This document shows, one piece after another, positions 1-64,000 of a DNA stretch of 64,000 nt (the stretch's first letter is position 1; each line of letters starts with the position of its first letter). This stretch comes from Xanthobacteraceae bacterium (lineage in GTDB: Bacteria > Pseudomonadota > Alphaproteobacteria > Rhizobiales > Xanthobacteraceae): contig JARLIY010000069.1 of assembly GCA_031291475.1 (NCBI GenBank), positions 1 through 64,000 on the forward strand. The letters run 5' to 3'. The notes beneath the pieces are model-generated. The model saw nothing but the letters and a program-made list of their open reading frames with translations. It was not told where the DNA came from and made no database searches. The position numbers and the translations under genes were made by a program.

Positions 1-306
1 CAAATCTCGCTCATCGAGGGACGTGATCTCGAGACACACCTGATCGCGGAGCGGGTGCGGTTCCTGCGGGCGGGGCTTGTAACCCCGCTCCCGGGCGGTC
101 CGGGCATCGTCCCCTCCGGCATTACGACCGGGGTGCGGCGTGCACCGCTTAAGCGCGATCGATGATGCGGGTAACGCCTGCATCCGCTTGATCGCGTGAA
201 GCGCGGCCTGGGCTGAGTCAAAGCGTTCGGTCGCTGCGACAAGCGCCGCGGTGTGAGCGCCGAAAGGCGAGCGGTCCCCGCTGGGATCGCTTCCGCGCCC
301 GCGCAT
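1..306 (-). CDS. possible partial CDS running off the left edge, unrecognised
   Basis: A minus-strand frame is open from an ATG at 306 to base 1 (102 codons, no stop), so if it is a gene its 3' end lies outside the window. The predicted protein is basic, has no motif I recognise and no clear Shine-Dalgarno sequence. The frame also stays open about 75 bases upstream of the ATG. The plus strand of the same stretch has an open frame from base 1 to a TGA at 163-165, which could instead be the tail of an incoming gene. I cannot choose between them from sequence alone. Confidence 0.25.
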   Translation of the reverse strand, partial: MRGRGSDPSGDRSPFGAHTAALVAATERFDSAQAALHAIKRMQALPASSIALKRCTPHPGRNAGGDDARTARERGYKPRPQEPHPLRDQVCLEITSLDERDL

Positions 307-669
307 CGACGAATGGCAACATTCTTCGGTGTGGCGCGGACCAAAGAACTTCGCGCCTTTCGGCGCTCCGCCTCCCTCGGCTTATTCGAGGATAACGAAA
401 CTTCTTCGTGGCTTCGTGGTGAGCAAAGCTCGGACGCATCCGCGCCGCGAGAACGATTTCGCTTTTTCACCTCTCCCCGCTAGTGGGGAGAGGTCGGCGC
501 GCGAAGCGCGACGGGTGAGGGGGCGTGGCCCCGATTCTGAGCGTAGCGGAATCGCCCCCTCACCCCTACCCTCTCCCCGCCTGCGGAGAGAGCGAGACCT
601 GCCGCGAGAATGGTTTTGTCGGCGGGCGCCTCCTATGTAGTGATTTAAGCCTATCGGGTTGGAGCGCCG
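307..669. other. non-coding stretch before the amine oxidase gene
   Basis: I see no convincing gene here. The right half is occupied by a palindromic repeat (471-596). A short GGAG at 661-664 precedes the ATG of the next gene at 670. Confidence 0.5.
471..596. repeat. GC-rich palindromic repeat (CTCTCCCC/GGGGAGAG family)
   Basis: A small hairpin CTCTCCCCGC-TAG-TGGGGAGAG opens the element (471-491). GTGAGGGGGCG (515-525) is matched by its reverse complement CGCCCCCTCAC (553-563), and a second CTCTCCCCGC...GCGGAGAGAG hairpin closes it. The architecture matches the copy inside the DNA ligase gene at 34530-34655. It looks like a dispersed non-autonomous element of the kind common between rhizobial genes. 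Confidence 0.75.
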
Positions 670-2289
670 ATGCGGGACGGCAGCGGAAGCGGGACAGCGG
701 TCAGCCGGCGCGATCTCCTGTCGCTGATCGGCACCGTCGCCGGCAGTGCCGCGATGTATCAGGCGACGGCGAGCCTCGGTTTCGCGGCGGATTCCGGTTA
801 CCGCGGGCCGATCGCGCTGTCCGGCGATGTCCGCGGCGCCTCGGTCCTGATCCTCGGCGCCGGTTTGGCCGGCATGACGGCGGCTTTTGAGCTGCGCAAG
901 GCGGGCTACAACGTTGCCGTCCTCGAATTCAATCTCCGCGCGGGCGGGCGCAACTGGACTTTGCGCGGCGGCGACACCTATACCGAGCTCGGCGGCTTCA
1001 CGCAGGCTTGCGAATTCGAAGCGGGGCAGTATTTCAATCCGGGGCCGTGGCGGATTCCCTATCATCACCGCGCGCTGCTCGATTACTGCAAACGCCTCAA
1101 CGTCGCGCTCGAGCCGTTCGTCGAGCTCAATCACAATGCGTATTTGCATGCCGCCGACGCGTTCGGCGGCCGCCCGCAGCGCATCCGCGAAATCAAAGCC
1201 GATTTTCAGGGACACGTTGCTGAATTGCTGGCCAAGACGACCGCGCAGGGCAAGCTCGATGAAGCCGTCTCAGTAGAGGATAAGGAGAGGCTGTTGCAGG
1301 CGCTGCGATCATGGGGCGCGCTGGATCAGGACTATGCTTACAAAAAGAACCTGATCTCCGCCCGTGTTCGCGGCTATGCCAAGGGTCCCGGCGGCGGGCT
1401 CGACGGCGGTGTCGGCGCGGCACCCGTCGCCGGCGAACCGATCGAGCTCGCGGACATCCTCAAATCCGAGCTTTGGGAATATCTGCGAAACTTTTCGCAG
1501 CTCGATTTCCAGACCACGTTGTTCCAGCCGACGGGCGGCATGGACATGATCGGGAAGGCGTTCGCCAACGAAGTCGGCGATCTCATCCGCTACGACGCCA
1601 AGGTGACCCGCATCGCCCAGGATGACGGAGGCGTCACCGTCACCTATGTGGACCCCAAGGCGCCCGCTTCTCCACCGCAGCTGGCGAAAGCCGACTGGTG
1701 CTTCTGCACCATTCCGCTTTCCATACTCAGTCAGATCCCGATCGATGTGGGGCCGCGCATGAAGGCGGCGATCGACGCGGTGCCTTACGCCTCGGCGGTC
1801 AAGATCGGCCTGCAATTCACGCGCCGGTTCTGGGAGGAGGACGAGGCGATCTACGGCGGCATCAGCTACACGGATCTGCCGATCCGGCAGATCGCCTATC
1901 CCAATTCCGGCCTCAACCGCCGCGGCCGCGGGGTGCTGCTCGGCGCTTACATCTTCGAGGGATCGAACGCTTACGAGTTCGCCGCGATGCCGCCCGCGGA
2001 ACGCGTCGCGCGCGCCGTGGCGCTCGGCGCGCAGGTTCACCCGCAATACCCGGCCGAGTTCGAGAATGGCGTCGCGGTAGCGTGGCAGCGCGTGCCGTTT
2101 TCGCTCGGCTGCGCGGGTTACTGGACCGAGAAAGCGAGAGCCGAGCATTACGGCGATTTGTGCCAGATCGACGGGCGGATCGTGCTCGCCGGCGAGCACG
2201 CCTCCAACCTGCCGGCGTGGCAGGAAGGCGCGATCCTCTCGTCGCTCGACGCGGTCACGCGCCTGCACCACCGTGTCGTCAAAACGTGA
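670..2289 (+). CDS. exported flavin monoamine/L-amino-acid oxidase-type dehydrogenase
   Basis: A 539-residue protein of the FAD amine-oxidase family, which oxidises an amine or alpha-amino group to the imine. The N-terminus carries a twin-arginine signal (SRRDLL at residues 12-17 followed by a hydrophobic stretch), so it should fold with FAD and be exported by Tat. The dinucleotide-binding motif GAGLAGM lies at about 63-69, followed by an acidic strand end (VAVLE). The C-terminal FAD contact region reads RIVLAGEHASNLPAWQEGA. The start is the ATG at 670, five bases after GGAG. The cytochrome c gene begins at its stop codon. That coupling suggests a dehydrogenase that passes electrons to cytochrome c, as NicA2 does with CycN, rather than to oxygen. 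The amine substrate cannot be read from sequence. Confidence 0.88.
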   Translation: MRDGSGSGTAVSRRDLLSLIGTVAGSAAMYQATASLGFAADSGYRGPIALSGDVRGASVLILGAGLAGMTAAFELRKAGYNVAVLEFNLRAGGRNWTLRGGDTYTELGGFTQACEFEAGQYFNPGPWRIPYHHRALLDYCKRLNVALEPFVELNHNAYLHAADAFGGRPQRIREIKADFQGHVAELLAKTTAQGKLDEAVSVEDKERLLQALRSWGALDQDYAYKKNLISARVRGYAKGPGGGLDGGVGAAPVAGEPIELADILKSELWEYLRNFSQLDFQTTLFQPTGGMDMIGKAFANEVGDLIRYDAKVTRIAQDDGGVTVTYVDPKAPASPPQLAKADWCFCTIPLSILSQIPIDVGPRMKAAIDAVPYASAVKIGLQFTRRFWEEDEAIYGGISYTDLPIRQIAYPNSGLNRRGRGVLLGAYIFEGSNAYEFAAMPPAERVARAVALGAQVHPQYPAEFENGVAVAWQRVPFSLGCAGYWTEKARAEHYGDLCQIDGRIVLAGEHASNLPAWQEGAILSSLDAVTRLHHRVVKT

Positions 2290-2297
2290 AGCCGACG

Positions 2298-2714
2298 ATG
2301 GCGCCGTGCCTGAAACACATGACCGTCGCCGCGCTGCTGGCGCTCGCCTCGCCGGCGACGGCGGCGGAAAACGCGGCGCCGCATCCGTCCGGGCCGCCTC
2401 TGAGCACCGGCTTCAAATTCACCGAAGACAACGGCGCGGATCTGTACACCGCAGTGTGTCAGGGCTGCCACATGCCGGACGGCAAAGGCGCGATCGGCGC
2501 CGGGGCCTATCCGCCGCTCGCTGGCGATCCCAATCTCGCGGCCGCCGGCAATCCGGTTTCCGTGGTGGTCAACGGACTGCGGGCGATGCCGCCGGTCGGC
2601 TTCATGATGAGCGACGAGCAGGTCGCCGCCGTGGTGAATTATGTGCGCACCCACTTCGGCAACAACTATCCGGATGCGGTCAAGCCTGAAGATGTGAAAG
2701 TCTTGCGACACTAA
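2298..2714 (+). CDS. exported class I c-type cytochrome
   Basis: A 138-residue protein with a Sec signal peptide (cleavage likely after ASPATAA, about residue 23) and one haem-binding CxxCH (C54, C57, H58 in CQGCH). The likely sixth ligand is the methionine in LRAMPPVGF. It is a small monohaem cytochrome of the type that accepts electrons from periplasmic dehydrogenases. The ATG at 2298 is used; a GTG at 2286 would overlap the preceding stop codon by four bases and is an equally good candidate start. Either way it is translationally close-coupled to the amine oxidase and is probably its electron acceptor. Confidence 0.9.
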   Translation: MAPCLKHMTVAALLALASPATAAENAAPHPSGPPLSTGFKFTEDNGADLYTAVCQGCHMPDGKGAIGAGAYPPLAGDPNLAAAGNPVSVVVNGLRAMPPVGFMMSDEQVAAVVNYVRTHFGNNYPDAVKPEDVKVLRH

Positions 2715-2787
2715 AACTTGCGGCGTTGAAAGCCCGTTTGCACAAACTGTTTGACGTGTGCACCTTTATTGGAGGAGATACACCTCA

Positions 2788-3582
2788 ATGACGCTCGGTC
2801 GCTCCAAATGGTTCGCGCCAAATCTGCTTGCGGCAAGCCTGTTGGCGTTAAGCCTGCTGGCGCCCAATCTTTACGCATCCGTCGCGCGCGCCGAAACGCT
2901 GCCGCTGCCGGGCAATCTGACCGATCTTAATTCCGCCGACGGCGAAAAGTATTTTCTCGAAAGCGGCGCGTTCGCGACTTATTTCGCGATCGCCGACAAT
3001 TTTGTGACGCAGAAGACGCTAGCCTATTGCGGCGTCGCCTCGATCGTCATGGTGCTCAACGCGGCCGGCTTGCCGGCGCCGACGACGCCGGAATATCACC
3101 CCTATCACGTCTTCACCCAGGACAATGTGCTCGACGAGCGCACCGAGACTATATTGCCGCAGGCGGTCCTCGCCCGGCAGGGCATGACGCTCGATCAGCT
3201 CGGCGGATTATTGGCGCTGCATCCGGTGACAGTCGAAGTTCACCATGCCGCCGATGGCGGACTCGACGCCTTCCGCGCCGCCGCGCGCGACTATCTTGCC
3301 GCCAAGGATCATTTTGTGGTCGTAAACTATCAGCGCAAGGCGATCGGCCAGCAGACCGGAGGCCATATCTCTCCGCTCGCGGCCTACGACGCGAAGGAGG
3401 ACCGGTTCCTCATCCTCGACGTGGCGCGCTACAAATATCCGCCGGTCTGGGTGAAGGCTTCCGATCTGTTCGACGCGATGAACACGGCCGACAGGGACAA
3501 CGACAACAAGACGCGCGGCTATGTGCTGATCGCCAAAAGCGGGGCCACGACCGGCACCACGACGCCGGTGCCCGTGCAGTGA
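2788..3582 (+). CDS. exported phytochelatin-synthase-like cysteine peptidase
   Basis: A 264-residue protein with a long leucine-rich Sec signal peptide (about residues 10-35, ending ASVARA). The mature part matches the catalytic domain of phytochelatin synthase (Clan CA papain-like fold). The triad is visible as C81 (AYCGVASIVMV), H193 (GGHISPLAAYD) and D211 (LILDVARYKYPPVWV), and the His-Asp spacing of 18 equals that of the plant enzyme. There is no Cys-rich C-terminal domain, as in the short prokaryotic homologues that mainly hydrolyse glutathione to gamma-Glu-Cys plus glycine. The ATG at 2788 is chosen over the GTG at 2758 because GGAGGAG (2772-2778) precedes it. The gene overlaps the GGT gene by four bases. 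Export of such an enzyme is unusual. Confidence 0.88.
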   Translation: MTLGRSKWFAPNLLAASLLALSLLAPNLYASVARAETLPLPGNLTDLNSADGEKYFLESGAFATYFAIADNFVTQKTLAYCGVASIVMVLNAAGLPAPTTPEYHPYHVFTQDNVLDERTETILPQAVLARQGMTLDQLGGLLALHPVTVEVHHAADGGLDAFRAAARDYLAAKDHFVVVNYQRKAIGQQTGGHISPLAAYDAKEDRFLILDVARYKYPPVWVKASDLFDAMNTADRDNDNKTRGYVLIAKSGATTGTTTPVPVQ

Positions 3583-5318
3583 CGGCACTGCGATCGAACG
3601 GTTTAATCTTGAAGTGGGCGTCGCTGGGGCTCGCCGGCGTTCTGGCGTTGCCGCTTTCGGCGCCGGGCGAGAGCCAGCCGGAACCGGAGAACGGCCGCGC
3701 GCCGGCAGTCACCGCCGCGCACGGCATGGTGGTGGCGCAGGAAGCGATCGCCGCGCGCGTCGGCGTCGATATTTTGCAGCAAGGCGGCAATGCGATCGAC
3801 GCGGCGGTCGCGGTCGGCTTCGCCATGGCCGTCACCTATCCGCGCGCCGGCAATATCGGCGGCGGCGGCTTCATGGTGATCCATCGCGCCGGCGGCGGCG
3901 ACACTACCATCGACTATCGCGAGACGGCGCCGGCGGCGATCGACAGCAAATCCTTCCTCGACGCGGTGGGCAACGCCGACCCGCAGAAATCGCGCGACTC
4001 CGCGCTCGCCATCGGCGTGCCGGGCACGGTCGCCGGGCTGGCGCTGGCCGAGGCGAAATACGGCTCTGGGCATTTTACGCTCGCCGACCTGATCAAGCCC
4101 GCAATCGCGCTCGCCCGCGACGGCATCGCCCTCGCCGACGACACGGCAGATTCGCTGCCCGTCGACAAGCCGCGGCTGGCGCGCTGGCCCTCCTCGGCAC
4201 AAATTTTTCTCAAAGCCGACAGCAGCGTGCTCGCTCCCGGCGATCGCCTGGTCCAGCCCGACCTCGCCGACACCTTGCAAGCCGTCGCTAGCGACGGGCC
4301 GTCCGCGTTCTATCAAGGCCCGATCGCGGAGAAACTCGCCGCCGGCGTTCAGGCGGCCGGCGGCGTGATGACCGCCGACGATCTCAAGAACTATCGCGCC
4401 ATCGAGCGCGCGCCAATCCGCGGCACCTATCGCGGCTATGAGATCGTCTCGATGCCGCCGCCGTCGTCGGGCGGCATCGCGCTGGTGGAAATGCTCAACA
4501 TCCTGGAAGGCTACGATCTGGCGCATGACGACGAGGCGCAGACGCTGTTTTTAATGATCGAGGCGATGAAGCGCGCTTATGCCGATCGTGCCTGGTTTCT
4601 CGGCGATCCCGACGTGGTGAAGATCCCGGTCGCGCGGCTGACCTCGAAGAGTTATGCCGCGACATGGCGCGCGACTATCGACCTGGCGCATGCGACGCCC
4701 GCGGCCGCGATCCGCGCCGGCGGCGAAGTCGGCGTGGAAGGCCGCAACACCACGCATTTCTCCGTCATCGACCGCTTCGGCAACGCCGTCTCCAATACCA
4801 CCACGCTCAATTTCAGCTATGGCGTCGGCCTGGTCGCGGCGGGGACCGGCGTTCTGCTCAACAATGAGCTCGACGATTTCGCCGCCAAGGCGGACGCGCC
4901 AAACGCTTACGGGCTTCTCGGCGACAAGGCCAATGCGCCCGGGCCGGGCAAGCGGCCGCTGTCGTCGATGACGCCAACCATCGTGCTCAAGGACGGCAAG
5001 GCTTATCTCGTCACCGGAACGCCAGGCGGCAGCCGCATCATCACCGCCGTCCTGCAGGTCGTGACCGACGTGATCGACCGCGGCATGGATATCGCGGGCG
5101 CGGTGTCAAAGCCGCGCCTGCACGATCAATGGAAGCCGGACCAGGTCCTCGCCGAGCCGGGGTTTCCGCCGGAGGTGATCGCTGCGCTGCAGGCGCGCGG
5201 CGACGACGTCGTCGTGCAAAAGCTGCCGACGTCGGCCAATTCGATCCTGGTCACGCCTGAAGGTTTTGTCGGCGCCGCCGATCCGCGCACCCGCGGCGCG
5301 CTGGCGGCGGGGTATTAA
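3579..5318 (+). CDS. ggt: gamma-glutamyltransferase, periplasmic
   Basis: A 579-residue Ntn hydrolase that cleaves the gamma-glutamyl bond of glutathione and its conjugates. The start is a GTG at 3579 that shares bases with the stop of the preceding gene (GTGA). It opens a signal peptide (LKWASLGLAGVLALPLSAPG). The autoprocessing and nucleophile site is the first threonine of TTHFSVID, residue 391, which separates large and small subunits. The substrate-loop sequence PSSGG and the C-terminal GTPGGSRIITAVLQV are family hallmarks. It is co-transcribed with the PCS-like peptidase; together they could remove both glycine and gamma-glutamate from glutathione outside the cytoplasm. Confidence 0.93.
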   Translation: MTALRSNGLILKWASLGLAGVLALPLSAPGESQPEPENGRAPAVTAAHGMVVAQEAIAARVGVDILQQGGNAIDAAVAVGFAMAVTYPRAGNIGGGGFMVIHRAGGGDTTIDYRETAPAAIDSKSFLDAVGNADPQKSRDSALAIGVPGTVAGLALAEAKYGSGHFTLADLIKPAIALARDGIALADDTADSLPVDKPRLARWPSSAQIFLKADSSVLAPGDRLVQPDLADTLQAVASDGPSAFYQGPIAEKLAAGVQAAGGVMTADDLKNYRAIERAPIRGTYRGYEIVSMPPPSSGGIALVEMLNILEGYDLAHDDEAQTLFLMIEAMKRAYADRAWFLGDPDVVKIPVARLTSKSYAATWRATIDLAHATPAAAIRAGGEVGVEGRNTTHFSVIDRFGNAVSNTTTLNFSYGVGLVAAGTGVLLNNELDDFAAKADAPNAYGLLGDKANAPGPGKRPLSSMTPTIVLKDGKAYLVTGTPGGSRIITAVLQVVTDVIDRGMDIAGAVSKPRLHDQWKPDQVLAEPGFPPEVIAALQARGDDVVVQKLPTSANSILVTPEGFVGAADPRTRGALAAGY

Positions 5319-6187
5319 GTTGCGGAGAGGCCGAGAAGCTTCACCGCATTTTCCTTGAGAATGAGGGGACGCACCTCGGGCTTGATGTCGAGCTTCTCGA
5401 AATCGCTGAGCCAGCGATCCGGCTTAATGACCGGCCAGTCGGAGCCGAACAGCACTTTGTGCTTGAGCAGCGAGTTGGCGTAGCGGACCAGGATCGGCGG
5501 AAAGTATTTCGGCGACCAGCCGGACAGGTCGATGTAAACATTGGGCTTGTGTTGCGCGACCGACAGCGCCTCCTCCTGCCACGGAAAAGACGGGTGGGCG
5601 AGAATGATCGGCATGTCGGGAAAGTCGACGGCGACGTCGTCGATGAACATCGGGTTGGAATATTTGAGCCGAATGCCGGCGCCGCCGCGCATGCCGGAGC
5701 CGACGCCGGTCTGCCCGGTATGGAACAGCGCCGGGAGCCTGGCTTCGGCGATCGCCTCGTAGAGGACGTAGGCGTTGCGGTCGTTGGGGAAAAATCCCTG
5801 CTGGGAGGGATGAAACTTGAAACCGCGAATGCCGAAGTCGCTGATCAAGCGGCGCGCCTCGCGGGCGCCGGCTTTGCCCTTGGCCGGATCGATGCTGGCG
5901 AACGGGATGAGGACGTCGCTGTTGGCCGCCGCCTTCTCCGCCACTTCCTCGTTCGAGTAGCGGCGGAAGCCCATTTCGCGCTCGGCATCGACCGGAAAGA
6001 TCACCGCGCCGATCTTGCGCGCGCGATAATAGGCCGCGGTCTCCTCGATGGTCGGGCGGTTGTTGGGTTGATTGAAGTAGACGGCCATCGCCGCCTGAAG
6101 CTCGTCGTAACCATCGTCGGGATGCGAGCCGCAAGGCTCCTCCGCATGGGTATGAACATCGATGGCCACCAACTCGTTGACGTTCAC
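5315..6187 (-). CDS. metal-dependent amidohydrolase (amidohydrolase 2 family)
   Basis: A 290-residue TIM-barrel hydrolase or decarboxylase of the ACMSD/resorcylate-decarboxylase type. The metal-binding HxH is at the N-terminus (IDVHTHAEEP). Further barrel motifs are LFHTGQTGVGSG, ILAHPSFPWQ and the terminal metal ligand region LFGSDWPVI. The start is the GTG at 6187, which has GGGAG eight bases upstream; the longer open frame upstream has no ribosome site. It converges on and overlaps the GGT 3' end by four bases, so the two transcripts are antisense at their ends. The substrate is unknown; cyclic acids or carboxylated aromatics are typical of the family. Confidence 0.85.
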   Translation of the reverse strand: MNVNELVAIDVHTHAEEPCGSHPDDGYDELQAAMAVYFNQPNNRPTIEETAAYYRARKIGAVIFPVDAEREMGFRRYSNEEVAEKAAANSDVLIPFASIDPAKGKAGAREARRLISDFGIRGFKFHPSQQGFFPNDRNAYVLYEAIAEARLPALFHTGQTGVGSGMRGGAGIRLKYSNPMFIDDVAVDFPDMPIILAHPSFPWQEEALSVAQHKPNVYIDLSGWSPKYFPPILVRYANSLLKHKVLFGSDWPVIKPDRWLSDFEKLDIKPEVRPLILKENAVKLLGLSAT

Positions 6188-6384
6188 GAAACACTCCCGG
6201 ATCGCGCTGACGTGCGCGCCATTGGAGCATATCGACGGAAAAGCGTATAGCGGGACATGGCCCACTTTGGGCAACTTCGCCGGCGGACACGCGCCGGCGG
6301 CGGGGCAAAACTCTGGATTGTTTCAAGCGCGCATGCGATCCTATCGGCATGCGAACAACAAATAAGCCGCAGGGAGGATCGATC

Positions 6385-7026
6385 ATGTTGCAGGTATTTC
6401 TCGACCCAGCCACCATCAACAGCCGCAAGGTGCTGGCCGGCTTGGAATTACTCGGCATGCCGTACGAGATCAAGCACGTGAACTATTTCGCCGGCGCCCA
6501 CAAACAGCCCGACTATCTTTCGCTCAATCCGAACGGGACGCTGCCGGCGGCGAAGGACGGCGATTACACGCTCTGGGAATCGGACGCCATTCTGCAATAC
6601 GCCGCCGATCTGAAGGGCTCCGACAGCCATTACCCGAAGGATCCGAAGAAGCGCGCCGACATCCACCGCTGGATGTTGTGGGAAGCTGCGCACTGGCAGC
6701 CGAGCTGCTACATCTTTTTCATCGAAAACGCCGTCAAGCCGCTGATGAAAGCTCCGACGGACAAGGCGCTGGTCGAGAAGGAGATGACCAACTGGCGCCG
6801 GCTCGCCGGCATCCTCGACGCGCGCCTGGCAAAGTCCAAATGGCTCGCCGGCGATACCGTGACCATCGCCGACATCGCAGTCGCGGCGCCGATGCATATG
6901 CATAAACGCCAGGGCCTGCCGGTCGACGACTTCCCGAACCTCAAGCGCTGGATTGCGGAAGTGGAGAAGCTGCCGTGCTGGCAGAAGACGCAAGGCGCGG
7001 TCGAGGCGGCGCTGACGCCGCACTGA
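6385..7026 (+). CDS. glutathione S-transferase family protein
   Basis: A 213-residue cytosolic GST. The thioredoxin-like N-terminal domain (about 1-80) has the PNGTLPA cis-proline loop and the WESDAIL turn that binds the gamma-glutamyl moiety. The all-helical C-terminal domain includes WLAGDTVTIADIAVAAPM, the conserved N-capping box region. The start is the ATG at 6385 after AGGGAGG (6371-6377). The position next to exported glutathione-degrading genes is suggestive, but there is no direct evidence for a shared role. Confidence 0.9.
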   Translation: MLQVFLDPATINSRKVLAGLELLGMPYEIKHVNYFAGAHKQPDYLSLNPNGTLPAAKDGDYTLWESDAILQYAADLKGSDSHYPKDPKKRADIHRWMLWEAAHWQPSCYIFFIENAVKPLMKAPTDKALVEKEMTNWRRLAGILDARLAKSKWLAGDTVTIADIAVAAPMHMHKRQGLPVDDFPNLKRWIAEVEKLPCWQKTQGAVEAALTPH

Positions 7027-7089
7027 CCGGCATCGCGCCTGCCTCACATGGGCGTTGGGCCTTCGATTTTATAAGTTACAGGGGACACA

Positions 7090-7914
7090 ATGACAGGTCC
7101 GACGACCGTTACGTCGATTTTCAATTACACGCGCGACACCGGCGTCGCGCCGGAAATCTACTTCTATGAGCCGCCGCCGGGCACCAAATGGCGCGACGCC
7201 GGCGACGACCCGCAGCAAATGCCGGTGTACGACGGCTGGGAACGCGCGAAATCGTTTTCGCTCGACCGCGAAGGCTTTGCGTTCCGTGAATTCCGCTCGC
7301 CGTTTGCGCAATGGGACGACGATGTAGCCATCCGGATGCATCTCTACGGCGACGTGATCGAATTCGTGAAACGCGAGGTCGGCGCCAAACGCGTGCTCAT
7401 CTTCGATCACACCATCCGCGCCCAGAGCAACGCCGCCGTGACGCGCTCGGAGCACTCGACGTCGCGCCGGGCGCCGGTGATGCGCGTGCATTGCGACTAC
7501 ACCGACGATTCGGGGCCGGTTCGCGTCCGCCAGCTCCTGCCGGACGAAGCCGACGAGCTGCTCAAGCGCAGGGTCGCGTTCTACAATTTCTGGAAGCCGT
7601 TGCGGCGGCCGGTCGAGGAGCGTCCGCTCGCGATGTGCGACGTCACCACCTCGACGGAAGCGGAGTTCATCAAGGAGAAGTTGCACTACCGGGACCGCGA
7701 CGGCGAGATCTACGTCATGCGCCATTCGCCGCGGCACCGCTGGTGGTACTTCCCGCGCATGACGGCGGAGCACGCGATCCTGCTCAAGACCTACGATTCA
7801 TCGACCGACGGCCGCGCCCGCTTTATCGGCCATAGCGCCTTCGAGGACCCGACCACGCGGCCCGACGCGCCGATGCGCGAAAGCATCGAAATCCGCACCA
7901 TGGCGTTCTTCTAA
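7090..7914 (+). CDS. CmcJ/NvfI (AsaB/GA4-desaturase-like) family oxidoreductase
   Basis: A 274-residue protein resembling the CmcJ/AsaB family, also found in fungal gibberellin and aspirochlorine clusters, whose bacterial members are chemically uncharacterised. Family signatures visible are LIFDHTIR (residues about 100), MRVHCDYTDDSG (about 135), YNFWKP, and the C-terminal RARFIGHSAFEDP and RESIEIRTM. The histidine and aspartate in VHCDYT and the later RESIEIR arginine recall an iron/2-oxoglutarate-like pocket, but that is inference. GGGGACAC precedes the ATG. It stands alone between the GST gene and a palindromic repeat. Confidence 0.82.
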   Translation: MTGPTTVTSIFNYTRDTGVAPEIYFYEPPPGTKWRDAGDDPQQMPVYDGWERAKSFSLDREGFAFREFRSPFAQWDDDVAIRMHLYGDVIEFVKREVGAKRVLIFDHTIRAQSNAAVTRSEHSTSRRAPVMRVHCDYTDDSGPVRVRQLLPDEADELLKRRVAFYNFWKPLRRPVEERPLAMCDVTTSTEAEFIKEKLHYRDRDGEIYVMRHSPRHRWWYFPRMTAEHAILLKTYDSSTDGRARFIGHSAFEDPTTRPDAPMRESIEIRTMAFF

Positions 7915-7924
7915 TTGGCCATAT

Positions 7925-8024
7925 CGTCATTCCGGGGCCGAGCAAAGCGAGGAGCCTGGAATCCATAATCACGATTCGTGGGTATGGATTCCGGACTTGC
8001 CGCTTCGCGGCAATCGGGAATGAC
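7925..8024. repeat. intergenic palindromic repeat (GTCATTCC family), possible bidirectional terminator
   Basis: GTCATTCC near 7926 is mirrored by GGAATGAC at 8017-8024. An inner arm, GGAATCCATA (7959-7968), is mirrored by TATGGATTCC (7983-7992). It lies between two convergent genes, where its hairpin could stop both transcripts. Confidence 0.7.
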
Positions 8025-8027
8025 CGA

Positions 8028-8820
8028 TCAGTTTGACAGTGCGCGCAAAGCGGCGAGCACGTCGTCCGGACGTTCGCTCATCAGCATGTGGCCGGCGCCT
8101 TCCAGCATTGTGAGGCGGCAATTGGCGATCGCCGCGGCGATGGCTTTGCCGCTCTTGGCCGGCGTCATCATGTCCCGGCTGCCGAGGATCACAACCGACG
8201 GCACGGTCACCTTGGCCGCGGCGGCGAGCGCCTCGCCATAGGCGTTGCAGGCGGAAAGATCGGCATAGATGACGCCCGGACGCGCGCGTTCCAGTAAACG
8301 CTCGCCGCCGCCGAGCATCCAAAGGCCGGGAACTTGCGAGCCGCCAAGCGTGGCGTGATAGCCCTCACCCCAAATGGCAATCATGTCGATCGCCGCGTGG
8401 TCGTTGGCTTTGGCGGCATTGAGGAGATCGTCCGATACCCGCATCGGCGCCGCGGTCGCGATCAGACCCAGCGCCGTGGACTTTCGCAGGCTGCCGCGCG
8501 GCGGTCTCCAGCGCGACGAGCGACCCCATCGAATGGCCGACAAGGCTTGCCGAGCGCAGGCCGGCCGCCTCGATCAGCGCCGCCGTCCAGTCGGCGAGCG
8601 CGGCGATGGACGACAGCGGCGCGCCGGCCGAGCGGCCGTGGCCGGGAAAATCGGGCGCCAGCACGCCGAACCCATGATACGCAAAGGCGCGCGCCAAGAG
8701 AGCCCACACCGTGTGGTCGAAGCCGGCGCCGTGCAGAAAAACCATCGCCGGCAGAGCCGGATCGAAATCGCGCCCGCCCGTCGCGGCGAATATCTCGCTG
8801 CCGTTGACGCGGAGCCGCAT
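8028..8820 (-). pseudogene. alpha/beta-fold hydrolase interrupted by one +1 frameshift
   Basis: The N-terminal part (from ATG at 8820) encodes MVFLHGAGFDHTVW, the oxyanion-loop motif HGAG, and the nucleophile elbow GHSMGSLVALETAARQPAKV. The C-terminal part, with ILGSRDMMTP (acid region) and EGAGHMLMSERP (histidine), is in another frame. The switch falls at GTGGAC, 8476-8481: removing one G at 8478-8479 restores a continuous protein of about 263 residues reading KVTALGLIATAAP. All catalytic elements survive on either side, so this is a recent mutation or a sequencing error. It is the last gene of a pair with the sulfhydrylase, four bases downstream of it. Confidence 0.85.
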
Positions 8821-8824
8821 CGCG

Positions 8825-10120
8825 TTACGCCTTTTGCGCCGCGCGCAACGCCTGGCCGAAATCGTCGATGATATCGCCGGCGGCTTCGAGCCCGACCGAA
8901 ACGCGAATGAGCTCCTCGCCGACTCCGGCCGCGGCCAAGGCGGCCGCGTCCATCTGCTGATGCGTGGTGCTTGCCGGGTGGATCACCAGGGTCTTGGCGT
9001 CGCCGACATTGGCGAGGTGGCTCGCGAGCCGCACCGCCTCGATGAATTTCCGCCCCGCCGCGCGACCGCCCTTGATGCCGAAAGAGACGATCGAGCCCGC
9101 GCCCTTCGGCAGCAAACGTTGCGCCAGCGCGTGATCGGGATGCGTGTCGAGCGACGGATGCAGCACCCAGTCGACCGCCGGATGCGCGCGCAGGAATGTG
9201 AGCACCTTGGCCGTATTCTCCATGTGGCGCTGCATGCGCAGTGCCAGCGTCTCCACGCCTTGCAGCAGATAAAACGCGTTGGTCGGCGACAGGCAGGCGC
9301 CGAAATCGCGCAAACCTTCCGCCCGCGCGCGCATGATGAAGGCGGCCGGACCGAACTCCTCGGCGAAGACGATGCCGTGATAGCCGGCATAGGGCTCGGT
9401 GAGCGTCGGGAATTTACCGGCTGCCTGCCAGTCGAAATGGCCGCCATCGACAACGACGCCACCGATGGCGACGCCGTGGCCGCCGAGCCATTTGGTGACC
9501 GAATGCATGACGATGTCGGCGCCGAGCGCGAGTGGGCGGCTCAGATAGGGCGTGGCAAACGTATTGTCGATGAGGAGCGGAATGCCGGCGGCATGGGCGA
9601 TGTCGGCGACCTTGGGGATGTCGAGCACTTCCAGGCCCGGATTGCCGATGGTCTCGGCGATGATGAGCCGGGTGTTGCGCCCGATGGCGGCGCGGAAGCC
9701 ATCGAGATCGCGCGGCTTGACGAAACTCGTGGTCACGCCGAAGCGCGGCAGTGTGTGAGTGAGGAGATTGATGCTGCCGCCATAGAGCGAGGCGGACGCG
9801 ACGATATGGTCGTCGGCGCCAAGGAGCGTGGCGATGGCGAGATGCATCGCCGCCATGCCGCTCGCCGTGCATACGGCGCCGACGCCCTCTTCGAGCGCCG
9901 CCAGCCGCTCTTCCAGCACCGCAGTCGTCGGATTGGAAATGCGCGTGTAGATGTGGCCAGCACGTTCCAGATTGAACAGACCGGCGGCATGATCGGCGTC
10001 GTCGAACATATATGACGTGGTCTGATAGATCGGCACCGCCCGCGAGCGCGTCACCGGATCGGGATGCTGCCCGGCATGCAGGCTCAAAGTCTCGAAGGCC
10101 GGTGGTTTCGGAGTGGGCAT
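8825..10120 (-). CDS. O-acetylhomoserine/O-succinylhomoserine sulfhydrylase (Cys/Met metabolism PLP enzyme)
   Basis: A 431-residue PLP enzyme of the cystathionine gamma-synthase superfamily, MetY-like, forming homocysteine directly from sulfide and an acyl-homoserine. It opens with [14 protein letters not shown]. The phosphate-binding and ring-stacking motifs are [20 protein letters not shown] and GMAAM; the lysine Schiff-base region is [12 protein letters not shown]. The start ATG at 10120 begins at the conserved N-terminus; an upstream in-frame extension is not supported. It lies downstream of the SulP transporter gene on the same strand, giving a local sulfur-assimilation pair. MetZ is the main alternative name. 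Confidence 0.9.
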
Positions 10121-10324
10121 GTTTTCGGCAGCGCAGCTACAGATCGGTGGAAGCGATGACGTTCGCCTTAAACGGATCTCGTTGAACGGCTCACACAACA
10201 CCGCACGGTGCGAAAGCGGCGCGCCTCGAGCAGCAGGGCGAAGACCAAGGCCACCTTTCTTCGCTTATCGGATATTGAAACGCAAACAGGAAGGGCGGAA
10301 GTGAAGAAAGTCCTCCCAATTCGA
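10121..10324 (-). other. 204-base leader between SulP and sulfhydrylase genes
   Basis: No gene is seen. It is long enough to hold the promoter and an untranslated leader for the sulfhydrylase. I looked for a SAM-II-type riboswitch, which is common upstream of such genes in this class, and found only loose resemblance. Confidence 0.35.
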
Positions 10325-12550
10325 TCACCTTGCCGGTGCGGCGCGAGGCGTCCGGTTGGCAAGGAGGATCCGCAGCATCGCGTTCATCGATATAATGCGC
10401 TGCGCCATCAGTCGTGCCGTCATCAGGTGAAACTCCGCGGCAACGGCGGGCTGCTCCCGGTTCAGGCGAAGAAGGGATTCGCCGCTGATAACACCGATGG
10501 TCGCGTCCGTATCCGCCATCAGCGAGGCCGAACGTTTCCTGTCGGTATAAAAAGCCATTTCGCCCGTTAGGGTGCCAGGCAAAAATTTCCGCAAGCGAAC
10601 CGATTGTCCGCCGCCGAGATCGAGATGCGCCGAAAGAGTACCGCGCACCAGCAAGATGGTGTCGTAGTCTTCGTCGCCCTGGTGGAACACGGTGCCACCT
10701 GCCCGTATGTCACGTATGGTGAAATAGGGTAACAAGGCCATCGCCTTGTCGCGTTCCTCTATGACGGAAACCAAGGCATCCTCCGCGCTGATCGGGGCGC
10801 TGGTTGGGTCATCGTCCCAACCGGACTGCTTGAGCAGGCGGTCTTCAACCCATTCGGCAGCCATCGCCGTCGTCGCGAAGTACAGCGACAAATCCTTGTC
10901 GAGGATATTCGCGGTTTGCAGGTCTTTGGCGGCGTTGCTGCTCAAGCCCGAATACAGCAAACAAATATCCTGCGCTTTTGCAAAAGTTTTCAGCTTGCGC
11001 AGTGCGAAATGCGCTGCGGCGTCCAACCCATCAACATTCGCAAACCCCAGAATTACAAATTCGATTTTTTGCGTGCTCGCGCCGATGCGCTTGCGGATAT
11101 GCTCCAGAAGTCCGATCGCCGACCCGAAGAAAATAAATCCCTGGATTTCGAAAGTGAGAGCCCGCTCCCCGACCTCACGCAAAATGCTGTCGGCGCGGGG
11201 GGAGCGTTCGACGTCGCTGCGAAAATTGCGCCCGGAAAGTTCGACCTTTATGACGTTCAACCTGCTGTATTTAACCTGGAAGTCGAGGGCAGCGATGAGA
11301 ATGCCGGCTGCGACCCCTGGTAGAAATCCGACCAGCGCGATGATCCCGGTGATCAAGAGGATAAGAACGTAGTCGCTACGCCCAAGGCGATGGCGGGCGC
11401 GGATCAGCCATTCGTCCATCAGGCCGAACGCGAACACGACAAGAAGTGTGCCCACCATGACCTTGGGCACTAAGCCCAGGAGACTAAGACCTGCCGCCCC
11501 GAGCGCCAGACTGAAAAGAGGGCGCAGGAGCGGCATCAAGCGGCTGGACGCTCCGAGGCGAAGATAAGACAATGAGGGTCCAGTCAGGGTGAAGGCCGGC
11601 AAGCCGCCGACCAGCGCAGCCGCCAGATTCGCTAGACCATGCGCCCGGAATTCGTGGTTCGGCTCCAGCTCCGTTTCGGCACCGATTTCCAGGGCCGTCG
11701 TGGCGACCGACGCGCCGATCGTACAGACCAGAATCAGGCCGCCGATTTTTCCCAGTCCATCTAGGACAACACTCCAGTCAATCTTCGTAAAGGAGATCCA
11801 TTTGAACGCGTCGAAGACGCCGCCTTCGGGCAGGGACCGGAAGACGAAACCGCTCTCCCGCAGGGAGACGAGCGAAACGGACAATATGCTGGCCACAATG
11901 TAAAATGAGATCACGATGCCGATCAGCGCGATCGGCAGAAACAAGACATGCCGAAAGCGGTTCATTCCCCAATACAAAAGGCTGCCGGCGATCAGGGATG
12001 GTAGCCAGCGCAAGGCTGTTTGCCCGGAGAAAAGTTGGGGGAGGCTTTCCAAGCTCGGCGTGATCCCTGACTGAAAGCGGATCGTGGCGATCAAGACCAG
12101 CACGCCAACTCCAGCCAGGAAGCCGCCGATTACCGGATAGGGAACGAGTTGGGTGTATCGTCCAAATCTCAAGACGCCAAGGAGGAGGAGAGCCAATCCG
12201 AAGGAAGCGGTAGATAGAACAATGACGGCGAACATCGTCGAGATGGCCGCCCCCTCATCGAGGATGCTCATGCTGGTGAGGCCGCTCGCGAAGGTTGCTA
12301 GAATCGCCGCTGGCTGATCCTGGGCACCGCTGAGATTGCAGTAAAAGCGGCTTAGCAAGCCGACCACTAACGCTGAAACAGCGGTTCCAGCCAGGAAGGT
12401 CACGAAGGCCAGCGGCACGACCTTTGCCAAGGGCCCGGAAAAAATCAGGCCGGCGAATGCTACTGTTCCGAGAACAGTGATGACGCTGGACAGCATCGCC
12501 AAGAATAGGTCCGCCAGAACCTGATGCGCTGTTAATTGTTTGATCCGCAT
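10325..12550 (-). CDS. SulP-family anion transporter with STAS and cyclic-nucleotide-binding domains
   Basis: A 741-residue membrane protein in three parts. About residues 10-422 are a polytopic SulP core, with the substrate-pocket stretch GAQDQPAA, GGFLAGVG and several glycine-rich helices. About 460-575 is a cytoplasmic STAS domain. About 605-725 is a cNMP-binding domain with a phosphate-cassette-like GEMAFYTDRKRSASL. The STAS switch motif reads GLDAAAHFAL where active family members often have D-S-S or D-S-T. The start is the ATG at 12550; a GTG at 12604 would add 18 residues and neither has a strong ribosome site. Likely substrates are sulfate, bicarbonate or another anion, with import possibly gated by a nucleotide. 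Confidence 0.87.
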   Translation of the reverse strand: MRIKQLTAHQVLADLFLAMLSSVITVLGTVAFAGLIFSGPLAKVVPLAFVTFLAGTAVSALVVGLLSRFYCNLSGAQDQPAAILATFASGLTSMSILDEGAAISTMFAVIVLSTASFGLALLLLGVLRFGRYTQLVPYPVIGGFLAGVGVLVLIATIRFQSGITPSLESLPQLFSGQTALRWLPSLIAGSLLYWGMNRFRHVLFLPIALIGIVISFYIVASILSVSLVSLRESGFVFRSLPEGGVFDAFKWISFTKIDWSVVLDGLGKIGGLILVCTIGASVATTALEIGAETELEPNHEFRAHGLANLAAALVGGLPAFTLTGPSLSYLRLGASSRLMPLLRPLFSLALGAAGLSLLGLVPKVMVGTLLVVFAFGLMDEWLIRARHRLGRSDYVLILLITGIIALVGFLPGVAAGILIAALDFQVKYSRLNVIKVELSGRNFRSDVERSPRADSILREVGERALTFEIQGFIFFGSAIGLLEHIRKRIGASTQKIEFVILGFANVDGLDAAAHFALRKLKTFAKAQDICLLYSGLSSNAAKDLQTANILDKDLSLYFATTAMAAEWVEDRLLKQSGWDDDPTSAPISAEDALVSVIEERDKAMALLPYFTIRDIRAGGTVFHQGDEDYDTILLVRGTLSAHLDLGGGQSVRLRKFLPGTLTGEMAFYTDRKRSASLMADTDATIGVISGESLLRLNREQPAVAAEFHLMTARLMAQRIISMNAMLRILLANRTPRAAPAR

Positions 12551-12670
12551 CGCCTCGACAATGCCCAATAGCGCAGCCAGTCGGCAGCCCCCGAAACCGG
12601 GCACAATTTATCACTTACGTAGATTGCATGGACGAAAATCGGCGAAGCAAAAAAAAGCTTCATGTTGTCG

Positions 12671-13936
12671 TCACAATCCGAACAATTCCAGCTTCCTGCC
12701 GAAATGCGCGCGCGCGATTGGCGCCGCGAAATTCAGATACTGCGATGAAATATGGCTGCGGTACATCGCACAATCGCGGTAATAGCGCTGAATGCGCTGG
12801 CCCTTCTTCGCCGCCGCCGAGCTGGCGGCGTTAAAAACGACGTCTACGGCCTGGCAGGCAAGCTGGCCGGCCTGCTGGACCATGCCCCAGAGCCGAATAT
12901 TGTCTTCCAGCGTGAACATGGTGCCGTCATCGGCCCAGCGTTGGCATTTCTCCATATAAATCTGGCCGGCACGAATCAGGATGCCTTCGGCAGCATCGGC
13001 GAGCGCCGTCGCGTGACCGTAGGCGCGCTGAAAATCACCATGCTCGAACCTCAGGACAAAAGGCGGAAACATAGTCTTGCGCGTCTTGATGATCTCTTCG
13101 AATTCGTCGATCGCCGCGCGGGCGGCGCCGAGCACGGGGGCCACCAGCGACATGTGATAGGGCCCCATGAGTCGGCCGAGATACATCGGATTTCCGTGGA
13201 GACGCGTCCCGGCCGTGCCATTGCCTTTGATGATGTCCGTCGGCTCCGCCCACATGGGAGGCGGGTGAACGACGTAGTGCTCTGGCACGAAGACTTTGTC
13301 GACCTTGACGCTGTTGGAGCCGCTGGCGCGCATCCCGAGCGTGCGATCGCCGCCCCAATCCGGGAGAACTACGACTTGCGCCTTCGGCAGCACCACCTGA
13401 ACGATCGCGCGCGAATCGGTGCCATCAAGCAGGAACGCCCCGCCGACGAAATAATTCGACCAAGGGATGCCCGAGCAGTAATCCCAAGTGCCGTCGATGA
13501 TATATCCGCCGGACGTCGGCGTTGCGGTGCCAAGAGGCGCCGGCCGGTGCGGCGAGGCGTAGAAGCCGGTCGAGAAGAATTCGCGTTGCGCTTTTTCCGG
13601 CCAATGCGAGGCGATCAGGAACGGGTGCGAGGCGCAGAGCGTGAGGCACCAGCCGATGCCGGGATCGCCACGCGAGATTTCAGCCATCGTCCGGTAGAAG
13701 ACCGGCAGAGGAAACTCGTAGCCACCGAACATCCGCGGCTGGACGGCGCGGTAAAAGCCGGCCTTCAAAAACTCCTCATGGAGCTCTTGGGAATAACTGC
13801 CGCGCTCTTCCGCCGCGTCCTGCTCGGCGCGGATTTTCGGGCGCAGCGCCGCAGCACGCGCAATCATCTCGTCGGACGTCAGATTTGGTTCCGGAACCGG
13901 CAGCACCGAAGCAGCCTTTTTCGCCAAAGCCGCCAT
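12671..13936 (-). CDS. HsaA/DszC-like flavin-dependent monooxygenase (acyl-CoA dehydrogenase fold)
   Basis: A 421-residue protein of the acyl-CoA dehydrogenase type 2 family, which includes group D flavin monooxygenases fed by a separate flavin reductase. Features include RGDPGIGWCLTLCASHPFL near residue 100, GTWDYCSGIPWSNYFVGG (substrate/flavin loop) and the C-terminal helical bundle ending RAHFGRKLELFGL. The start ATG at 13936 follows GGAGGAGAG by about nine bases. No flavin reductase gene lies beside it, so its partner must be elsewhere. A true acyl-CoA dehydrogenase is less likely because the family C-terminal catalytic glutamate region is not apparent. Confidence 0.8.
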   Translation of the reverse strand: MAALAKKAASVLPVPEPNLTSDEMIARAAALRPKIRAEQDAAEERGSYSQELHEEFLKAGFYRAVQPRMFGGYEFPLPVFYRTMAEISRGDPGIGWCLTLCASHPFLIASHWPEKAQREFFSTGFYASPHRPAPLGTATPTSGGYIIDGTWDYCSGIPWSNYFVGGAFLLDGTDSRAIVQVVLPKAQVVVLPDWGGDRTLGMRASGSNSVKVDKVFVPEHYVVHPPPMWAEPTDIIKGNGTAGTRLHGNPMYLGRLMGPYHMSLVAPVLGAARAAIDEFEEIIKTRKTMFPPFVLRFEHGDFQRAYGHATALADAAEGILIRAGQIYMEKCQRWADDGTMFTLEDNIRLWGMVQQAGQLACQAVDVVFNAASSAAAKKGQRIQRYYRDCAMYRSHISSQYLNFAAPIARAHFGRKLELFGL

Positions 13937-14015
13937 AACAGCTAACTCTCCTCCGCAATTGTTCTCGATCGAACCGTGCGCGACGGACAATGACCGCGGC
14001 AATGAGTGAGGATTT

Positions 14016-14090
14016 TGGAGCGGGCGAAGGGATTCGAACCCTCGACCCCAACCTTGGCAAGGTTGTGCTCTACCCCTGAGCTACACCCGC
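14016..14090 (-). tRNA. tRNA-Gly (anticodon GCC)
   Basis: On the minus strand the 5' acceptor arm GCGGGTG pairs with CGCCCGC, followed by discriminator T and an encoded CCA. The D-loop contains AGCTCAGGGGTAGAGC. The anticodon stem AACCT/AGGTT frames the loop TGCCA with GCC, and the T-arm contains GGTTCGAATCC. All canonical positions are intact. Confidence 0.98.
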
Positions 14091-14173
14091 ATCCGTAGTG
14101 GGTAAGGCGGCGGCATAAAGGGCGCCGTGCGGGAGAGCTATGCCAAAACGCGGTTAATTTTGCAACCACACGC

Positions 14174-14701
14174 ATGCTGGCCCATAAATCGCCCATGCCT
14201 GCCTCGCCGGACGAGCTTTTCGCGTATCTGCACAGTCTCGGCATTGCGCACCGCACCGTGCGCCATCCGCCGGTCTTCACGGTCGAGGAGGCCCGCGCCT
14301 TGCGCGGAAAGATCGCCGGCGGCCACACCAAAAACCTGTTCCTGCGCGACAAGAAAGGCGCGCTCTTCCTAGTGGTGGCGCCGGAGGACGCGACGATCGA
14401 GCTTAAATCGCTGCACCGCCTGCTCGGCGCCTCCGGGCGTTTCTCCTTCGGGTCGGCGGAGCTGATGCGCGAGACGCTCGGCGTCGAGCCCGGCTCGGTG
14501 ACCCCGTTTGCCGTCATCAACGACAAGGCGGCCCGCGTGACGGTCATCCTCGACGCGGCGATGATGGGGCAGGAGACGCTCAACTTTCATCCCCTCGTGA
14601 ACACCGGCACCACGACAATCCCGCGGGAGGGATTGCTGAAATTCCTCGAAGCCACCGGCCATCGGCCGCGGATCGAGGCCGTCTCGGCTTTCCCGGCCTA
14701 A
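14174..14701 (+). CDS. prolyl-tRNA editing (YbaK/ProX-type) deacylase
   Basis: A 175-residue stand-alone editing domain of the INS superfamily, which hydrolyses mischarged Ala- or Cys-tRNA(Pro). The N-terminal HPPVFTVEEA and the central GGHTKNLFLRDKK carry the conserved lysine used for discrimination. The C-terminal GSVTPFAVINDKAARV and FHPLVNTGTTTI motifs are typical of the ProXp-ala subgroup. The ATG at 14174 is used; an in-frame ATG at 14195 starts the conserved region and is a good alternative. It is transcribed divergently from the adjacent tRNA-Gly gene. Confidence 0.9.
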   Translation: MLAHKSPMPASPDELFAYLHSLGIAHRTVRHPPVFTVEEARALRGKIAGGHTKNLFLRDKKGALFLVVAPEDATIELKSLHRLLGASGRFSFGSAELMRETLGVEPGSVTPFAVINDKAARVTVILDAAMMGQETLNFHPLVNTGTTTIPREGLLKFLEATGHRPRIEAVSAFPA

Positions 14702-14798
14702 GCTTCCGATTGCATTTAAGCCGTTTCTTCCCATCTAATCAGGCGAATAGGGGAGATTGCGGCCCGCACGGGCCCAAAAGGGAAGGCGTATCAAGACG

Positions 14799-15698
14799 AT
14801 GTTGCAACAAGCACAAACCGCCGCCGCGGACACGTTGGTCAAAGAAACGACCACGCAGACTTTCGTCAAAGACGTCATCGAGGAATCGAAGCGGCAGCCG
14901 GTGCTGATCGACTTCTGGGCGCCGTGGTGCGGTCCCTGCAAGCAGCTGACGCCGGTGCTCGAAAAGGCAGTGCGCGCCGCCAAGGGCAAGGTGAAGCTCG
15001 TCAAGATGAACATCGACGAGCACCCGCAGATCCCCGGCCAGATGGGCATCCAGTCGATCCCCGCGGTGATCGCTTTCGTCAACGGCCAGCCGGCCGACGG
15101 TTTCATGGGCGCGCTGCCGGAAAGCCAGGTAGTCGCGTTCCTCGAACGCCTAACCAAGGACCGCATCGGCGGCGAAGCCAAGGATCTCCTGAAGCTCGCC
15201 GACGCGGCTTTGGCCGAGGGCGATCCGGCCGGAGCGGCGACCCTCTATGCGCAGCTTCTCGCCGAGGATAACGGCAACGTACCGGCGCTCGCCGGGCTGG
15301 CGCGCTGCTATGTCGAAACCGGCGCGCTCGATCAGGCCAAGCAGACGCTCGCCATGATCCCGGATTCCAAGCGCGGCGAACCGGCGGTCGCCGCCGCGCA
15401 AGCCGCGCTGCAACTCGCCGAGCAGGTGAAGACGCTCGGGCCGCTGACCGAGCTCGAGCAGAAAGTCGCCGCCAATCCGCTCGACCACCAGGCGCGCTTC
15501 GATCTCGCGCTCGCGCTCAACGGCAAGGGCCGGCGGCTCGATGCCCTCGAACAACTGGTCGCCATCATCAAGCACGACCGCAAATGGAAAGATGACGGCG
15601 CCCGCAAGCAGCTCGTTCAATTCTTCGATGCATGGGGTCCGACTGACGAAGCCACGATCGAGGGCCGCAGGCGGCTCTCCTCGATTCTGTTCGCGTAG
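14799..15698 (+). CDS. thioredoxin-domain co-chaperone (CnoX/YbbN-like)
   Basis: A 299-residue protein: residues about 20-115 form a thioredoxin domain with a complete WCGPC active site (C44, C47), followed by a TPR-like helical region (about 125-299). The combination matches CnoX/YbbN, a stress chaperedoxin that protects clients during hypochlorite stress. Unlike the redox-dead E. coli YbbN, both active cysteines are retained, as is usual in alphaproteobacteria. The start ATG at 14799 follows GGGAAGG. It leads a three-gene group with the Lon-domain protein and Trm112-like protein that is common in this class. Confidence 0.92.
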   Translation: MLQQAQTAAADTLVKETTTQTFVKDVIEESKRQPVLIDFWAPWCGPCKQLTPVLEKAVRAAKGKVKLVKMNIDEHPQIPGQMGIQSIPAVIAFVNGQPADGFMGALPESQVVAFLERLTKDRIGGEAKDLLKLADAALAEGDPAGAATLYAQLLAEDNGNVPALAGLARCYVETGALDQAKQTLAMIPDSKRGEPAVAAAQAALQLAEQVKTLGPLTELEQKVAANPLDHQARFDLALALNGKGRRLDALEQLVAIIKHDRKWKDDGARKQLVQFFDAWGPTDEATIEGRRRLSSILFA

Positions 15699-15746
15699 CC
15701 TTCTTTTCGCGGAGGTTGGCGCGCTCGGTCGCGCGCGGAGCACGAC

Positions 15747-16421
15747 ATGTCGATCAATGCGATCTACAAGGGGCCTGACGACCTCCCCGGCGTGATCGCG
15801 ATCTTCCCGCTGCCGGGCGCGTTGCTGTTGCCGCGCGGGCAGATGCCGCTCAACATTTTCGAGCCGCGCTATCTGGCGATGATCGACGACGCGATGCGCT
15901 CCGGCTTGCGGGTTATCGGCATGATCCAGCCCGATCCCGTTCATCCCGGACCGGATCAGGCCAAGCCGCAGCTGTTCCGGGTCGGCTGTGTCGGACGCAT
16001 CACCCAGCTCGCCGAGAGCGGCGACGGCCGCTACCTCGTTCAGCTCACCGGCGTCGCGCGCTTCCGCATCGAGGAAGAGCTCGCGGTCGGCACGCCGTAC
16101 CGGCAATGCCGTGTGACCTATCAGCCCTTTGCCGACGATTTCACCGCGCGCAAGGGCGAAGAAGAGGTTGACCGCCGGGCGCTGCTGCGCGCGCTCGCCG
16201 ATTTCCTCAAGGCCAACAACCTCAAGGCGGACTGGGGAGGCATCGAAAACGCCCCCAACGAGGCGCTGGTCAATGCGCTGGCGATGATGTCGCCCTACGG
16301 CACCGCCGAGAAGCAGGCGCTGCTCGAAGCGCCGGATCTGAAAACCCGCGCCGAGATTCTGGTCGCCGTGACCGAGATCGAGCTCGCCAAAAGCGAGACC
16401 GGCGAGAGCACGCTGCAATGA
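15747..16421 (+). CDS. Lon substrate-binding (LAN) domain protein
   Basis: A 224-residue protein consisting only of the N-terminal substrate-recognition domain of Lon protease, without ATPase or protease domains. The opening DLPGVIAIFPLPGALLLPRG and FEPRYLAMIDDAM are characteristic, as is the later VQLTGVARFRI. Stand-alone versions probably bind unfolded or specific proteins; their exact role is not established. It sits 48 bases downstream of the CnoX-like gene, in line with a shared proteostasis function. Confidence 0.9.
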   Translation: MSINAIYKGPDDLPGVIAIFPLPGALLLPRGQMPLNIFEPRYLAMIDDAMRSGLRVIGMIQPDPVHPGPDQAKPQLFRVGCVGRITQLAESGDGRYLVQLTGVARFRIEEELAVGTPYRQCRVTYQPFADDFTARKGEEEVDRRALLRALADFLKANNLKADWGGIENAPNEALVNALAMMSPYGTAEKQALLEAPDLKTRAEILVAVTEIELAKSETGESTLQ

Positions 16422-16425
16422 ATGT

Positions 16426-16505
16426 CGTCATTGTGAGGAGCGCAGCGGCGAACCAATCTAGAGCGATGTCGCCGCCTGGATTGCTTCGCTTCGCTCGCAG
16501 TGACG
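16426..16505. repeat. degenerate copy of CGTCATTGCGAGG palindromic repeat
   Basis: CGTCATTGTGAGGAGCG at the left is mirrored by CGCTCGCAGTGACG at the right, and the inner arms carry AACCAATC and GGATTGCTTCG. It is the same family as 31995-32083 and 48350-48435 but with more mismatches, so probably an older copy. Confidence 0.75.
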
Positions 16506-16542
16506 AAAGTAGTATAGATTATCCGCCGCAGTGGAGCCCGCC

Positions 16543-16734
16543 ATGTCCGCCGATCATCCCGCCGACACCATCGATCCGAAGCTCTTGGAAATCCTGGTCT
16601 GCCCACTGACCAAGACGCCGCTCGAATACGACGCGGAACGCCAGGAGCTGATCTCGCGCGCTGCCAAGCTCGCTTATCCGATCCGCGACGGCATCCCGAT
16701 CATGCTGCCCGAGGAAGCGCGCCGGCTCGACTGA
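16543..16734 (+). CDS. Trm112-family small zinc-ribbon-like protein
   Basis: A 63-residue protein with the family core [17 protein letters not shown] and a C-terminal [16 protein letters not shown]. Trm112-like proteins act in eukaryotes and archaea as activators of methyltransferases; the bacterial versions are mostly uncharacterised. Only one cysteine is present, so it cannot bind zinc in the classical way, which is usual for this bacterial clade. The ATG at 16543 is preferred over the GTG at 16531. The gene ends two bases before the next GST gene. Confidence 0.88.
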
Positions 16735-16736
16735 TC

Positions 16737-17363
16737 ATGATTAAAATCTGGGGCCGCAATACCTCGGCGAATGTGCAGAAGGTGATGTGGGCGGTTGGCG
16801 AGATCGGGCTTGATCACGAGCGCATCGATATCGGCGGGCCGTTCGGCAAAAATCGCGAGCCGGCCTATCTCGCCATGAACCCCAACGGGCTAGTGCCGAC
16901 GCTCGAAGAGGAGGACGGCTTCCTGCTGTGGGAATCGAACTCGATCGTGCGCTACCTCGCCGCCAAGCATCGCGCCACCGCGCTCGAGCCGGCCGATCTG
17001 CGGACGCGGGCGCGCGCCAGCGCCTGGATGGACTGGCAGCTCAGCGTGTTGGCGCCGGCGATTACGCCGGGCTTCATCGGCTTGATCCGCACGCCGCCGG
17101 AAAAGCGCAACCACGCGGCGATCGAAGAGTCGAAAAAGAAGACGATTGCAGCCATCGCCATTCTCGACGCCGAACTCGCCAAGCACGCCTATGTCGCGGG
17201 CGACGGCTTCTCGTATGGCGACATTCCCGCCGCCGTCATGGCCAATCGTTATCGCCAGATCGTGCCCGAGCGCCCGCCGCTCCCCAATTTCGAGCGCTGG
17301 TACGCGGCGATTGCCGCGCGGCCGGCGTTCAGGGATCAGGTCGCCGCCGTGAAGCTGGCGTGA
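16737..17363 (+). CDS. glutathione S-transferase family protein
   Basis: A 208-residue GST. The N-terminal domain has IKIWGRNTSANVQKVMW, where the usual catalytic serine/tyrosine position is occupied by the S-A-N stretch, NPNGLVPTLEE (cis-proline loop) and LWESNSIVRYLA (glutathione gamma-Glu site). The C-terminal helices include YVAGDGFSYGDIPAAVM. It follows the Trm112-like gene by two bases, so is probably co-transcribed with it. It shares only fold-level similarity with the GST at 6385. Confidence 0.9.
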   Translation: MIKIWGRNTSANVQKVMWAVGEIGLDHERIDIGGPFGKNREPAYLAMNPNGLVPTLEEEDGFLLWESNSIVRYLAAKHRATALEPADLRTRARASAWMDWQLSVLAPAITPGFIGLIRTPPEKRNHAAIEESKKKTIAAIAILDAELAKHAYVAGDGFSYGDIPAAVMANRYRQIVPERPPLPNFERWYAAIAARPAFRDQVAAVKLA

Positions 17364-17369
17364 CGATTC

Positions 17370-17406
17370 GTCATTGCCGGGCTTGACCGCTTCGCGCCGG
17401 CCCGGT
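17370..17406. repeat. short palindromic remnant between convergent genes
   Basis: GTCATTGCCGGGCTTGACC followed by GGCCCGG resembles half of the repeat at 54465-54579. It may act as a terminator for the GST and aminotransferase transcripts. Confidence 0.45.
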
Positions 17407-17419
17407 GTTGACGCCGCAA

Positions 17420-18628
17420 TTACTCCGCCGCCGCACGCGCGGCGCGGCCTTGCGTCGAGACGATGTAATCCATCGCCGCCTGCACGCCGCCCTTCTTGTG
17501 CGGCACGCCGGCGAGCGCCAGCGCCATTTCGGTCGCCGCCAGCGCCCCGATCAGCGTTGCGTCGTTGATATCGCCGAGATGGCCGATGCGGAAATACTTT
17601 TTCGCATAGGGACCGAAACTCGCGCCGTAGGAAATGTTGAAGGTATTGAGCGCGAGTTCGCGCAACTGGTCAGCATCGTGACCGTCCGGCAGCAGCACGG
17701 CGGTGATGGTCGGCGAGTAATACTTCGGGTCGCGGCAGAGGATTTCGAGCCCCCACGCGCGCACGGCGCGGCGCGTCGCCTCGGCGAGACGATGGTGGCG
17801 GGCAAAAACGTTGTCGAGTCCTTCCTCGTGCAGCATCTCGAGCGAAACATCGAGGCCGTAGAGCATCTGCGTCGCCGGCGTGTAGGGAAAGAAGCCCTGC
17901 TTGTACATGGTCAGCATGTCGTCCCACTGAAAGAACGACCGCGGCAGCTTGGCCGTCTTCGACGCGCGCAACGCCTTCTCGCTCACGGCGTTGAACGACA
18001 TGCCGGGCGGCAGCATCAGTCCTTTCTGCGCACCTCCGATGGTGACGTCGACGCCCCATTCGTCGTGGCGGTAATCGGTCGAGGCGAGCGAGGAGATGGT
18101 GTCGACCAGCAACAGCGCCGGATGGCCGGCGGCGTCGATGGCCTTGCGGATCTCGTCGATCGGCGACAGGCAGCCGGTCGCGGTCTCGTTGTGCAGCACG
18201 CAGACCGCCTTGATCTCATGCGCCTTGTCCTTGCGCAGATGCTCCTCGATGATTTTCGGATCGGCGCCGACGCGCCAATCGGTTTTGATGAATTCAGGCT
18301 TCAGTCCGAGCCGCTCCGCCATGACTTTCCATAAAACCGCGAATTGGCCGGTCTCGACCATCAGCACGCGGTCGCCGGGCGACAGCGTATTGGAGAGCGC
18401 TCCTTCCCAGGCGCCGGTGCCGGTCGCGGTGTAGATGATGACCGGTTGCGTGGTCTTGAAGATGGTCTTGATGCCTTCGAGGACGCGCTTGGCGAGCTTG
18501 GCGAATTCGGGGCCGCGCTGGTCGATGAGCGGCATGTCGATGGCCCGCAGCACGCGGTCGGGTACGGGCGTCGGCCCCGGAATCTGCAAAAAATGGCGCC
18601 CGGGAAGACGCGAGGCATTCTGCGTCAT
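17420..18628 (-). CDS. serine/alanine--glyoxylate aminotransferase family protein
   Basis: A 402-residue class V PLP aminotransferase that transfers the amino group of serine, alanine or a related donor to glyoxylate. The Schiff-base lysine is K202 in GGAQKGLMLPPG. The N-terminal IPGPTPVPDRVLRAI and the VDTISSLAST aspartate that contacts the pyridine nitrogen are visible. Serine-glyoxylate aminotransferase (serine cycle, photorespiratory-type) is the most likely activity, but no other serine-cycle gene is nearby. It appears monocistronic. Confidence 0.87.
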   Translation of the reverse strand: MTQNASRLPGRHFLQIPGPTPVPDRVLRAIDMPLIDQRGPEFAKLAKRVLEGIKTIFKTTQPVIIYTATGTGAWEGALSNTLSPGDRVLMVETGQFAVLWKVMAERLGLKPEFIKTDWRVGADPKIIEEHLRKDKAHEIKAVCVLHNETATGCLSPIDEIRKAIDAAGHPALLLVDTISSLASTDYRHDEWGVDVTIGGAQKGLMLPPGMSFNAVSEKALRASKTAKLPRSFFQWDDMLTMYKQGFFPYTPATQMLYGLDVSLEMLHEEGLDNVFARHHRLAEATRRAVRAWGLEILCRDPKYYSPTITAVLLPDGHDADQLRELALNTFNISYGASFGPYAKKYFRIGHLGDINDATLIGALAATEMALALAGVPHKKGGVQAAMDYIVSTQGRAARAAAE

Positions 18629-18803
18629 TTGTCGAAACTCCTTCGGACGGCCTTACGCTCCCGGCCGCGCTCGTCCGAGCCCCGCGGCGTGGTCTTGTTC
18701 CCCGAATGCTCCATTCGGGTCAAGCCTCTTTCCCCTGCCCACGCGCGCCGCTTGGCGATCGGGCCCCGGACACATTGACGCAAGCGTAAAGCCGTCCGGC
18801 GCG

Positions 18804-19616
18804 CTAACGCGCCGCCTCGTCGAGCGCGCTTTCGTGCCAGCGCCGCAGCGCCAGATAATTGATGAGTGTCAGCAAATAAAAGATCACGATGCCGGCGACC
18901 GACAGCAGCAGCAAAGCCGCGAACATGCGCGGGATGTTGAGGCGATAGCCGGATTCGGCGATGCGGTAGGCGAGACCCGAGCCGGCTCCCGCCGCGCCCG
19001 CGGCGATCTCGGCGACCACCGCGCCGATCAGCGACAGGCCGCCGGCGATGCGTAAACCGCCGAGGATGTAGGGCAGCGCCGACGGCAGTTTGAGCCGCCA
19101 CAACGTCTGACCGCGCGAAGCGCCGTAAAGCGAAAACAGGTCGGCGAGATTGCGGTCGACCGAATGCAGCCCGAGCGTGGTGTTCGCCAGCACCGGAAAG
19201 AACGCCACGATCCAGGCGCAGGCCAAGACGGCTGCGTGTTGCGGCAGATAGATGAGCAAGAGCGGCGCGACGGCGACGATCGGCGTCACCTGCAGGATCA
19301 CGGCGTAGGGATAAAGCGAATATTCAACGAGCCGCGACTGGTTGAACAGCACGGCCAAGCCGACGCCGCCGACCGCCGCCAGCAGAAAGCCTTCAAATGT
19401 GGTGATCAGCGTCACCAGCAGCGAATGCGACAGCAAGGCCCAGTCGGCAGTGAGCGTGCGCAGGATGACGCCGGGCGCCGGCAGCACGTAGGGCGGGATA
19501 TTTTCGATCCGAACCGCCAATTCCCAGACCGCCAGGCCGAGCGCGAGCACGACGATCGGCAAAGCGATGCGGAGCGCTCGGTCGCGGTTTTCGTGCGCCG
19601 GCGCGGGCGGCTTCAT
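18804..19616 (-). CDS. ABC transporter permease (SsuC/TauC/ThiX type)
   Basis: A 271-residue inner-membrane permease of the nitrate/sulfonate/taurine family. After a short cytoplasmic start there is a first helix (ALPIVVLALGLAVWELAV), the periplasmic PPYVLPAPG motif typical of the family and about six membrane segments. The cytoplasmic coupling loop includes LFSLYGASRGQTLWRLKLP, the EAA-like helix. The start codon overlaps the ATPase gene stop (ATGA), so the two subunits are translationally coupled. Confidence 0.92.
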   Translation of the reverse strand: MKPPAPAHENRDRALRIALPIVVLALGLAVWELAVRIENIPPYVLPAPGVILRTLTADWALLSHSLLVTLITTFEGFLLAAVGGVGLAVLFNQSRLVEYSLYPYAVILQVTPIVAVAPLLLIYLPQHAAVLACAWIVAFFPVLANTTLGLHSVDRNLADLFSLYGASRGQTLWRLKLPSALPYILGGLRIAGGLSLIGAVVAEIAAGAAGAGSGLAYRIAESGYRLNIPRMFAALLLLSVAGIVIFYLLTLINYLALRRWHESALDEAAR

Positions 19617-20413
19617 GCGTCGCCTCCCGCCGCTATGGCGCGCGCCAGCGTATCCGAGACGCGGCGGCAGAAGGCGGCATATTCCGCCGAGGCACGGAAG
19701 TTCTGGTCGCGCGGATAGGGCACGTCGATCGCGACCTCGCTCGACACGCGGCCCGGCCGCGCCGCCATGACCACGACCCGGCTTGACAGATAGACCGACT
19801 CGAATACCGAGTGGGTGACGAAGACGATGGTGGTGCACAACGCCTGCCACATGCGCAAGAGGTCGTCGTTGAGCTTAAAGCGGGTGATCTCGTCGAGCGC
19901 GGCGAACGGCTCGTCCATCAGCAAAAGTTGCGGCTCGGTGACGAGCGCGCGCGCGATCGAGACGCGCATGCGCATGCCGCCCGACAATTCGCGCGGATAG
20001 GAATGGCGAAACGCCGCGAGGCCGACGCGGTCGAGCACGGCCTCGACGCGAACGGCGGCCTGCGCCGCGGCTTCGCCCTTAAGCTTCAGCGGCAGCATGA
20101 CGTTGTCGAACACCGAAGCCCACGGCATCAGCGTCGGCTCCTGGAACACGAAACCGATGCGGCTCTCGACCGGCGCCGCGTTCGCCGGAGGCGGCCATTC
20201 GACGGCGCCCTCGCTCGGCTCGCTCAAGCCCGCGACGATGCGCAACGCGGTCGATTTTCCGCACCCCGACGGGCCAAGCAACGCGACGAATTCGCCGGAG
20301 CGGACTTCGAGATCGAGCCCGGCCAGTGCGCGTGTACCATTGGGAAACGCCTTGCCGACGCCGCGCAGCGCAACCAGCGGAGCGGAGGTATTGACTGTCC
20401 CCAACGGCGGCAT
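19613..20413 (-). CDS. ABC transporter ATP-binding protein (SsuB/TauB/ThiZ type)
   Basis: A 266-residue ATPase with Walker A GPSGCGKST (residues 47-55), Q-loop region FVFQEPTLMPW, signature LSGGMRMRVSIARAL, Walker B LLLMDEPFAALDE and switch histidine in VTHSVFESV. It is the middle gene of a substrate-binding protein, ATPase, permease operon on the minus strand and probably forms a homodimer with the permease dimer. Confidence 0.95.
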   Translation of the reverse strand: MPPLGTVNTSAPLVALRGVGKAFPNGTRALAGLDLEVRSGEFVALLGPSGCGKSTALRIVAGLSEPSEGAVEWPPPANAAPVESRIGFVFQEPTLMPWASVFDNVMLPLKLKGEAAAQAAVRVEAVLDRVGLAAFRHSYPRELSGGMRMRVSIARALVTEPQLLLMDEPFAALDEITRFKLNDDLLRMWQALCTTIVFVTHSVFESVYLSSRVVVMAARPGRVSSEVAIDVPYPRDQNFRASAEYAAFCRRVSDTLARAIAAGGDA

Positions 20414-20438
20414 CGTTCATTACGCGCTTAAGCGTCGG

Positions 20439-21455
20439 CTAACGTTCCAGATCGATCCCGACCTTTTTGTCGACGAATTGCAGCGTGTAGGACTTGCGGT
20501 AATCGAGGCCCGCTTTGACGACGCCGGCACGAACCATCTTGTCGAAGAAGTTCTTCATCCGCGTGTCGGTCATGGCGCCGATCCCGAGCGCAAGCGTGCT
20601 GCCGAAATCGACGATGCCGTACTCTTTCATCTTGGCGACCGAATAGACGAGCAGCTCGTCGGTCATCTCCGGGTTTTGTTGTTTGATCAGCGCGTTGGCC
20701 GGCGCATTGTCACCATAGATGTAGTTGTACCAGCCGATGATCGAGGCATCGACGAAGCGCTGCACCAGATCGGGCTTCTTCTCGACGAGTTCGCGCCGCG
20801 TCTCGATCAGCGTCGAATAGGCGGAGAAGCCTTCATCCGCGAGCAGGAAGATTTTGGGCTTGAACTTGCCCTGCTTCTCGACGGCAAAAGGCTCCGAGGT
20901 CACATAGCCCTGCATCGCGCTGTTCTTGTCGGCGAGGAAAGGCTGCGGATTGAAGGTGTATGGCTTGACCTTATCGTCCTTGAAACCGAAATCGGCCTTG
21001 AGCCACTGGAAGTAAGTCGCCATCCCCTCCGGCGAGACAAACAGCGTCAGCTTTTTCAGGTCTTCGAGCTTGTCGCTGCCCTGATCGGGATGCGCGAGCA
21101 GCACCTGCGGGTCCTTCTGGAACATGGCGGCGACCTCGATTGTCGGCACGTTGTGCTCGACCGCGTCGAAGCCCTGCAGCGTGTTGGCGCTCATATAGAA
21201 GTCGATCTTGTCGACCAGCAGCAGCATCCGGTTGTTGGCGTTCGGTCCGCCCGGCAGGATGGTGACGTCGAGGCCGTATTTGCGGTAGGTGCCATCGGCG
21301 AGCGCCTGATAAAAGCCGCCATGCTCGGCCTCGGCCACCCAGTTGGTGCCGAAAGTGACCTTGTCGAGCGCCTGCGCGCCGGCCGGCCAAGCCGGCGCGG
21401 CGGCGAAAGCGGCCAGCCCAGCAAGCACCGTGCGAACGATCCTCGCGAAGATCAT
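20439..21455 (-). CDS. ABC transporter substrate-binding protein (NMT1/THI5-like)
   Basis: A 338-residue periplasmic binding protein with a Sec signal peptide (MIFARIVRTVLAGLAAFAAAP, cleaved near AGA). The mature N-terminus TFGTNWVAEAEHGGFYQAL and YRKYGLDVTILPGG matches the THI5/NMT1 family, whose members bind thiamine-pyrimidine precursors, sulfonates or nitrate. The start is the ATG at 21455, eight bases after AAGGAG; a longer upstream frame is not supported. The EHGGFYQA segment favours a pyrimidine- or heterocycle-type ligand over sulfonates, but that is inference. Confidence 0.9.
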   Translation of the reverse strand: MIFARIVRTVLAGLAAFAAAPAWPAGAQALDKVTFGTNWVAEAEHGGFYQALADGTYRKYGLDVTILPGGPNANNRMLLLVDKIDFYMSANTLQGFDAVEHNVPTIEVAAMFQKDPQVLLAHPDQGSDKLEDLKKLTLFVSPEGMATYFQWLKADFGFKDDKVKPYTFNPQPFLADKNSAMQGYVTSEPFAVEKQGKFKPKIFLLADEGFSAYSTLIETRRELVEKKPDLVQRFVDASIIGWYNYIYGDNAPANALIKQQNPEMTDELLVYSVAKMKEYGIVDFGSTLALGIGAMTDTRMKNFFDKMVRAGVVKAGLDYRKSYTLQFVDKKVGIDLER

Positions 21456-21577
21456 TGCTTGCTCCTTCTCACCCATGTCGCAACAATAGGCATGATCCTG
21501 AAAAGTGGCTACCGGTTTTCGCCTAAGATCATGCTCAACAAAGGCCAGGGACCGGCACCGTTGGCGAGTGAGCACCG
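21456..21577. promoter_or_regulatory. divergent intergenic region between the ABC operon and creatininase gene
   Basis: The 122 bases must hold the promoters for both divergent units. I saw no palindrome strong enough to name as an operator. Confidence 0.4.
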
Positions 21578-22399
21578 ATGAACCTGCCCAAGCGCGACTG
21601 GATGGAGATGACCTGGCAGGACATTGCCGGCGCCGGCGCCGCGGCGGCGCGCTGGATTGCGGTGCTGCCGCTCGCGGCGGTCGAGCAGCACGGACCGCAT
21701 CTGCCGCTCGGCGTCGATACCTTTATCGCCGAAGCTTATTTGGCGCGGGTGGGCAAAATCCTGCCCGCGGAGCTTCCGGTCACGTTCCTGCCGGTGCAGC
21801 GGGTCGGCGTTTCCATCGAGCACCGTGCCTATCCGGGTACGCTCACTCTATCGGCGGCGACCGCGATCGCCGCCTGGACCGAGCTCGGCGAAAGCCTGGC
21901 GCGGGCCGGCTTACGCAAGCTCGTTTTCGTCACCAGCCACGGCGGCAATGTCGCGGCCATGGAATTGGTGGCGCGCGAATTGCGCGTGCGCCACCGAATG
22001 CTCGCCGTGACCGTCGCCTGGCATCGCTTCGGCTATCCGGACGGCACATTCTCAAGCGAAGAAAAGAAACACGGCATTCATGGCGGCGACATCGAGACAT
22101 CGCTGATGCTCGCGGCGATGCCGCAGGCCGTAGACGCGGGGAAGTCGGCCAATGCGACGCCGGCGACCGTGGCGATGGCGCGCGAGTTCGAATGGCTCGG
22201 CGCTTCGCGGCCGGCCGGATTTGCCTGGATGACGCAGGACCTCAACTCAACCGGCGCGATCGGCGATGCGACACAGGCGAGCGCGGCCAAGGGCGCGGCG
22301 GCGCTTGCGTATGGCGCGAAGGCCTTCGTCGAGTTGCTCGGCGAAATCGACCGCTTCGATCTGGCGCGGCTGCATGAAGGACCGCCGCTTGATATCTAA
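21578..22399 (+). CDS. creatininase-family amidohydrolase
   Basis: A 273-residue metal-dependent amidohydrolase. Metal ligands of the creatininase family are visible: E36, H38 and D47 in EQHGPHLPLGVDT, the histidine of VTSHGGNVAAM, and the glutamate of HGGDIETSLML. Known members open cyclic amides (creatinine), deformylate pyrimidine intermediates (archaeal ArfB) or act in mycofactocin maturation (MftE); no mycofactocin precursor or radical SAM gene is here. It is divergent from the THI5-type importer, so it may act on the imported compound. Confidence 0.88.
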   Translation: MNLPKRDWMEMTWQDIAGAGAAAARWIAVLPLAAVEQHGPHLPLGVDTFIAEAYLARVGKILPAELPVTFLPVQRVGVSIEHRAYPGTLTLSAATAIAAWTELGESLARAGLRKLVFVTSHGGNVAAMELVARELRVRHRMLAVTVAWHRFGYPDGTFSSEEKKHGIHGGDIETSLMLAAMPQAVDAGKSANATPATVAMAREFEWLGASRPAGFAWMTQDLNSTGAIGDATQASAAKGAAALAYGAKAFVELLGEIDRFDLARLHEGPPLDI

Positions 22400-22402
22400 A
22401 TC

Positions 22403-22439
22403 GTCATTCCGGGGCGGAAAGCGCGAACCCGGAATGACG
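22403..22439. repeat. short GTCATTCC palindrome between convergent genes
   Basis: CGTCATTCCGGG and its mirror CCCGGAATGACG form a near-perfect inverted repeat between the creatininase and boxB stop codons. It is probably a bidirectional terminator and resembles the arms of the repeat at 7925-8024. Confidence 0.7.
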
Positions 22440-22441
22440 CC

Positions 22442-23887
<1,446 letters not shown>

Positions 23888-23906
23888 GGCAGGCTCCTGA
23901 TCGGAC

Positions 23907-25610
23907 TCACACGCGACGCGTGTCGAATACCGGCTGCTGGCCGGTGCCGTAGCGCTTGAGCGCCCCTTCTTCGCCGACCGCGTTGGGGCGCTGAAAAATC
24001 CAGTTCTGCCAGGCGGTCAGGCGGGCGAAGATTTTCGATTCCATGGTTTCCGGCCCGGCGAAGCGTAGATTGGCTTCGAGGCCGGTGAGGCTGTCGGGCG
24101 AAAAGCTCGCGCGCTCTTCGAGAAAAACCCGTACCTCGTCGTCCCAATCGATGTCGTCAGGCGCGAAGGTGACGAGACCGAGTTTTTCCGCGCGCTCGGC
24201 ATCGAGCATTTTTCCGCGCTCGGACTTTGCCGCTTCGAGATCGGCCGGATTGGCGAGGAAGCGGCTGCCGAGCCGGGTCAGGCCGTTCGACATCGGATAG
24301 GCGCCGAAATTGGCCGCGGTCAACGCGATCGCCGCCGGCGGTTTGTTGTCGCCCTCGCGCCGGCCGAGAAACATGTACGAGCGATCGCTGGCAAAGGGCA
24401 GTTCCGCCAGCGTGCCGGCAAAGCACGAGCCCGGCTCGATCAGCGTCACCAGCGAGCGCGACGTCAGATCGACGCGCTTGAGCACCCGCTTCCATAGATG
24501 GCGGATTTCGCGGGCCAGCCAATGATCCTTGTTGGCGTCGAGGAATTCCTCGTAGGCGACCATCTCAGCCGGATCGCCCGACGATTTGAACACGATTGCC
24601 GCGACATCGAATTCGTTCAGCCGGATATGCAGGATCGCGTCGTCGAGTTCGCGCGCAAGCTTGAGCGGCCAGAATTCGGCGCCGAGCGCCATCATGGCGT
24701 CGGCCGATGCCGGCGGCGGCGACGAAGGCCCGCGCAGCATGACGGTGGCGATACGCCCGACGCGATCGAATTCGACCGAGAGCGAGCCGTAATCGACGCC
24801 ATTGTCGGTGAAGCTGCGCGCCAGCGGCGTCAGCGCGACGCCCGGTCCTGCCGCGCCGCGGCGGGATTTGGCGGCGAATTCGCGGGCGCGCGCGGCGACC
24901 GTCTCCTCGAATTTCGATCCCGGCACCACTTCATCGACCAGCCGCCATTCGAGTGCGCGTTTTCCCTTCACCCCCTCCTCGGTGGTGCAGAAAAAATCGG
25001 CGTGGTCGCGGCGCACCTTACGCTTGTCGGCGACGCGGGTCAGTCCGCCGGTGCCGGGCAATACCGCAAGCAGCGGTAATTCCGGCAGCGCCACCGCCGA
25101 CGAGCCGTCGTCCACAAGCATGATGTAATCGGCGGCAAGCGCGAGTTCATAGCCGCCGCCAGCGGCGGTGCCATTGATCGCGCAGATGGTTTGCAGCCCG
25201 GAATGCTCGCTCAGATCCTCGATGCCGTTGCGCGTCTCGTTGGTGAATTTGCAGAAATTGACTTTGTGGGCGTGACTCGCGCCGGCCAGCATGCGGATAT
25301 TGGCGCCGGCGCAGAACACCCGCGGCTTGCCCGAGCGCAGCACCACGACGCGAACCTGCGGATGCTCGAAGCGCAGCCGCTCGACCGCGTCGGCGAGTTC
25401 GATGTCGACGCCGAGGTCGTAGGAGTTGAGCTTGAGCTCGTAGCCTTCGAACAGCGCGCCCTTCTCGTCCACGTCCATGAACAGCGTGGCGACGTCGCCG
25501 TCGATCGCGAGCTTCCAGTGGCGGTAACGCGCCGGCGCGGTCTGGAAATCGATCCGGGTCTGACCGTCGGCCAGCGGACGTTCGGCCGGATGCTGCGCGG
25601 ACGCCATCAC
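23907..25610 (-). CDS. boxC: 2,3-epoxybenzoyl-CoA dihydrolase BoxC
   Basis: A 567-residue enzyme with two crotonase-like halves that opens the ring of 2,3-epoxybenzoyl-CoA and releases formate. The N-terminal half has the oxyanion-hole segments VLRSGKPRVFCAGANI and AINGTAAGGGYELALAADY. The C-terminal half ends in ASFSPDSLTGLEANLRFAGPE and WQNWIFQRPNAVGEEG, both diagnostic of BoxC. It is preceded by two BoxR-type operator sequences, so its expression probably responds to benzoyl-CoA. Confidence 0.97.
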   Translation of the reverse strand: MMASAQHPAERPLADGQTRIDFQTAPARYRHWKLAIDGDVATLFMDVDEKGALFEGYELKLNSYDLGVDIELADAVERLRFEHPQVRVVVLRSGKPRVFCAGANIRMLAGASHAHKVNFCKFTNETRNGIEDLSEHSGLQTICAINGTAAGGGYELALAADYIMLVDDGSSAVALPELPLLAVLPGTGGLTRVADKRKVRRDHADFFCTTEEGVKGKRALEWRLVDEVVPGSKFEETVAARAREFAAKSRRGAAGPGVALTPLARSFTDNGVDYGSLSVEFDRVGRIATVMLRGPSSPPPASADAMMALGAEFWPLKLARELDDAILHIRLNEFDVAAIVFKSSGDPAEMVAYEEFLDANKDHWLAREIRHLWKRVLKRVDLTSRSLVTLIEPGSCFAGTLAELPFASDRSYMFLGRREGDNKPPAAIALTAANFGAYPMSNGLTRLGSRFLANPADLEAAKSERGKMLDAERAEKLGLVTFAPDDIDWDDEVRVFLEERASFSPDSLTGLEANLRFAGPETMESKIFARLTAWQNWIFQRPNAVGEEGALKRYGTGQQPVFDTRRV

Positions 25611-25624
25611 GCCGCTCCGCGAAG

Positions 25625-25638
25625 TGTGTTATAATGCA
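25625..25638. promoter_or_regulatory. imperfect BoxR operator upstream of boxC
   Basis: TGTG-TTATAA-TGCA differs by one base from the TGCA-N6-TGCA consensus of BoxR sites described in Azoarcus. It lies about 15 bases upstream of the boxC start. Confidence 0.65.
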
Positions 25639-25658
25639 TGGGCTCCTCCCCGCTAATC

Positions 25659-25672
25659 TGCATTATAATGCA
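25659..25672. promoter_or_regulatory. perfect BoxR operator upstream of boxC
   Basis: TGCATTATAATGCA is a perfect 14-base palindrome of the form TGCA-N6-TGCA, immediately after the stop of the upstream hydrolase gene and 49 bases before boxC. The core contains TATAAT, so bound BoxR would cover a -10 element. This implies an internal, regulated boxCB promoter. Confidence 0.8.
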
Positions 25673-26503
25673 TCAAGCCGCAACCCCGGAATCGACGCTT
25701 CCTTCCGCCTCGTGGTGATCGCGCAACAGCCGATTGATGAAGCCGGCGGCGGCCGTCAGCGTCGCCTCGGGGGCGTCGCGCTGCGGGAAGTGGCCGACGC
25801 CGGGCAGAATCACCGTCTCGACCGGGCAGTAACACGCGTCCACCGCGGCCTCGACTTGCTTCAGCGTGCCGTATTCGTCGTGGGCGCCCTGCACGATAAG
25901 GATCGGCACGCGGATATAGCCGAGCGCCTCGGTGATATCCCACTTCTGGAAGTCCGGATTGAGCCAAGGCTCGACCCAAGAAAGAAAGGCACCGTCCACG
26001 TCGCCGTGCCAGCGCTTGAGCCTGTCACGCAGGCCGCCGGCCGCGAATTCCTCGCGCGTGCGGCGGATAGCGGCCAATCCCATCGGCTCGGTGAAGAAAT
26101 GCGGCGCCAAGAGCACGAGGCCGCGCACCCCGTGATCCTGGACGCTGCCCGCGTAGATGGTCGCGATCGAGGCGCCGTCGCTGTGGCCGAACAGAATGCC
26201 GCGCTGGAAGCCGATCGCCGCGAGCGCGCGAGGCAACACCTCAAGCGCCTCCTCGTCCATGAAATTGACCGCCCGTGGCAGCATTGCCGGACTCGATCTG
26301 CCGTAGCCGGCGCGCGAATAGACGAAAACGCCGGCGCCGGTCGCCGACGCAAGCTCTTCCGGGAACGCGCGCCACAGGCCGACGGAGCCGAGACCCTCGT
26401 GCAACATGACGATGGTCGGCGCCGCCTCCGGCCGCGGCCCGATCATGCGATATTCGAGCCGGTGCGGCGGCAGATCGAGAAAGCCCTCGTCGGCGAGCGT
26501 CAC
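25673..26503 (-). CDS. alpha/beta hydrolase of the box cluster
   Basis: A 276-residue alpha/beta-fold hydrolase. The oxyanion region is VMLHEGLGSVGLW, the nucleophile elbow GHSDGAS, the acid is probably in QGAHDEYGT, and the histidine is in LPGVGHFPQRD. It starts inside the boxR stop codon (ATGA overlap) and ends next to a perfect BoxR operator, so it is co-transcribed with boxR and encoded within the benzoate locus. A thioesterase, lactonase or formyl-CoA-type ester role in the lower pathway is plausible. Its exact substrate cannot be read. Confidence 0.82.
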   Translation of the reverse strand: MTLADEGFLDLPPHRLEYRMIGPRPEAAPTIVMLHEGLGSVGLWRAFPEELASATGAGVFVYSRAGYGRSSPAMLPRAVNFMDEEALEVLPRALAAIGFQRGILFGHSDGASIATIYAGSVQDHGVRGLVLLAPHFFTEPMGLAAIRRTREEFAAGGLRDRLKRWHGDVDGAFLSWVEPWLNPDFQKWDITEALGYIRVPILIVQGAHDEYGTLKQVEAAVDACYCPVETVILPGVGHFPQRDAPEATLTAAAGFINRLLRDHHEAEGSVDSGVAA

Positions 26504-27435
26504 GGCTGCCGCTCTCCGATCAAGGGCGTGACAACGGCCAGCAGCTCGGCGAAGCTTTGCTCGACGGAATCGCCCGAAGTGTCGACCTCGGCCTCGGCGC
26601 GGGCATAATCGGCGCGGCGCGCTTCAAGGATCGCGACGAGATCGGCCATGGCGGCGCGGTTCTGCGCCATCGGGCGAAAATCGCCCTGCGCCATGACGCG
26701 GCTCATATGCTCTTCCGGCCGCGCCTTGATCCATATCGTGTGGGCGTGGCGGAGCAGTAGCGCGTAAGTCTCCGGGTTGGAGACGATGCCGCCGGCGGTG
26801 GTGATGACGGCCGCCTCGTGTTCGGCGATCAGCCGCTCCAGCGCGCTGCGCTCGTGACGGCGGAACGTCGCGGTGCCGGCCATCTCGATAAGATCGGGGA
26901 CGCTGGCGCCGTAATCCTCCTCGACGCGGCGGTCGAGCTCGATGAACGGCCAGCCGAGATGTTGCGCCAGCATGCGCCCGAGCGTGGACTTGCCGGCGCC
27001 GCGCAAGCCGACGAGCGCGATGCGCCGCGCCCGGTCGGCGCCGGCGCGCGCCGTGACGCGCGCCGCGATGTCCCTGGTGAGCGCCGGCAGCTCGCCCGCC
27101 GGCAGCTGCGCCAGGAGATCGAGGATGGCGCCAAGCTCGGCGGTGCGCGCGCCGGTTTCGGGCAAGAGCGCCGAAGCGGGAAGGTCGAGCGCGTGCGCGA
27201 TGGCGCGCAGCACGCTCACCGAGGGATTGCCGGTGCCGCTCTCGATTTGCGCCAGATAGCGTTCCGACGTTTCGGAAGCTTGCGCCAGTTGCCGGCGCGT
27301 CATGCCGCGCTTGGCGCGGTTACGCCTCACCTCGCGGCCGATGGCGGCGAGGAACGCAGCCGCATGAGCCAGCCCGCTCGGCGCGGCGGCTTCAGGCTTT
27401 GGCGGTTGCTTGGTTTTCGCAGTCGGTTCAGCCAC
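26500..27435 (-). CDS. boxR: BoxR transcriptional regulator (HTH-shikimate-kinase-like)
   Basis: A 311-residue regulator with two parts. An XRE-type helix-turn-helix (about 32-92; MTRRQLAQASETSERYLAQI and the ESGTGNPSVSVL second helix) is followed by a shikimate-kinase-like domain (about 137-300) with the P-loop GLRGAGKS at 143-150 and ELDRRVEEDYG. In the BzdR/BoxR family the kinase-like domain senses benzoyl-CoA, and binding of the ligand releases repression of box genes. The gene is preceded by two operator-like palindromes at 27451-27478, so it is probably autoregulated. Confidence 0.95.
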   Translation of the reverse strand: MAEPTAKTKQPPKPEAAAPSGLAHAAAFLAAIGREVRRNRAKRGMTRRQLAQASETSERYLAQIESGTGNPSVSVLRAIAHALDLPASALLPETGARTAELGAILDLLAQLPAGELPALTRDIAARVTARAGADRARRIALVGLRGAGKSTLGRMLAQHLGWPFIELDRRVEEDYGASVPDLIEMAGTATFRRHERSALERLIAEHEAAVITTAGGIVSNPETYALLLRHAHTIWIKARPEEHMSRVMAQGDFRPMAQNRAAMADLVAILEARRADYARAEAEVDTSGDSVEQSFAELLAVVTPLIGERQP

Positions 27436-27450
27436 GGATCATCCGCGGAA

Positions 27451-27478
27451 TGCATTATAATTCATGCTCTATAATGCA
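27451..27478. promoter_or_regulatory. tandem BoxR operators upstream of boxR
   Basis: TGCATTATAATTCA (27451-27464) and TGCTCTATAATGCA (27465-27478) are head-to-tail, each one base from TGCA-N6-TGCA. They lie 16-43 bases upstream of the boxR start and cover TATAAT-like -10 sequences, as expected for an autorepressor. Confidence 0.78.
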
Positions 27479-27509
27479 CGACGAACGGACATTGGCAAGA
27501 ACGGCCGGC

Positions 27510-29054
27510 CTATTCGAACATCTTTCGCCAGCCGCCGTTCGGCGCTTCCGCGCGCGGCTCGATCTCCTCGATCGGCTCGGCTTCGGGGCCGGGATCGTCG
27601 GGCACATGAATCAGCGGGATCACCGCTTCCGGCTTCGGCTGGTCGGCCGCGGCGCGGCGGCGCGAGGGCGGCACGGCTTCGGCCTCGACCGCAGCCGGCG
27701 TCGGCGTTGTCGGCTCAGCCTTCGGCGCGCTCGCGGCGAGCGCCGCCGGTGCGGATGGCTCCGACTCGATCGCCGGCGCGGCAATGCCGGCCAGCGGCAC
27801 GCGCCACTGGAAGGCATCGAGCCGGCCCGCCGGCGAAACCGGCAGCCAGCGATCGGACACAAGGCCGTCGGCGGTCCAGGTCGGATCGGCCGCGGCATGG
27901 ACCGCACGCGCGATCCATTCCCGCGCGCGGCCTTCGTCGTTACGCTCGGCCCGCTCCAGATCGGCCATCAGCAGCGCGACGCGTTTGGTCGGCGCCGCCA
28001 GATAAGAGGCGAGCGCGGCGCGCGCTTTGCCGAATTCCTGCGCATCGAGCGCGGCACGCGCCAAAGCGAGCGCGCTTTCGATGTGATCGGGCACTTTCTT
28101 CGCCAACGCTTCGACGCGCTTTAATCGGTCGCGCGCCGCGTCGCCGAAGCGGAGATCGGAAAAAACCTGGGCGAGATCGGGATGCGGATGGGCCTGCCAG
28201 GCTTTGTTGATCAGCCGCGCCGCTTTGCGCAATTCGCCGCCCTCGGCGAGCATGCGGCCGGCGAGCGCCGCGGCCGGCACCAGATCGGGCGCGAGCTTGG
28301 CTGCTTCCAGCGCGCAGGCCTTGGCATTGTCGCGATCGGTCTCTTCAAGCGCCTGGGCGCGGGCCGTCAGCATCACCGCGCGCTGGCGGCGATAGTTTTC
28401 CGCATCGAGCGTCCGCTTGTTGCCTTCGAGCAGCGCCAGCGCGCCGGCCCAATCGCCGGTGAAGCAGCGGAATTCGAGCACCGCTTTGCCGGCCCAGCCG
28501 AGCGAAGGATTTTCCCGCGCCGCCTCCTCGGCGAAAGCATGCGCACCAGCGTGATCACCGCGCCGCCGCGCTTCGACGAACAGGCCGTGCAACCCGAGCG
28601 CTTTGGTGTCGGCGCGGCTCGCCATAGCGCGGAACGCCCCGTCGGCGGCATCGCGGTCGCCGGCAAGTTGCGCGTGCTGGGCGCTAAGCAGCAGCGCAAG
28701 CGGCTCGGCCGGCGCCATGCGTTTGGCGTCGGCGGCGTGCTCGCGCGCGGCGCCAAGGTCACCGGCGCCGACGGCGATTAGGCCGCGCGAGATCGCCTCA
28801 TAGGCGCGCTCGCCGCGGCGGCGGCGCAGATGACGGCGCAGCAGAAAGGGCGAACGCAGGATGGCGCGGAGAAGGCTGAAAAGCAGCGCCAGAACCAGCA
28901 TCGCCATTACGACCGCCGCGCCCAGCACCATGGTCGAGGTTTCGATGCGCCAGCCCTGCCACGTGACCACCACCTCGCCCGGCCGGTCGGCAAGCCAGGC
29001 GACGCCGAGCGCCAGCGCGCCGATCAGGATGAGGAAGGAAATAATGCGGATCAT
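27510..29054 (-). CDS. hemY: HemY-like tetratricopeptide membrane protein
   Basis: A 514-residue protein of the HemY family, encoded with haem genes in proteobacteria but not a protoporphyrinogen oxidase. Two membrane helices open it (MIRIISFLILIGALALGVAW and STMVLGAAVVMAMLVLALLF), followed by an arginine-rich loop and a TPR-like helical repeat region to about residue 420. The last 90 residues are proline/alanine-rich and acidic. It overlaps the preceding mic60-like gene by four bases. Its role is probably to organise haem-synthesis enzymes at the membrane. Confidence 0.88.
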   Translation of the reverse strand: MIRIISFLILIGALALGVAWLADRPGEVVVTWQGWRIETSTMVLGAAVVMAMLVLALLFSLLRAILRSPFLLRRHLRRRRGERAYEAISRGLIAVGAGDLGAAREHAADAKRMAPAEPLALLLSAQHAQLAGDRDAADGAFRAMASRADTKALGLHGLFVEARRRGDHAGAHAFAEEAARENPSLGWAGKAVLEFRCFTGDWAGALALLEGNKRTLDAENYRRQRAVMLTARAQALEETDRDNAKACALEAAKLAPDLVPAAALAGRMLAEGGELRKAARLINKAWQAHPHPDLAQVFSDLRFGDAARDRLKRVEALAKKVPDHIESALALARAALDAQEFGKARAALASYLAAPTKRVALLMADLERAERNDEGRAREWIARAVHAAADPTWTADGLVSDRWLPVSPAGRLDAFQWRVPLAGIAAPAIESEPSAPAALAASAPKAEPTTPTPAAVEAEAVPPSRRRAAADQPKPEAVIPLIHVPDDPGPEAEPIEEIEPRAEAPNGGWRKMFE

Positions 29055-30229
29055 TGCGTGGCCGGCTTGGCGAGGGCGGCCAGCGCATCGGCGGCGATGC
29101 GCCGGCTCGCCGCAATCGCCGCTTCCCGTGCTTGCGCTTTCTTGACCCAGGCCGCGGCGAGCATGCGCTCAGTCTCAGGCAGGCGGGCGATGTCGGCAAG
29201 CGCTCCGGAAATATCGCCACGCGCGGCATCGCCATTGGTGCGCGCGATTACCGATGTCGGATCGTCGCCCGTCGGCGCCGGTGCCGCCGCGGCGTCAATC
29301 GGAGTGATACGAACGAGCCGCTGTGCATGCGCCTCGAGCCGTCCCAGCAACGAGCCGCCGCCCGGCTCGGATTCGGCTGCACGCTGCAACGCCGGCACGA
29401 GCGCGGCCAGTTCGCGCGCCAGCGCTGCTGCGCTCGGGATACCGTCGGCGGCGAAGGGTTCGAGCGCGGCGGTCGCGCTTGCATCTGCGCCGAACGACTT
29501 CGCCGCCGCGAGCTCGGCCTCATAGGGAGCGCCGCGTTCCACCGCGGCCCGTAAAGCCTCGGCGGCGACGGTCGCGCGCACGGCTGCGTCATTGTCGCTC
29601 GCGGGGCGCTGCGCGATCTCCGTGGTCAGCGATTTGACCGCGCTTTCGAGCGCGGCGACGCGTGCCGTGAGCGCGTCGATGTCGGTGCGCGAGGCGCCGG
29701 CCTGGGCGGCATTCTTTGCGTCTTCCGCCGCGGCCTCCGCGGCTTTGCCCTGCGCCTGGGCGCTCTGCGACGACGCCGCGACGTCATCGACACGGCGCGT
29801 CAGTGCGGCGAGCGAATCGCCGAGCAACTTCGCTGCCGCGTCGGCCGCGGCGATGCGGGCGGCGAGGGTTTCATCGGAGCGCGGCGCTTGCAGCGTCTGC
29901 TGGATTTTTTCCAGCCGGGATGAGATTTCGTCAGTGGCCGCCGGTGTTGCCGGCGACGCGCTTCGCGCCACCGCCGTCTGGCGCGGCGGAACAAAACCCG
30001 CAAGCCAAAAGCCGGCGACGATCGCGGCCGCAACGACGATCCCGAGCACAATGCCTGCGGCATAAGGCGCGGCGCGGCTGCGCGAAGTCCGGCCGCCGCC
30101 CGCCTTATTGTCTGCCGCCGCGCCTGCGGCGGCGTCTTGCGCTGGACCGGCCGGTTCGCCCTCGACTTCCTTCGCCGTCAGATCGATGGTCGGAGGCCGT
30201 CGGCGCGACGTGGAGTCGGGCTCGCTCAT
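29051..30229 (-). CDS. alphaproteobacterial Mic60/mitofilin-like membrane protein
   Basis: A 392-residue protein: a disordered N-terminus (1-52), a single membrane helix (about 55-80) and a long alanine-rich coiled-coil region with a C-terminal amphipathic helical section (RLVRITPIDAA, WVKKAQAREAAIAA). This is the layout of Mic60/mitofilin, the crista-junction protein. In alphaproteobacteria its homologue is encoded beside hemY and helps bend the inner membrane. The start ATG at 30229 follows GGAGCCTC. Its place between hemD and hemY is the strongest argument for the identification. Confidence 0.85.
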   Translation of the reverse strand: MSEPDSTSRRRPPTIDLTAKEVEGEPAGPAQDAAAGAAADNKAGGGRTSRSRAAPYAAGIVLGIVVAAAIVAGFWLAGFVPPRQTAVARSASPATPAATDEISSRLEKIQQTLQAPRSDETLAARIAAADAAAKLLGDSLAALTRRVDDVAASSQSAQAQGKAAEAAAEDAKNAAQAGASRTDIDALTARVAALESAVKSLTTEIAQRPASDNDAAVRATVAAEALRAAVERGAPYEAELAAAKSFGADASATAALEPFAADGIPSAAALARELAALVPALQRAAESEPGGGSLLGRLEAHAQRLVRITPIDAAAAPAPTGDDPTSVIARTNGDAARGDISGALADIARLPETERMLAAAWVKKAQAREAAIAASRRIAADALAALAKPATQ

Positions 30230-30330
30230 GGAGGCTCCAAGGCGCGGTAAGCCGATTCGCTGCTCCGGCCTGCCCGCCGTCCCGGCATAATACGAAAGAC
30301 GCGATGGCGGCAACACGCGGCGCGGCGCCC

Positions 30331-31041
30331 TTACGCCGCGCCGATGATCTCGAACAAGGCTGCCTCGGTGGGCTGGGGCGCGATCCGGATGTCGGCGGCG
30401 CCGGCTTGCGCGAGCGGTTCGGACACTTGCGCGGACAAGCAGAAATGCCGGGGCTTTTTCAGCGCGGCTTCAAAGAGGCCCGCGCCGCGCGCAAGCGTGA
30501 CATAAGCTTCGGCGCTGCGCCGGGAAAAATGCAACACGCCGTCGATGCCGCCGGCCAAGGCCTCGGCCGCCGCGCGCGGCAGGGCGGTCGCAGCGACCGC
30601 GTGATAGATCACCGCCGTGCGGACGGTATAATTCTGCGCCCTGAGATCGCCGGCGATGTCGCCGGAGCGATCCGTACCGGCGAGATAGAGAAGCGGCACG
30701 CCCTGTTTGAGTCGCTCGGCGGCGAGCCGCGCGAGATCGCCGCCGGCTGAGATCACCTCGGCAAAACCGGCCGCGCGCATCGCCTGCGCGCTGCGCTCGC
30801 CGACCGCTAGCACGGGCACATTCTTCAGCTCCGCGCCGCGCGGATGGCGTGCGATGGCGAAAGCCGCATTGGCGCTGGTGACCAAAATCGCCGCCCACGG
30901 CCCGCTGCCGATCTCGGCATCGGGGAGCGCCTCGATGTGAAGGAGCGGCGCGACAACGACGGAATGGCCGCGGGCGCGCAAAGAAGCGGCAGTGCGTTCC
31001 GCATCTTCCTCAGGTCGCGTCACCAAGAGCCGCACGCTCAA
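30331..31041 (-). CDS. hemD: uroporphyrinogen-III synthase
   Basis: A 236-residue bilobed enzyme that cyclises hydroxymethylbilane with inversion of ring D. The start LLVTRPEEDAERTAASLRARG is typical, as are LVTSANAAFA (first lobe) and GVLHFSRRSAEAYV (second lobe, substrate loop). Sequence is poorly conserved in this family, so the context (immediately after hemC, with a four-base overlap) is important support. Confidence 0.93.
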   Translation of the reverse strand: MSVRLLVTRPEEDAERTAASLRARGHSVVVAPLLHIEALPDAEIGSGPWAAILVTSANAAFAIARHPRGAELKNVPVLAVGERSAQAMRAAGFAEVISAGGDLARLAAERLKQGVPLLYLAGTDRSGDIAGDLRAQNYTVRTAVIYHAVAATALPRAAAEALAGGIDGVLHFSRRSAEAYVTLARGAGLFEAALKKPRHFCLSAQVSEPLAQAGAADIRIAPQPTEAALFEIIGAA

Positions 31042-31961
31042 ACCTGCACGAAAAAGTCGGCGCCGGCGCGTTCGCGCAATTCGCGTCCGGCATCGGCGCC
31101 GAGTTCTGCGGCCGCTTCGCGGCGGCCGTCGCGCGTAACCTCGAACGCCTCGCTGCCGTCGGGCTTCACGATGACGCCGCGGAAACGGATGTTACCGCCG
31201 CTGACGGTGGCATGGCCGCCGATTGGCGTGCGGCAGGAGCCGTCGAGCACGGCGAGGAAGGCGCGTTCGGCGGCAAGCGCAATCGCCGTATCCTGATCAT
31301 TCACTTGAGCGACCAGCGCATGCGTCGCGGCATCATCGGCCCGAGTCTCGATGCCGATCGCGCCCTGACCGACCGCCGGCAGAAACTCCTCGAGATCGAG
31401 GATCGCAGTCGCCGCCGAAAGAAGCCCGAGCCGCTTCAAGCCGGCGACGGCCAAGATTGTCGCATCCACCGCTCCGGCATCGAGCTTGGCGAGCCGCGTC
31501 TCCACATTGCCGCGCAGGGTTACCACGTTAATGTCCGGGCGCAGCCGCTTCACCAAAGCCTGCCGCCGCGGCGAAGCGGTGCCGACGACGGCGCCGGTCG
31601 GAAGATCGCGCAAGGTCTTGGCTTTTCGGCTGATGAAGGCGTCGCGCGGATCCTCGCGCGGCAGGAAGCCGGCCAGCATCAGTCCCGCCGGCAACACGGT
31701 CGGAAGATCCTTCGAGGAATGCACGGCAAGGTCGATCCTGCGCGCGATGAGCGCCTCCTCGATCTCCTTGGTGAAAAGCCCTTTGCCGCCAGCTTCGGCC
31801 AGCGGCCGATCCTGCATCGCGTCGCCGGTGGTGCGAATCGCCACGATCTCGATCCGCCCGGGATCGAGACCGGCCGCCGCCGCAAGACGGCTCTGCACCG
31901 CGCGCGCCTGAATAAGCGCCAGCGGCGAGCCGCGCGAACCGATGCGCAGGACGGAAGCCAT
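31038..31961 (-). CDS. hemC: porphobilinogen deaminase (hydroxymethylbilane synthase)
   Basis: A 307-residue enzyme that condenses four porphobilinogens. It begins [15 protein letters not shown]; the substrate and cofactor contacts HSSKDLPT and GTASPRRQ are intact; and the dipyrromethane cofactor attaches to the cysteine of [11 protein letters not shown]. The ATG at 31961 is chosen because it starts the conserved N-terminus; in-frame ATGs further upstream lie in or near a palindromic repeat. First gene of hemC-hemD-mic60-hemY on the minus strand. Confidence 0.97.
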
Positions 31962-31994
31962 TTGGGCCGATTGTCTCATCACTCTGCCTGCCAT

Positions 31995-32083
31995 CGTCAT
32001 TGCGAGGAGCGAAGCGACGAAGCAATCCAGCCAAACTACCCGGAGTTCTGGATTGCTTCGGCACCATGTGCCTCGCAATGACG
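31995..32083. repeat. CGTCATTGCGAGG palindromic repeat between hemC and tsaD
   Basis: CGTCATTGCGAGG (31995-32007) is mirrored perfectly by CCTCGCAATGACG (32071-32083). Inner arms GAAGCAATCCAG and CTGGATTGCTTC also pair. The element occupies most of the divergent promoter region of hemC and tsaD. Other copies: 48350-48435 and, degenerate, 16426-16505. Confidence 0.88.
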
Positions 32084-32089
32084 TATAAT
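32084..32089 (+). promoter_or_regulatory. TATAAT -10-like hexamer directly before tsaD
   Basis: A consensus TATAAT ends seven bases before the tsaD ATG at 32096. If used, the transcript would start at or next to the start codon. No good -35 is visible, and the 17-base upstream position falls in the repeat arm. Confidence 0.4.
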
Positions 32090-32095
32090 ACACTG

Positions 32096-33157
32096 ATGAT
32101 CATCCTCGGCATCGAAACCACCTGCGACGAAACGAGCGCCGCATTGGTCGAATGGACCGGCGACGCCCAAGGCCGCATCCTGTCCAACGTCGTCCTGTCG
32201 CAGATCGGCGAGCACGCCGAATTCGGCGGCGTGGTGCCGGAAATCGCCGCCCGCGCCCATGTCGAGACGCTCGACACGGTTATCGCCAAGGCGATGCGCG
32301 AGGCGGGGCTGTCCTTCGCCGCCCTCGACGGTGTTGCCGCAGCCGCCGGGCCGGGTCTGATCGGCGGCGTCATCGTCGGCCTGACCATGGCGAAAGCGAT
32401 CGCGCTCGTCCACGACAAATCCCTGATCGCCGTCAACCATCTGGAAGCGCATGCGCTGACCGCGCGGCTGACCGATGGGACGGCGTTTCCCTATTGCCTG
32501 TTCCTCGCCTCCGGCGGTCACACGCAAATCCTCGGTGTGCGCGGTGTCGGCGATTATCTGCGGCTCGGCGGCACGGTCGATGACGCGATCGGCGAAGCCT
32601 TCGACAAAACGGCAAAGCTGCTGGGTCTCGGTTATCCCGGCGGCCCGCTGGTGGAGAAAGAGGCTACGCGCGGCGACCCGCAAAGGTTTGCGCTGCCGCG
32701 GCCGATGACCGGGCGCCGCGACGCCAACTTCTCGCTGTCGGGCCTGAAGACGGCGTTGCGCCTGGAAGCGGAGAAAATCGCGCCGCTGAGCGACGGCGAC
32801 GTTGCCGATCTTTGCGCGTCGTTCCAGCAGGCGGTCGGCGAGGTAGTCATGGACCGGCTGCGCACGGGGCTGCGCATGTTCCGCGAACAGGTGGGCATGC
32901 CCACGGCGCTGGTTTGCGCCGGCGGCGTGGCGGCGAACCAGGCCATCCGCAAGGTCTTGCACCGCGTCGCCTTCGAGGTCGGCATCTCGCTCGTGGCGCC
33001 GCCGCCGGCCTTGTGCACCGACAATGGCGCCATGATCGCCTGGGCCGGCGCCGAGCGGCTCGCGCTCGGACTGACCGACCCGCTCGACATCGCGCCCCGC
33101 GCGCGCTGGCCGCTGGAAGAGGTGACGAAGGCGCCGGCCAGGAAAGCGGTGCAATAG
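32096..33157 (+). CDS. tsaD: tRNA N6-adenosine threonylcarbamoyltransferase TsaD
   Basis: A 353-residue ASKHA-fold enzyme that completes t6A37 on ANN-decoding tRNAs with TsaB/TsaE. Features are the N-terminal [16 protein letters not shown], the iron-binding [11 protein letters not shown] histidines, [19 protein letters not shown] and the ligand [12 protein letters not shown]. The start ATG at 32096 is at the conserved N-terminus; upstream in-frame codons are repeat sequence. It has no Shine-Dalgarno sequence, in keeping with possible leaderless translation. Confidence 0.97.
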
Positions 33158-33176
33158 CGCTGCCGCTGTGGTGCGT

Positions 33177-34925
33177 TCACGACGCCCGTCCCGGCTCGAT
33201 CTGCGCCAGGATCGACTCCAGCCGCTCCAGCCGATCGGCTTGTCCCGGCGGCTTATCCCAGCGCAGCCGGTTGATGCGCGGAAACCGCATCGCTAGCCCG
33301 GATTTGTGTCGAGTCGAGCGCTGCAACCCCTCGAAGGCGACTTCCAGCACCAGGCCCTCATTCGGCTCGTGCACGACTTCGCGCACCGGGCCGAAACGGT
33401 CGATGGTGTTCCGGCGCACAAAGCGGTCGATCTGCAAAAGCTCCTCGTCAGTGAAACCGAAATAGGCTTTGCCGACGGGAACCAGTTCGTCGCCGTCTTC
33501 GCCGCGCGTCCAGACGCCGAATGTGTAGTCGGAATAATACGACGAGCGTTTGCCGTGGCCGCGCTGGGCATACATCAGCACGGCATCGACGATGAACGGG
33601 TCGCGCTTCCACTTCCACCACGGGCCTTTCGGCCGGCCCGGCACATAAAGGGCGTCGCGGCGCTTGAGCATGATCCCTTCCACCGCGTCGGCATCGGCCC
33701 CGGCGCCGGCCGCCGCCGGACTCTTCCGCGCGGCGCCGAGATCATTCCAGCCGGTGAACGCAACGAGCGGCGAAAGATCGATGCGCGGCTCGTCGAGTCG
33801 GGCAATGAATTTTTCAAGCCGCGCCCGCCGCTCGGCAAACGGCAGCTCGCGCAAATCTTCCTCACCATCGGCAAGAAGATCGTAAGCGCGCAGATGCGCC
33901 GGAAATTCCTCCATGAGCTTACCGGTGACGGTCTTACGGTTGAGCCGCTGCTGCAATACGTTGAACGATTGCACGCGGCCTTCGCGCATGATGAGGAGTT
34001 CGCCGTCTATGGCGCCGGGGAGCCGCAACGCGTCTGTCAGATCGGGAAAGCTCCTGGAAATGTTCTCGCCGGTGCGCGAATAAAGCCGCGCCAGCGGCGC
34101 ACCGTCGCGAACCGCGGCAACGGCCTGCACGCGAATGCCGTCCCATTTCCATTCGGCCATGAATTCCGCCGGATCGAGCGCGGCAAGATCCGGCTCGTCG
34201 AGCGCGTGCGCCAGCATCGCCGGCCGAAACGGCGCCGGATCGCCGCTCGCCGGCTTGTCGGCGCGGCCTTCGAGCCAGGCGAACAGCTCCACGTAAGGCG
34301 GCGTGAGACCGGGCCAGAGAAGCTCGATGTCCTGGGCGTCGGTTGCGCCGAGCGCGGCCACAGCCGCTTTCGCCAGCCGCGCCGATACGCCGATGCGCAA
34401 GCCGCCGGTGACGAGCTTGATCAGCGCCCAGCGCCCGGTCTCATCGAGCGCATCGAGCCAGCGCGCGAGCCGTGCCGGCAATTCGGCTTTGCCCAAAGTG
34501 GCAAGCGTTTCGATGACGGCGGTGAGGGATAATTCCCCTCCCCCTTGTGGGGAGGGGTTGGGGATGGGGGTCGTCCGGTGTTGCAGCGTTGATGCACCGA
34601 GCGTCGCCTTCCCACCCCCCTCCCTACCCTCCCCCACAAGGGGGGAGAGAAAAGTGACAGGCCACATCAGCGCGACGGTTTCGGAGAGGTCGCCGACGTA
34701 ATCGTAGGAGAGTTCGAACAGCACCGGATCGGCGCGTTCGGCGATCAGGCTGCGGATCAGCCCGGGCTTGGCATGTGGAAAGTTCAAACTCCCGGTGAGC
34801 GCGGCCAGCGCCCAACCGCGCTCGGGATCGCCCGTCGAACGGAAGTAATCCGTCATCAGGCGCAATTTGGCGTTGCGCGCCGGTTCGTAAGTCAGTCGGT
34901 CGAGAAGTTCGGCGAAGCGGTTCAT
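33177..34925 (-). CDS. ATP-dependent DNA ligase (repair-cluster type) carrying an in-frame repeat insertion
   Basis: A 582-residue ligase of the bacterial ligase-associated repair cluster. The N-terminal helical domain (1-230) is followed by the nucleotidyltransferase domain with the AMP-accepting lysine K260 in EWKWDGIR, motif III-like RSFPDLTDAL/AIDGELLI, and motif V-like KRRDALYVPGRPKGPWWKWK. An OB-fold is C-terminal. Residues about 91-132 (PLVGEGREGGG...PIPNPSPQGGGEL) are foreign: they are encoded by a palindromic repeat read in frame, and flanking sequence joins naturally without them (SETVALMWP to SLTAVIETLATLG). Without it the protein would be about 540 residues, a usual size. Overlaps the exonuclease gene by four bases. 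Confidence 0.93.
   Translation of the reverse strand: MNRFAELLDRLTYEPARNAKLRLMTDYFRSTGDPERGWALAALTGSLNFPHAKPGLIRSLIAERADPVLFELSYDYVGDLSETVALMWPVTFLSPLVGEGREGGGKATLGASTLQHRTTPIPNPSPQGGGELSLTAVIETLATLGKAELPARLARWLDALDETGRWALIKLVTGGLRIGVSARLAKAAVAALGATDAQDIELLWPGLTPPYVELFAWLEGRADKPASGDPAPFRPAMLAHALDEPDLAALDPAEFMAEWKWDGIRVQAVAAVRDGAPLARLYSRTGENISRSFPDLTDALRLPGAIDGELLIMREGRVQSFNVLQQRLNRKTVTGKLMEEFPAHLRAYDLLADGEEDLRELPFAERRARLEKFIARLDEPRIDLSPLVAFTGWNDLGAARKSPAAAGAGADADAVEGIMLKRRDALYVPGRPKGPWWKWKRDPFIVDAVLMYAQRGHGKRSSYYSDYTFGVWTRGEDGDELVPVGKAYFGFTDEELLQIDRFVRRNTIDRFGPVREVVHEPNEGLVLEVAFEGLQRSTRHKSGLAMRFPRINRLRWDKPPGQADRLERLESILAQIEPGRAS
34530..34655. repeat. palindromic repeat inserted within the DNA ligase coding sequence
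   Basis: CCTCCCCCTTGTGGGGAGG at the left arm and CCTCCCCCACAAGGGGGG at the right arm, with GGGGATGGGGG/ACCCCCCTCCC between, give the same hairpin-spacer-hairpin layout as 471-596. Its length is a multiple of three and the ligase frame stays open across it. Confidence 0.88.
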
Positions 34926-35965
34926 GTCTCTTCGCCGCCCTCGGACACCGCTTCGGCTCCGCCTTCGTCCTCGTCACCATAGCCGACGATGTCGAGCGGG
35001 CGCGCTCTCAGCCCGTGCGTAGCGCACCAATGCACCAGCGCATCCTCCTGGCCATGCGTCACCCAGATTTCGGAGGCGCCAGTCGCGGCGATGGTCGCGG
35101 TCAAGCCGTCCCAGTCGGCGTGATCGGAAATCACCAGCGGCAGCGCGACGCCGTATTGCCGGGCGCGGGCGCGAATGCGCATCCAGCCCGATGCGAAGGC
35201 GGTGAGCGGATCGGGAAAGCGCCGCGTCCAGACATCGCTCAGCGCCGACGGCGGGCAGACCGTGACGGTCCCGGCAAGCTCGGCCTTGGCGGCGCCACGC
35301 ACCGGGCGCAATTCGCCGAGCGCGATGCCGCGGCCGGCGTAATAACGGGTGATGCTCTCCATGGCGCCGTGCAGATAAATCGGCGCCTGGTAGCCGGCCT
35401 TGCGCAACAGCGCGATCACGCGCTGCGCCTTGCCCAGCGAATACGCGCCGACGAGATGCGCGCGCTCGGGGAACAGCGCCAACGAGGCAAGCAGCTTGGC
35501 GATCTCGCCGTCAGCATTGGCATGACGGAAGACCGGCAGCGCAAACGTCGCCTCGGTGATGAACACGTCGCAGCGGACGAGCTCGAACGGCGCACAGGTC
35601 GGGTCGCGGACATTCTTGTAATCGCCGGAAGCGACGACGCAGAGGCCGTTCACCGCAACCGCTATCTGCGCCGAGCCAAGCACATGGCCGGCGGGGTGGA
35701 AGGTGACGCGGGTGCCGCCGAGATCGATACTTTCGCCGTAGCGGATCGCCTGCGTCGTGCCGGCGAAATTGTCGCCGTAACGCAGCCGCATGAGATCGAG
35801 CGTTTCCTGCGTCGCCAGCACCGCGCAATGGCCGGCGCGCGCATGGTCGGAATGGGCGTGCGTGATGAGCGCGCGCTCGACGGGCCGGGTCGGGTCGATA
35901 TGGAAGGCGCCGAGCTTGCAGCACACGCCGGCCGGCGTCGGCACCAGGATGTCCTCAGGACGCAT
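34922..35965 (-). CDS. ligase-associated MBL/beta-CASP DNA exonuclease
   Basis: A 347-residue metallo-beta-lactamase-fold nuclease related to SNM1/Pso2. Metal motif HAHSDH at 36-41 with H46 (ARAGH), then FHPAGHVLGSAQI and SGDYKN. The C-terminal SDHADWDGL and WVTHGQED are the beta-CASP motifs. The homologue in the described bacterial repair cluster is a Mn-dependent DNA nuclease. It is co-transcribed with the ligase, upstream of it. Confidence 0.92.
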   Translation of the reverse strand: MRPEDILVPTPAGVCCKLGAFHIDPTRPVERALITHAHSDHARAGHCAVLATQETLDLMRLRYGDNFAGTTQAIRYGESIDLGGTRVTFHPAGHVLGSAQIAVAVNGLCVVASGDYKNVRDPTCAPFELVRCDVFITEATFALPVFRHANADGEIAKLLASLALFPERAHLVGAYSLGKAQRVIALLRKAGYQAPIYLHGAMESITRYYAGRGIALGELRPVRGAAKAELAGTVTVCPPSALSDVWTRRFPDPLTAFASGWMRIRARARQYGVALPLVISDHADWDGLTATIAATGASEIWVTHGQEDALVHWCATHGLRARPLDIVGYGDEDEGGAEAVSEGGEET

Positions 35966-36007
35966 GGCGAGTCATAAATAAGCACTTCCCTCCGAGGCGC
36001 GAGGCTG

Positions 36008-36949
36008 ATGACCGACACCGGGCCGCTGTTCGTCTCCTCCGGCGATCTAATCGCCGACCGGCGCTACAAATGGGCGATCGAGGAGGCCTCGCGCGGCGAT
36101 TTTGCCGCCGCCGCCGAGATCCTGGTGCAGACGGTGGCGCTGGCGCCCGCTTTCGCCACCGCCTGGTTCGCGCTCGGCGCCATCCGCGACCGGTTGGGCG
36201 ATGCAAGCGGCGCCATCGCCGCCTTCGCCAAAGCCTGCGACGCCGACCCCGACGATTATCACGGCGCCCGGCTCCAGCTCGCCCGCCTCGGCGCCGGCGA
36301 AGCCAATCCGGCAATGAGCGAGCCTTACGTCCGCCGCCTTTTCGACCAATATGCCGGCCGCTACGACGCGGCGCTCACCGAACGCCTCGCCTATCGCGGC
36401 CCCGCGCTGCTGCGCGATGCCGTCGACCGGGCGATGCAGGCCGCGGAACGCCCGCTGCGTTTTTCCTCCATGCTCGATCTCGGCTGCGGTACCGGGCTTG
36501 GCGGCGACGCTTTTCGCCCCATCGTCGACCGGCTGGTCGGCGTCGATCTGTCGCCGGCGATGGTCGCGCAGGCGGCGGCGAAGAGCCTTTATGACCGCCT
36601 CGTCACCGCCGACATCGCCAAATTCCTCGCCGAAGCAGCCGGCGCGCCCGCGCAATATCAGCTCGTGCTTGCCGCCGATGTCTTCGTCTATGTCAACGAT
36701 CTCGCGCCGATCGTGGCGGCGATTGCCCGCGTGCTCGCGCCCGATGGTCTGTTCGCCTTCACGGTCGAGACCCATTCCGGCGACGGCGTAAAGCTTTTGC
36801 CGACTTTGCGCTACGCCCATGACGCGCCCTATCTCCGCCGCGCGCTGGCCGACGCCGGCCTCGCGCCCGCCGCGATCACGCCCGCCGCCGTGCGCAGCGA
36901 AAAAGGCGTGCCGGTCGACAGCCTCGTCGTGGTCGCGCAACCTGCGTAA
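36008..36949 (+). CDS. TPR-methyltransferase fusion (class I SAM-dependent)
   Basis: A 313-residue protein: an N-terminal TPR-like region (about 20-95, repeats A-W-F-A-L-G and D-P-D-D-Y) joined to a Rossmann methyltransferase (about 105-310) with the SAM motif I MLDLGCGTGLGG, the acidic strand VGVDLSPAMVAQA and LVLAADVFVYV. It resembles putative TPR-containing methyltransferases of rhizobia with unknown substrate. It sits in the gap between divergent halves of the repair cluster, 12 bases upstream of the helicase gene, and so is probably co-transcribed with it. Confidence 0.85.
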   Translation: MTDTGPLFVSSGDLIADRRYKWAIEEASRGDFAAAAEILVQTVALAPAFATAWFALGAIRDRLGDASGAIAAFAKACDADPDDYHGARLQLARLGAGEANPAMSEPYVRRLFDQYAGRYDAALTERLAYRGPALLRDAVDRAMQAAERPLRFSSMLDLGCGTGLGGDAFRPIVDRLVGVDLSPAMVAQAAAKSLYDRLVTADIAKFLAEAAGAPAQYQLVLAADVFVYVNDLAPIVAAIARVLAPDGLFAFTVETHSGDGVKLLPTLRYAHDAPYLRRALADAGLAPAAITPAAVRSEKGVPVDSLVVVAQPA

Positions 36950-36961
36950 ACTGGTTTTCCG

Positions 36962-39502
36962 ATGACCGTCCTCGAACGTCCCGCGCTTCTGCCGGAGGTT
37001 TTCGCGCGCTGGTTCGCCGGCCGCGGCTGGGTTCCGCGCGCGCACCAGCTCGAGCTTTTGGCCAAGGCGCGCGCCGGCCGCTCGGTGCTCCTGATCGCGC
37101 CGACCGGCGGCGGCAAGACACTCGCCGGATTCCTGCCGAGTCTCGTGGAGCTGAGCGATCTTCACCTCCCCCCACGCACATCGAAACTTATTTCCGTCGG
37201 CCGCGATGTGCGCCGCGAAGGCGGACTGCACACGCTTTACATCTCGCCGCTCAAGGCGCTCGCGGTCGATATCGCGCGCAACCTTGAAGCGCCGGTCGCC
37301 GAGATGGCCCTACCGATCCGCATCGAGACCCGCACCGGCGACACGCCGACCTCCAAGCGTCAGCGCCAGCGCCGCTATCCGCCGGACATCCTGCTCACCA
37401 CGCCGGAGCAACTGGCGCTGCTCTTGACGTCCGCCGATGCGCCCTATCTGTTCGGCACGCTCAAGCGCGTGATCCTCGATGAGCTGCATGCGCTCGTGGT
37501 TTCCAAGCGCGGCGATCTCCTTTCGCTTGGACTGGCGCGGCTGTTTCGCCTCGCCCCGAACCTCGTGAGTATCGGCCTTTCGGCGACCGTGGCGGAGCCG
37601 GAAGAGCTCGCGCGCTTCATGGTGCCGCAGCACCGCGATGCGTCCGCCGCGACGCACGCCGACCTCATCGTCGCGGACGGCGGGGCGGCGCCGCATGTCA
37701 CCATGCTCGACACCCGCGAGCGGCTGCCCTGGGCCGGCCATTCGGCGCGCCACGCGCTCGACGAAATCTACCGGCTGATCAAAGCGCACGGCACCACGCT
37801 CGTCTTCGTCAATACCCGCAGCCAGGCCGAAAGCATTTTTCAGGAACTCTGGCATCTCAACGACGACAATATCGCCATCGCGCTGCATCACGGCTCGCTC
37901 GACGTGGCGCAAAGGCGCAAGGTGGAAACCGCGATGGCGGGCGGCCGCCTGCGCGCGGTGGTCTGCACCTCTTCGCTCGATCTTGGCGTCGATTGGGGCG
38001 ACGTCGATCTGGTCATCAATGTCGGCGCGCCCAAGGGCGCCTCGCGGCTGCTGCAACGCATCGGCCGCGCCAATCATCGCATGGACGAGCCGTCGAAGGG
38101 CGTGCTGGTGCCGGCCAACCGCTTCGAAGTGCTGGAATGCCGCGCCGCGCTGGACGCCATCGCCGACAATGCGCAGGACACGCCGCCGCTGCGCGTCGGC
38201 GCGCTCGACGTGCTGGCGCAGCATGTGCTCGGCTGCGCCTGCGGCGAGCCGTTTCTGAGCGACGGGCTTTACGCCGAGGTGACCGCGGCCGCGCCCTATG
38301 CCGGCCTGACGCGCGCGGATTTCGACGCCGTGGTCGATTTTGTCGCCACCGGCGGCTATGCGCTCAAGGCCTATGAGCGCTTCGCCCGCATCCGCCAGGG
38401 CAAGGATGGACGCTGGCGGATCAGCAACCCGAATGTCGCGCAGCGTTATCGGCTCAATGTCGGCACCATCGTCGAGGCCGACATGCTCAAGGTTCGTCTG
38501 GTGCGCTCGCGCGCTTCCAAGGTCATTCCGCGCGGCGGGCGGCTGCTCGGCGAGGTCGAGGAATACTTCATCGAGACCATGGTGCCGGGCGACACCTTCG
38601 TGTTCGCCGGCGAGATCCTCAAATACGAGGCTCTGGTCGAGGACGAAGTTTATGTCTCGCGCTCGACCGCCGACGATCCCAAGGTGCCGGCCTATGAAGG
38701 CGGCAAATTCCCGCTGTCGACCTATCTCGCCGCCCGCGTGCGCGGCATCATCGCGCACCGGCAAGAATGGCGGCAGCTGCCGGCGCAGGTGCGCGAATGG
38801 CTGGAAATCCAGGAATGGCGCTCGCAGCTGCCGGATGTCGGCGAGCTGCTGGTTGAAACATTCCCCCGTGCCAACAAGCACTATCTCATCTGCTATCCGT
38901 TCGAAGGCCGCCTCGCCCATCAGACGCTCGGCATGCTGTTGACGCGGCGGCTCGAACGGGCGCGGCTGCGGCCGCTCGGCTTTGTCGCCAACGAATACGC
39001 GCTCGCCGTCTGGGGCCTGGGCGACGTTGCGCAGCGCATCGCGCGCGGCGATCTGGCGCTGGCCGAATTGTTCGACGAGGACATGCTCGGCGACGATCTC
39101 GAAGCCTGGCTCGCCGAATCGGCGCTGATGAAGCGCACGTTCCGTAATTGCGCGATCATCGCCGGCCTGATCGAGCGGCGCTTTCCGGGCAAGGAGAAAT
39201 CCCGGCGCCAGGTCACCATCTCCACCGACCTCGTCTACGACGTGCTGCGCAGCCACCAGCCCGACCACGTTCTGTTGCGCGCCGCCCGCGCCGATGCCGC
39301 AACCGGGCTCCTCGACGTGCGCCGGCTCGCCGATATGCTCTCGCGCATCCGGGGGCGAATCGTTCATAAGGCTCTGGACCATGTGTCGCCGCTGGCCGTG
39401 CCGGTCATGCTGGAGATCGGGCGCGAGACGGTTTACGGCGAGGCGGCCGATTCGCTTCTTGCCGAGGCGGCGGACGAATTGGTGAAGGAGGCCATGCAGT
39501 GA
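36962..39502 (+). CDS. ligase-associated Lhr-like DEXH helicase
   Basis: An 846-residue superfamily 2 helicase with Lhr-core layout. RecA-like domain 1 has Walker A APTGGGKT (46-53) and the DEXH box DELH (VILDELHALV). Domain 2 has VFVNTRSQAE, DLGVDWGDVD and RIGRANHR (motif VI). A winged-helix and Lhr-specific beta-barrel region follow to the C-terminus. The described homologue is a 3'-5' translocase that unwinds RNA:DNA hybrids. The start is the ATG at 36962. The stop overlaps the PdeM gene start (GTGA). Confidence 0.95.
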   Translation: MTVLERPALLPEVFARWFAGRGWVPRAHQLELLAKARAGRSVLLIAPTGGGKTLAGFLPSLVELSDLHLPPRTSKLISVGRDVRREGGLHTLYISPLKALAVDIARNLEAPVAEMALPIRIETRTGDTPTSKRQRQRRYPPDILLTTPEQLALLLTSADAPYLFGTLKRVILDELHALVVSKRGDLLSLGLARLFRLAPNLVSIGLSATVAEPEELARFMVPQHRDASAATHADLIVADGGAAPHVTMLDTRERLPWAGHSARHALDEIYRLIKAHGTTLVFVNTRSQAESIFQELWHLNDDNIAIALHHGSLDVAQRRKVETAMAGGRLRAVVCTSSLDLGVDWGDVDLVINVGAPKGASRLLQRIGRANHRMDEPSKGVLVPANRFEVLECRAALDAIADNAQDTPPLRVGALDVLAQHVLGCACGEPFLSDGLYAEVTAAAPYAGLTRADFDAVVDFVATGGYALKAYERFARIRQGKDGRWRISNPNVAQRYRLNVGTIVEADMLKVRLVRSRASKVIPRGGRLLGEVEEYFIETMVPGDTFVFAGEILKYEALVEDEVYVSRSTADDPKVPAYEGGKFPLSTYLAARVRGIIAHRQEWRQLPAQVREWLEIQEWRSQLPDVGELLVETFPRANKHYLICYPFEGRLAHQTLGMLLTRRLERARLRPLGFVANEYALAVWGLGDVAQRIARGDLALAELFDEDMLGDDLEAWLAESALMKRTFRNCAIIAGLIERRFPGKEKSRRQVTISTDLVYDVLRSHQPDHVLLRAARADAATGLLDVRRLADMLSRIRGRIVHKALDHVSPLAVPVMLEIGRETVYGEAADSLLAEAADELVKEAMQ

Positions 39503-40254
39503 GGAGCGCTTCTCCCGCTCATTCCCGCATCGGCGGGGATCAAGAGGAAGATTCCGCTGCTGGGCGAAGGCGCGCGGATCACGCCGTCGTCGTCGCCGGT
39601 GTCGCGCTGGTCGCCGATCCCGCCGGCGCGCTGTATTGGCCGGACGAAAAGCTCCTCGTCGTCGCCGATCTGCATCTGGAAAAAGGCTCCGCCTTCGCCG
39701 CGCGCGGTGTGCTGTTGCCGCCCTACGACACGGCGACGACTTTGGCGCGACTTTCCCGCCTCATCGAGCGTTACGCGCCGCGTGTCGTGATCGCGCTCGG
39801 CGACAGCTTCCATGACGGCGATGGACCGTTGCGCATGGCGGGCGGCGACCGCGTTGCGCTCGCTGCGCTCCAGCGCGGCCGCGATTGGATCTGGATCGCC
39901 GGCAACCACGACCCCGATCTGCCCGGCGATATCGGCGGGCGCTTCGCCGAAGCCTTGGGCCTTGGTTCGCTCACCTTCCGCCACGAGCCCTCGGAGCGGA
40001 CGAACGACGGCGAAATTGCCGGTCACCTGCATCCGGTTGCGCGCGTGGCGCAGCGCGGCCGCGCGGTGAGCCGGCGCTGCTTCGCCGGCGACGGCAAGCG
40101 CCTGGTCATGCCCGCTTTCGGCGCCTATGCTGGGGGCTTGAACGTGCGCGATCGCGCGATTTTCGGCCTGTTCGGCACGCTCGCCTTTACCGCGCACATG
40201 CTCGGCGCCGGCCGGCTTTATGCCATCGCCGCGGACAGGTGTTTGCCGGATTAA
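39499..40254 (+). CDS. pdeM: ligase-associated phosphoesterase PdeM
   Basis: A 251-residue calcineurin-like metallophosphoesterase, the fourth member of the repair cluster. Metal motifs are VADLHLEKG, GDSFHDGDG, GNHDPD and GHLHPVAR. The only available start is the GTG at 39499 overlapping the helicase stop; the first 27 or so residues are low-complexity and seem partly derived from a CCCGCATCGGCGGGG hairpin sequence, so the folded protein probably starts near residue 28. The Pseudomonas homologue is a Mn-dependent nuclease/phosphodiesterase. Confidence 0.9.
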   Translation: MRSASPAHSRIGGDQEEDSAAGRRRADHAVVVAGVALVADPAGALYWPDEKLLVVADLHLEKGSAFAARGVLLPPYDTATTLARLSRLIERYAPRVVIALGDSFHDGDGPLRMAGGDRVALAALQRGRDWIWIAGNHDPDLPGDIGGRFAEALGLGSLTFRHEPSERTNDGEIAGHLHPVARVAQRGRAVSRRCFAGDGKRLVMPAFGAYAGGLNVRDRAIFGLFGTLAFTAHMLGAGRLYAIAADRCLPD

Positions 40255-41054
40255 TCCCGCCGGAACGCGACGCTGGCGATCCAGCCGGTCAACAGCGCCA
40301 TCAACGCGGTGGCAAACCCGTAGAGCAGGCCGTAATCGCGGTCGGCATTGACCACGAATTGCTCGAAACCGACCTTGACGATTTCGAAGGCCGAATTCGT
40401 GTGCGCGATCATATTGCCGTCGGCGAACAGCTTGACGTCGACGATGTAGTTGCCGATCGGCACCAGCGCCGGCAGCGAGATCGCGGCGCGGAACAAGGTC
40501 GGCGTGAGAAAAGTCACGCCGCTGGGTTCTTCGCTGTAGAGGCCGCGCTCGCGCATCAGCCGCACCAGCGCGGCGCGGAACGGGTCGTTGCTCACCTCGC
40601 CGATATCGTTGTGGATCAGCTCGGGAAGCGGCGTGTCGACGATGCCGAGTTGCAGCCGCCGCCGGTTGTCGGCGCTGGTGATGGCGTCGAGCGGGCGGCT
40701 CGCCAGCACCGCCAGGTAGGAAGGCGGATCGATGAAGGTGCGCGCTTCGGTGTTGACCCAGATGCCGAGCACGCGCTCTTTGCGGCGGGTGCGCAAAGTT
40801 TCTCGCGGGCCGGTGACGGTGGCGACGATATCGTAGGGACCGTTGCGCGCCTTCCCCGCCGCGTCGCGTTCGACCGAGCCGAACAGCACCAATTCTCCGC
40901 CGATATAGTTCGACGTGATCATCACCCGATGATTGGTGAGCGAGGCGACCAGGCGCTCGGCGGCGGCAGCTGGACCGGCGTTGCCGAAGAAACCCGCAAC
41001 GACCAGCGCCGCCGCCAGTACGCGATTCATGGTGCGATGCGTGGCGCGATTCAT
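40251..41054 (-). CDS. TIGR02186-family exported membrane-anchored protein
   Basis: A 267-residue conserved protein of unknown function with an N-terminal signal sequence (NRVLAAALVVAGFFGNAGPAAA), a beta-rich periplasmic part (VASLTNHRVMITSNYIGGEL; FGSVERDAAG) and a C-terminal membrane helix (LYGFATALMALLTGWIASV). The family is found next to TauE/SafE exporters in rhizobia, as here, where its start overlaps the exporter stop (ATGA). A periplasmic accessory role to that exporter is the natural guess. Confidence 0.87.
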   Translation of the reverse strand: MNRATHRTMNRVLAAALVVAGFFGNAGPAAAAERLVASLTNHRVMITSNYIGGELVLFGSVERDAAGKARNGPYDIVATVTGPRETLRTRRKERVLGIWVNTEARTFIDPPSYLAVLASRPLDAITSADNRRRLQLGIVDTPLPELIHNDIGEVSNDPFRAALVRLMRERGLYSEEPSGVTFLTPTLFRAAISLPALVPIGNYIVDVKLFADGNMIAHTNSAFEIVKVGFEQFVVNADRDYGLLYGFATALMALLTGWIASVAFRRD

Positions 41055-41977
41055 GGTGCGCCCCCGATTACCCGGATCGAGTAGACGTCTTCCGGGCGCA
41101 GGACGAGTTGACCGGCAAACCGCAGTCCGACCGCAAGCACCAGCAAACCGAGCAGCAGGCGGAGCCATTCGCCGCGGATGCGCGCCCCGGCTTGGGCGCC
41201 GAATTGCGCGCCGATCACGCCGCCGACCATGAGGATGAGCGCGAGCACGGCGTCGACCAGGTGATTGGTGGCGGCGTGCAGCACGGTCGCCGACACCATG
41301 GTGAGAAAGGTGAGCACCATCGAGGTGCCGATGACCGTCGCCGTCGGCACCCGCAACAGATAGATGAGCATCGGCACTAGCAGGAAGCCGCCGCCGATGC
41401 CCATGACTGCGCCGAGAAAACCGATAATGAAGCCGATCGCCAGCACCGGGATTGCCGAGGCATAGATCTTTGACCGCTTGAACCGCAGCTTGAGCGGCAG
41501 TCCGAGGAACCAGGCGTGGCTACCCGGCCGGCGCAACGCGGCGGGCTTGCCCATGTGGCTGCGCACGATGGCGCGCGCACTCTCGCCGGCCATCAGCACG
41601 CCGACGACGCCGAGCAGCGTGACGTAGGAAAGGCCGATCACCAGATCGAGCTGATCGAGCGCGCGCAGCCAGGTGAACAGCGCCACGCCGCCGGCGCTGC
41701 CGACGATGCCGCCGGCAAGCAGCGTCAGCGCCAGCGTGACGTCGATCGCATTGCGCCGCCAATAGGCGATCGCACCGGAGAACGAGGAGGCCGCCACATG
41801 CGTCGTGACGCTGGCCACGGCCACCGCCGGCTGCACGCCGATGAAGATCAACAGCGGCGTCATCAGGAAGCCGCCGCCAACCCCGAACATCCCGGAGATG
41901 AATCCGACCGCGAGCCCCATCGCGAACACGAGAAAGACGTTCACGGGAATGTCGGCGATGGGAAGGAAGATCTGCAC
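41051..41977 (-). CDS. TauE/SafE-family anion exporter
   Basis: A 308-residue membrane protein with two homologous halves. Each begins with a glycine-rich re-entrant motif (GMFGVGGGFLMTPLLIFIG and GAVMGIGGGFLLVPMLIYL), and there are eight or so membrane segments. Family members export sulfite, sulfoacetate or other organosulfur anions. It is the first gene of a two-gene operon with the TIGR02186 protein. The substrate is not assignable; sulfite is the default. Confidence 0.9.
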   Translation of the reverse strand: MQIFLPIADIPVNVFLVFAMGLAVGFISGMFGVGGGFLMTPLLIFIGVQPAVAVASVTTHVAASSFSGAIAYWRRNAIDVTLALTLLAGGIVGSAGGVALFTWLRALDQLDLVIGLSYVTLLGVVGVLMAGESARAIVRSHMGKPAALRRPGSHAWFLGLPLKLRFKRSKIYASAIPVLAIGFIIGFLGAVMGIGGGFLLVPMLIYLLRVPTATVIGTSMVLTFLTMVSATVLHAATNHLVDAVLALILMVGGVIGAQFGAQAGARIRGEWLRLLLGLLVLAVGLRFAGQLVLRPEDVYSIRVIGGAP

Positions 41978-42143
41978 GGATGGGCTGCCGGGCGCTCGGA
42001 TGTGCGGTTGGACCGAACCGTTCTACTCGCGCCAAGCGCTGCGGCAAACCGGCAACGGCGGACGAGCGCACAGATTTGATCGACAAGCCTGCGTCATTGG
42101 GCGGCACGACAGGCCGCAGGGCGCGTAACGACCTAGCTAGCGC

Positions 42144-45100
42144 TCAGTTAACCTTGGCGGGGTCCGGTGCGGCCGTCTTCGCCGACCGTGCTTTCGCCTT
42201 GACCGGCGCGGCGGCCGCCGGCGCATCCCAGGCGCCCTTCACCGTGGTCGCGTCGCCAGGCTGCGGCAGCGGCGTCCATTGCTCCGCCGCATGGCGCCCG
42301 GCTTCGAGCGCCTGCTCGTCGAGATGACCCGCCACCTCGTCGCGTTTCTGCTCCGCGTCCGGGTCGCCGTCCCGGGCGGCGAGGAAGAACCATTTGTAGG
42401 ATTCGGCGAAGTTCTGCTCGACCCCGACGCCCCGCGCGTAGAGGACGGCGAGGTTGTACTGGCTGTCGGCGATGCCGTAATCGGCGGCCTTGCGGAACCA
42501 CTGCGCCGCCGTCCGGTAGTCCACCTTACCGCCGGCGCCCTCGGCATAGAGCACGGCGAGATTGTGCATGGCTTTGCCGTGACCTTTGTCGGCAGCGGCA
42601 CTGTAGAGTTCGCGCGCCTTGGCGAGGTCTTTCTTCACGCCGAGGCCTTTTTCGTAAAACGTCGCCAGGCGGAACTGCGCGGGCGCAAGCCCCTTTTTCG
42701 CCGCGACGTCGAACCAGTGCGCCGCTTCTTCGCTGTTCTGCGGCACGGCGCGGCCCTCGGCGAAGCGCGAGGCGACCTCATAAGCGGCCGCCGGATCACC
42801 GGCGAGTGCGGCGGTGCGCAATGCCGGCCCGCCGATCGCGATCGGCAGCTTGTCCGCGCCCATCGGTGCCGGGGTTATTGCCGCCGGATGCGATCCCGGC
42901 GTCTTCGGCAGCGACCCGGTGATGTCGGTCGGCGGACCGACCGGCGCCGGCCCGGCGGCCGCTGGTCCGTGCGCTTGATCGTCGATCATCGGACTGACGA
43001 TCATCGCAGATGGCGCCATTGGACCATCAAGCTTCGATTGTTGTCCGGAAGCCGCACCGGTCGCCGGGCCTAGCGTCTCGGAAGGCGCAGGCGCATCCGC
43101 AGCCGGCGCCGTGTCGGCGCCTGGAACCGGAATGGTCTTTGGTTTGACCGCCGGCGGCTCCAACGGCTCAGCTTCCACATGCGGCGGTCCAGCCGGCATC
43201 GGCGCCGGCTCGGTTTGCACACGCGGAAGCTCCATCGGCGCAGGCGGCGGCTCCGCCGACGCATGCGGCGGCGCGCTCGGCGCCCGTGACTGTTCCGTTT
43301 GCGCCTGGGGCGGCGCGCCCGAGCCGCCATCCTCGAATAGCCGCGACACGATATGGTAGCCGCCGACAATGATGGCGACCACGGCCGCGGCGACCGCAAG
43401 GGTCCGCAGGCGCTCGGTCAGTTTCTTCGGGCTGGCCGCGCTTCGCGCGCGGACCTTGGCGCTCGATTTGCCCTCAGGCGCGGTGCTGGCGGCGGCTTTC
43501 GCGGCGCGGCGGGCTGCGGCGATGAAATCCGGCTTGACGGCGCCCGGATCGGCGATGACGGGAGGCTTGGACCCGACGGCCGCTTCCGACGCAGCGATGC
43601 GGTCGGCGGCTGACGCCTGCGGGCGGCCGCGGCCTGAAGCGGAGCCGGGCTCGAGCGGATGATCGGGCGGCAGGCTGGGATCGATCGGCGTGCAAGCCGC
43701 GGCCGGCCGCCGCAGCGCCGGCGGCGGAGGCGGCTCAGGTTGCGGCGCCGGCTCGAGCTGCGGCGCGGGCGCGACTTCCGCGGCTTCCACCAGCATCGCC
43801 GCCTCGTCGGCGGGAACTTCCGGCGGCTCTGCGGCTGCCGGCTGCGGCTCGGACGCTGGCAATGGCACCGGCTCGGGCTGCGCGCTCGCCGGCCGCGCTT
43901 GGTCGCCCCGCATGTCGCTTTCGATCATGGCGAGGCGATCGACCACGTGCTCCACCGTGCCTTGCACCTCTTCGAGCGAATCCTGGGTGCGGCGCTCGGT
44001 CTGTTTGATTTCGGCGACTTCCTGCTCGATCGTGTCGACGGCAAGCGGCGGCGCCGCGGCCGCGGTTGCCTGACCGGCCACGCTCGCCGTGCCACCGCCG
44101 CGCAGTTGCTCGATATAGACCAGCAGATCGGCAAGACCGCGCTCGACGCCCTCAAGGAGGCCGAGCCGCGCATCGGAGGCATCGAGGCGCTTGACCAACA
44201 AGGCGATGCGATCCTCGAGATGCGCGAGCGCAGTGTGATCGGTGTGGGTGAGCTGCACCCATTCGAGTTTCTCGATCAGCCCCGACAACATCTTTTCGAG
44301 TTCCAACGGCACGGCGCGGCCGGCTTCGGTCGAGGCATTGAGCGCGGCCGACAGCACATCGATGCGATTTTCGATCGCGGTCAGCGCCGGCAAGCCGGCC
44401 GCGCTGTTGGCAATGCCGTCGACCTTGGCGGAGAGCGCGCGCACGTCTTCGGCGACCTTGGTCAGCATGTCGTTGGAGGCGACGTGGGAGACGATACCGC
44501 GCAGAGCGCCGATCGCCGTTTCAAGCTGTTGCAAAGTGGCCGGATCGTCGCGCGCGACGATGGCATCGATTCGCTTGGCGAGCGTCTTCACCGCGTCGTC
44601 GAAGCCGACCAGGCTTTCCGCCGGGGTGAGCCCGTGCAAGGCCTCGCGCACCTCCGCGAGACCGCGCTCGATGCCGGCCAATGTCGCCGCATCGGCCCCG
44701 GACTGGCGGGTGTGGTCGATGCGCTGGGCCAGCGCCTTGACCTCGATCTCGAGCGATTCCAGCGCACGCCGCGGCAGCGCCTCGGTGAACGAACGGCCGA
44801 TCTCCGCGAGATCCTCGCGCAGCCCGATGATCGCCGTTTCCAGCGAGGCGGACGGCTGCAGCGTCTCGATCCGTGCCGTGATCCGCCGCAGCTGATCTTC
44901 GAGGCCGCTGATGTCGAGCGGGACGCCCGAAGCGGGCGGCCCGGCCGCGCCTTCGTCCGCACGCGGCGGCAGCGGCTGCGGCTCACGCTCGCTGAACGAA
45001 CGCTCCGGATCGGCCTCGCCGCCGAGCTCGCGCTGCCGCGCCCTGATCTGGGCGGCGGCGTCGCCATCAAGCGCGCGCTGCCGCGCCTCGATCTCGGCCA

Positions 45101-45653
45101 CGGCCTGATCGATCGAAGCTTCGGGCGTATCTTCAACGGGCCGCCTTAAGGCGCCTTCGTCGCTGCGCGGCGGCTCGCGGCGGGGACGCTCGGGGCGTTC
45201 CGGCTGCGCGCGATAAGGACCGCCCGGCGGCCGCGGCTCTTCGCGATACCGCGGCTCTTCGCGATGGGGACGGCTTTTGCGGCGCACCGGCCGATCGTCG
45301 TATTCTTCGAAGCGATCTCGCCGCCGGTCAGTATCGCGGTACCGATCGCGCTCCCGGCCGTCGTCATCAGAAGCGTAGGAACCGTGCCGCGGGCGATCAT
45401 CGGGCTCGCGGCGGCGGCGCTGCGGCGCTTCGCGCTCGCGCTCGTCATAACGCGATCGCGGCCGCCACCGATCATCCGGTTCGCGATCGAAATCGGACGA
45501 CCACCAATCCTCGTCGCCTTCCCCGCCGGACGCCGGAATGACGGTGTTGAGCCATTCACCGACCGACATGCCGGATGCCCGCGCAGCCTCGCGTGCCGCC
45601 GCGCGCGCTTCCGGACGAAGACCTCTCAGATTCCACGGACCGCCCGATTTCAT
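42144..45653 (-). CDS. PodJ-like polar organiser with coiled coils and Sel1 repeats
   Basis: A 1169-residue protein. It begins with the conserved KSGGPWNLRGLRPEARAA segment, then has a charged Arg/Asp/Glu-rich low-complexity stretch (about 45-180) and long coiled-coil repeats (about 200-620). A proline-rich linker leads to one membrane helix (AAAVVAIIVGGYHIV, about 770-790), a second proline-rich linker, and at the end four or so Sel1/TPR repeats (about 980-1130; e.g. AQFRLATFYEKGLGVKKD). This is the PodJ arrangement: cytoplasmic coiled coils that recruit polar proteins and a periplasmic Sel1 domain. The start ATG at 45653 begins the conserved N-terminus. Confidence 0.85.
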   Translation of the reverse strand: MKSGGPWNLRGLRPEARAAAREAARASGMSVGEWLNTVIPASGGEGDEDWWSSDFDREPDDRWRPRSRYDEREREAPQRRRREPDDRPRHGSYASDDDGRERDRYRDTDRRRDRFEEYDDRPVRRKSRPHREEPRYREEPRPPGGPYRAQPERPERPRREPPRSDEGALRRPVEDTPEASIDQAVAEIEARQRALDGDAAAQIRARQRELGGEADPERSFSEREPQPLPPRADEGAAGPPASGVPLDISGLEDQLRRITARIETLQPSASLETAIIGLREDLAEIGRSFTEALPRRALESLEIEVKALAQRIDHTRQSGADAATLAGIERGLAEVREALHGLTPAESLVGFDDAVKTLAKRIDAIVARDDPATLQQLETAIGALRGIVSHVASNDMLTKVAEDVRALSAKVDGIANSAAGLPALTAIENRIDVLSAALNASTEAGRAVPLELEKMLSGLIEKLEWVQLTHTDHTALAHLEDRIALLVKRLDASDARLGLLEGVERGLADLLVYIEQLRGGGTASVAGQATAAAAPPLAVDTIEQEVAEIKQTERRTQDSLEEVQGTVEHVVDRLAMIESDMRGDQARPASAQPEPVPLPASEPQPAAAEPPEVPADEAAMLVEAAEVAPAPQLEPAPQPEPPPPPALRRPAAACTPIDPSLPPDHPLEPGSASGRGRPQASAADRIAASEAAVGSKPPVIADPGAVKPDFIAAARRAAKAAASTAPEGKSSAKVRARSAASPKKLTERLRTLAVAAAVVAIIVGGYHIVSRLFEDGGSGAPPQAQTEQSRAPSAPPHASAEPPPAPMELPRVQTEPAPMPAGPPHVEAEPLEPPAVKPKTIPVPGADTAPAADAPAPSETLGPATGAASGQQSKLDGPMAPSAMIVSPMIDDQAHGPAAAGPAPVGPPTDITGSLPKTPGSHPAAITPAPMGADKLPIAIGGPALRTAALAGDPAAAYEVASRFAEGRAVPQNSEEAAHWFDVAAKKGLAPAQFRLATFYEKGLGVKKDLAKARELYSAAADKGHGKAMHNLAVLYAEGAGGKVDYRTAAQWFRKAADYGIADSQYNLAVLYARGVGVEQNFAESYKWFFLAARDGDPDAEQKRDEVAGHLDEQALEAGRHAAEQWTPLPQPGDATTVKGAWDAPAAAAPVKAKARSAKTAAPDPAKVN

Positions 45654-46012
45654 TCTGACGTCCAAGCCACATCGGAGGAGCAGGATGTGCCCGCTGTATC
45701 GAGCTCGATACTCGTGAACAGACGACGCCGAGAGCGCGATTTTCCGTCCTCGCGCCAAATGTTGAGGATTACGGTAAAGAAGCCGTTAAGAAATCTTACC
45801 TGCCCGTTCGGGAGGCTTTCATTTGCGTCAGCCGCAGATCCGGATTCCTGCCTATTGGCCGGTCAGCAGGCAAAGTTCCCGTAACTGTTACGGTTACGGG
45901 CATGGCCTTCCGCGACGGCCGCAACTCAGGGCACGTAGGCTCGCGCATAATCCCGCGCGGCGACCGCTGATGGGTGCGGCTGTTGGCACAGAACGACGCT
46001 ATTCTGACGATC
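45654..46012. other. 359-base divergent intergenic region
   Basis: No gene is seen. It separates the PodJ-like gene from the MerR regulator and must carry both promoters. The one clear structure is the inverted repeat at 45878-45900. Confidence 0.5.
45878..45900. promoter_or_regulatory. inverted repeat upstream of the MerR-type regulator
   Basis: CCCGTAAC (45878-45885) and GTTACGGG (45893-45900) are perfect complements separated by seven bases (TGTTACG), which repeat the GTTAC half-site. It lies about 113 bases upstream of the regulator start, so it may be its own operator or a PodJ-side element. Confidence 0.5.
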
Positions 46013-46447
46013 ATGGAAGGTGCTGCCGGCGTCAACCATTTTGACCGGCATGAGCCGGACGAAACGGGCGTGTCCGACGACGGTCCGATGACGATCGGAG
46101 AGATCGCGCGGGAATTCGGCGTCACCATCCGTGCGCTGCGCTTCTACGAGGCAAAGCGGCTCATTGCCCCGCAACGCAACGGCGCCACGCGGCTCTACCG
46201 CCGGAACGAGCGCGAGCGCCTCGCTTTGATCATGACCGGCGGGCGGCTCGGTTTCACGCTTGCCGAAATTGGCGACCTGCTCGGAAAGCCCGACGGCAAC
46301 GACCTGCGCCTGACGCGCGAACAATGCGTGGCGCAGATCAATCTGCTCGAACAACAGAAGCGCGGCATCGAGATCGCGATCGCCGAATTGCGGCAGATCT
46401 GCACGTCGTTCTACCGCAAGCGCCTTGACGACTACGGTGGGCGCTAA
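46013..46447 (+). CDS. MerR-family transcriptional regulator
   Basis: A 144-residue regulator. After a 25-residue leader, the winged helix-turn-helix is TIGEIAREFGVTIRALRFYEAKRLIAP with the wing NGATRLYRRNERERLALI. The dimerisation coiled coil (REQCVAQINLLEQQKRGIEIAIAELRQ in part) and a short C-terminus with one cysteine follow. It resembles the MerR regulators of fatty-acid or branched-chain acyl-CoA degradation more than the metal sensors. ATG 46013 is used; ATG 46088 at the HTH is possible. It directly precedes the beta-oxidation genes. Confidence 0.87.
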   Translation: MEGAAGVNHFDRHEPDETGVSDDGPMTIGEIAREFGVTIRALRFYEAKRLIAPQRNGATRLYRRNERERLALIMTGGRLGFTLAEIGDLLGKPDGNDLRLTREQCVAQINLLEQQKRGIEIAIAELRQICTSFYRKRLDDYGGR

Positions 46448-46494
46448 GCGCCCATTTGACCACCCTCCCCTCGCAGAAACCTGCCTTATCGTTG

Positions 46495-46511
46495 ACGTAG
46501 ATCGGCTACGT
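46495..46511. promoter_or_regulatory. candidate MerR operator upstream of acyl-CoA dehydrogenase gene
   Basis: ACGTAG and CTACGT form a perfect six-base inverted repeat around ATCGG. The left arm overlaps TTGACG (46492-46497), which resembles a -35 element, as in MerR-type promoters. It is 37 bases before the start codon. Confidence 0.55.
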
Positions 46512-46547
46512 TATTACCTCTCGGTGACACGCTTCAGGGAGGGCGAC

Positions 46548-48341
46548 ATGCCGACTTACAAGGCACCCGTTGGTGACGTGATGTTTCTGTTGAGCGACGT
46601 GTTTCACATCGATCGCTACAACAATCTGCCGGGCTTTGCCGACGCCACGCCCGATCTGCTCGAGGCCGTGCTCGATGAGGCGGCGAAGTTCTGCGAGGAC
46701 GTGCTCACCCCGCTCAATCGCGTCGGCGACAAGGAAGGCTGCAAGCGCAGCGCCGATGGCAGCGTCGCCACGCCGACCGGGTTCAAGGACGCCTACAAGC
46801 GTCTGACCGACGGCGGCTGGATCGGCGCCTCGGCACCGGCGGAATTCGGCGGCCAAGGCCTGCCCATGGCGCTCACCCAATCGATCGGCGAATTCCTCTG
46901 CTCGGCGAACATGGCCTTTGCCATGTATCCGGGTCTGACGCAGGGCGCGAGCGCCGCCATCCTCGCCCACGGCTCGACCGATCAGAAGGCGCTCTATCTG
47001 CCGAAGCTCGTCAGCGGCCAATGGACCGGCACGATGAATCTGACCGAGCCGCAATGCGGCACCGATCTCGGCCTCGTGCGCACCCGCGCCACGCCGCAGG
47101 GCGACGGCAGCTACAAGATCACCGGCACGAAGATTTTCATCTCCGCTGGCGAGCACGATCTCGCCGAGAATATCGTCCATCTGGTGCTGGCGCGCATCGA
47201 TGGCGCCCCCGAAGGTACCAAGGGCATCTCGCTCTTCATCGTTCCCAAATTCCTGCCGGGCAAAGACGGCGCGATCAGCGCGCGCAACGCGCTCGTCTGC
47301 GGCTCGATCGAAGAGAAGATGGGCATCCACGGCAATTCCACCTGCGTGATGAATTTCGACGGCGCGACCGGCTGGCTGATGGGCGAGGCGAACCGCGGTC
47401 TGAACGCGATGTTCGTGATGATGAACGAAGCGCGGCTCGGCGTCGGCGTGCAGGGGCTGGCGCTGTCTGAGGTCGCCTACCAGAACGCCGCCGCCTACGC
47501 CAAGGAGCGCCTCGCCGGCCGCGCGCTGACCGGCGCCAAGTTCAAGGACAAGCCCGCCGACCCGATCATCGTGCAACCGGACGTGCGCCGCATGCTGATG
47601 ACCATGCGCGCGTTCAACGAAGCGGCGCGCGCGCTGGTGTTGTGGACCGCGCTCAAATCCGATATCGCCCATCGTTCCGGCGACGCCAAGGAACGGCAGG
47701 CGGCCGACGACCACATGGGATTGATGACGCCGGTGATCAAAGGCGTGCTCACCGATCAGGGCTTCGCCAACACGGTGATGGCGCAACAGGTGTTCGGCGG
47801 CCACGGCTACATCGCCGAGCACGGCATGGAGCAGTTCGTACGCGATGCGCGCATTGCCATGATCTACGAAGGCGCCAACGGCATCCAGGCGCTCGATCTC
47901 GTCGGCCGCAAGCTGCCGCGGGACGGCGGCCGCGCCTTGCAGGCGTTCTTCGCCGAGGTGTCGGCCTATATCAAAGAGCAAGGCGCGGACGCGGCCATGG
48001 CGCCTTACGTCAAGCCGCTGGCGCAGGCGCTCGGCGAACTGCAACAGGCGACCATGTGGTTCATGCAGAACGCGCTCGGCAACCCGGAGAATGCCGGCGC
48101 CGGCTCGACCGATTACATGCACCTCTTCGGCCTGGTCGCGCTCGGTTATATGTGGTGCCTGATTGTGCAGGCGGCGAAAGCCAAGGCGGCTTCCGGCAAC
48201 GGCGCGGGCGATCTCATGGCGGCGAAGCTCGCCAGCGGCCGCTTCTTCGCCGAGCGGCTGCTGCCGGGCGCCACGACCCACCTCGCGCGCATCAAGGCCG
48301 GCGCCGCCTCGACTATGGCCTTGCCGGCCGAGGCTTTTTAG
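46548..48341 (+). CDS. acyl-CoA dehydrogenase (long form, DmdC/FadE-like)
   Basis: A 597-residue flavin dehydrogenase introducing the alpha-beta double bond of an acyl-CoA. It opens with YKAPVGDVMFLLSDVFHIDRY, typical of the long subgroup with an extra C-terminal domain. Other motifs are MNLTEPQCGTDLG (FAD/substrate loop), GTKIFISAGEHD, QVFGGHGYIAEHGMEQFVRDARI and YEGANGIQALDL with the likely catalytic glutamate. The ATG at 46548 follows AGGGAGGG. The subgroup includes 3-methylmercaptopropionyl-CoA dehydrogenase DmdC, so the chain is not necessarily a fatty acid. Confidence 0.92.
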   Translation: MPTYKAPVGDVMFLLSDVFHIDRYNNLPGFADATPDLLEAVLDEAAKFCEDVLTPLNRVGDKEGCKRSADGSVATPTGFKDAYKRLTDGGWIGASAPAEFGGQGLPMALTQSIGEFLCSANMAFAMYPGLTQGASAAILAHGSTDQKALYLPKLVSGQWTGTMNLTEPQCGTDLGLVRTRATPQGDGSYKITGTKIFISAGEHDLAENIVHLVLARIDGAPEGTKGISLFIVPKFLPGKDGAISARNALVCGSIEEKMGIHGNSTCVMNFDGATGWLMGEANRGLNAMFVMMNEARLGVGVQGLALSEVAYQNAAAYAKERLAGRALTGAKFKDKPADPIIVQPDVRRMLMTMRAFNEAARALVLWTALKSDIAHRSGDAKERQAADDHMGLMTPVIKGVLTDQGFANTVMAQQVFGGHGYIAEHGMEQFVRDARIAMIYEGANGIQALDLVGRKLPRDGGRALQAFFAEVSAYIKEQGADAAMAPYVKPLAQALGELQQATMWFMQNALGNPENAGAGSTDYMHLFGLVALGYMWCLIVQAAKAKAASGNGAGDLMAAKLASGRFFAERLLPGATTHLARIKAGAASTMALPAEAF

Positions 48342-48349
48342 TCTTTCTC

Positions 48350-48435
48350 CGTCATTGCGAGGAGCGAAGCGACGAAGCAATCCAGCCGGGCGTTCGAAGA
48401 GCTGGATTGCTTCGCCCGTTGGGCTCGCAATGACG
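48350..48435. repeat. CGTCATTGCGAGG palindromic repeat
   Basis: CGTCATTGCGAG at the left is mirrored by CTCGCAATGACG at the right; the inner arms GAAGCAATCCAGC and GCTGGATTGCTTC also pair. It follows the acyl-CoA dehydrogenase stop codon and is near-identical in its arms to 31995-32083. Confidence 0.88.
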
Positions 48436-48531
48436 ACTTTCGGACCGGCTGCAATTGCGCGGAACTTGGATTATATGAGTGGTCCGGTCTAACGGACGAC
48501 ATCCGGCTTTGCCCCGATTGAGCCGCTTGCC

Positions 48532-48547
48532 ACCCTCGCCCGAGGGT
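48532..48547 (+). promoter_or_regulatory. small hairpin next to the thiolase ribosome-binding site
   Basis: ACCCTCG and CGAGGGT (two-base gap) form a short stem ending two bases before AGGAGG (48549-48554) of the thiolase gene. It could tune ribosome access. Confidence 0.4.
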
Positions 48548-48561
48548 TAGGAGGAAACGCC

Positions 48562-49770
48562 ATGCCCGACGCTTTTATCTACGATCACGTGCGAACGCCC
48601 CGCGGCCGCGGCAAAGTGGATGGCTCGCTTCACGAAGTTACTGCGCTCAACCTCGCCAGCCAGGCGCTCGGCGCCATCAAGGATCGCAATGAGCTCGATC
48701 CCGGCCTGGTCGATGACGTGGTGCTCGGCGTCGTCGATCCGGTCGGCGAAGCCGGCGCCGACATCGCGCGGACGGCAGCCCTCGTCGCCGGCTATGGCGA
48801 CGGCGTGCCGGGCGTGCAGATCAACCGCTTCTGCGCCTCGGGTCTCGATGCGGTGAATTTCGCCGCCGCGCAGATCATGTCGGGACAGCAGGACATGGCA
48901 ATCGGCGGCGGCGTCGAATCGATGAGCCGGGTCGGAATCGGCGCATCCGGCGGCGCCTGGGCGGTCGATCCGTCGATCGCCGTCGCGCACTATTTCGTGC
49001 CGCAGGGCATTTCCGCCGACCTCATCGCCACCAAATACGGCTTCTCCCGCGACGACGTCGACGCTTACGCGGTCGAGAGCCAGAAGCGCGCCGCGACCGC
49101 ATGGAACGAGGGCCGCTTCAGCCGCTCGGTGATGAAGGTCAAAGACGTCAACGGCCTGACCATCCTCGACAAGGACGAGCATATGCGGCCGGACACGACG
49201 ATGCAGTCGCTCGCCTCGCTCAAGCCGTCGTTCGTGCAGATGGGCGAAATGGGCGGCTTCGATTCGGTCGCCATTCAGAAGCATCCGGAAGTCGAGACCG
49301 TCAATCACGTGCATCATGCCGGCAATTCTTCCGGCATCGTCGACGGCGCCGCCGCGGTTCTCCTCGGCAATGCGCGGGCGGGCAAGAAAGCCGGGTTGAA
49401 GCCGCGGGCGCGCGTGCGCGCATTTGCCAATATCGGCTCGGAGCCGGCGATCATGCTGACCGGCCCGGTCGACGTCACCAAGAAGCTGTTAAAGAGGTCC
49501 GGCATGACCGAAGCCGATATCGACCTCTTCGAGCTCAACGAGGCATTCGCCTCCGTGGTGCTGCGCTACATCCAGGCGTTCGACATCGATCCGAACAAGA
49601 TCAACGTCAACGGCGGCGCCATTGCGCTCGGCCATCCGCTCGGCGCGACCGGCGCGATGATCCTCGGCACCGTGCTCGACGAGCTGGAGCGGCGCAACCT
49701 GTCGACCGCGCTGGTGACGCTGTGCATCGGCGCCGGCATGGGCACCGCCACGATCATCGAGCGGGTGTAA
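48562..49770 (+). CDS. acetyl-CoA C-acyltransferase (thiolase)
   Basis: A 402-residue thiolase that cleaves 3-ketoacyl-CoA with CoA. The acyl-accepting cysteine is C91 in [13 protein letters not shown]. The active-site histidine is in [18 protein letters not shown], and the second catalytic cysteine is in [14 protein letters not shown]. The [18 protein letters not shown] loop is also standard. The start ATG follows AGGAGG. It is the second enzyme gene of the operon and probably acts in beta-oxidation with the FadB-like protein downstream. Confidence 0.93.
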
Positions 49771-49808
49771 TTTCTCTCCGCACGCCGTCGGCGTAACGAG
49801 GCGCGTAC

Positions 49809-50273
49809 ATGCCGAAGATCGACATCGCCAAGCTGCCGGTGGACAGCCGCTCGACCTATCCCGAGCCGTTCAACCGCTTGGTGGCCGGCCGTGAACGCAA
49901 GCGCCTCGGCAACGCCGCCGGGCTCGACCAGTTCGGCATCAATCTGACCACGCTAAAGCCGGGCGCGGCTTCGGCGCTGCGCCATTGGCACGAGAAAGAA
50001 GACGAGTTCGTCTATATTCTCGAAGGCGAGGTAATGCTGATCGAGGACCAGGGCGAGACCGTGCTCAAGCCGGGCGACGCCGCGGGCTTCAAAGCCAACG
50101 TCCGCAACGGCCACCACCTCGTCAATAAATCGGGCCGCGATGCGGTCTATCTGGAAATCGGCACGCGCTCCAAGCATGAGCGCGCCGAATATTCCGATGT
50201 CGATATGCTGGTTATTCGCGACGAAACGGGTGCACGCTACACCCACAAGGACGGGAAATCGTATTCGAAGTAA
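49809..50273 (+). CDS. cupin-domain protein
   Basis: A 154-residue small beta-barrel protein. The two cupin motifs are visible: [18 protein letters not shown] (metal-binding H, H, E) and [18 protein letters not shown] (histidine). It probably binds a divalent metal; enzymes, isomerases and sensors all use this fold, so the activity is open. It sits between thiolase and FadB-like genes with 38- and 53-base gaps, so is probably part of the same operon. Confidence 0.87.
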
Positions 50274-50326
50274 TTCTCCCTCTGCCGCTGGGGCGAGGTG
50301 AAAAAGAAATACGACGGGAGATGCGT

Positions 50327-52537
50327 ATGGCCTATCAAAACTTCACCTTCGATGTCGACACCGACGGCATCGCGATCGTCACCTGGAACATGCCGGGACG
50401 GTCGATGAATGTCATCGACGCGAAAGTGACGGAGGAGCTCGCGGCGATCGTCGAGCGCGTGGCGAGCGAAGCCGCGATCAAAGGCGCGGTGCTCACCTCC
50501 GGCAAGGACGCGTTTTGCGCCGGCGCCGATCTCGCCGTCCTGGAGACGTCGCGGCGGACGTTTGCCGAACTGATGAAATCCAAAGGCGAAGAAGCGGCGA
50601 ACAAGCAACTCTTCGAGGACAGCCGCAAATTCTCGCTGCTCGCCCGCCGCATGGAAACCTGCGGCAAGCCCTGGGTCGCCGCCATCAACGGCACGGCGAT
50701 GGGCGGCGGCTTCGAGCTGGCGCTCGCCTGCCATCATCGCGTCGCTTCCGACAACGACAAGACCCGGCTCGGGCTGCCGGAAATCAAAGTCGGCTTGTTT
50801 CCCGGCGGCGGCGGCACGCAGCGCATCGCGCGCATGTTGCAGCCGGCGGACGCCCTGCAATTCCTGCTCAAGGGCGATCAGCTCCGGCTCAGCCGCGCCA
50901 AGGCGATGAAGCTCGTCGACGAGGTCGTGCCGCAAGCCGACCTCGTGGCCAAGGCCAAGGCCTGGATCAAGGCCGGCGGCACCGCCAAGGCGCCGTGGGA
51001 TGTCGACGGTTTCCGCCTGCCCGGCGGCCAGGTCTATTCCAAGGGCGGCATGATGGTGTTCCCGCCGGCGAACGCGCTCTACCGGCGCGAGACCTACGAT
51101 AATTATCCCGCCGCGCGCGCCGTCATGCAGGTCGTCTATGAGGGCCTGCAATTGCCGATGGATCAGGCGCTGCGCGTGGAGTCGCGCTACTTCGCCAAGA
51201 TCCTGCGCTCGCCGGAAGCCGCCGCCATGATCCGCTCGCTGTTCGTCTCCATGCAGGAGCTCAACAAGGGCGCGCGCCGGCCGACCGAGGTGCCGGCCAA
51301 GCCGGTGAAGAAGATCGGCGTGCTCGGCGCCGGCTTCATGGGCGCCGGCGTCGCCTATGTCAGCGCCCAAGCCGGCATCGACGTCATGCTCATCGACCGC
51401 GATCAGGAGACCGCGGACAAGGGCAAGGCGCATTCGCAGAAGTTGATCACCGATCAGATCAACCGCGGCCGCGCCACCGCCGCCGACCGCGATGCGTTGC
51501 TGGCTCACATCACCGCGACGCCGGACTATGCGGCGTTAAAAGACTGCGATCTGATCATCGAGGCGGTGTTCGAGGACCGCGCCGTCAAGGAAGAGGTAAT
51601 CGCCAAGGCCCAGGCGGCGATCGGCAAGGAGACGATTTTCGGCTCCAATACGTCGACCTTGCCGATCACCTCGCTGGCCAAGTCGTTCAAGGACCCCAAG
51701 CGTTTCATCGGCGTGCATTTCTTCTCGCCGGTCGATCGCATGATGCTGGTCGAGGTCATCCTCGGCAAAAAGACCGGCGACGCGGCGCTCGCCACCGCGC
51801 TCGATTACGCGCGCGCCATCCGCAAGACCCCGATCGTGGTTAACGATTCGCGCGGCTTCTACACCTCGCGCGTGGTCGGCACCTATATCCGCGAAGGCCA
51901 TCTGATGCTGGCCGAGGGCGTGCCGGCGGCGATGATCGAGAATGTCGGCCGCCTGGCCGGCATGCCGGTCGGCCCGCTGTCGCTCAACGACGAGGTCGCC
52001 GTCGATCTCGCCTGGAAGATCCTCAAAGCGACCGAAGCCGATCTCGGGCCGAAGGCGATCGACGAGCGCCAGAAGACGTTGCTGCAAGAGATGGTGGAAA
52101 AGCGCGGCCGCTACGGCCGCAAGAACGGCAAGGGCTTTTACGATTATCCGCAGAACGGAGCGAAGCGGCTGTGGCCCGGTTTGGCCGATCTGCAAGCGAC
52201 CAAGCTCGATCCGGACAGCCTCGACGTCGAGGAGCTGAAAGCTCGCCTGCTCGCGATCCAGGCGCTCGAATCGGCGCGCTGCATCGAGCAAGGCGTCGTC
52301 ACCGACATGCGCGAGGCCGATGTCGGCTCGATCCTCGGTTTCGGCTTTGCGCCGTTCACCGGCGGCACCATCTCCTATATCGACGGCATGGGCGCCAAGG
52401 CCTTCGTCGATCTGTGCAACCGACTGGCGAAGAAATACGGCGCCCGGTTCAAGCCGTCCAAGCTCTTGCGCGACATGGCGACTACCGGCGACAGCTTCTA
52501 TCTCCGCTTTCCGCCGGAAAAGCGCAAAGCCGCGTGA
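50327..52537 (+). CDS. bifunctional enoyl-CoA hydratase/3-hydroxyacyl-CoA dehydrogenase (FadB/FadJ-like)
   Basis: A 736-residue beta-oxidation enzyme. The N-terminal crotonase domain (about 1-190) has GKDAFCAGADL and AINGTAMGGGFELALACHHR; the NAD-binding domain (from about 325) has KIGVLGAGFMGAG. The catalytic histidine is in FIGVHFFSPVDRMM; the C-terminal dimerisation domain has GMPVGPLSLNDEVAVDLAWK. The ATG at 50327 is preferred, six bases after CGGGAG; an ATG at 50321 abuts the Shine-Dalgarno sequence. With the dehydrogenase and thiolase this completes a beta-oxidation cycle. Confidence 0.95.
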   Translation: MAYQNFTFDVDTDGIAIVTWNMPGRSMNVIDAKVTEELAAIVERVASEAAIKGAVLTSGKDAFCAGADLAVLETSRRTFAELMKSKGEEAANKQLFEDSRKFSLLARRMETCGKPWVAAINGTAMGGGFELALACHHRVASDNDKTRLGLPEIKVGLFPGGGGTQRIARMLQPADALQFLLKGDQLRLSRAKAMKLVDEVVPQADLVAKAKAWIKAGGTAKAPWDVDGFRLPGGQVYSKGGMMVFPPANALYRRETYDNYPAARAVMQVVYEGLQLPMDQALRVESRYFAKILRSPEAAAMIRSLFVSMQELNKGARRPTEVPAKPVKKIGVLGAGFMGAGVAYVSAQAGIDVMLIDRDQETADKGKAHSQKLITDQINRGRATAADRDALLAHITATPDYAALKDCDLIIEAVFEDRAVKEEVIAKAQAAIGKETIFGSNTSTLPITSLAKSFKDPKRFIGVHFFSPVDRMMLVEVILGKKTGDAALATALDYARAIRKTPIVVNDSRGFYTSRVVGTYIREGHLMLAEGVPAAMIENVGRLAGMPVGPLSLNDEVAVDLAWKILKATEADLGPKAIDERQKTLLQEMVEKRGRYGRKNGKGFYDYPQNGAKRLWPGLADLQATKLDPDSLDVEELKARLLAIQALESARCIEQGVVTDMREADVGSILGFGFAPFTGGTISYIDGMGAKAFVDLCNRLAKKYGARFKPSKLLRDMATTGDSFYLRFPPEKRKAA

Positions 52538-52598
52538 CCAGTCCGCGTGAAGATCATCGCCGTTTGCTCAACGCCGACGACCATTTAGTCCGGATCCC

Positions 52599-53969
52599 AT
52601 GGCGCGTGATCAAGTCGACCTGACGCCGATCGAGCGCCGCGACGAACTCGTCGACTGGATCGCGCAGGGCGTCAAGCCGAAATCGCAATTCCGCATCGGC
52701 ACCGAGCACGAAAAATTCGCCTTTACGCTCGACGGGCACCGTCCGGTGTCTTACGAAGGCCGCCGCGGCATTCGCGCGCTGCTCGAAGGCATGGAGCTCC
52801 TGCTCGGCTGGCAGCCGATCATGGAAGGCGGCAACGTCATCGGGCTGTCCGACGTGACCGGCGGCGGCGCGATCACGCTCGAGCCCGGCGGCCAGTTCGA
52901 ACTGTCCGGCGCCCAGGTCGAGACCGTGCACCAGACCTCGCGCGAGCTGATGGCGCATCTGGCGCAGGTGCGCGAGGTCGCCGAGCCGCTGTGCATCGGC
53001 TTTCTAGGCATCGGCATGACGCCGAGCTGGACGCGCGCCGAAATGCCGAAAATGCCGAAGGGCCGCTACAAGATCATGACCGCCTACATGCCGGAGGTCG
53101 GCAACCTCGGCCTCGACATGATGTATCGCACCTGCACGGTGCAGACCAATCTCGATTTCTCCTCGGAAGCGGACATGGTCAAGAAGCTGCGCGTATCGAT
53201 CGCACTGCAGCCGGTGGCGACGGCTTTGTTCGCCAATTCGCCGTTCACCGAAGGACGCCCCAACGGCTACCTTTCCTTCCGCGCCGAAATCTGGCGCGAC
53301 ACCGATAAGGATCGCACCGGCATGCTGCCGTGGGCGTTCGAGCCGGGCATGGGCTTCGAGCGCTGGGTCGACTACGCGCTCGACGTGCCCATGTATTTCG
53401 TCAAGCACGGCGACGAATATGTCGACGTCTCCGGCCGGTCATTCCGCGACCTGATGGCGGGCAAGCTGCCCGGCATGCCCGGCGTCCGCGCCACCATCTC
53501 CGACTGGTCGAACCACATTTCGACGATTTTTCCCGAGGTGCGGCTCAAGCGCTATCTGGAAATGCGCGGCGCCGATTCCGGGCCGACGCGCAATCTCCTG
53601 GCGCTGCCGGCCTTGTGGGCCGGCATTCTCTACGACGATGTCAGCCTCGACGCCGCCTGGGATCTCGTCAAAGGCTGGAGCGCCGAGGATCGCCAGCAGC
53701 TCCGCGACGCGGTGCCGAAATCGGCGCTGGCGGCAAATGTGCGCGGCCGCGCCGTGTTCGAAATCGCCACTGAAATCCTCAAATTGGCCCGCGCCGGCCT
53801 GGCGCGAAGGAAGCGGCTCGACGTCAGCGGCCGGGACGAGACGCGCTACCTCGAAATCCTCGAAGACCGGCTGGCCCGCGGCATCACGCCGGCGGAAGAG
53901 CTGCTGGAGAAATTCCGCGGACCTTGGGCGGGCTCGGTCGATCCGATCTATACGCAAGAGGCGTATTAG
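52599..53969 (+). CDS. gshA: glutamate--cysteine ligase
   Basis: A 456-residue ligase of the plant/alphaproteobacterial GshA class, forming gamma-glutamylcysteine, the first step of glutathione synthesis. Key motifs are FRIGTEHEKFAF (ATP/metal-binding glutamates), GGAITLEPGGQFELSGA, MTAYMPEVGNLGLDMMYRT in part, and FANSPFTEGRPNGYLSFR. The C-terminal half keeps KRYLEMRGADSGP, where the arginine contacts glutamate. No gshB is adjacent. The gene stands alone after the FadB-like gene. Confidence 0.95.
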   Translation: MARDQVDLTPIERRDELVDWIAQGVKPKSQFRIGTEHEKFAFTLDGHRPVSYEGRRGIRALLEGMELLLGWQPIMEGGNVIGLSDVTGGGAITLEPGGQFELSGAQVETVHQTSRELMAHLAQVREVAEPLCIGFLGIGMTPSWTRAEMPKMPKGRYKIMTAYMPEVGNLGLDMMYRTCTVQTNLDFSSEADMVKKLRVSIALQPVATALFANSPFTEGRPNGYLSFRAEIWRDTDKDRTGMLPWAFEPGMGFERWVDYALDVPMYFVKHGDEYVDVSGRSFRDLMAGKLPGMPGVRATISDWSNHISTIFPEVRLKRYLEMRGADSGPTRNLLALPALWAGILYDDVSLDAAWDLVKGWSAEDRQQLRDAVPKSALAANVRGRAVFEIATEILKLARAGLARRKRLDVSGRDETRYLEILEDRLARGITPAEELLEKFRGPWAGSVDPIYTQEAY

Positions 53970-53979
53970 ACGCCGGTCG

Positions 53980-54315
53980 TCATTCCAGCCCGTAAAGTTC
54001 CTTGGCTTGATCGAGCGCTTTCCGGCAAGCGGCGGCGTCGCCCGCGGCATCGGCGCTGCGCGCGCGCTCGAGCGCGGCTGCCGCCGCCTGCCGCGCCTGA
54101 TTCTCCGCGCTCTCCACTGAGCTCGGCGTCGGCTGATGATGAAGCTGGGCGCCGATCGATTGCGGTGCGGTCGGGCCGCTCGCCGGGCCGGGCTTCGTGC
54201 GTTGGATATAGCGATCGACCTCCGCAATCTGGGTGGTGCACGGTCCCGCACTGGCCATGACCGTGCTGCCGATCACCGGCACTGCCGCAAGCATGACGAC
54301 GCGCAATCGCAGCAC
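53980..54315 (-). CDS. small exported hypothetical protein
   Basis: A 111-residue protein with a Sec signal peptide (LRVVMLAAVPVIGSTVMASA, cleavage before GPCTTQ). The mature part has two cysteines, a proline-rich middle (KPGPASGPTAPQ) and an alanine-rich helical C-terminus (ARQAAAAALERARSADAAG). The layout resembles small rhizobial periplasmic proteins of unknown function. It converges on gshA with a 10-base gap. Confidence 0.75.
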   Translation of the reverse strand: MLRLRVVMLAAVPVIGSTVMASAGPCTTQIAEVDRYIQRTKPGPASGPTAPQSIGAQLHHQPTPSSVESAENQARQAAAAALERARSADAAGDAAACRKALDQAKELYGLE

Positions 54316-55121
54316 GACGGTCCTCCCGGGCCGAGGTTGCCGCCGCCGCCCCGCGGCGGCCTTTTTGCACTAGCTTACGCCGCCGGCGACGCGTTGCAAC
54401 GCGCAAACCGATCTGTTCTCGCGGCGCGGATGCGCCCGAGTTTTGCAACGGCATTAAAGCACTCGTCACCACCGGGCTTGACCCGGTGGTCCATGCTGAC
54501 GAGCGGTTCTTGAAGCAGATCGGTTGACCCGATCGAGCCTCTCTTCCGCATGGACCACCGGATCAAGTCCGGCAATGACGAACAAAGAAACAACAAAAAA
54601 AGGAGGCAGAACGCCGGCAGACGTGTAGTTCAACGATCCGCACCGCAGACAACTTTACGCAGTCTGCGCAAACCATCTGCTTCGGGTGCGGCGCGCGTCC
54701 AGCGGGACGCGCCGCCTGTCGGCGTTCCACCGCGGCTCTTCGGGGAGCGAGCCAACGCCCCCGTTCCAGCTTCAGGCGCACTTCCTGGGGACGCGGTTTC
54801 CCTGTCCCAGTCCAGCGACTTGGTCGCAGACCGGGTCCTAATGCCGGCCGGGCGTTGTCCCGAAGCCGCCCGAGAGCGGAATGTATCGTTTCCGCGCGCG
54901 GGCGCCGCTCTCGCTCCGCGATCAGGAGTACCCTCATGATGGCGTCTTGAATGAGCGAGATTGGCTTATGTAACTGAAACAGAGACGATTTCCATTTTGT
55001 CGCGCTGTCGGTGACGCGCGGATCCGGCTGCCGTTCGCAAAATTCACATTTTTTGCCGTTTAAACTTTCCCGCCGGCCACGGCGTGAAAGAGGCTCATCG
55101 AGTCGTCAGGAAGAGTTGCGG
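54316..55121. other. 806-base region without a convincing gene
   Basis: It holds a palindromic repeat (54465-54579) and then a GC-rich stretch (about 54600-54960) with several strong stem-loops, e.g. GCGCGTCC/GGACGCGC (54693-54712) and GCGGAA/TTCCGC (54876-54895). A minus-strand frame runs through 54563-54937 but is Arg/Pro-rich, covers part of the repeat and has no ribosome site, so I do not call it a gene. A structured RNA is possible but unproven. Confidence 0.5.
54465..54579. repeat. palindromic repeat (CACCGGGCTTGACCCGGTGG family)
   Basis: The left arm CCGGGCTTGACCCGGTGG with GTCCATGC pairs with GCATGGAC and CCACCGGATCAAGTCCGG at the right, about 50 bases apart. It ends in GGCAATGAC like the other repeats in the window. 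It is a common layout for rhizobial intergenic repeats. Confidence 0.8.
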
Positions 55122-55775
55122 ATGAAGCGTAGACTAACCCTTGGCCCGAACCGCCGCGTCCTGCTCGCGGCTTTGCTTGCTGCCGGCGGATCTGCGGTTA
55201 CCCTCGCCGGCTGCGGCGGCACCTTCATGGGGGAGCAGGAACAGCCCAAAGGGCCCGATCCGGCTTTCGCGCGCAAGATCGTGACCTACCCGTCGCCCGA
55301 GCCCGCGGGCACCATCATCGTCGATCCGGGCGCCCATTACCTCTACCGCATCCAGGGCGACGGAACGGCCATCCGTTACGGCGTCGGCGTTGGCGCCGAG
55401 GGGTTTGTGTGGAACGGCCTCGCCGTCATTCACACCAAGCAGGAATGGCCGGACTGGTATCCGCCGCCGGAGATGCTGGAGCGCAAGCCCGAGCTGCGCG
55501 AGCACATGGTGCAGCTGCAGAGCGGTATCGGCATGCCGGGCGGCCCGGACAATCCGATCGGCGCCCGCGCCATGTATCTGTGGCAGGGCAACAAGGACAC
55601 GCTCTACCGCATCCATGGCACCAACGATCCCTCGACCATCGGCCATAACGTGTCGTCGGGTTGTATCCGCCTGACCAACGACGATATCGTCGACCTTTAC
55701 AACCGCACGCCGATCGGCACCAAGGTCGTGGCCCTGGCTACCGCCACCGGCGGACCAACCGCCGCCGCGCAATAG
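55122..55775 (+). CDS. L,D-transpeptidase (YkuD domain), lipoprotein-type
   Basis: A 217-residue cell-wall enzyme. The N-terminus has a lipobox-like LAGC after a hydrophobic stretch (residues about 14-29), so it is probably a lipoprotein. The YkuD catalytic site is RIHGTNDPSTIGHNVSSGCIRL, with the catalytic cysteine and the preceding histidine in place. It makes 3-3 crosslinks or attaches proteins to peptidoglycan. Start ATG 55122 follows GGAAGAG. Monocistronic. Confidence 0.92.
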   Translation: MKRRLTLGPNRRVLLAALLAAGGSAVTLAGCGGTFMGEQEQPKGPDPAFARKIVTYPSPEPAGTIIVDPGAHYLYRIQGDGTAIRYGVGVGAEGFVWNGLAVIHTKQEWPDWYPPPEMLERKPELREHMVQLQSGIGMPGGPDNPIGARAMYLWQGNKDTLYRIHGTNDPSTIGHNVSSGCIRLTNDDIVDLYNRTPIGTKVVALATATGGPTAAAQ

Positions 55776-55905
55776 CACCGCCGCCGCGCCCGCGGCTTCA
55801 CTGACGATTTGCGCGATGATAGCGTCTTAAGCGCGAGGCCGCGATCGCGGGCGAGTTTGTCCGAACGCAGTGCCATTTAAGAAAAAACGCCGAACGGAGG
55901 GATCT

Positions 55906-57036
55906 ATGTCGACGAACGCCAAGGCTCCGTTTCGAGCCGACCATGTCGGCAGTCTGCTGCGTCCCGACAAATTGCAGCAAGCCCGCATGCAGCGGCAACG
56001 CAAGAACATCGCCGCCGAGCGTTTGCGCGAGATCGAGGACGAAAGCATCCGCGAGGTCGTGAAGCTGCAGGAAGATGCCGGCCTTGAAGGCATCACCGAC
56101 GGCGAGCTTCGGCGCGATTATTGGCACCTCGATTTCCTCACCGAGATTGGCGGCGTCGTGTTCGAAGAGGGGCATAACCCGCTGAAATGGCACCGTCAGG
56201 ACGGCATCCAGCTCGAATGGGTGCCGCCCGAGGTGAAGGTCAAGGCGCGCATCACACGGCCGCACCCGATCCAGCTCAAGGACTTCGAGTTCCTCAAATC
56301 GGCCACCGGCAAAACCGCCAAGGTCTGCATTCCCTCCCCGTCGATGATGATCGTGCAGGGCGGCGAAAGGGTCATCGATTTCAAGGTCTATCCGGATCGC
56401 GACCAGTTCTTCACCGATCTGTCGCGCGCCTATGCGCAGGAAGTCGCCGACCTTGCCCGGGCGGGCTGCCGCTATCTGCAGCTTGACGACACCTTTCTGG
56501 CCTTCCTGTGCGACGACAAGATCGGCGCCGCAATGGGGCGCAGCAATGAAGACACGCGGGCCATGGCGCGGCTGTCGGCAAGACTGATCAACGACGCGAT
56601 CAGGGATCGGCCGAAAGACATGGCCGTATGCATTCACCTGTGCCGCGGCAACTATCAAAGCTCGTGGCTGAGTTCGGGTGGCTACGACCCGATCGCCGAG
56701 ATTCTTTTGGGCGAGATCGACGTGGACGGCTATTTTCTCGAATACGACGATGAGCGGTCGGGCGGATTCGCGCCGCTGCGTTTTCTGCCCAAAGGCAAGA
56801 AAGTCGTGCTCGGCCTCGTCAGCTCCAAATTCGTCAAGCTCGAACCGGTGGACGCGCTGAAGCGCCGCATCGACGAAGCGGCCGAGGTCGTGCCGCTCGA
56901 GCAACTCGCGATCAGCCCGCAATGCGGATTTTCGTCGACCGCCGAAGGTAACGTCATCTCCGTCGAGGGCGAGAGGAAAAAACTGGAGCTTTGCGTCGCC
57001 GTCGCGCGGGACGTGTGGGGCGGCGTCGTCAACTGA
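55906..57036 (+). CDS. MetE-like methyltransferase/UROD-MetE fold protein (first of pair)
   Basis: A 376-residue protein equivalent to the C-terminal catalytic domain of cobalamin-independent methionine synthase. The zinc ligands correspond to the H and C of CIHLCRGN, the E of FLEYDD and the C of SPQCGFSS. It begins FRADHVGSLLRPDKL, typical of the short forms. The start ATG at 55906 follows GGAGGG. It lacks the N-terminal folate-channel domain. Possible activities include homocysteine methyltransfer from a small donor and, as in the same fold, epoxyalkane:CoM-type thiol transfer. A short GC palindrome follows the stop codon. Confidence 0.85.
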   Translation: MSTNAKAPFRADHVGSLLRPDKLQQARMQRQRKNIAAERLREIEDESIREVVKLQEDAGLEGITDGELRRDYWHLDFLTEIGGVVFEEGHNPLKWHRQDGIQLEWVPPEVKVKARITRPHPIQLKDFEFLKSATGKTAKVCIPSPSMMIVQGGERVIDFKVYPDRDQFFTDLSRAYAQEVADLARAGCRYLQLDDTFLAFLCDDKIGAAMGRSNEDTRAMARLSARLINDAIRDRPKDMAVCIHLCRGNYQSSWLSSGGYDPIAEILLGEIDVDGYFLEYDDERSGGFAPLRFLPKGKKVVLGLVSSKFVKLEPVDALKRRIDEAAEVVPLEQLAISPQCGFSSTAEGNVISVEGERKKLELCVAVARDVWGGVVN

Positions 57037-57039
57037 TAA

Positions 57040-57065
57040 TTCCCTCCCCCTTGTGGGGGGAAGGA
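57040..57065. terminator. GC palindrome between convergent MetE-like genes
   Basis: TCCCTCCCCC and GGGGGGAAGGA flank TTGT in the 57-base gap between two convergent genes. It is the half-hairpin unit of the element at 34530-34655 and may work as a bidirectional terminator. Confidence 0.6.
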
Positions 57066-57093
57066 ACTCGGTTTCTGAGCTGCTATCTGTGCG

Positions 57094-58110
57094 TTAAAGC
57101 GTGCAAGCGGCTTCGACCATGTTCTCCATCTTCGCTCGCAGCACCGGGATGCTCCGCGACGGATGCCGGCCGAAGCCGCAGGACGGCGACACCCACAGCC
57201 GCTCTTCGCCGACCACGCGCGCCCAATCGGCAATGCGCTCGCGTATTTTCTGAACCGACTCGATCCAATAGCTGCCTTCGTCGACGATTCCGGCAGCAAG
57301 CTGCATTTTTTTCGGCATTCTCTTGAACGAGTCACGCTCGATCCACTGAAAGAAGTATTTGACCTCAAACGCGGCGATATCGATAACGCCGTCGAGCCGC
57401 TCCAGAATGTCGACCCAGGGCGCGCAGTGCAGCGCGTGTGAGATCGGCCGACCGCGCAGATTGCCGTTGCAGAAATGCAGCGATTTCTTCGCCTTGACGC
57501 CCTCGAAGCAGGGCGCGATCAAATCGGCCGCCTGCTGCGCGGTCATCATCCCCATGTTGACTTCGCCGCCAAAGATCGGCGCGTCGAGCTGCACGTTGGC
57601 GCAGCCCTCGTCGGCCATGGCGCGCAACTCCTGGTTGACGATCTTGGTGATCGCCGGCATTTGCGCGGTGAGCGAATCCATCTGGTCGCGGCCGGCGACG
57701 ACCACCTCGTAGGGCGCGACGACGGCGGCCTTCTTCACGCCGCCCGGCAATTTCTTTTCGCGGCGGAAGGCTTCCAGATAGCCGAGGCCATTCGGCGCGC
57801 TGATCTTGCCGACGATCCTGGCGTGGGTCATGTCGTCGTAATCGAACACGTCGGCGGCCTGCGGCTTGTCGATCTCCAGCCCGGTGATGACCTTGTGCAT
57901 GTGCAGGATGAAATTGTCGGTGTGGTATTCCCCGCCGGTCCATTCGTCCAAGCCGAGATCGCGCTGCTCCTTGATGGCCTTGGCCGCCGCGCGATTGAGG
58001 ATCGCTTCGCTTGCCTGCGGCGAGCAATGACCCGCGTGGTGGCGGGCCAGATCTTTTTCCATTTCCGGATGAAGCCACCACGAGCCGACGACGGTGGTGC
58101 GAACGCCCAT
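57094..58110 (-). CDS. MetE-like methyltransferase/UROD-MetE fold protein (second of pair)
   Basis: A 338-residue paralogue, convergent to the gene at 55906. It keeps the zinc ligands in SLHFCNGNLRG (H, C), a glutamate in AAFEVKYFF and the cysteine of SPSCGFGRHP. It starts VRTTVVGSWWLHPE at the ATG at 58110, preceded by AGGACTGG. The two proteins are too divergent to be a recent duplication by eye. The pair may form two steps or two substrate specificities of one pathway; substrate unknown. Confidence 0.83.
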   Translation of the reverse strand: MGVRTTVVGSWWLHPEMEKDLARHHAGHCSPQASEAILNRAAAKAIKEQRDLGLDEWTGGEYHTDNFILHMHKVITGLEIDKPQAADVFDYDDMTHARIVGKISAPNGLGYLEAFRREKKLPGGVKKAAVVAPYEVVVAGRDQMDSLTAQMPAITKIVNQELRAMADEGCANVQLDAPIFGGEVNMGMMTAQQAADLIAPCFEGVKAKKSLHFCNGNLRGRPISHALHCAPWVDILERLDGVIDIAAFEVKYFFQWIERDSFKRMPKKMQLAAGIVDEGSYWIESVQKIRERIADWARVVGEERLWVSPSCGFGRHPSRSIPVLRAKMENMVEAACTL

Positions 58111-58262
58111 TTCCAGTCCTCCCGGTTTTCGTTTTGTAAGTTGTTCTGACACGAAGTCGCCGTCGTCCCCGGCCGTTGCCGCCGAGGACGATCGCGACGT
58201 GAGAATTTTCCGAACTCAGCGAAGGCGGGTCAAGCCGCCTTCGAGAGCGGCGAGAGCGATGC

Positions 58263-59468
58263 TCACGCCCAGCTGGTCTTGAGCTTGACCGGCACGTAGT
58301 CGGAATCGGGGTAACCGACCCCGCCGGCGGCGTGGAACCACGGGCCTTGCCACTGGCCAACCGTATAGAGCCGGTTGAGCAGCTGATTGCGCATGTCGAA
58401 CTCGCCCAGCAGGGTCTTGTAGGTATGGCTCTTGATGTGGGCGGCGATGGCTTCGCGATCCATCGAGCCCGCCCCTTCGATCGCCTGCGTCAGCAGCTGG
58501 TTGTTGGCGTGGTACAAGGGGCTGCCGTTGAAGTCGGCGTCGACCTTGGTCACCTCCTTGTGCACTTTGTAGAAAGCGCGGATGTCCGGCCGATCCGGCA
58601 CGCCGCCCCAACCGATAATGTTCTCCGCGGCGGCGCCGAACTTCCCATAGTAGCCCGGGAAGGCGCAGCCGATGCCGTTGAAGTACACCCGCACGTTGAA
58701 GTCTTCGATCTTGGCCTGCTCGGTCAAGCCGAAGGTGTCCGGCGGATAGGACCAAGCGATGAAGGCATCGGGATTGGTCGCCTTCGCGCCCTTGATCACC
58801 GGCGCGTAGTCCTGCGTGCCCAGCGGGTAGGACTTGTTGTAGACGATCTCGAAGCCGGCCGCCGGGAAGGCCGTCTTGCTGATGTTGGAGATTTCGATTC
58901 CGTATTCGTCGGCGATATTGACCATGGCGACCTTGTTGCCGATCTGGCCGGACGCCCGGAATTTCTTGAGGACGTCGATCGTGGTCGTGGCGTAGTGGGT
59001 GAGCGTGCCGTTGCCGAAGAACAACAGCGGATATTTCTTGACCAGGTCCGGACCGAGCTCGGTAACGCAGGCAACCGGGATCTGCGGATAGCCCAGCCTG
59101 GCAAACGTCGGAATCGCGGCCACGTTGAAGCCGGTGCCGTACAGTCCCGCGATCCAATCGACTTTGTCCACCGCGGCGAGGCGCTCCACGGCCTTGATCG
59201 CTTCCGGCGGCTGCGTGCGGTCGTCGTACTCGATCAGCGCGACCTTGTGCTGACCGGTCTTGAGTTTGAGGCCGCCTGCCTCGTTGACCTGATAGGCCCA
59301 AAGCCGCCACGGCGGGAAGTGAGTGACCGCCGCGCCGGGCGCGAGCGGGCCGGTTTTCGCCCCGACCACGCCAACCTTGACGATTCCTTGATCCGCTCTT
59401 GCCGAGCGTACGAACGGTGCAGCCAGCGCCGTTGCGCCCGCGTATTTCAGTAAATCGCGTCGTCGCAT
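58263..59468 (-). CDS. periplasmic ABC binding protein, branched-chain amino-acid/amide type (LivK-like)
   Basis: A 401-residue binding protein. The N-terminus MRRRDLLKYAGATALAAP is a twin-arginine signal. The mature protein has the type I PBP layout (VKVGVVGAKTGPLAPGA at the start; IAWSYPPDTFGLTEQ mid-protein). No permease or ATPase gene lies beside it, so it is an orphan that must use a transporter encoded elsewhere or act as a sensor. In this family ligands range from branched-chain amino acids to amides and aromatic acids. Confidence 0.88.
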   Translation of the reverse strand: MRRRDLLKYAGATALAAPFVRSARADQGIVKVGVVGAKTGPLAPGAAVTHFPPWRLWAYQVNEAGGLKLKTGQHKVALIEYDDRTQPPEAIKAVERLAAVDKVDWIAGLYGTGFNVAAIPTFARLGYPQIPVACVTELGPDLVKKYPLLFFGNGTLTHYATTTIDVLKKFRASGQIGNKVAMVNIADEYGIEISNISKTAFPAAGFEIVYNKSYPLGTQDYAPVIKGAKATNPDAFIAWSYPPDTFGLTEQAKIEDFNVRVYFNGIGCAFPGYYGKFGAAAENIIGWGGVPDRPDIRAFYKVHKEVTKVDADFNGSPLYHANNQLLTQAIEGAGSMDREAIAAHIKSHTYKTLLGEFDMRNQLLNRLYTVGQWQGPWFHAAGGVGYPDSDYVPVKLKTSWA

Positions 59469-59658
59469 GTTGACCTCCCTCGAGGTTTGGATTTTCCCGG
59501 GGATTGTTCCCCCGCCGGTTTTTTCGTGAAAATGCGCACGTCGAATTCATGACCGAGATCGGCGCACCAAACAACTGTATCCTAATTCAAGCCGCTCCGC
59601 ACGAATTCCGCGTGCTGGGGCGCAATAATTGGGATCGCTGATGACTCGAAAGGTGGGC

Positions 59659-59698
59659 GAAGCGGGTGGGCGGCGCGACGGAAGCGGGTGGGCAGCGC
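59659..59698. repeat. two tandem 18-base direct repeats
   Basis: GAAGCGGGTGGGCGGCGC at 59659-59676 and GAAGCGGGTGGGCAGCGC at 59681-59698 differ at one base. The pitch of 22 bases is two helical turns, which may suit a protein-binding pair. Function unknown. Confidence 0.6.
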
Positions 59699-59730
59699 AG
59701 TCCTAACAACAACGGCACCAGTCGAAACAA

Positions 59731-59754
59731 CCAAGTCGGCTGTAGTCGACTTGG
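59731..59754 (-). terminator. hairpin after the chemoreceptor gene
   Basis: CCAAGTCG and CGACTTGG are perfect complements with an eight-base loop, starting 17 bases after the stop codon of the minus-strand chemoreceptor gene. On that strand it is followed by GGTTGTTTC, a weak T-run. Confidence 0.6.
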
Positions 59755-59770
59755 AGTCATTTTGCTCGCG

Positions 59771-61072
59771 CTAGATCGAGACCTTGCGCAGGAAGCCGTC
59801 GACGCTGCCGCGCAGGCTGTCCGCCGCCTCCTCCACCGCCCGCGACGCTTCCAACACCGTGTCCGCCGATGCGTGCATGTCGCCGATGGCGCCGGACACG
59901 CGCTGCAGCACGGCGACGACGTACCTCGTCCCCGATGCCGCCGCCGTGACGCTGCGCGAGATTTCCTTGGTGGCCGCGTTCTGCTCCTCGACCGAGGTGG
60001 CGATGGCGGTGGTGAATTGCCGGATCTCCTGCATGCGGGCGGCGATGTTGCCGATGGCGCCGACCGCGCTTTGCGTCGAGTACTGTACCGCGGCGATCTG
60101 GGCGGCAATGTCGTCGGTCGCCTTGCCGGTCTGCACGGCGAGCACCTTGACTTCGGAGGCGACGACGGCGAAGCCCTTGCCGGCGGCGCCGGCGCGCGCC
60201 GCTTCGATGGCGGCGTTGAGCGCCAGCAAATTGGTCTGCCCCGCCACGCCCTGAATGAGCTTGACGACGTCGTCGATCTTTTGCGCCGCGCGTGCCAGCC
60301 CGGCGATGTCCGCGTTGGTCGATGCTGCCTGCGTGGCCACGACGCCCACCACCTCGGAGGCGCGTACCAGCTGGCTGTTGATCTCGGCGATCGATTTGTC
60401 CAATTGGTCCGCCGCCGTAGCGGCCACCGCAACGCTGCCGTATGCGTCGTTCGAGGTGGCGACCGCGCCCGCCGTCTGCGCGGTGGTCTCGTTCGAGGTC
60501 GCCGACAGGATCGTCGCGGTCGATTTCATCGCCGAGACGCTCTCGGCGACGGTCTGCAGGACGCCTTTGAGACTTTCGCGGAACCAGGCGATCGCTTCCT
60601 CCACCACCGCGCGGCGCGTTTCCTGCTCGCGGACCAGGACATTCCTGCGCTCCGCCGAACGCCGCTCGGTGATGTCGTCGTGTGTGCCGACCCAGTATTT
60701 GGAGCCGCGGATCGCGCGGTTGATGACCGAAATGGCGCGGCCGTCTGCGGTTTCGGTGACGAAACGGACGATCTCGCCGGCAGCCATGCTCGCCATCAGC
60801 TCGGCGCAATACTGCGCCGGATTGCGCTGCAGGCTGCCGCTTTGCGTGCGGTTACGGATGATGTCGATGAGCGCCGCGCCGGGCTTCACGACATCCGGCG
60901 AAAGTCCGTACATCGTCAGATATTGATCGTTGCAGACGGCCAGGCGGCCCTTAGTGTCGAACATGACCACGCCCTGGGTCATGTTGTTGAGCGCGAGCGC
61001 CAGCAGGTGACGCCTGCGGTCGAGCCCGCGGCCCCCCGCCAGTTGCCTCAACCCGTTGAGGACCCGGAACAT
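59771..61072 (-). CDS. soluble PAS-containing methyl-accepting chemotaxis protein
   Basis: A 433-residue protein with no membrane segment. Residues about 28-140 form a PAS-type sensor ([31 protein letters not shown] end). A short linker helix leads to the MCP signalling domain (about 165-425), whose hairpin tip has [17 protein letters not shown], the CheA/CheW contact. It probably senses a cytoplasmic ligand or redox state. No che genes are near. A hairpin follows the gene. Confidence 0.9.
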
Positions 61073-61153
61073 CGTATCTCGCGCCTGGTCTTTCCCCCTA
61101 TTCCGTTGCTACCGGAGATCGATTTAGCTTTCGTTAATCACGTCACATGCTCA

Positions 61154-61921
61154 TCAAATGCTCATGCCGCCGTCCACCATCAGCAAGGTGCCGGTGGTAA
61201 AGCTCGACGCGTCGGAGGCGAGATAGAGCACCGAGCGCGCCACTTCGTCGGGGCGGCCATGGCGGCGCAGCGGAATCATGTCGTTGAAGAACTGCGTGCC
61301 GTCGCGCCCGATCAGCTCGCCCAGTTTCTTTTCCACGCTCAACTGGAAGTCGTTGTCCACCGGACCCGGATGAATGGTGTTGACGCGGATGTTGCGCGGG
61401 GCGAGCTCCTTGGCGAGCACGCGCATCAGGCCGACCTGGCCATGCTTGGCGGTGATGTAGCCATAGACGCCGGGGTCGCCGGTCACGCCGGCGACGCTCG
61501 AGGTGATGATGATCGAGCCGCCGTCGTTCATCTGCGGCACCGCATGTTTGGCGCAGAGGAACGCGCCCTTGATATGCACGGCGAGCACGGAATCGAACAC
61601 GTCTTCCGGATAATCGGCGATCGGCGCGACGGTACCGAAATTGCCGGCATTGCTGAACAGAACGTCGATCTTGCCGAACTTGGCCACGGTGCGCGCGACC
61701 GCGTTCTTGACCTGATCGGATTTGGTCACGTCGGCCGTGCACCAGGCGACCGTATCTTTGCCCGTGCCGACGTCGGAGGCGGTCTTTTTCAACGCCGCTT
61801 CGCTTAGATCCACCAGCATCACGCTCGCGCCTTCGTCGAGCAGGAGCTTCGCCGACGCCGCGCCGATCGAGCCGGAGCCGCCGGTGATCACGCAGACTTT
61901 GCCCTGCATTTGCTTCGCCAT
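61154..61921 (-). CDS. SDR-family oxidoreductase
   Basis: A 255-residue classical short-chain dehydrogenase. The cofactor loop is CVITGGSGSIGAASAKLL, the NAG motif reads NAGNFG, and the catalytic Ser-Tyr-Lys are in IITSS and YGYITAKHG. The acidic residue after the second strand (VMLVDLSE) favours NAD over NADP. The substrate is not identifiable. The gene is alone and divergent from the isochorismatase-like gene. Confidence 0.9.
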   Translation of the reverse strand: MAKQMQGKVCVITGGSGSIGAASAKLLLDEGASVMLVDLSEAALKKTASDVGTGKDTVAWCTADVTKSDQVKNAVARTVAKFGKIDVLFSNAGNFGTVAPIADYPEDVFDSVLAVHIKGAFLCAKHAVPQMNDGGSIIITSSVAGVTGDPGVYGYITAKHGQVGLMRVLAKELAPRNIRVNTIHPGPVDNDFQLSVEKKLGELIGRDGTQFFNDMIPLRRHGRPDEVARSVLYLASDASSFTTGTLLMVDGGMSI

Positions 61922-62078
61922 CGTTTCCTCCCCTTTGGCGGAAGAAACCTATCACGGCGGCGGCGGGCTGGCGCAACGGGGCGAAGGACGGCGGAGCGTT
62001 CGGTGCCGACGATCGCCGGGCGTGGAGTCCGCGCCGCCCCGATGCTATGAATGTGGCAAGCCGCAACGGAGGAACGCC

Positions 62079-62777
62079 ATGCACAAGATCGACATACCCG
62101 AGGCCGTCATCGCCCAGGTGAAGGCGCAGCGCGGCCGCGTCAACCGCTACGACCGCCTGGTCGGTCCCAAGACCGCGCTGGTGGTGATCGATCTGCAGAA
62201 CGCATTCATGCTGCCGGGGATGCCGGTCGAAGTGCCGATGGCGCGCGAAATCGTGCCGAACGTCAACAGGCTCGCGGCGGCGACCCGCACCGCCGGCGGC
62301 AAGGTGGTTTGGGTCAAGATGTGCCTCGAAGGCCAATCCGAGGCGTGGCGGGTTTTCTTCGACGGCGATCCGCGGCGGGCAACCTTGTCCGAGCTAACTC
62401 CGGGCGCGCGCGGCTTCGAGCTTTATGCCGATCTCGATGTGCGGCCGCAGGACGCGATCGTTGTCAAGCGGCGCTTCAGCGCCTTCATCCAAGGCTCGTC
62501 CGACCTCGACCAGCAGCTGCGCGATTTCGGCATCGATACCGTGCTCATCGTCGGCACCGTGACCAATGTGTGCTGCGAATCCTCGGCGCGCGACGCGATG
62601 ATGCTCAACTATCGCCTTGTCTTCATCGCCGACGGCAATGCGGCGCTGAGCGACGTCGATCATAACGCGACACTGGCGTCGATCATTCGCGTGTTCGGCG
62701 ACGTGGCGACCACGGACGAGGCGATCGCGCTGCTCGCGGCGAAGGACAGCGAAAAGGGCCGCGAACAGGCGGCTTGA
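62079..62777 (+). CDS. isochorismatase-family cysteine hydrolase
   Basis: A 232-residue hydrolase. The catalytic triad is D38 (VVIDLQNAF), K130 (VVKRRFSAF) and C165 (GTVTNVCCESSARDAM); a second cysteine follows directly. The family cleaves C-N bonds of amides such as N-carbamoylsarcosine, nicotinamide or ureidoacrylate, or acts as isochorismatase. The start ATG at 62079 follows GGAGGAA. It precedes the MBL hydrolase gene by 35 bases, so the two probably form an operon. Confidence 0.9.
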   Translation: MHKIDIPEAVIAQVKAQRGRVNRYDRLVGPKTALVVIDLQNAFMLPGMPVEVPMAREIVPNVNRLAAATRTAGGKVVWVKMCLEGQSEAWRVFFDGDPRRATLSELTPGARGFELYADLDVRPQDAIVVKRRFSAFIQGSSDLDQQLRDFGIDTVLIVGTVTNVCCESSARDAMMLNYRLVFIADGNAALSDVDHNATLASIIRVFGDVATTDEAIALLAAKDSEKGREQAA

Positions 62778-62812
62778 GGCGCAGCGCTCTTTGCCGCGGC
62801 GCACCGGGGGCA

Positions 62813-63811
62813 ATGGTCATGAGCCGATGGCAATACCGCAAGGGACTGCATGACATCGGACACGGCTGCTTTGCCTATTTGCAGCCCGACGGTTCTTGGG
62901 GCTGGAGCAATGCCGGCCTGGTCACCGACGGCGACCAGACCTTGCTGGTCGACACGTTATTCGACCTGCCACTGACCGCGGCGATGCTCAAGACAATGCG
63001 CGAGGCGGTGCCGGCCGCGCGCAAGATCGGCAAGCTCGTCAACACCCACGCGAACGGCGACCACACCTTCGGCAATCAGCTGGTCGAGGGCGCCGAGATC
63101 ATCGCCTGCCGCGAATGCGCCAAGGAATTCGCCGAAGCGCCGCCGTCGATGCTCGTCGCCTTCGAGACCGGCTGGAAGACGCTCGGCGACGGCGGCGCCT
63201 TCTTCCACGAAGTCATGGGCAGCCGCTTCGACTGGCGCGGCGTGGTGCCGACGCCGCCGACGACGTTGTTCGACAAGACGATGGAGGTGACGGTCGGCGA
63301 CAAGCGCCTGCATCTGACCCATCTCGGCTCCGCCCATACCCGCGGCGATATTTTGGTGCATGTGCCGGCCGACCGCGTCCTCTACACCGGCGACTTGTTG
63401 TTCGCCGGCGGCCATCCGGTGATCTGGGAAGGGCCGATCGGCAACTGGATCAAGGCCTGCGATTACATTCTCGGCCTCGATGTCGACGTCATCGTTCCCG
63501 GCCACGGCCCGATCTCGGAAAAGCCGGCGGTACGCGAGCTGAAATCGTATTTCGAATACATCGCCAGGGAGGCGCGGACGCATTTCGACAATGGCGTGCC
63601 CGCCGGCGTCGCCGCCGAAAAAATCAGCCTCGACCGCTTTGCCTGGCTCGATCCCGAGCGCATCGTCATCAACGTCGCGTCGCTCTATCGGGAGTTTTCC
63701 GGATCGAAAGAGCCATTGAGCCGCATCGCTTTGTTCGCGGCGATGAAAAAATACCGCGCCGCGCACGCTCACGCGCATGCCGGTCACGCGCATTCGCATG
63801 TGCCGCGTTGA
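62813..63811 (+). CDS. metallo-beta-lactamase-fold hydrolase with His-rich tail
   Basis: A 332-residue MBL-fold hydrolase. The metal motif HANGDH is followed by FGNQ; further ligands are in HLGSAHTRGD, YTGDLLFAGGH and VPGHGP. The last 16 or so residues are a histidine-alanine tail (six His in AHAHAHAGHAHSHVPR), which could load or store metal. The ATG at 62813 is used; the ATG at 62819 is equally good. It could be a lactonase, a SoxH-like or a quinoprotein-relay-type hydrolase; the substrate is unknown. Confidence 0.88.
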   Translation: MVMSRWQYRKGLHDIGHGCFAYLQPDGSWGWSNAGLVTDGDQTLLVDTLFDLPLTAAMLKTMREAVPAARKIGKLVNTHANGDHTFGNQLVEGAEIIACRECAKEFAEAPPSMLVAFETGWKTLGDGGAFFHEVMGSRFDWRGVVPTPPTTLFDKTMEVTVGDKRLHLTHLGSAHTRGDILVHVPADRVLYTGDLLFAGGHPVIWEGPIGNWIKACDYILGLDVDVIVPGHGPISEKPAVRELKSYFEYIAREARTHFDNGVPAGVAAEKISLDRFAWLDPERIVINVASLYREFSGSKEPLSRIALFAAMKKYRAAHAHAHAGHAHSHVPR

Positions 63812-63826
63812 GGCGCGTAGGGCGAT

Positions 63827-64000
63827 TTAAATCTTTTTACTTTTGTGTCCTTTCGCCCGCGGACGCGCCGGCGCTTTCTTCCTCTTTTTTGTCTGATTGT
63901 AATCAACGGCGGCACGGATGAGATTTTTTAGAGCGCGCTCATTAATCCTGTCGCCCTCGAAAAAATCGATCGCCCGTCGCGCGTTGCCTTCGAGGCCCGC
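63827..64000 (-). CDS. partial CDS, C-terminal 57 residues, unrecognised
   Basis: An open frame ends in TAA at 63827-63829 and continues past the window end. The visible part reads GLEGNARRAIDFFEGDRINE, then a helical ALKNLIRAAVDYN and a strongly basic tail (TKKRKKAPARPRAKGHKSKK). A lysine/arginine-rich C-terminus suggests nucleic-acid binding, but no family can be named. It is convergent with the MBL hydrolase gene. Confidence 0.6.
   Translation of the reverse strand, partial: AGLEGNARRAIDFFEGDRINERALKNLIRAAVDYNQTKKRKKAPARPRAKGHKSKKI

What the first reader, a model, noticed from the sequence alone, without database searches (positions are those of the whole stretch)
670..5318. Exported amine dehydrogenase, cytochrome c, PCS-like peptidase and GGT in one run: a possible periplasmic glutathione-conjugate degradation pathway
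Seen directly: four consecutive same-strand genes, all with export signals (Tat, Sec, Sec, Sec), arranged as two overlapping pairs. The amine oxidase is followed at its stop codon by a CxxCH cytochrome. The PCS-like gene (triad C81/H193/D211) overlaps GGT (Thr391). Known: short prokaryotic PCS homologues remove glycine from glutathione, plant PCS also deglycylates glutathione S-conjugates, GGT removes gamma-glutamate, and the flavin amine oxidase NicA2 uses a cytochrome c as electron acceptor. Inference: the peptidases reduce glutathione or its conjugates to cysteine (conjugates), and the flavoenzyme deaminates a resulting amine with electrons entering the respiratory chain. I know of no described system that combines these four. 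A GST gene lies 1 kb downstream.
Basis: partly seen in the sequence, partly recalled or inferred. Interest (0 to 1): 0.8.

Follow-up and report, generated by a model that had tools for sequence, protein, structure and literature searches.

The report
Exported amino-acid dehydrogenase beside glutathione peptidases
A bacterium carries, next to its own glutathione-cutting enzyme, an acquired set of exported proteins that probably cut glutathione-like peptides outside the inner membrane and pass electrons from a freed amino acid to respiration; half of the set is a known gene cluster, the combination is rare and untested.

Summary
The four genes are real, at the stated coordinates and overlaps. 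The reading changes. The "amine dehydrogenase" is an L-amino-acid-oxidase-type flavoenzyme; with its cytochrome c it is two thirds of a described cluster, lao-cccA-ridA, needed in Gluconacetobacter diazotrophicus to make IAA from tryptophan. In 39 of 39 relatives (51% identity or more) the cytochrome gene follows directly; in 18 a RidA gene follows too, but not here. The PCS-like protein is an exported Alr0975-type peptidase. GGT is the genus's own gene, found without the other three in all 11 same-genus neighbourhoods read. So AO-cytC-PCS is a cassette placed against a resident GGT. The pairing recurs: one Methylocystaceae genome has AO-cytC-RidA-PCS-GGT in a row, one Hyphomicrobiales genome AO-cytC-PCS; the linked genes do not form one clade. 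Yet 0 of 32 AO-selected loci show PCS, and PCS was not found in 13 of 13 AO genomes tested. Best account: periplasmic breakdown of glutathione-type peptides with respiratory deamination of a released amino acid. S-conjugates as substrate remain speculation.

The parts
670..2289 (+). AO: exported (twin-arginine leader by eye) FAD L-amino-acid oxidoreductase, LAAO type, lao-like
   Evidence: Pfam Amino_oxidase; best PDB hit R. opacus LAAO 2JAE, E 7e-86; R128, K378, W517 invariant in 57 aligned rows, window included; RR motif in 32 of 32 relatives examined
2286..2714 (+). cytC: exported class I cytochrome c (CQGCH), cccA-like, proposed electron acceptor of AO
   Evidence: Pfam Cytochrome_CBB3/Cytochrom_C; cytochrome gene directly after AO in 39 of 39 relatives at 51% identity or more
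2788..3582 (+). PCS: exported short phytochelatin-synthase-like cysteine peptidase (Alr0975/NsPCS type), catalytic C81/H193/D211
   Evidence: Pfam Phytochelatin; PDB Alr0975 E 1e-70 over residues 36-251; triad positions
3579..5318 (+). GGT: exported gamma-glutamyltranspeptidase, genus-resident gene whose start overlaps the PCS stop
   Evidence: Pfam and TIGR00066 above cut-off; nested among same-genus GGTs that lack PCS; NTTH at 390-393
5315..6190 (-). amidohydrolase (Amidohydro_2), part of the genus-resident neighbourhood, not of the cassette
   Evidence: Pfam; near GGT in L024, L026, L027
6349..7026 (+). glutathione S-transferase, genus-resident neighbour of GGT, not of the cassette
   Evidence: Pfam; near GGT in L024, L025, L026

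Best explanation
An acquired cassette (AO, cytC, PCS) sits directly upstream of the genome's resident GGT, and the four exported products probably work on one class of compounds in the periplasm. PCS removes glycine from glutathione-type peptides to give gamma-glutamylcysteine (inferred from Alr0975). GGT removes the gamma-glutamyl group to give glutamate and cysteine (inferred from the family). AO oxidises the alpha-amine of one or more of the freed L-amino acids to an imino acid and hands the electrons to the adjacent cytochrome c, hence to a terminal oxidase, instead of making H2O2 (inferred from the Tat-plus-adjacent-cytochrome rule published for NicA2-type enzymes and from the lao-cccA-ridA cluster). 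The imine hydrolyses to keto acid and ammonia, aided elsewhere by a RidA that is not in this run. Shown here: families, conserved residues, gene order, recurrence and history. Not shown: any activity, the actual substrate, co-transcription.
For: Four families and catalytic residues. Cytochrome gene after AO in 39 of 39 relatives; RidA directly after it in 18 of 39 (in L235 and L240 the contig ends after the cytochrome); the 17 such RidAs whose N-termini were read have a hydrophobic leader by eye, in L049 only upstream of the annotated start. Oxidase subunit genes stand near AO-cytC in Dinoroseobacter and Roseinatronobacter. All four genes plus RidA in a row in L080; AO-cytC-PCS in L065. One clade is rejected for PCS-linked AOs (p-AU 0.0005) and for AO-linked PCSs (p-AU 0.006). 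The window GGT is nested in same-genus GGTs, apart from all other PCS-linked GGTs in the tree, so PCS-GGT pairing arose here separately; 17 of 80 PCS loci have GGT within 1 kb. Of 41 PCS genomes searched, 7 carry AO at 58% identity or more (L065 and L080 among them), against 7 of 396 in the order sample without the own genome; without L065 and L080, 5 of 39, Fisher p 0.002. In G. diazotrophicus the lao-cccA-ridA cluster is needed for IAA made from the free amino acid tryptophan (PMC5053998, abstract and passages).
Against: AO usually occurs without PCS: 0 of 32 AO-selected loci show it, and PCS was not found in 13 of 13 AO genomes tested (no control genome rang there, but the same model rings in the own genome). 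In the order sample (397 genomes) the own genome is the only one with both. PCS is usually without AO (78 of 80 loci; 33 of 41 genomes at E 1e-60). A Pfam tally of 99 ORFs around proteobacterial PCS loci showed no other neighbour fitting the pathway among the 25 of 58 families displayed. One old linkage with many losses is not excluded by the trees. The described lao cluster was tested with tryptophan. Own genome: no RidA in the run, and none of its 7 RidA-family genes has an obvious leader.
Confidence: 0.5

Rival explanations
1. Two unrelated exported modules lie side by side by chance of transfer: a lao-cccA-type aromatic L-amino-acid dehydrogenase (tryptophan to indole-pyruvate, as proposed for G. 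diazotrophicus) and a PCS-GGT glutathione-salvage pair. They share the periplasm but no metabolite.
For: AO-cytC stands without PCS in 32 of 32 AO-selected loci; the genetically tested relative that I found concerns Trp; several relatives sit on plasmids, some with transposase genes within about 5 kb.
Against: AO-PCS adjacency in three places with trees rejecting one clade; higher AO frequency in PCS genomes.
Confidence: 0.35
2. A periplasmic route for glutathione S-conjugates: PCS then GGT strip the conjugate to a cysteine S-conjugate, which AO deaminates.
For: A PCS catalytic domain can deglycinate GSH S-conjugates (S. mansoni enzyme, PMC3561135, passages); AO is of amino-acid type; a GST lies 1 kb downstream.
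Against: The GST lies near GGT in same-genus genomes without PCS; nothing here points to conjugates rather than GSH; no exporter gene is in the run.
Confidence: 0.12
3. PCS makes metal-binding phytochelatins in the periplasm and GGT recycles glutathione; AO is unrelated.
For: Pfam family Phytochelatin; PMC3561135 cites PC2 synthesis by the Nostoc enzyme (passages).
Against: Only the catalytic domain is present, as in Alr0975; Nostoc NsPCS converts GSH to gamma-Glu-Cys and glycine (PMC12065762, passages).
Confidence: 0.03

Closest known systems
lao-cccA-ridA cluster of Gluconacetobacter diazotrophicus PAL5 (Rodrigues et al. 2016, PMC5053998)
   Same: L-amino-acid oxidase with a predicted Tat signal, clustered with a cytochrome c gene; residues encoded by the published qPCR primers (YPSHGYF, QVIHPNY, 43 apart; cccA NYVRSH) resemble the window proteins (YPNSGL, QVHPQY, 45 apart; NYVRTH)
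   Different: ridA is missing from the run; PCS and GGT are added; substrate in the window unknown. The full G. diazotrophicus sequences were not on hand to align.
NicA2/Pnao-CycN and other cytochrome-c-using flavoprotein amine dehydrogenases (Akram et al. 2025, PMC12224317)
   Same: Tat signal plus adjacent cytochrome c gene, reported there as good predictors of dehydrogenase function
   Different: Window AO is closest to L-amino-acid oxidases; the term 'L-amino acid' does not occur in that paper's main text
Alr0975 / NsPCS of Nostoc sp. PCC 7120
   Same: Catalytic domain only, same triad, alignable over residues 36-251
   Different: Beside AO-cytC here; activity not tested
Rhodococcus opacus L-amino-acid oxidase (2JAE)
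   Same: Sequence kinship over residues 50-537; Arg128 and Trp517 aligned
   Different: Window AO has a Tat-type leader and a cytochrome partner
Gamma-glutamyltranspeptidase (PF01019, TIGR00066)
   Same: Full-length match, NTTH motif, exported
   Different: Start codon overlaps a PCS gene; resident gene of the genus

Membership tests
lao-cccA-ridA cluster | Tat-exported LAAO-type flavoenzyme | tested here: met
   (leader by motif, not by predictor)
lao-cccA-ridA cluster | cytochrome c gene directly downstream on the same strand | tested here: met
lao-cccA-ridA cluster | ridA gene next to the cytochrome gene | tested here: not met
   73-base gap then PCS; no leader-bearing RidA seen by eye among the 7 RidA-family genes of the own genome; 21 of 39 relatives also show none directly downstream, 2 of them at a contig end
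lao-cccA-ridA cluster | role in tryptophan to indole-3-pyruvate conversion | not testable with these tools
   needs purified enzyme or mutant
NicA2-type cytochrome-c-using amine dehydrogenase | Tat signal and adjacent cytochrome c gene | tested here: met
NicA2-type cytochrome-c-using amine dehydrogenase | amine substrate, sequence kinship to NicA2 | tested here: not met
   best PDB hit is an L-amino-acid oxidase (293 bits); NicA2 is not among the best 60 of 102 hits shown; carboxylate Arg conserved
NicA2-type cytochrome-c-using amine dehydrogenase | slow with O2, fast with its own cytochrome | not testable with these tools
   the conserved Lys378 does not decide it (PMC12224317 discussion)
Alr0975-type PCS-like glutathione deglycinase | Cys-His-Asp triad, catalytic domain only | tested here: met
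Alr0975-type PCS-like glutathione deglycinase | GSH to gamma-Glu-Cys plus glycine | not testable with these tools
   enzyme assay needed
Gamma-glutamyltranspeptidase | PF01019/TIGR00066 above cut-off with the catalytic Thr motif | tested here: met

The most novel reading that the evidence does not exclude
A periplasmic glutathione-respiring line, assembled more than once from two modules (PCS-GGT peptidases and an LAAO-type amino-acid dehydrogenase with its own cytochrome c and, elsewhere, an exported RidA), that turns extracellular gamma-glutamyl peptides or their S-conjugates into keto acids, ammonia and electrons for the respiratory chain.
Probability: 0.3. Interest if true: 0.75.

Novelty: new variant of a known kind. 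Interest (0 to 1): 0.52.

Why it matters
If true, it would give short bacterial phytochelatin-synthase-like proteins, whose role is unclear, a pathway; extend cytochrome-c-coupled flavoprotein dehydrogenases from amines to L-amino acids; and show an extracytoplasmic counterpart of glutathione or mercapturate breakdown that saves the electrons. Each step is an ordinary enzyme assay.

Tried and rejected
Amine-dehydrogenase reading: dropped. Novelty of the flavoenzyme-cytochrome pair: dropped after PMC5053998. Conserved operon in the genus: rejected. Flanking repeats of a mobile element around the cassette: only weak matches; AO begins 669 bases from the contig start, so the left border may be missing. 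Neighbour tally around proteobacterial PCS loci: 105 ORFs were picked greedily by length in 26 loci and 99 were scanned (I dropped six, among them all three of L080 and one of L065, so 25 loci remained); of the 25 of 58 families displayed, MFS_1 came three times, GGT, LysR domains and Peripla_BP_6 twice, the rest once. One search read a wrong strand or frame of L004, whose PCS I never read out. Searches read the wrong strand for the own RidA genes; redone. No structure prediction, fold search or RNA-family search was run.

Papers: ten searches, seen as listings. Searches looked for PCS together with GGT, gene clusters or conjugates, and their listings (20 of 66, 12 of 495, 1 of 1 shown) held no paper whose title or abstract start describes the combination; no paper was searched for all four genes at once. 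The library holds open-licence PMC papers only. Passages only were seen of PMC11314372, PMC10805672, PMC4433059, PMC3561135, PMC12065762 and PMC9537276; abstract and passages of PMC5053998; abstract, passages and discussion of PMC12224317. No paper was read whole. The roles of the active-site Arg and of E. coli GGT Thr391 are recalled; the statement on the Lys was read in PMC12224317.
Full report
Observation. The four genes are present as described: AO 670-2289, cytC 2286-2714, PCS 2788-3582, GGT 3579-5318, all on the + strand, in two overlapping pairs with 73 bases between. Pfam places each in the stated family above cut-off. The PCS triad is C81/H193/D211 and the GGT motif NTTH begins at 390. 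A consensus scan found no promoter-like or terminator-like site in the gap, which neither shows nor excludes one transcript. Export leaders were judged by eye.

The flavoenzyme. Its nearest solved structure by sequence is Rhodococcus opacus L-amino-acid oxidase (2JAE, E 7e-86). R128, aligned to the Arg that holds the substrate carboxylate in that enzyme (role recalled), is invariant in all 57 aligned rows (41 of 51% identity or more, window included, and 16 more distant; some genes occur twice under different locus ids), as are K378 and W517. The substrate is therefore most likely an L-amino acid. An RR motif is present near the N-terminus of 32 of 32 related AOs examined.

The AO-cytC(-RidA) module. 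Besides the window I looked at 39 loci with AO at 51% identity or more: 27, 5 (L218-L222), 7. The cytochrome gene follows AO in 39 of 39. A RidA gene follows the cytochrome directly in 18 of 39 (16, L220, L238); in L235 and L240 the contig ends just after the cytochrome, so 18 is a lower bound. I read 17 of those 18 N-termini: all have a hydrophobic Sec- or lipoprotein-like leader, in L049 only if translation begins upstream of the annotated start. Of 8 loci with AO at 36-42% identity, 2 have a cytochrome match next to AO (L192, L193). This module has been described: in G. diazotrophicus PAL5 two Tn5 mutants in lao made no IAA from tryptophan, and lao clusters with cccA and ridA, whose transcripts also fell; the paper calls the roles of the cytochrome and RidA a hypothesis and cites a periplasmic LAAO-RidA complex of Chlamydomonas (PMC5053998; abstract and passages). 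Residues decoded from the published primers resemble the window proteins. RidA of Salmonella hydrolyses imines made by a venom L-amino-acid oxidase (PMC4433059, passages). [quoted passage not shown] abstract, passages and discussion). In Dinoroseobacter and Roseinatronobacter, cytochrome oxidase subunit genes stand near the pair.

History of the run. PCS was found in 0 of 19 other genomes of the same genus (3 of 61 relatives match in all, the own genome among them); several of these 19 are 60-90% complete. A GGT of 70-82% identity, complete or partial, is present in 17 of those 19. I took the neighbourhood of GGT in 11 same-genus and 9 same-family genomes (1 to 5 kb upstream, as contigs allowed); none of the 20 has AO, cytC or PCS near it. 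Amidohydrolase, GST or further downstream genes of the window lie near GGT in 4 of the 11 (L024-L027). Full-length but distant AOs (37-39%) exist elsewhere in 4 of the 60 relatives. In a quick tree of 42 GGTs the window GGT is nested among same-genus GGTs (support 95-100) and apart from all other PCS-linked GGTs. Hence AO-cytC-PCS is most simply an insertion against a resident GGT. The nearest AO (79%) is in a same-family genome in which no PCS was found; the nearest PCS (78%) is in Methylocapsa, whose genome has an AO-cytC pair at another place.

Recurrence. A pattern-limited scan of genome contigs gave 82 PCS loci, of which 80 are held. Two of the 80 have AO-cytC beside PCS: L065 (AO-cytC-PCS) and L080, a Methylocystaceae genome with AO-cytC-RidA-PCS-GGT in one row. 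The three PCS-linked AOs are not one clade (p-AU 0.0005, 37 rows), nor are the three AO-linked PCSs (p-AU 0.006, 81 rows); one old linkage followed by many losses is not excluded. GGT lies within 1 kb of PCS in 17 of 80 loci, 14 of them cyanobacterial. I searched the genomes of 41 of the 80 PCS loci for AO, leaving out cyanobacteria and some others: 8 have AO at E 1e-60, 7 of them at 58% identity or more, L065 and L080 included, against 7 of 396 in the order sample without the own genome; Fisher p 8e-5, or 0.002 with L065 and L080 left out (5 of 39). The samples differ in make-up and relatedness, so these p values are only indicative. In the family of the Methylocapsa genome, 12 of 199 genomes have AO, 11 at 55% or more; four known PCS carriers in that sample all have it (chance 5e-6 if drawn at random), but the centre was itself chosen as a carrier of both, and the other genomes there were not tested for PCS.

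Against a fixed pathway. 0 of 32 AO-selected loci (25 besides L065 and L080; 7, two of them cut off after the cytochrome) show PCS or GGT beside AO. PCS was not found in 13 of 13 AO genomes tested. In the order sample (397 genomes each) 26 have PCS and 8 have AO, and the own genome is the only one with both. In the class sample 14 of 385 have AO at E 1e-100, 6 of them besides the own genome at 54% or more. The two modules stand apart in most genomes; the joined form is rare. The own genome's seven RidA-family genes show no obvious leader.

Mechanism. Most likely: PCS takes glycine off glutathione-type peptides, GGT takes off glutamate, AO oxidises one of the freed amino acids and the cytochrome carries the electrons to an oxidase. 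Families, residues and linkage are shown; activities, substrate and co-expression are inferred. Nostoc NsPCS converts GSH to gamma-Glu-Cys and glycine (PMC12065762, passages), and S. mansoni PCS deglycinates a GSH S-conjugate (PMC3561135, passages); so a conjugate route is possible but has no support specific to this locus.

Verdict. A new variant of a known kind: a lao-cccA module joined to PCS and GGT.

Noticed in passing
L045, L049, L050, L080, L176, L178-L182, L188-L190, L199, L201, L202, L220: RidA-family proteins with Sec- or lipoprotein-like leaders (by eye) directly after the cytochrome gene: probably exported imine deaminases. Searches led only to the G. diazotrophicus ridA and, cited there, a periplasmic LAAO-RidA complex of Chlamydomonas.
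   Followed up: partly
window 8825-12604: A Cys/Met-metabolism PLP enzyme and a sulfate permease lie on the other strand beyond GST; the PLP enzyme is also near GGT in L025, so a sulfur block may be linked to the resident GGT.
   Followed up: no
window 7969-8820: An alpha/beta-hydrolase-like gene on the minus strand that cannot be read through in one frame (ORFs 8365-8820 and 8028-8543 in different frames); possibly a broken gene or a sequencing error.
   Followed up: no
window 470-592: Imperfect repeat (CCTCTCCCCGC...GGGGAGAG, two copies 100 bases apart) in the noncoding stretch before AO, near the contig start.
   Followed up: no
window 3585-3605: What looks like the resident GGT's original ATG (GCGATGAACGG in L025) reads GCGATCGAACGG in the window, so GGT translation may now depend on the GTG that overlaps PCS; seen by eye.
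   Followed up: no
L069, L075, L077, L086 and other Nostocales loci: PCS and GGT are neighbours in 14 cyanobacterial loci, either in tandem or divergent, often 290 bases apart.
   Followed up: partly
L051 and L200: Cytochrome oxidase subunit genes near the AO-cytC pair on Dinoroseobacter and Roseinatronobacter plasmids.
   Followed up: no
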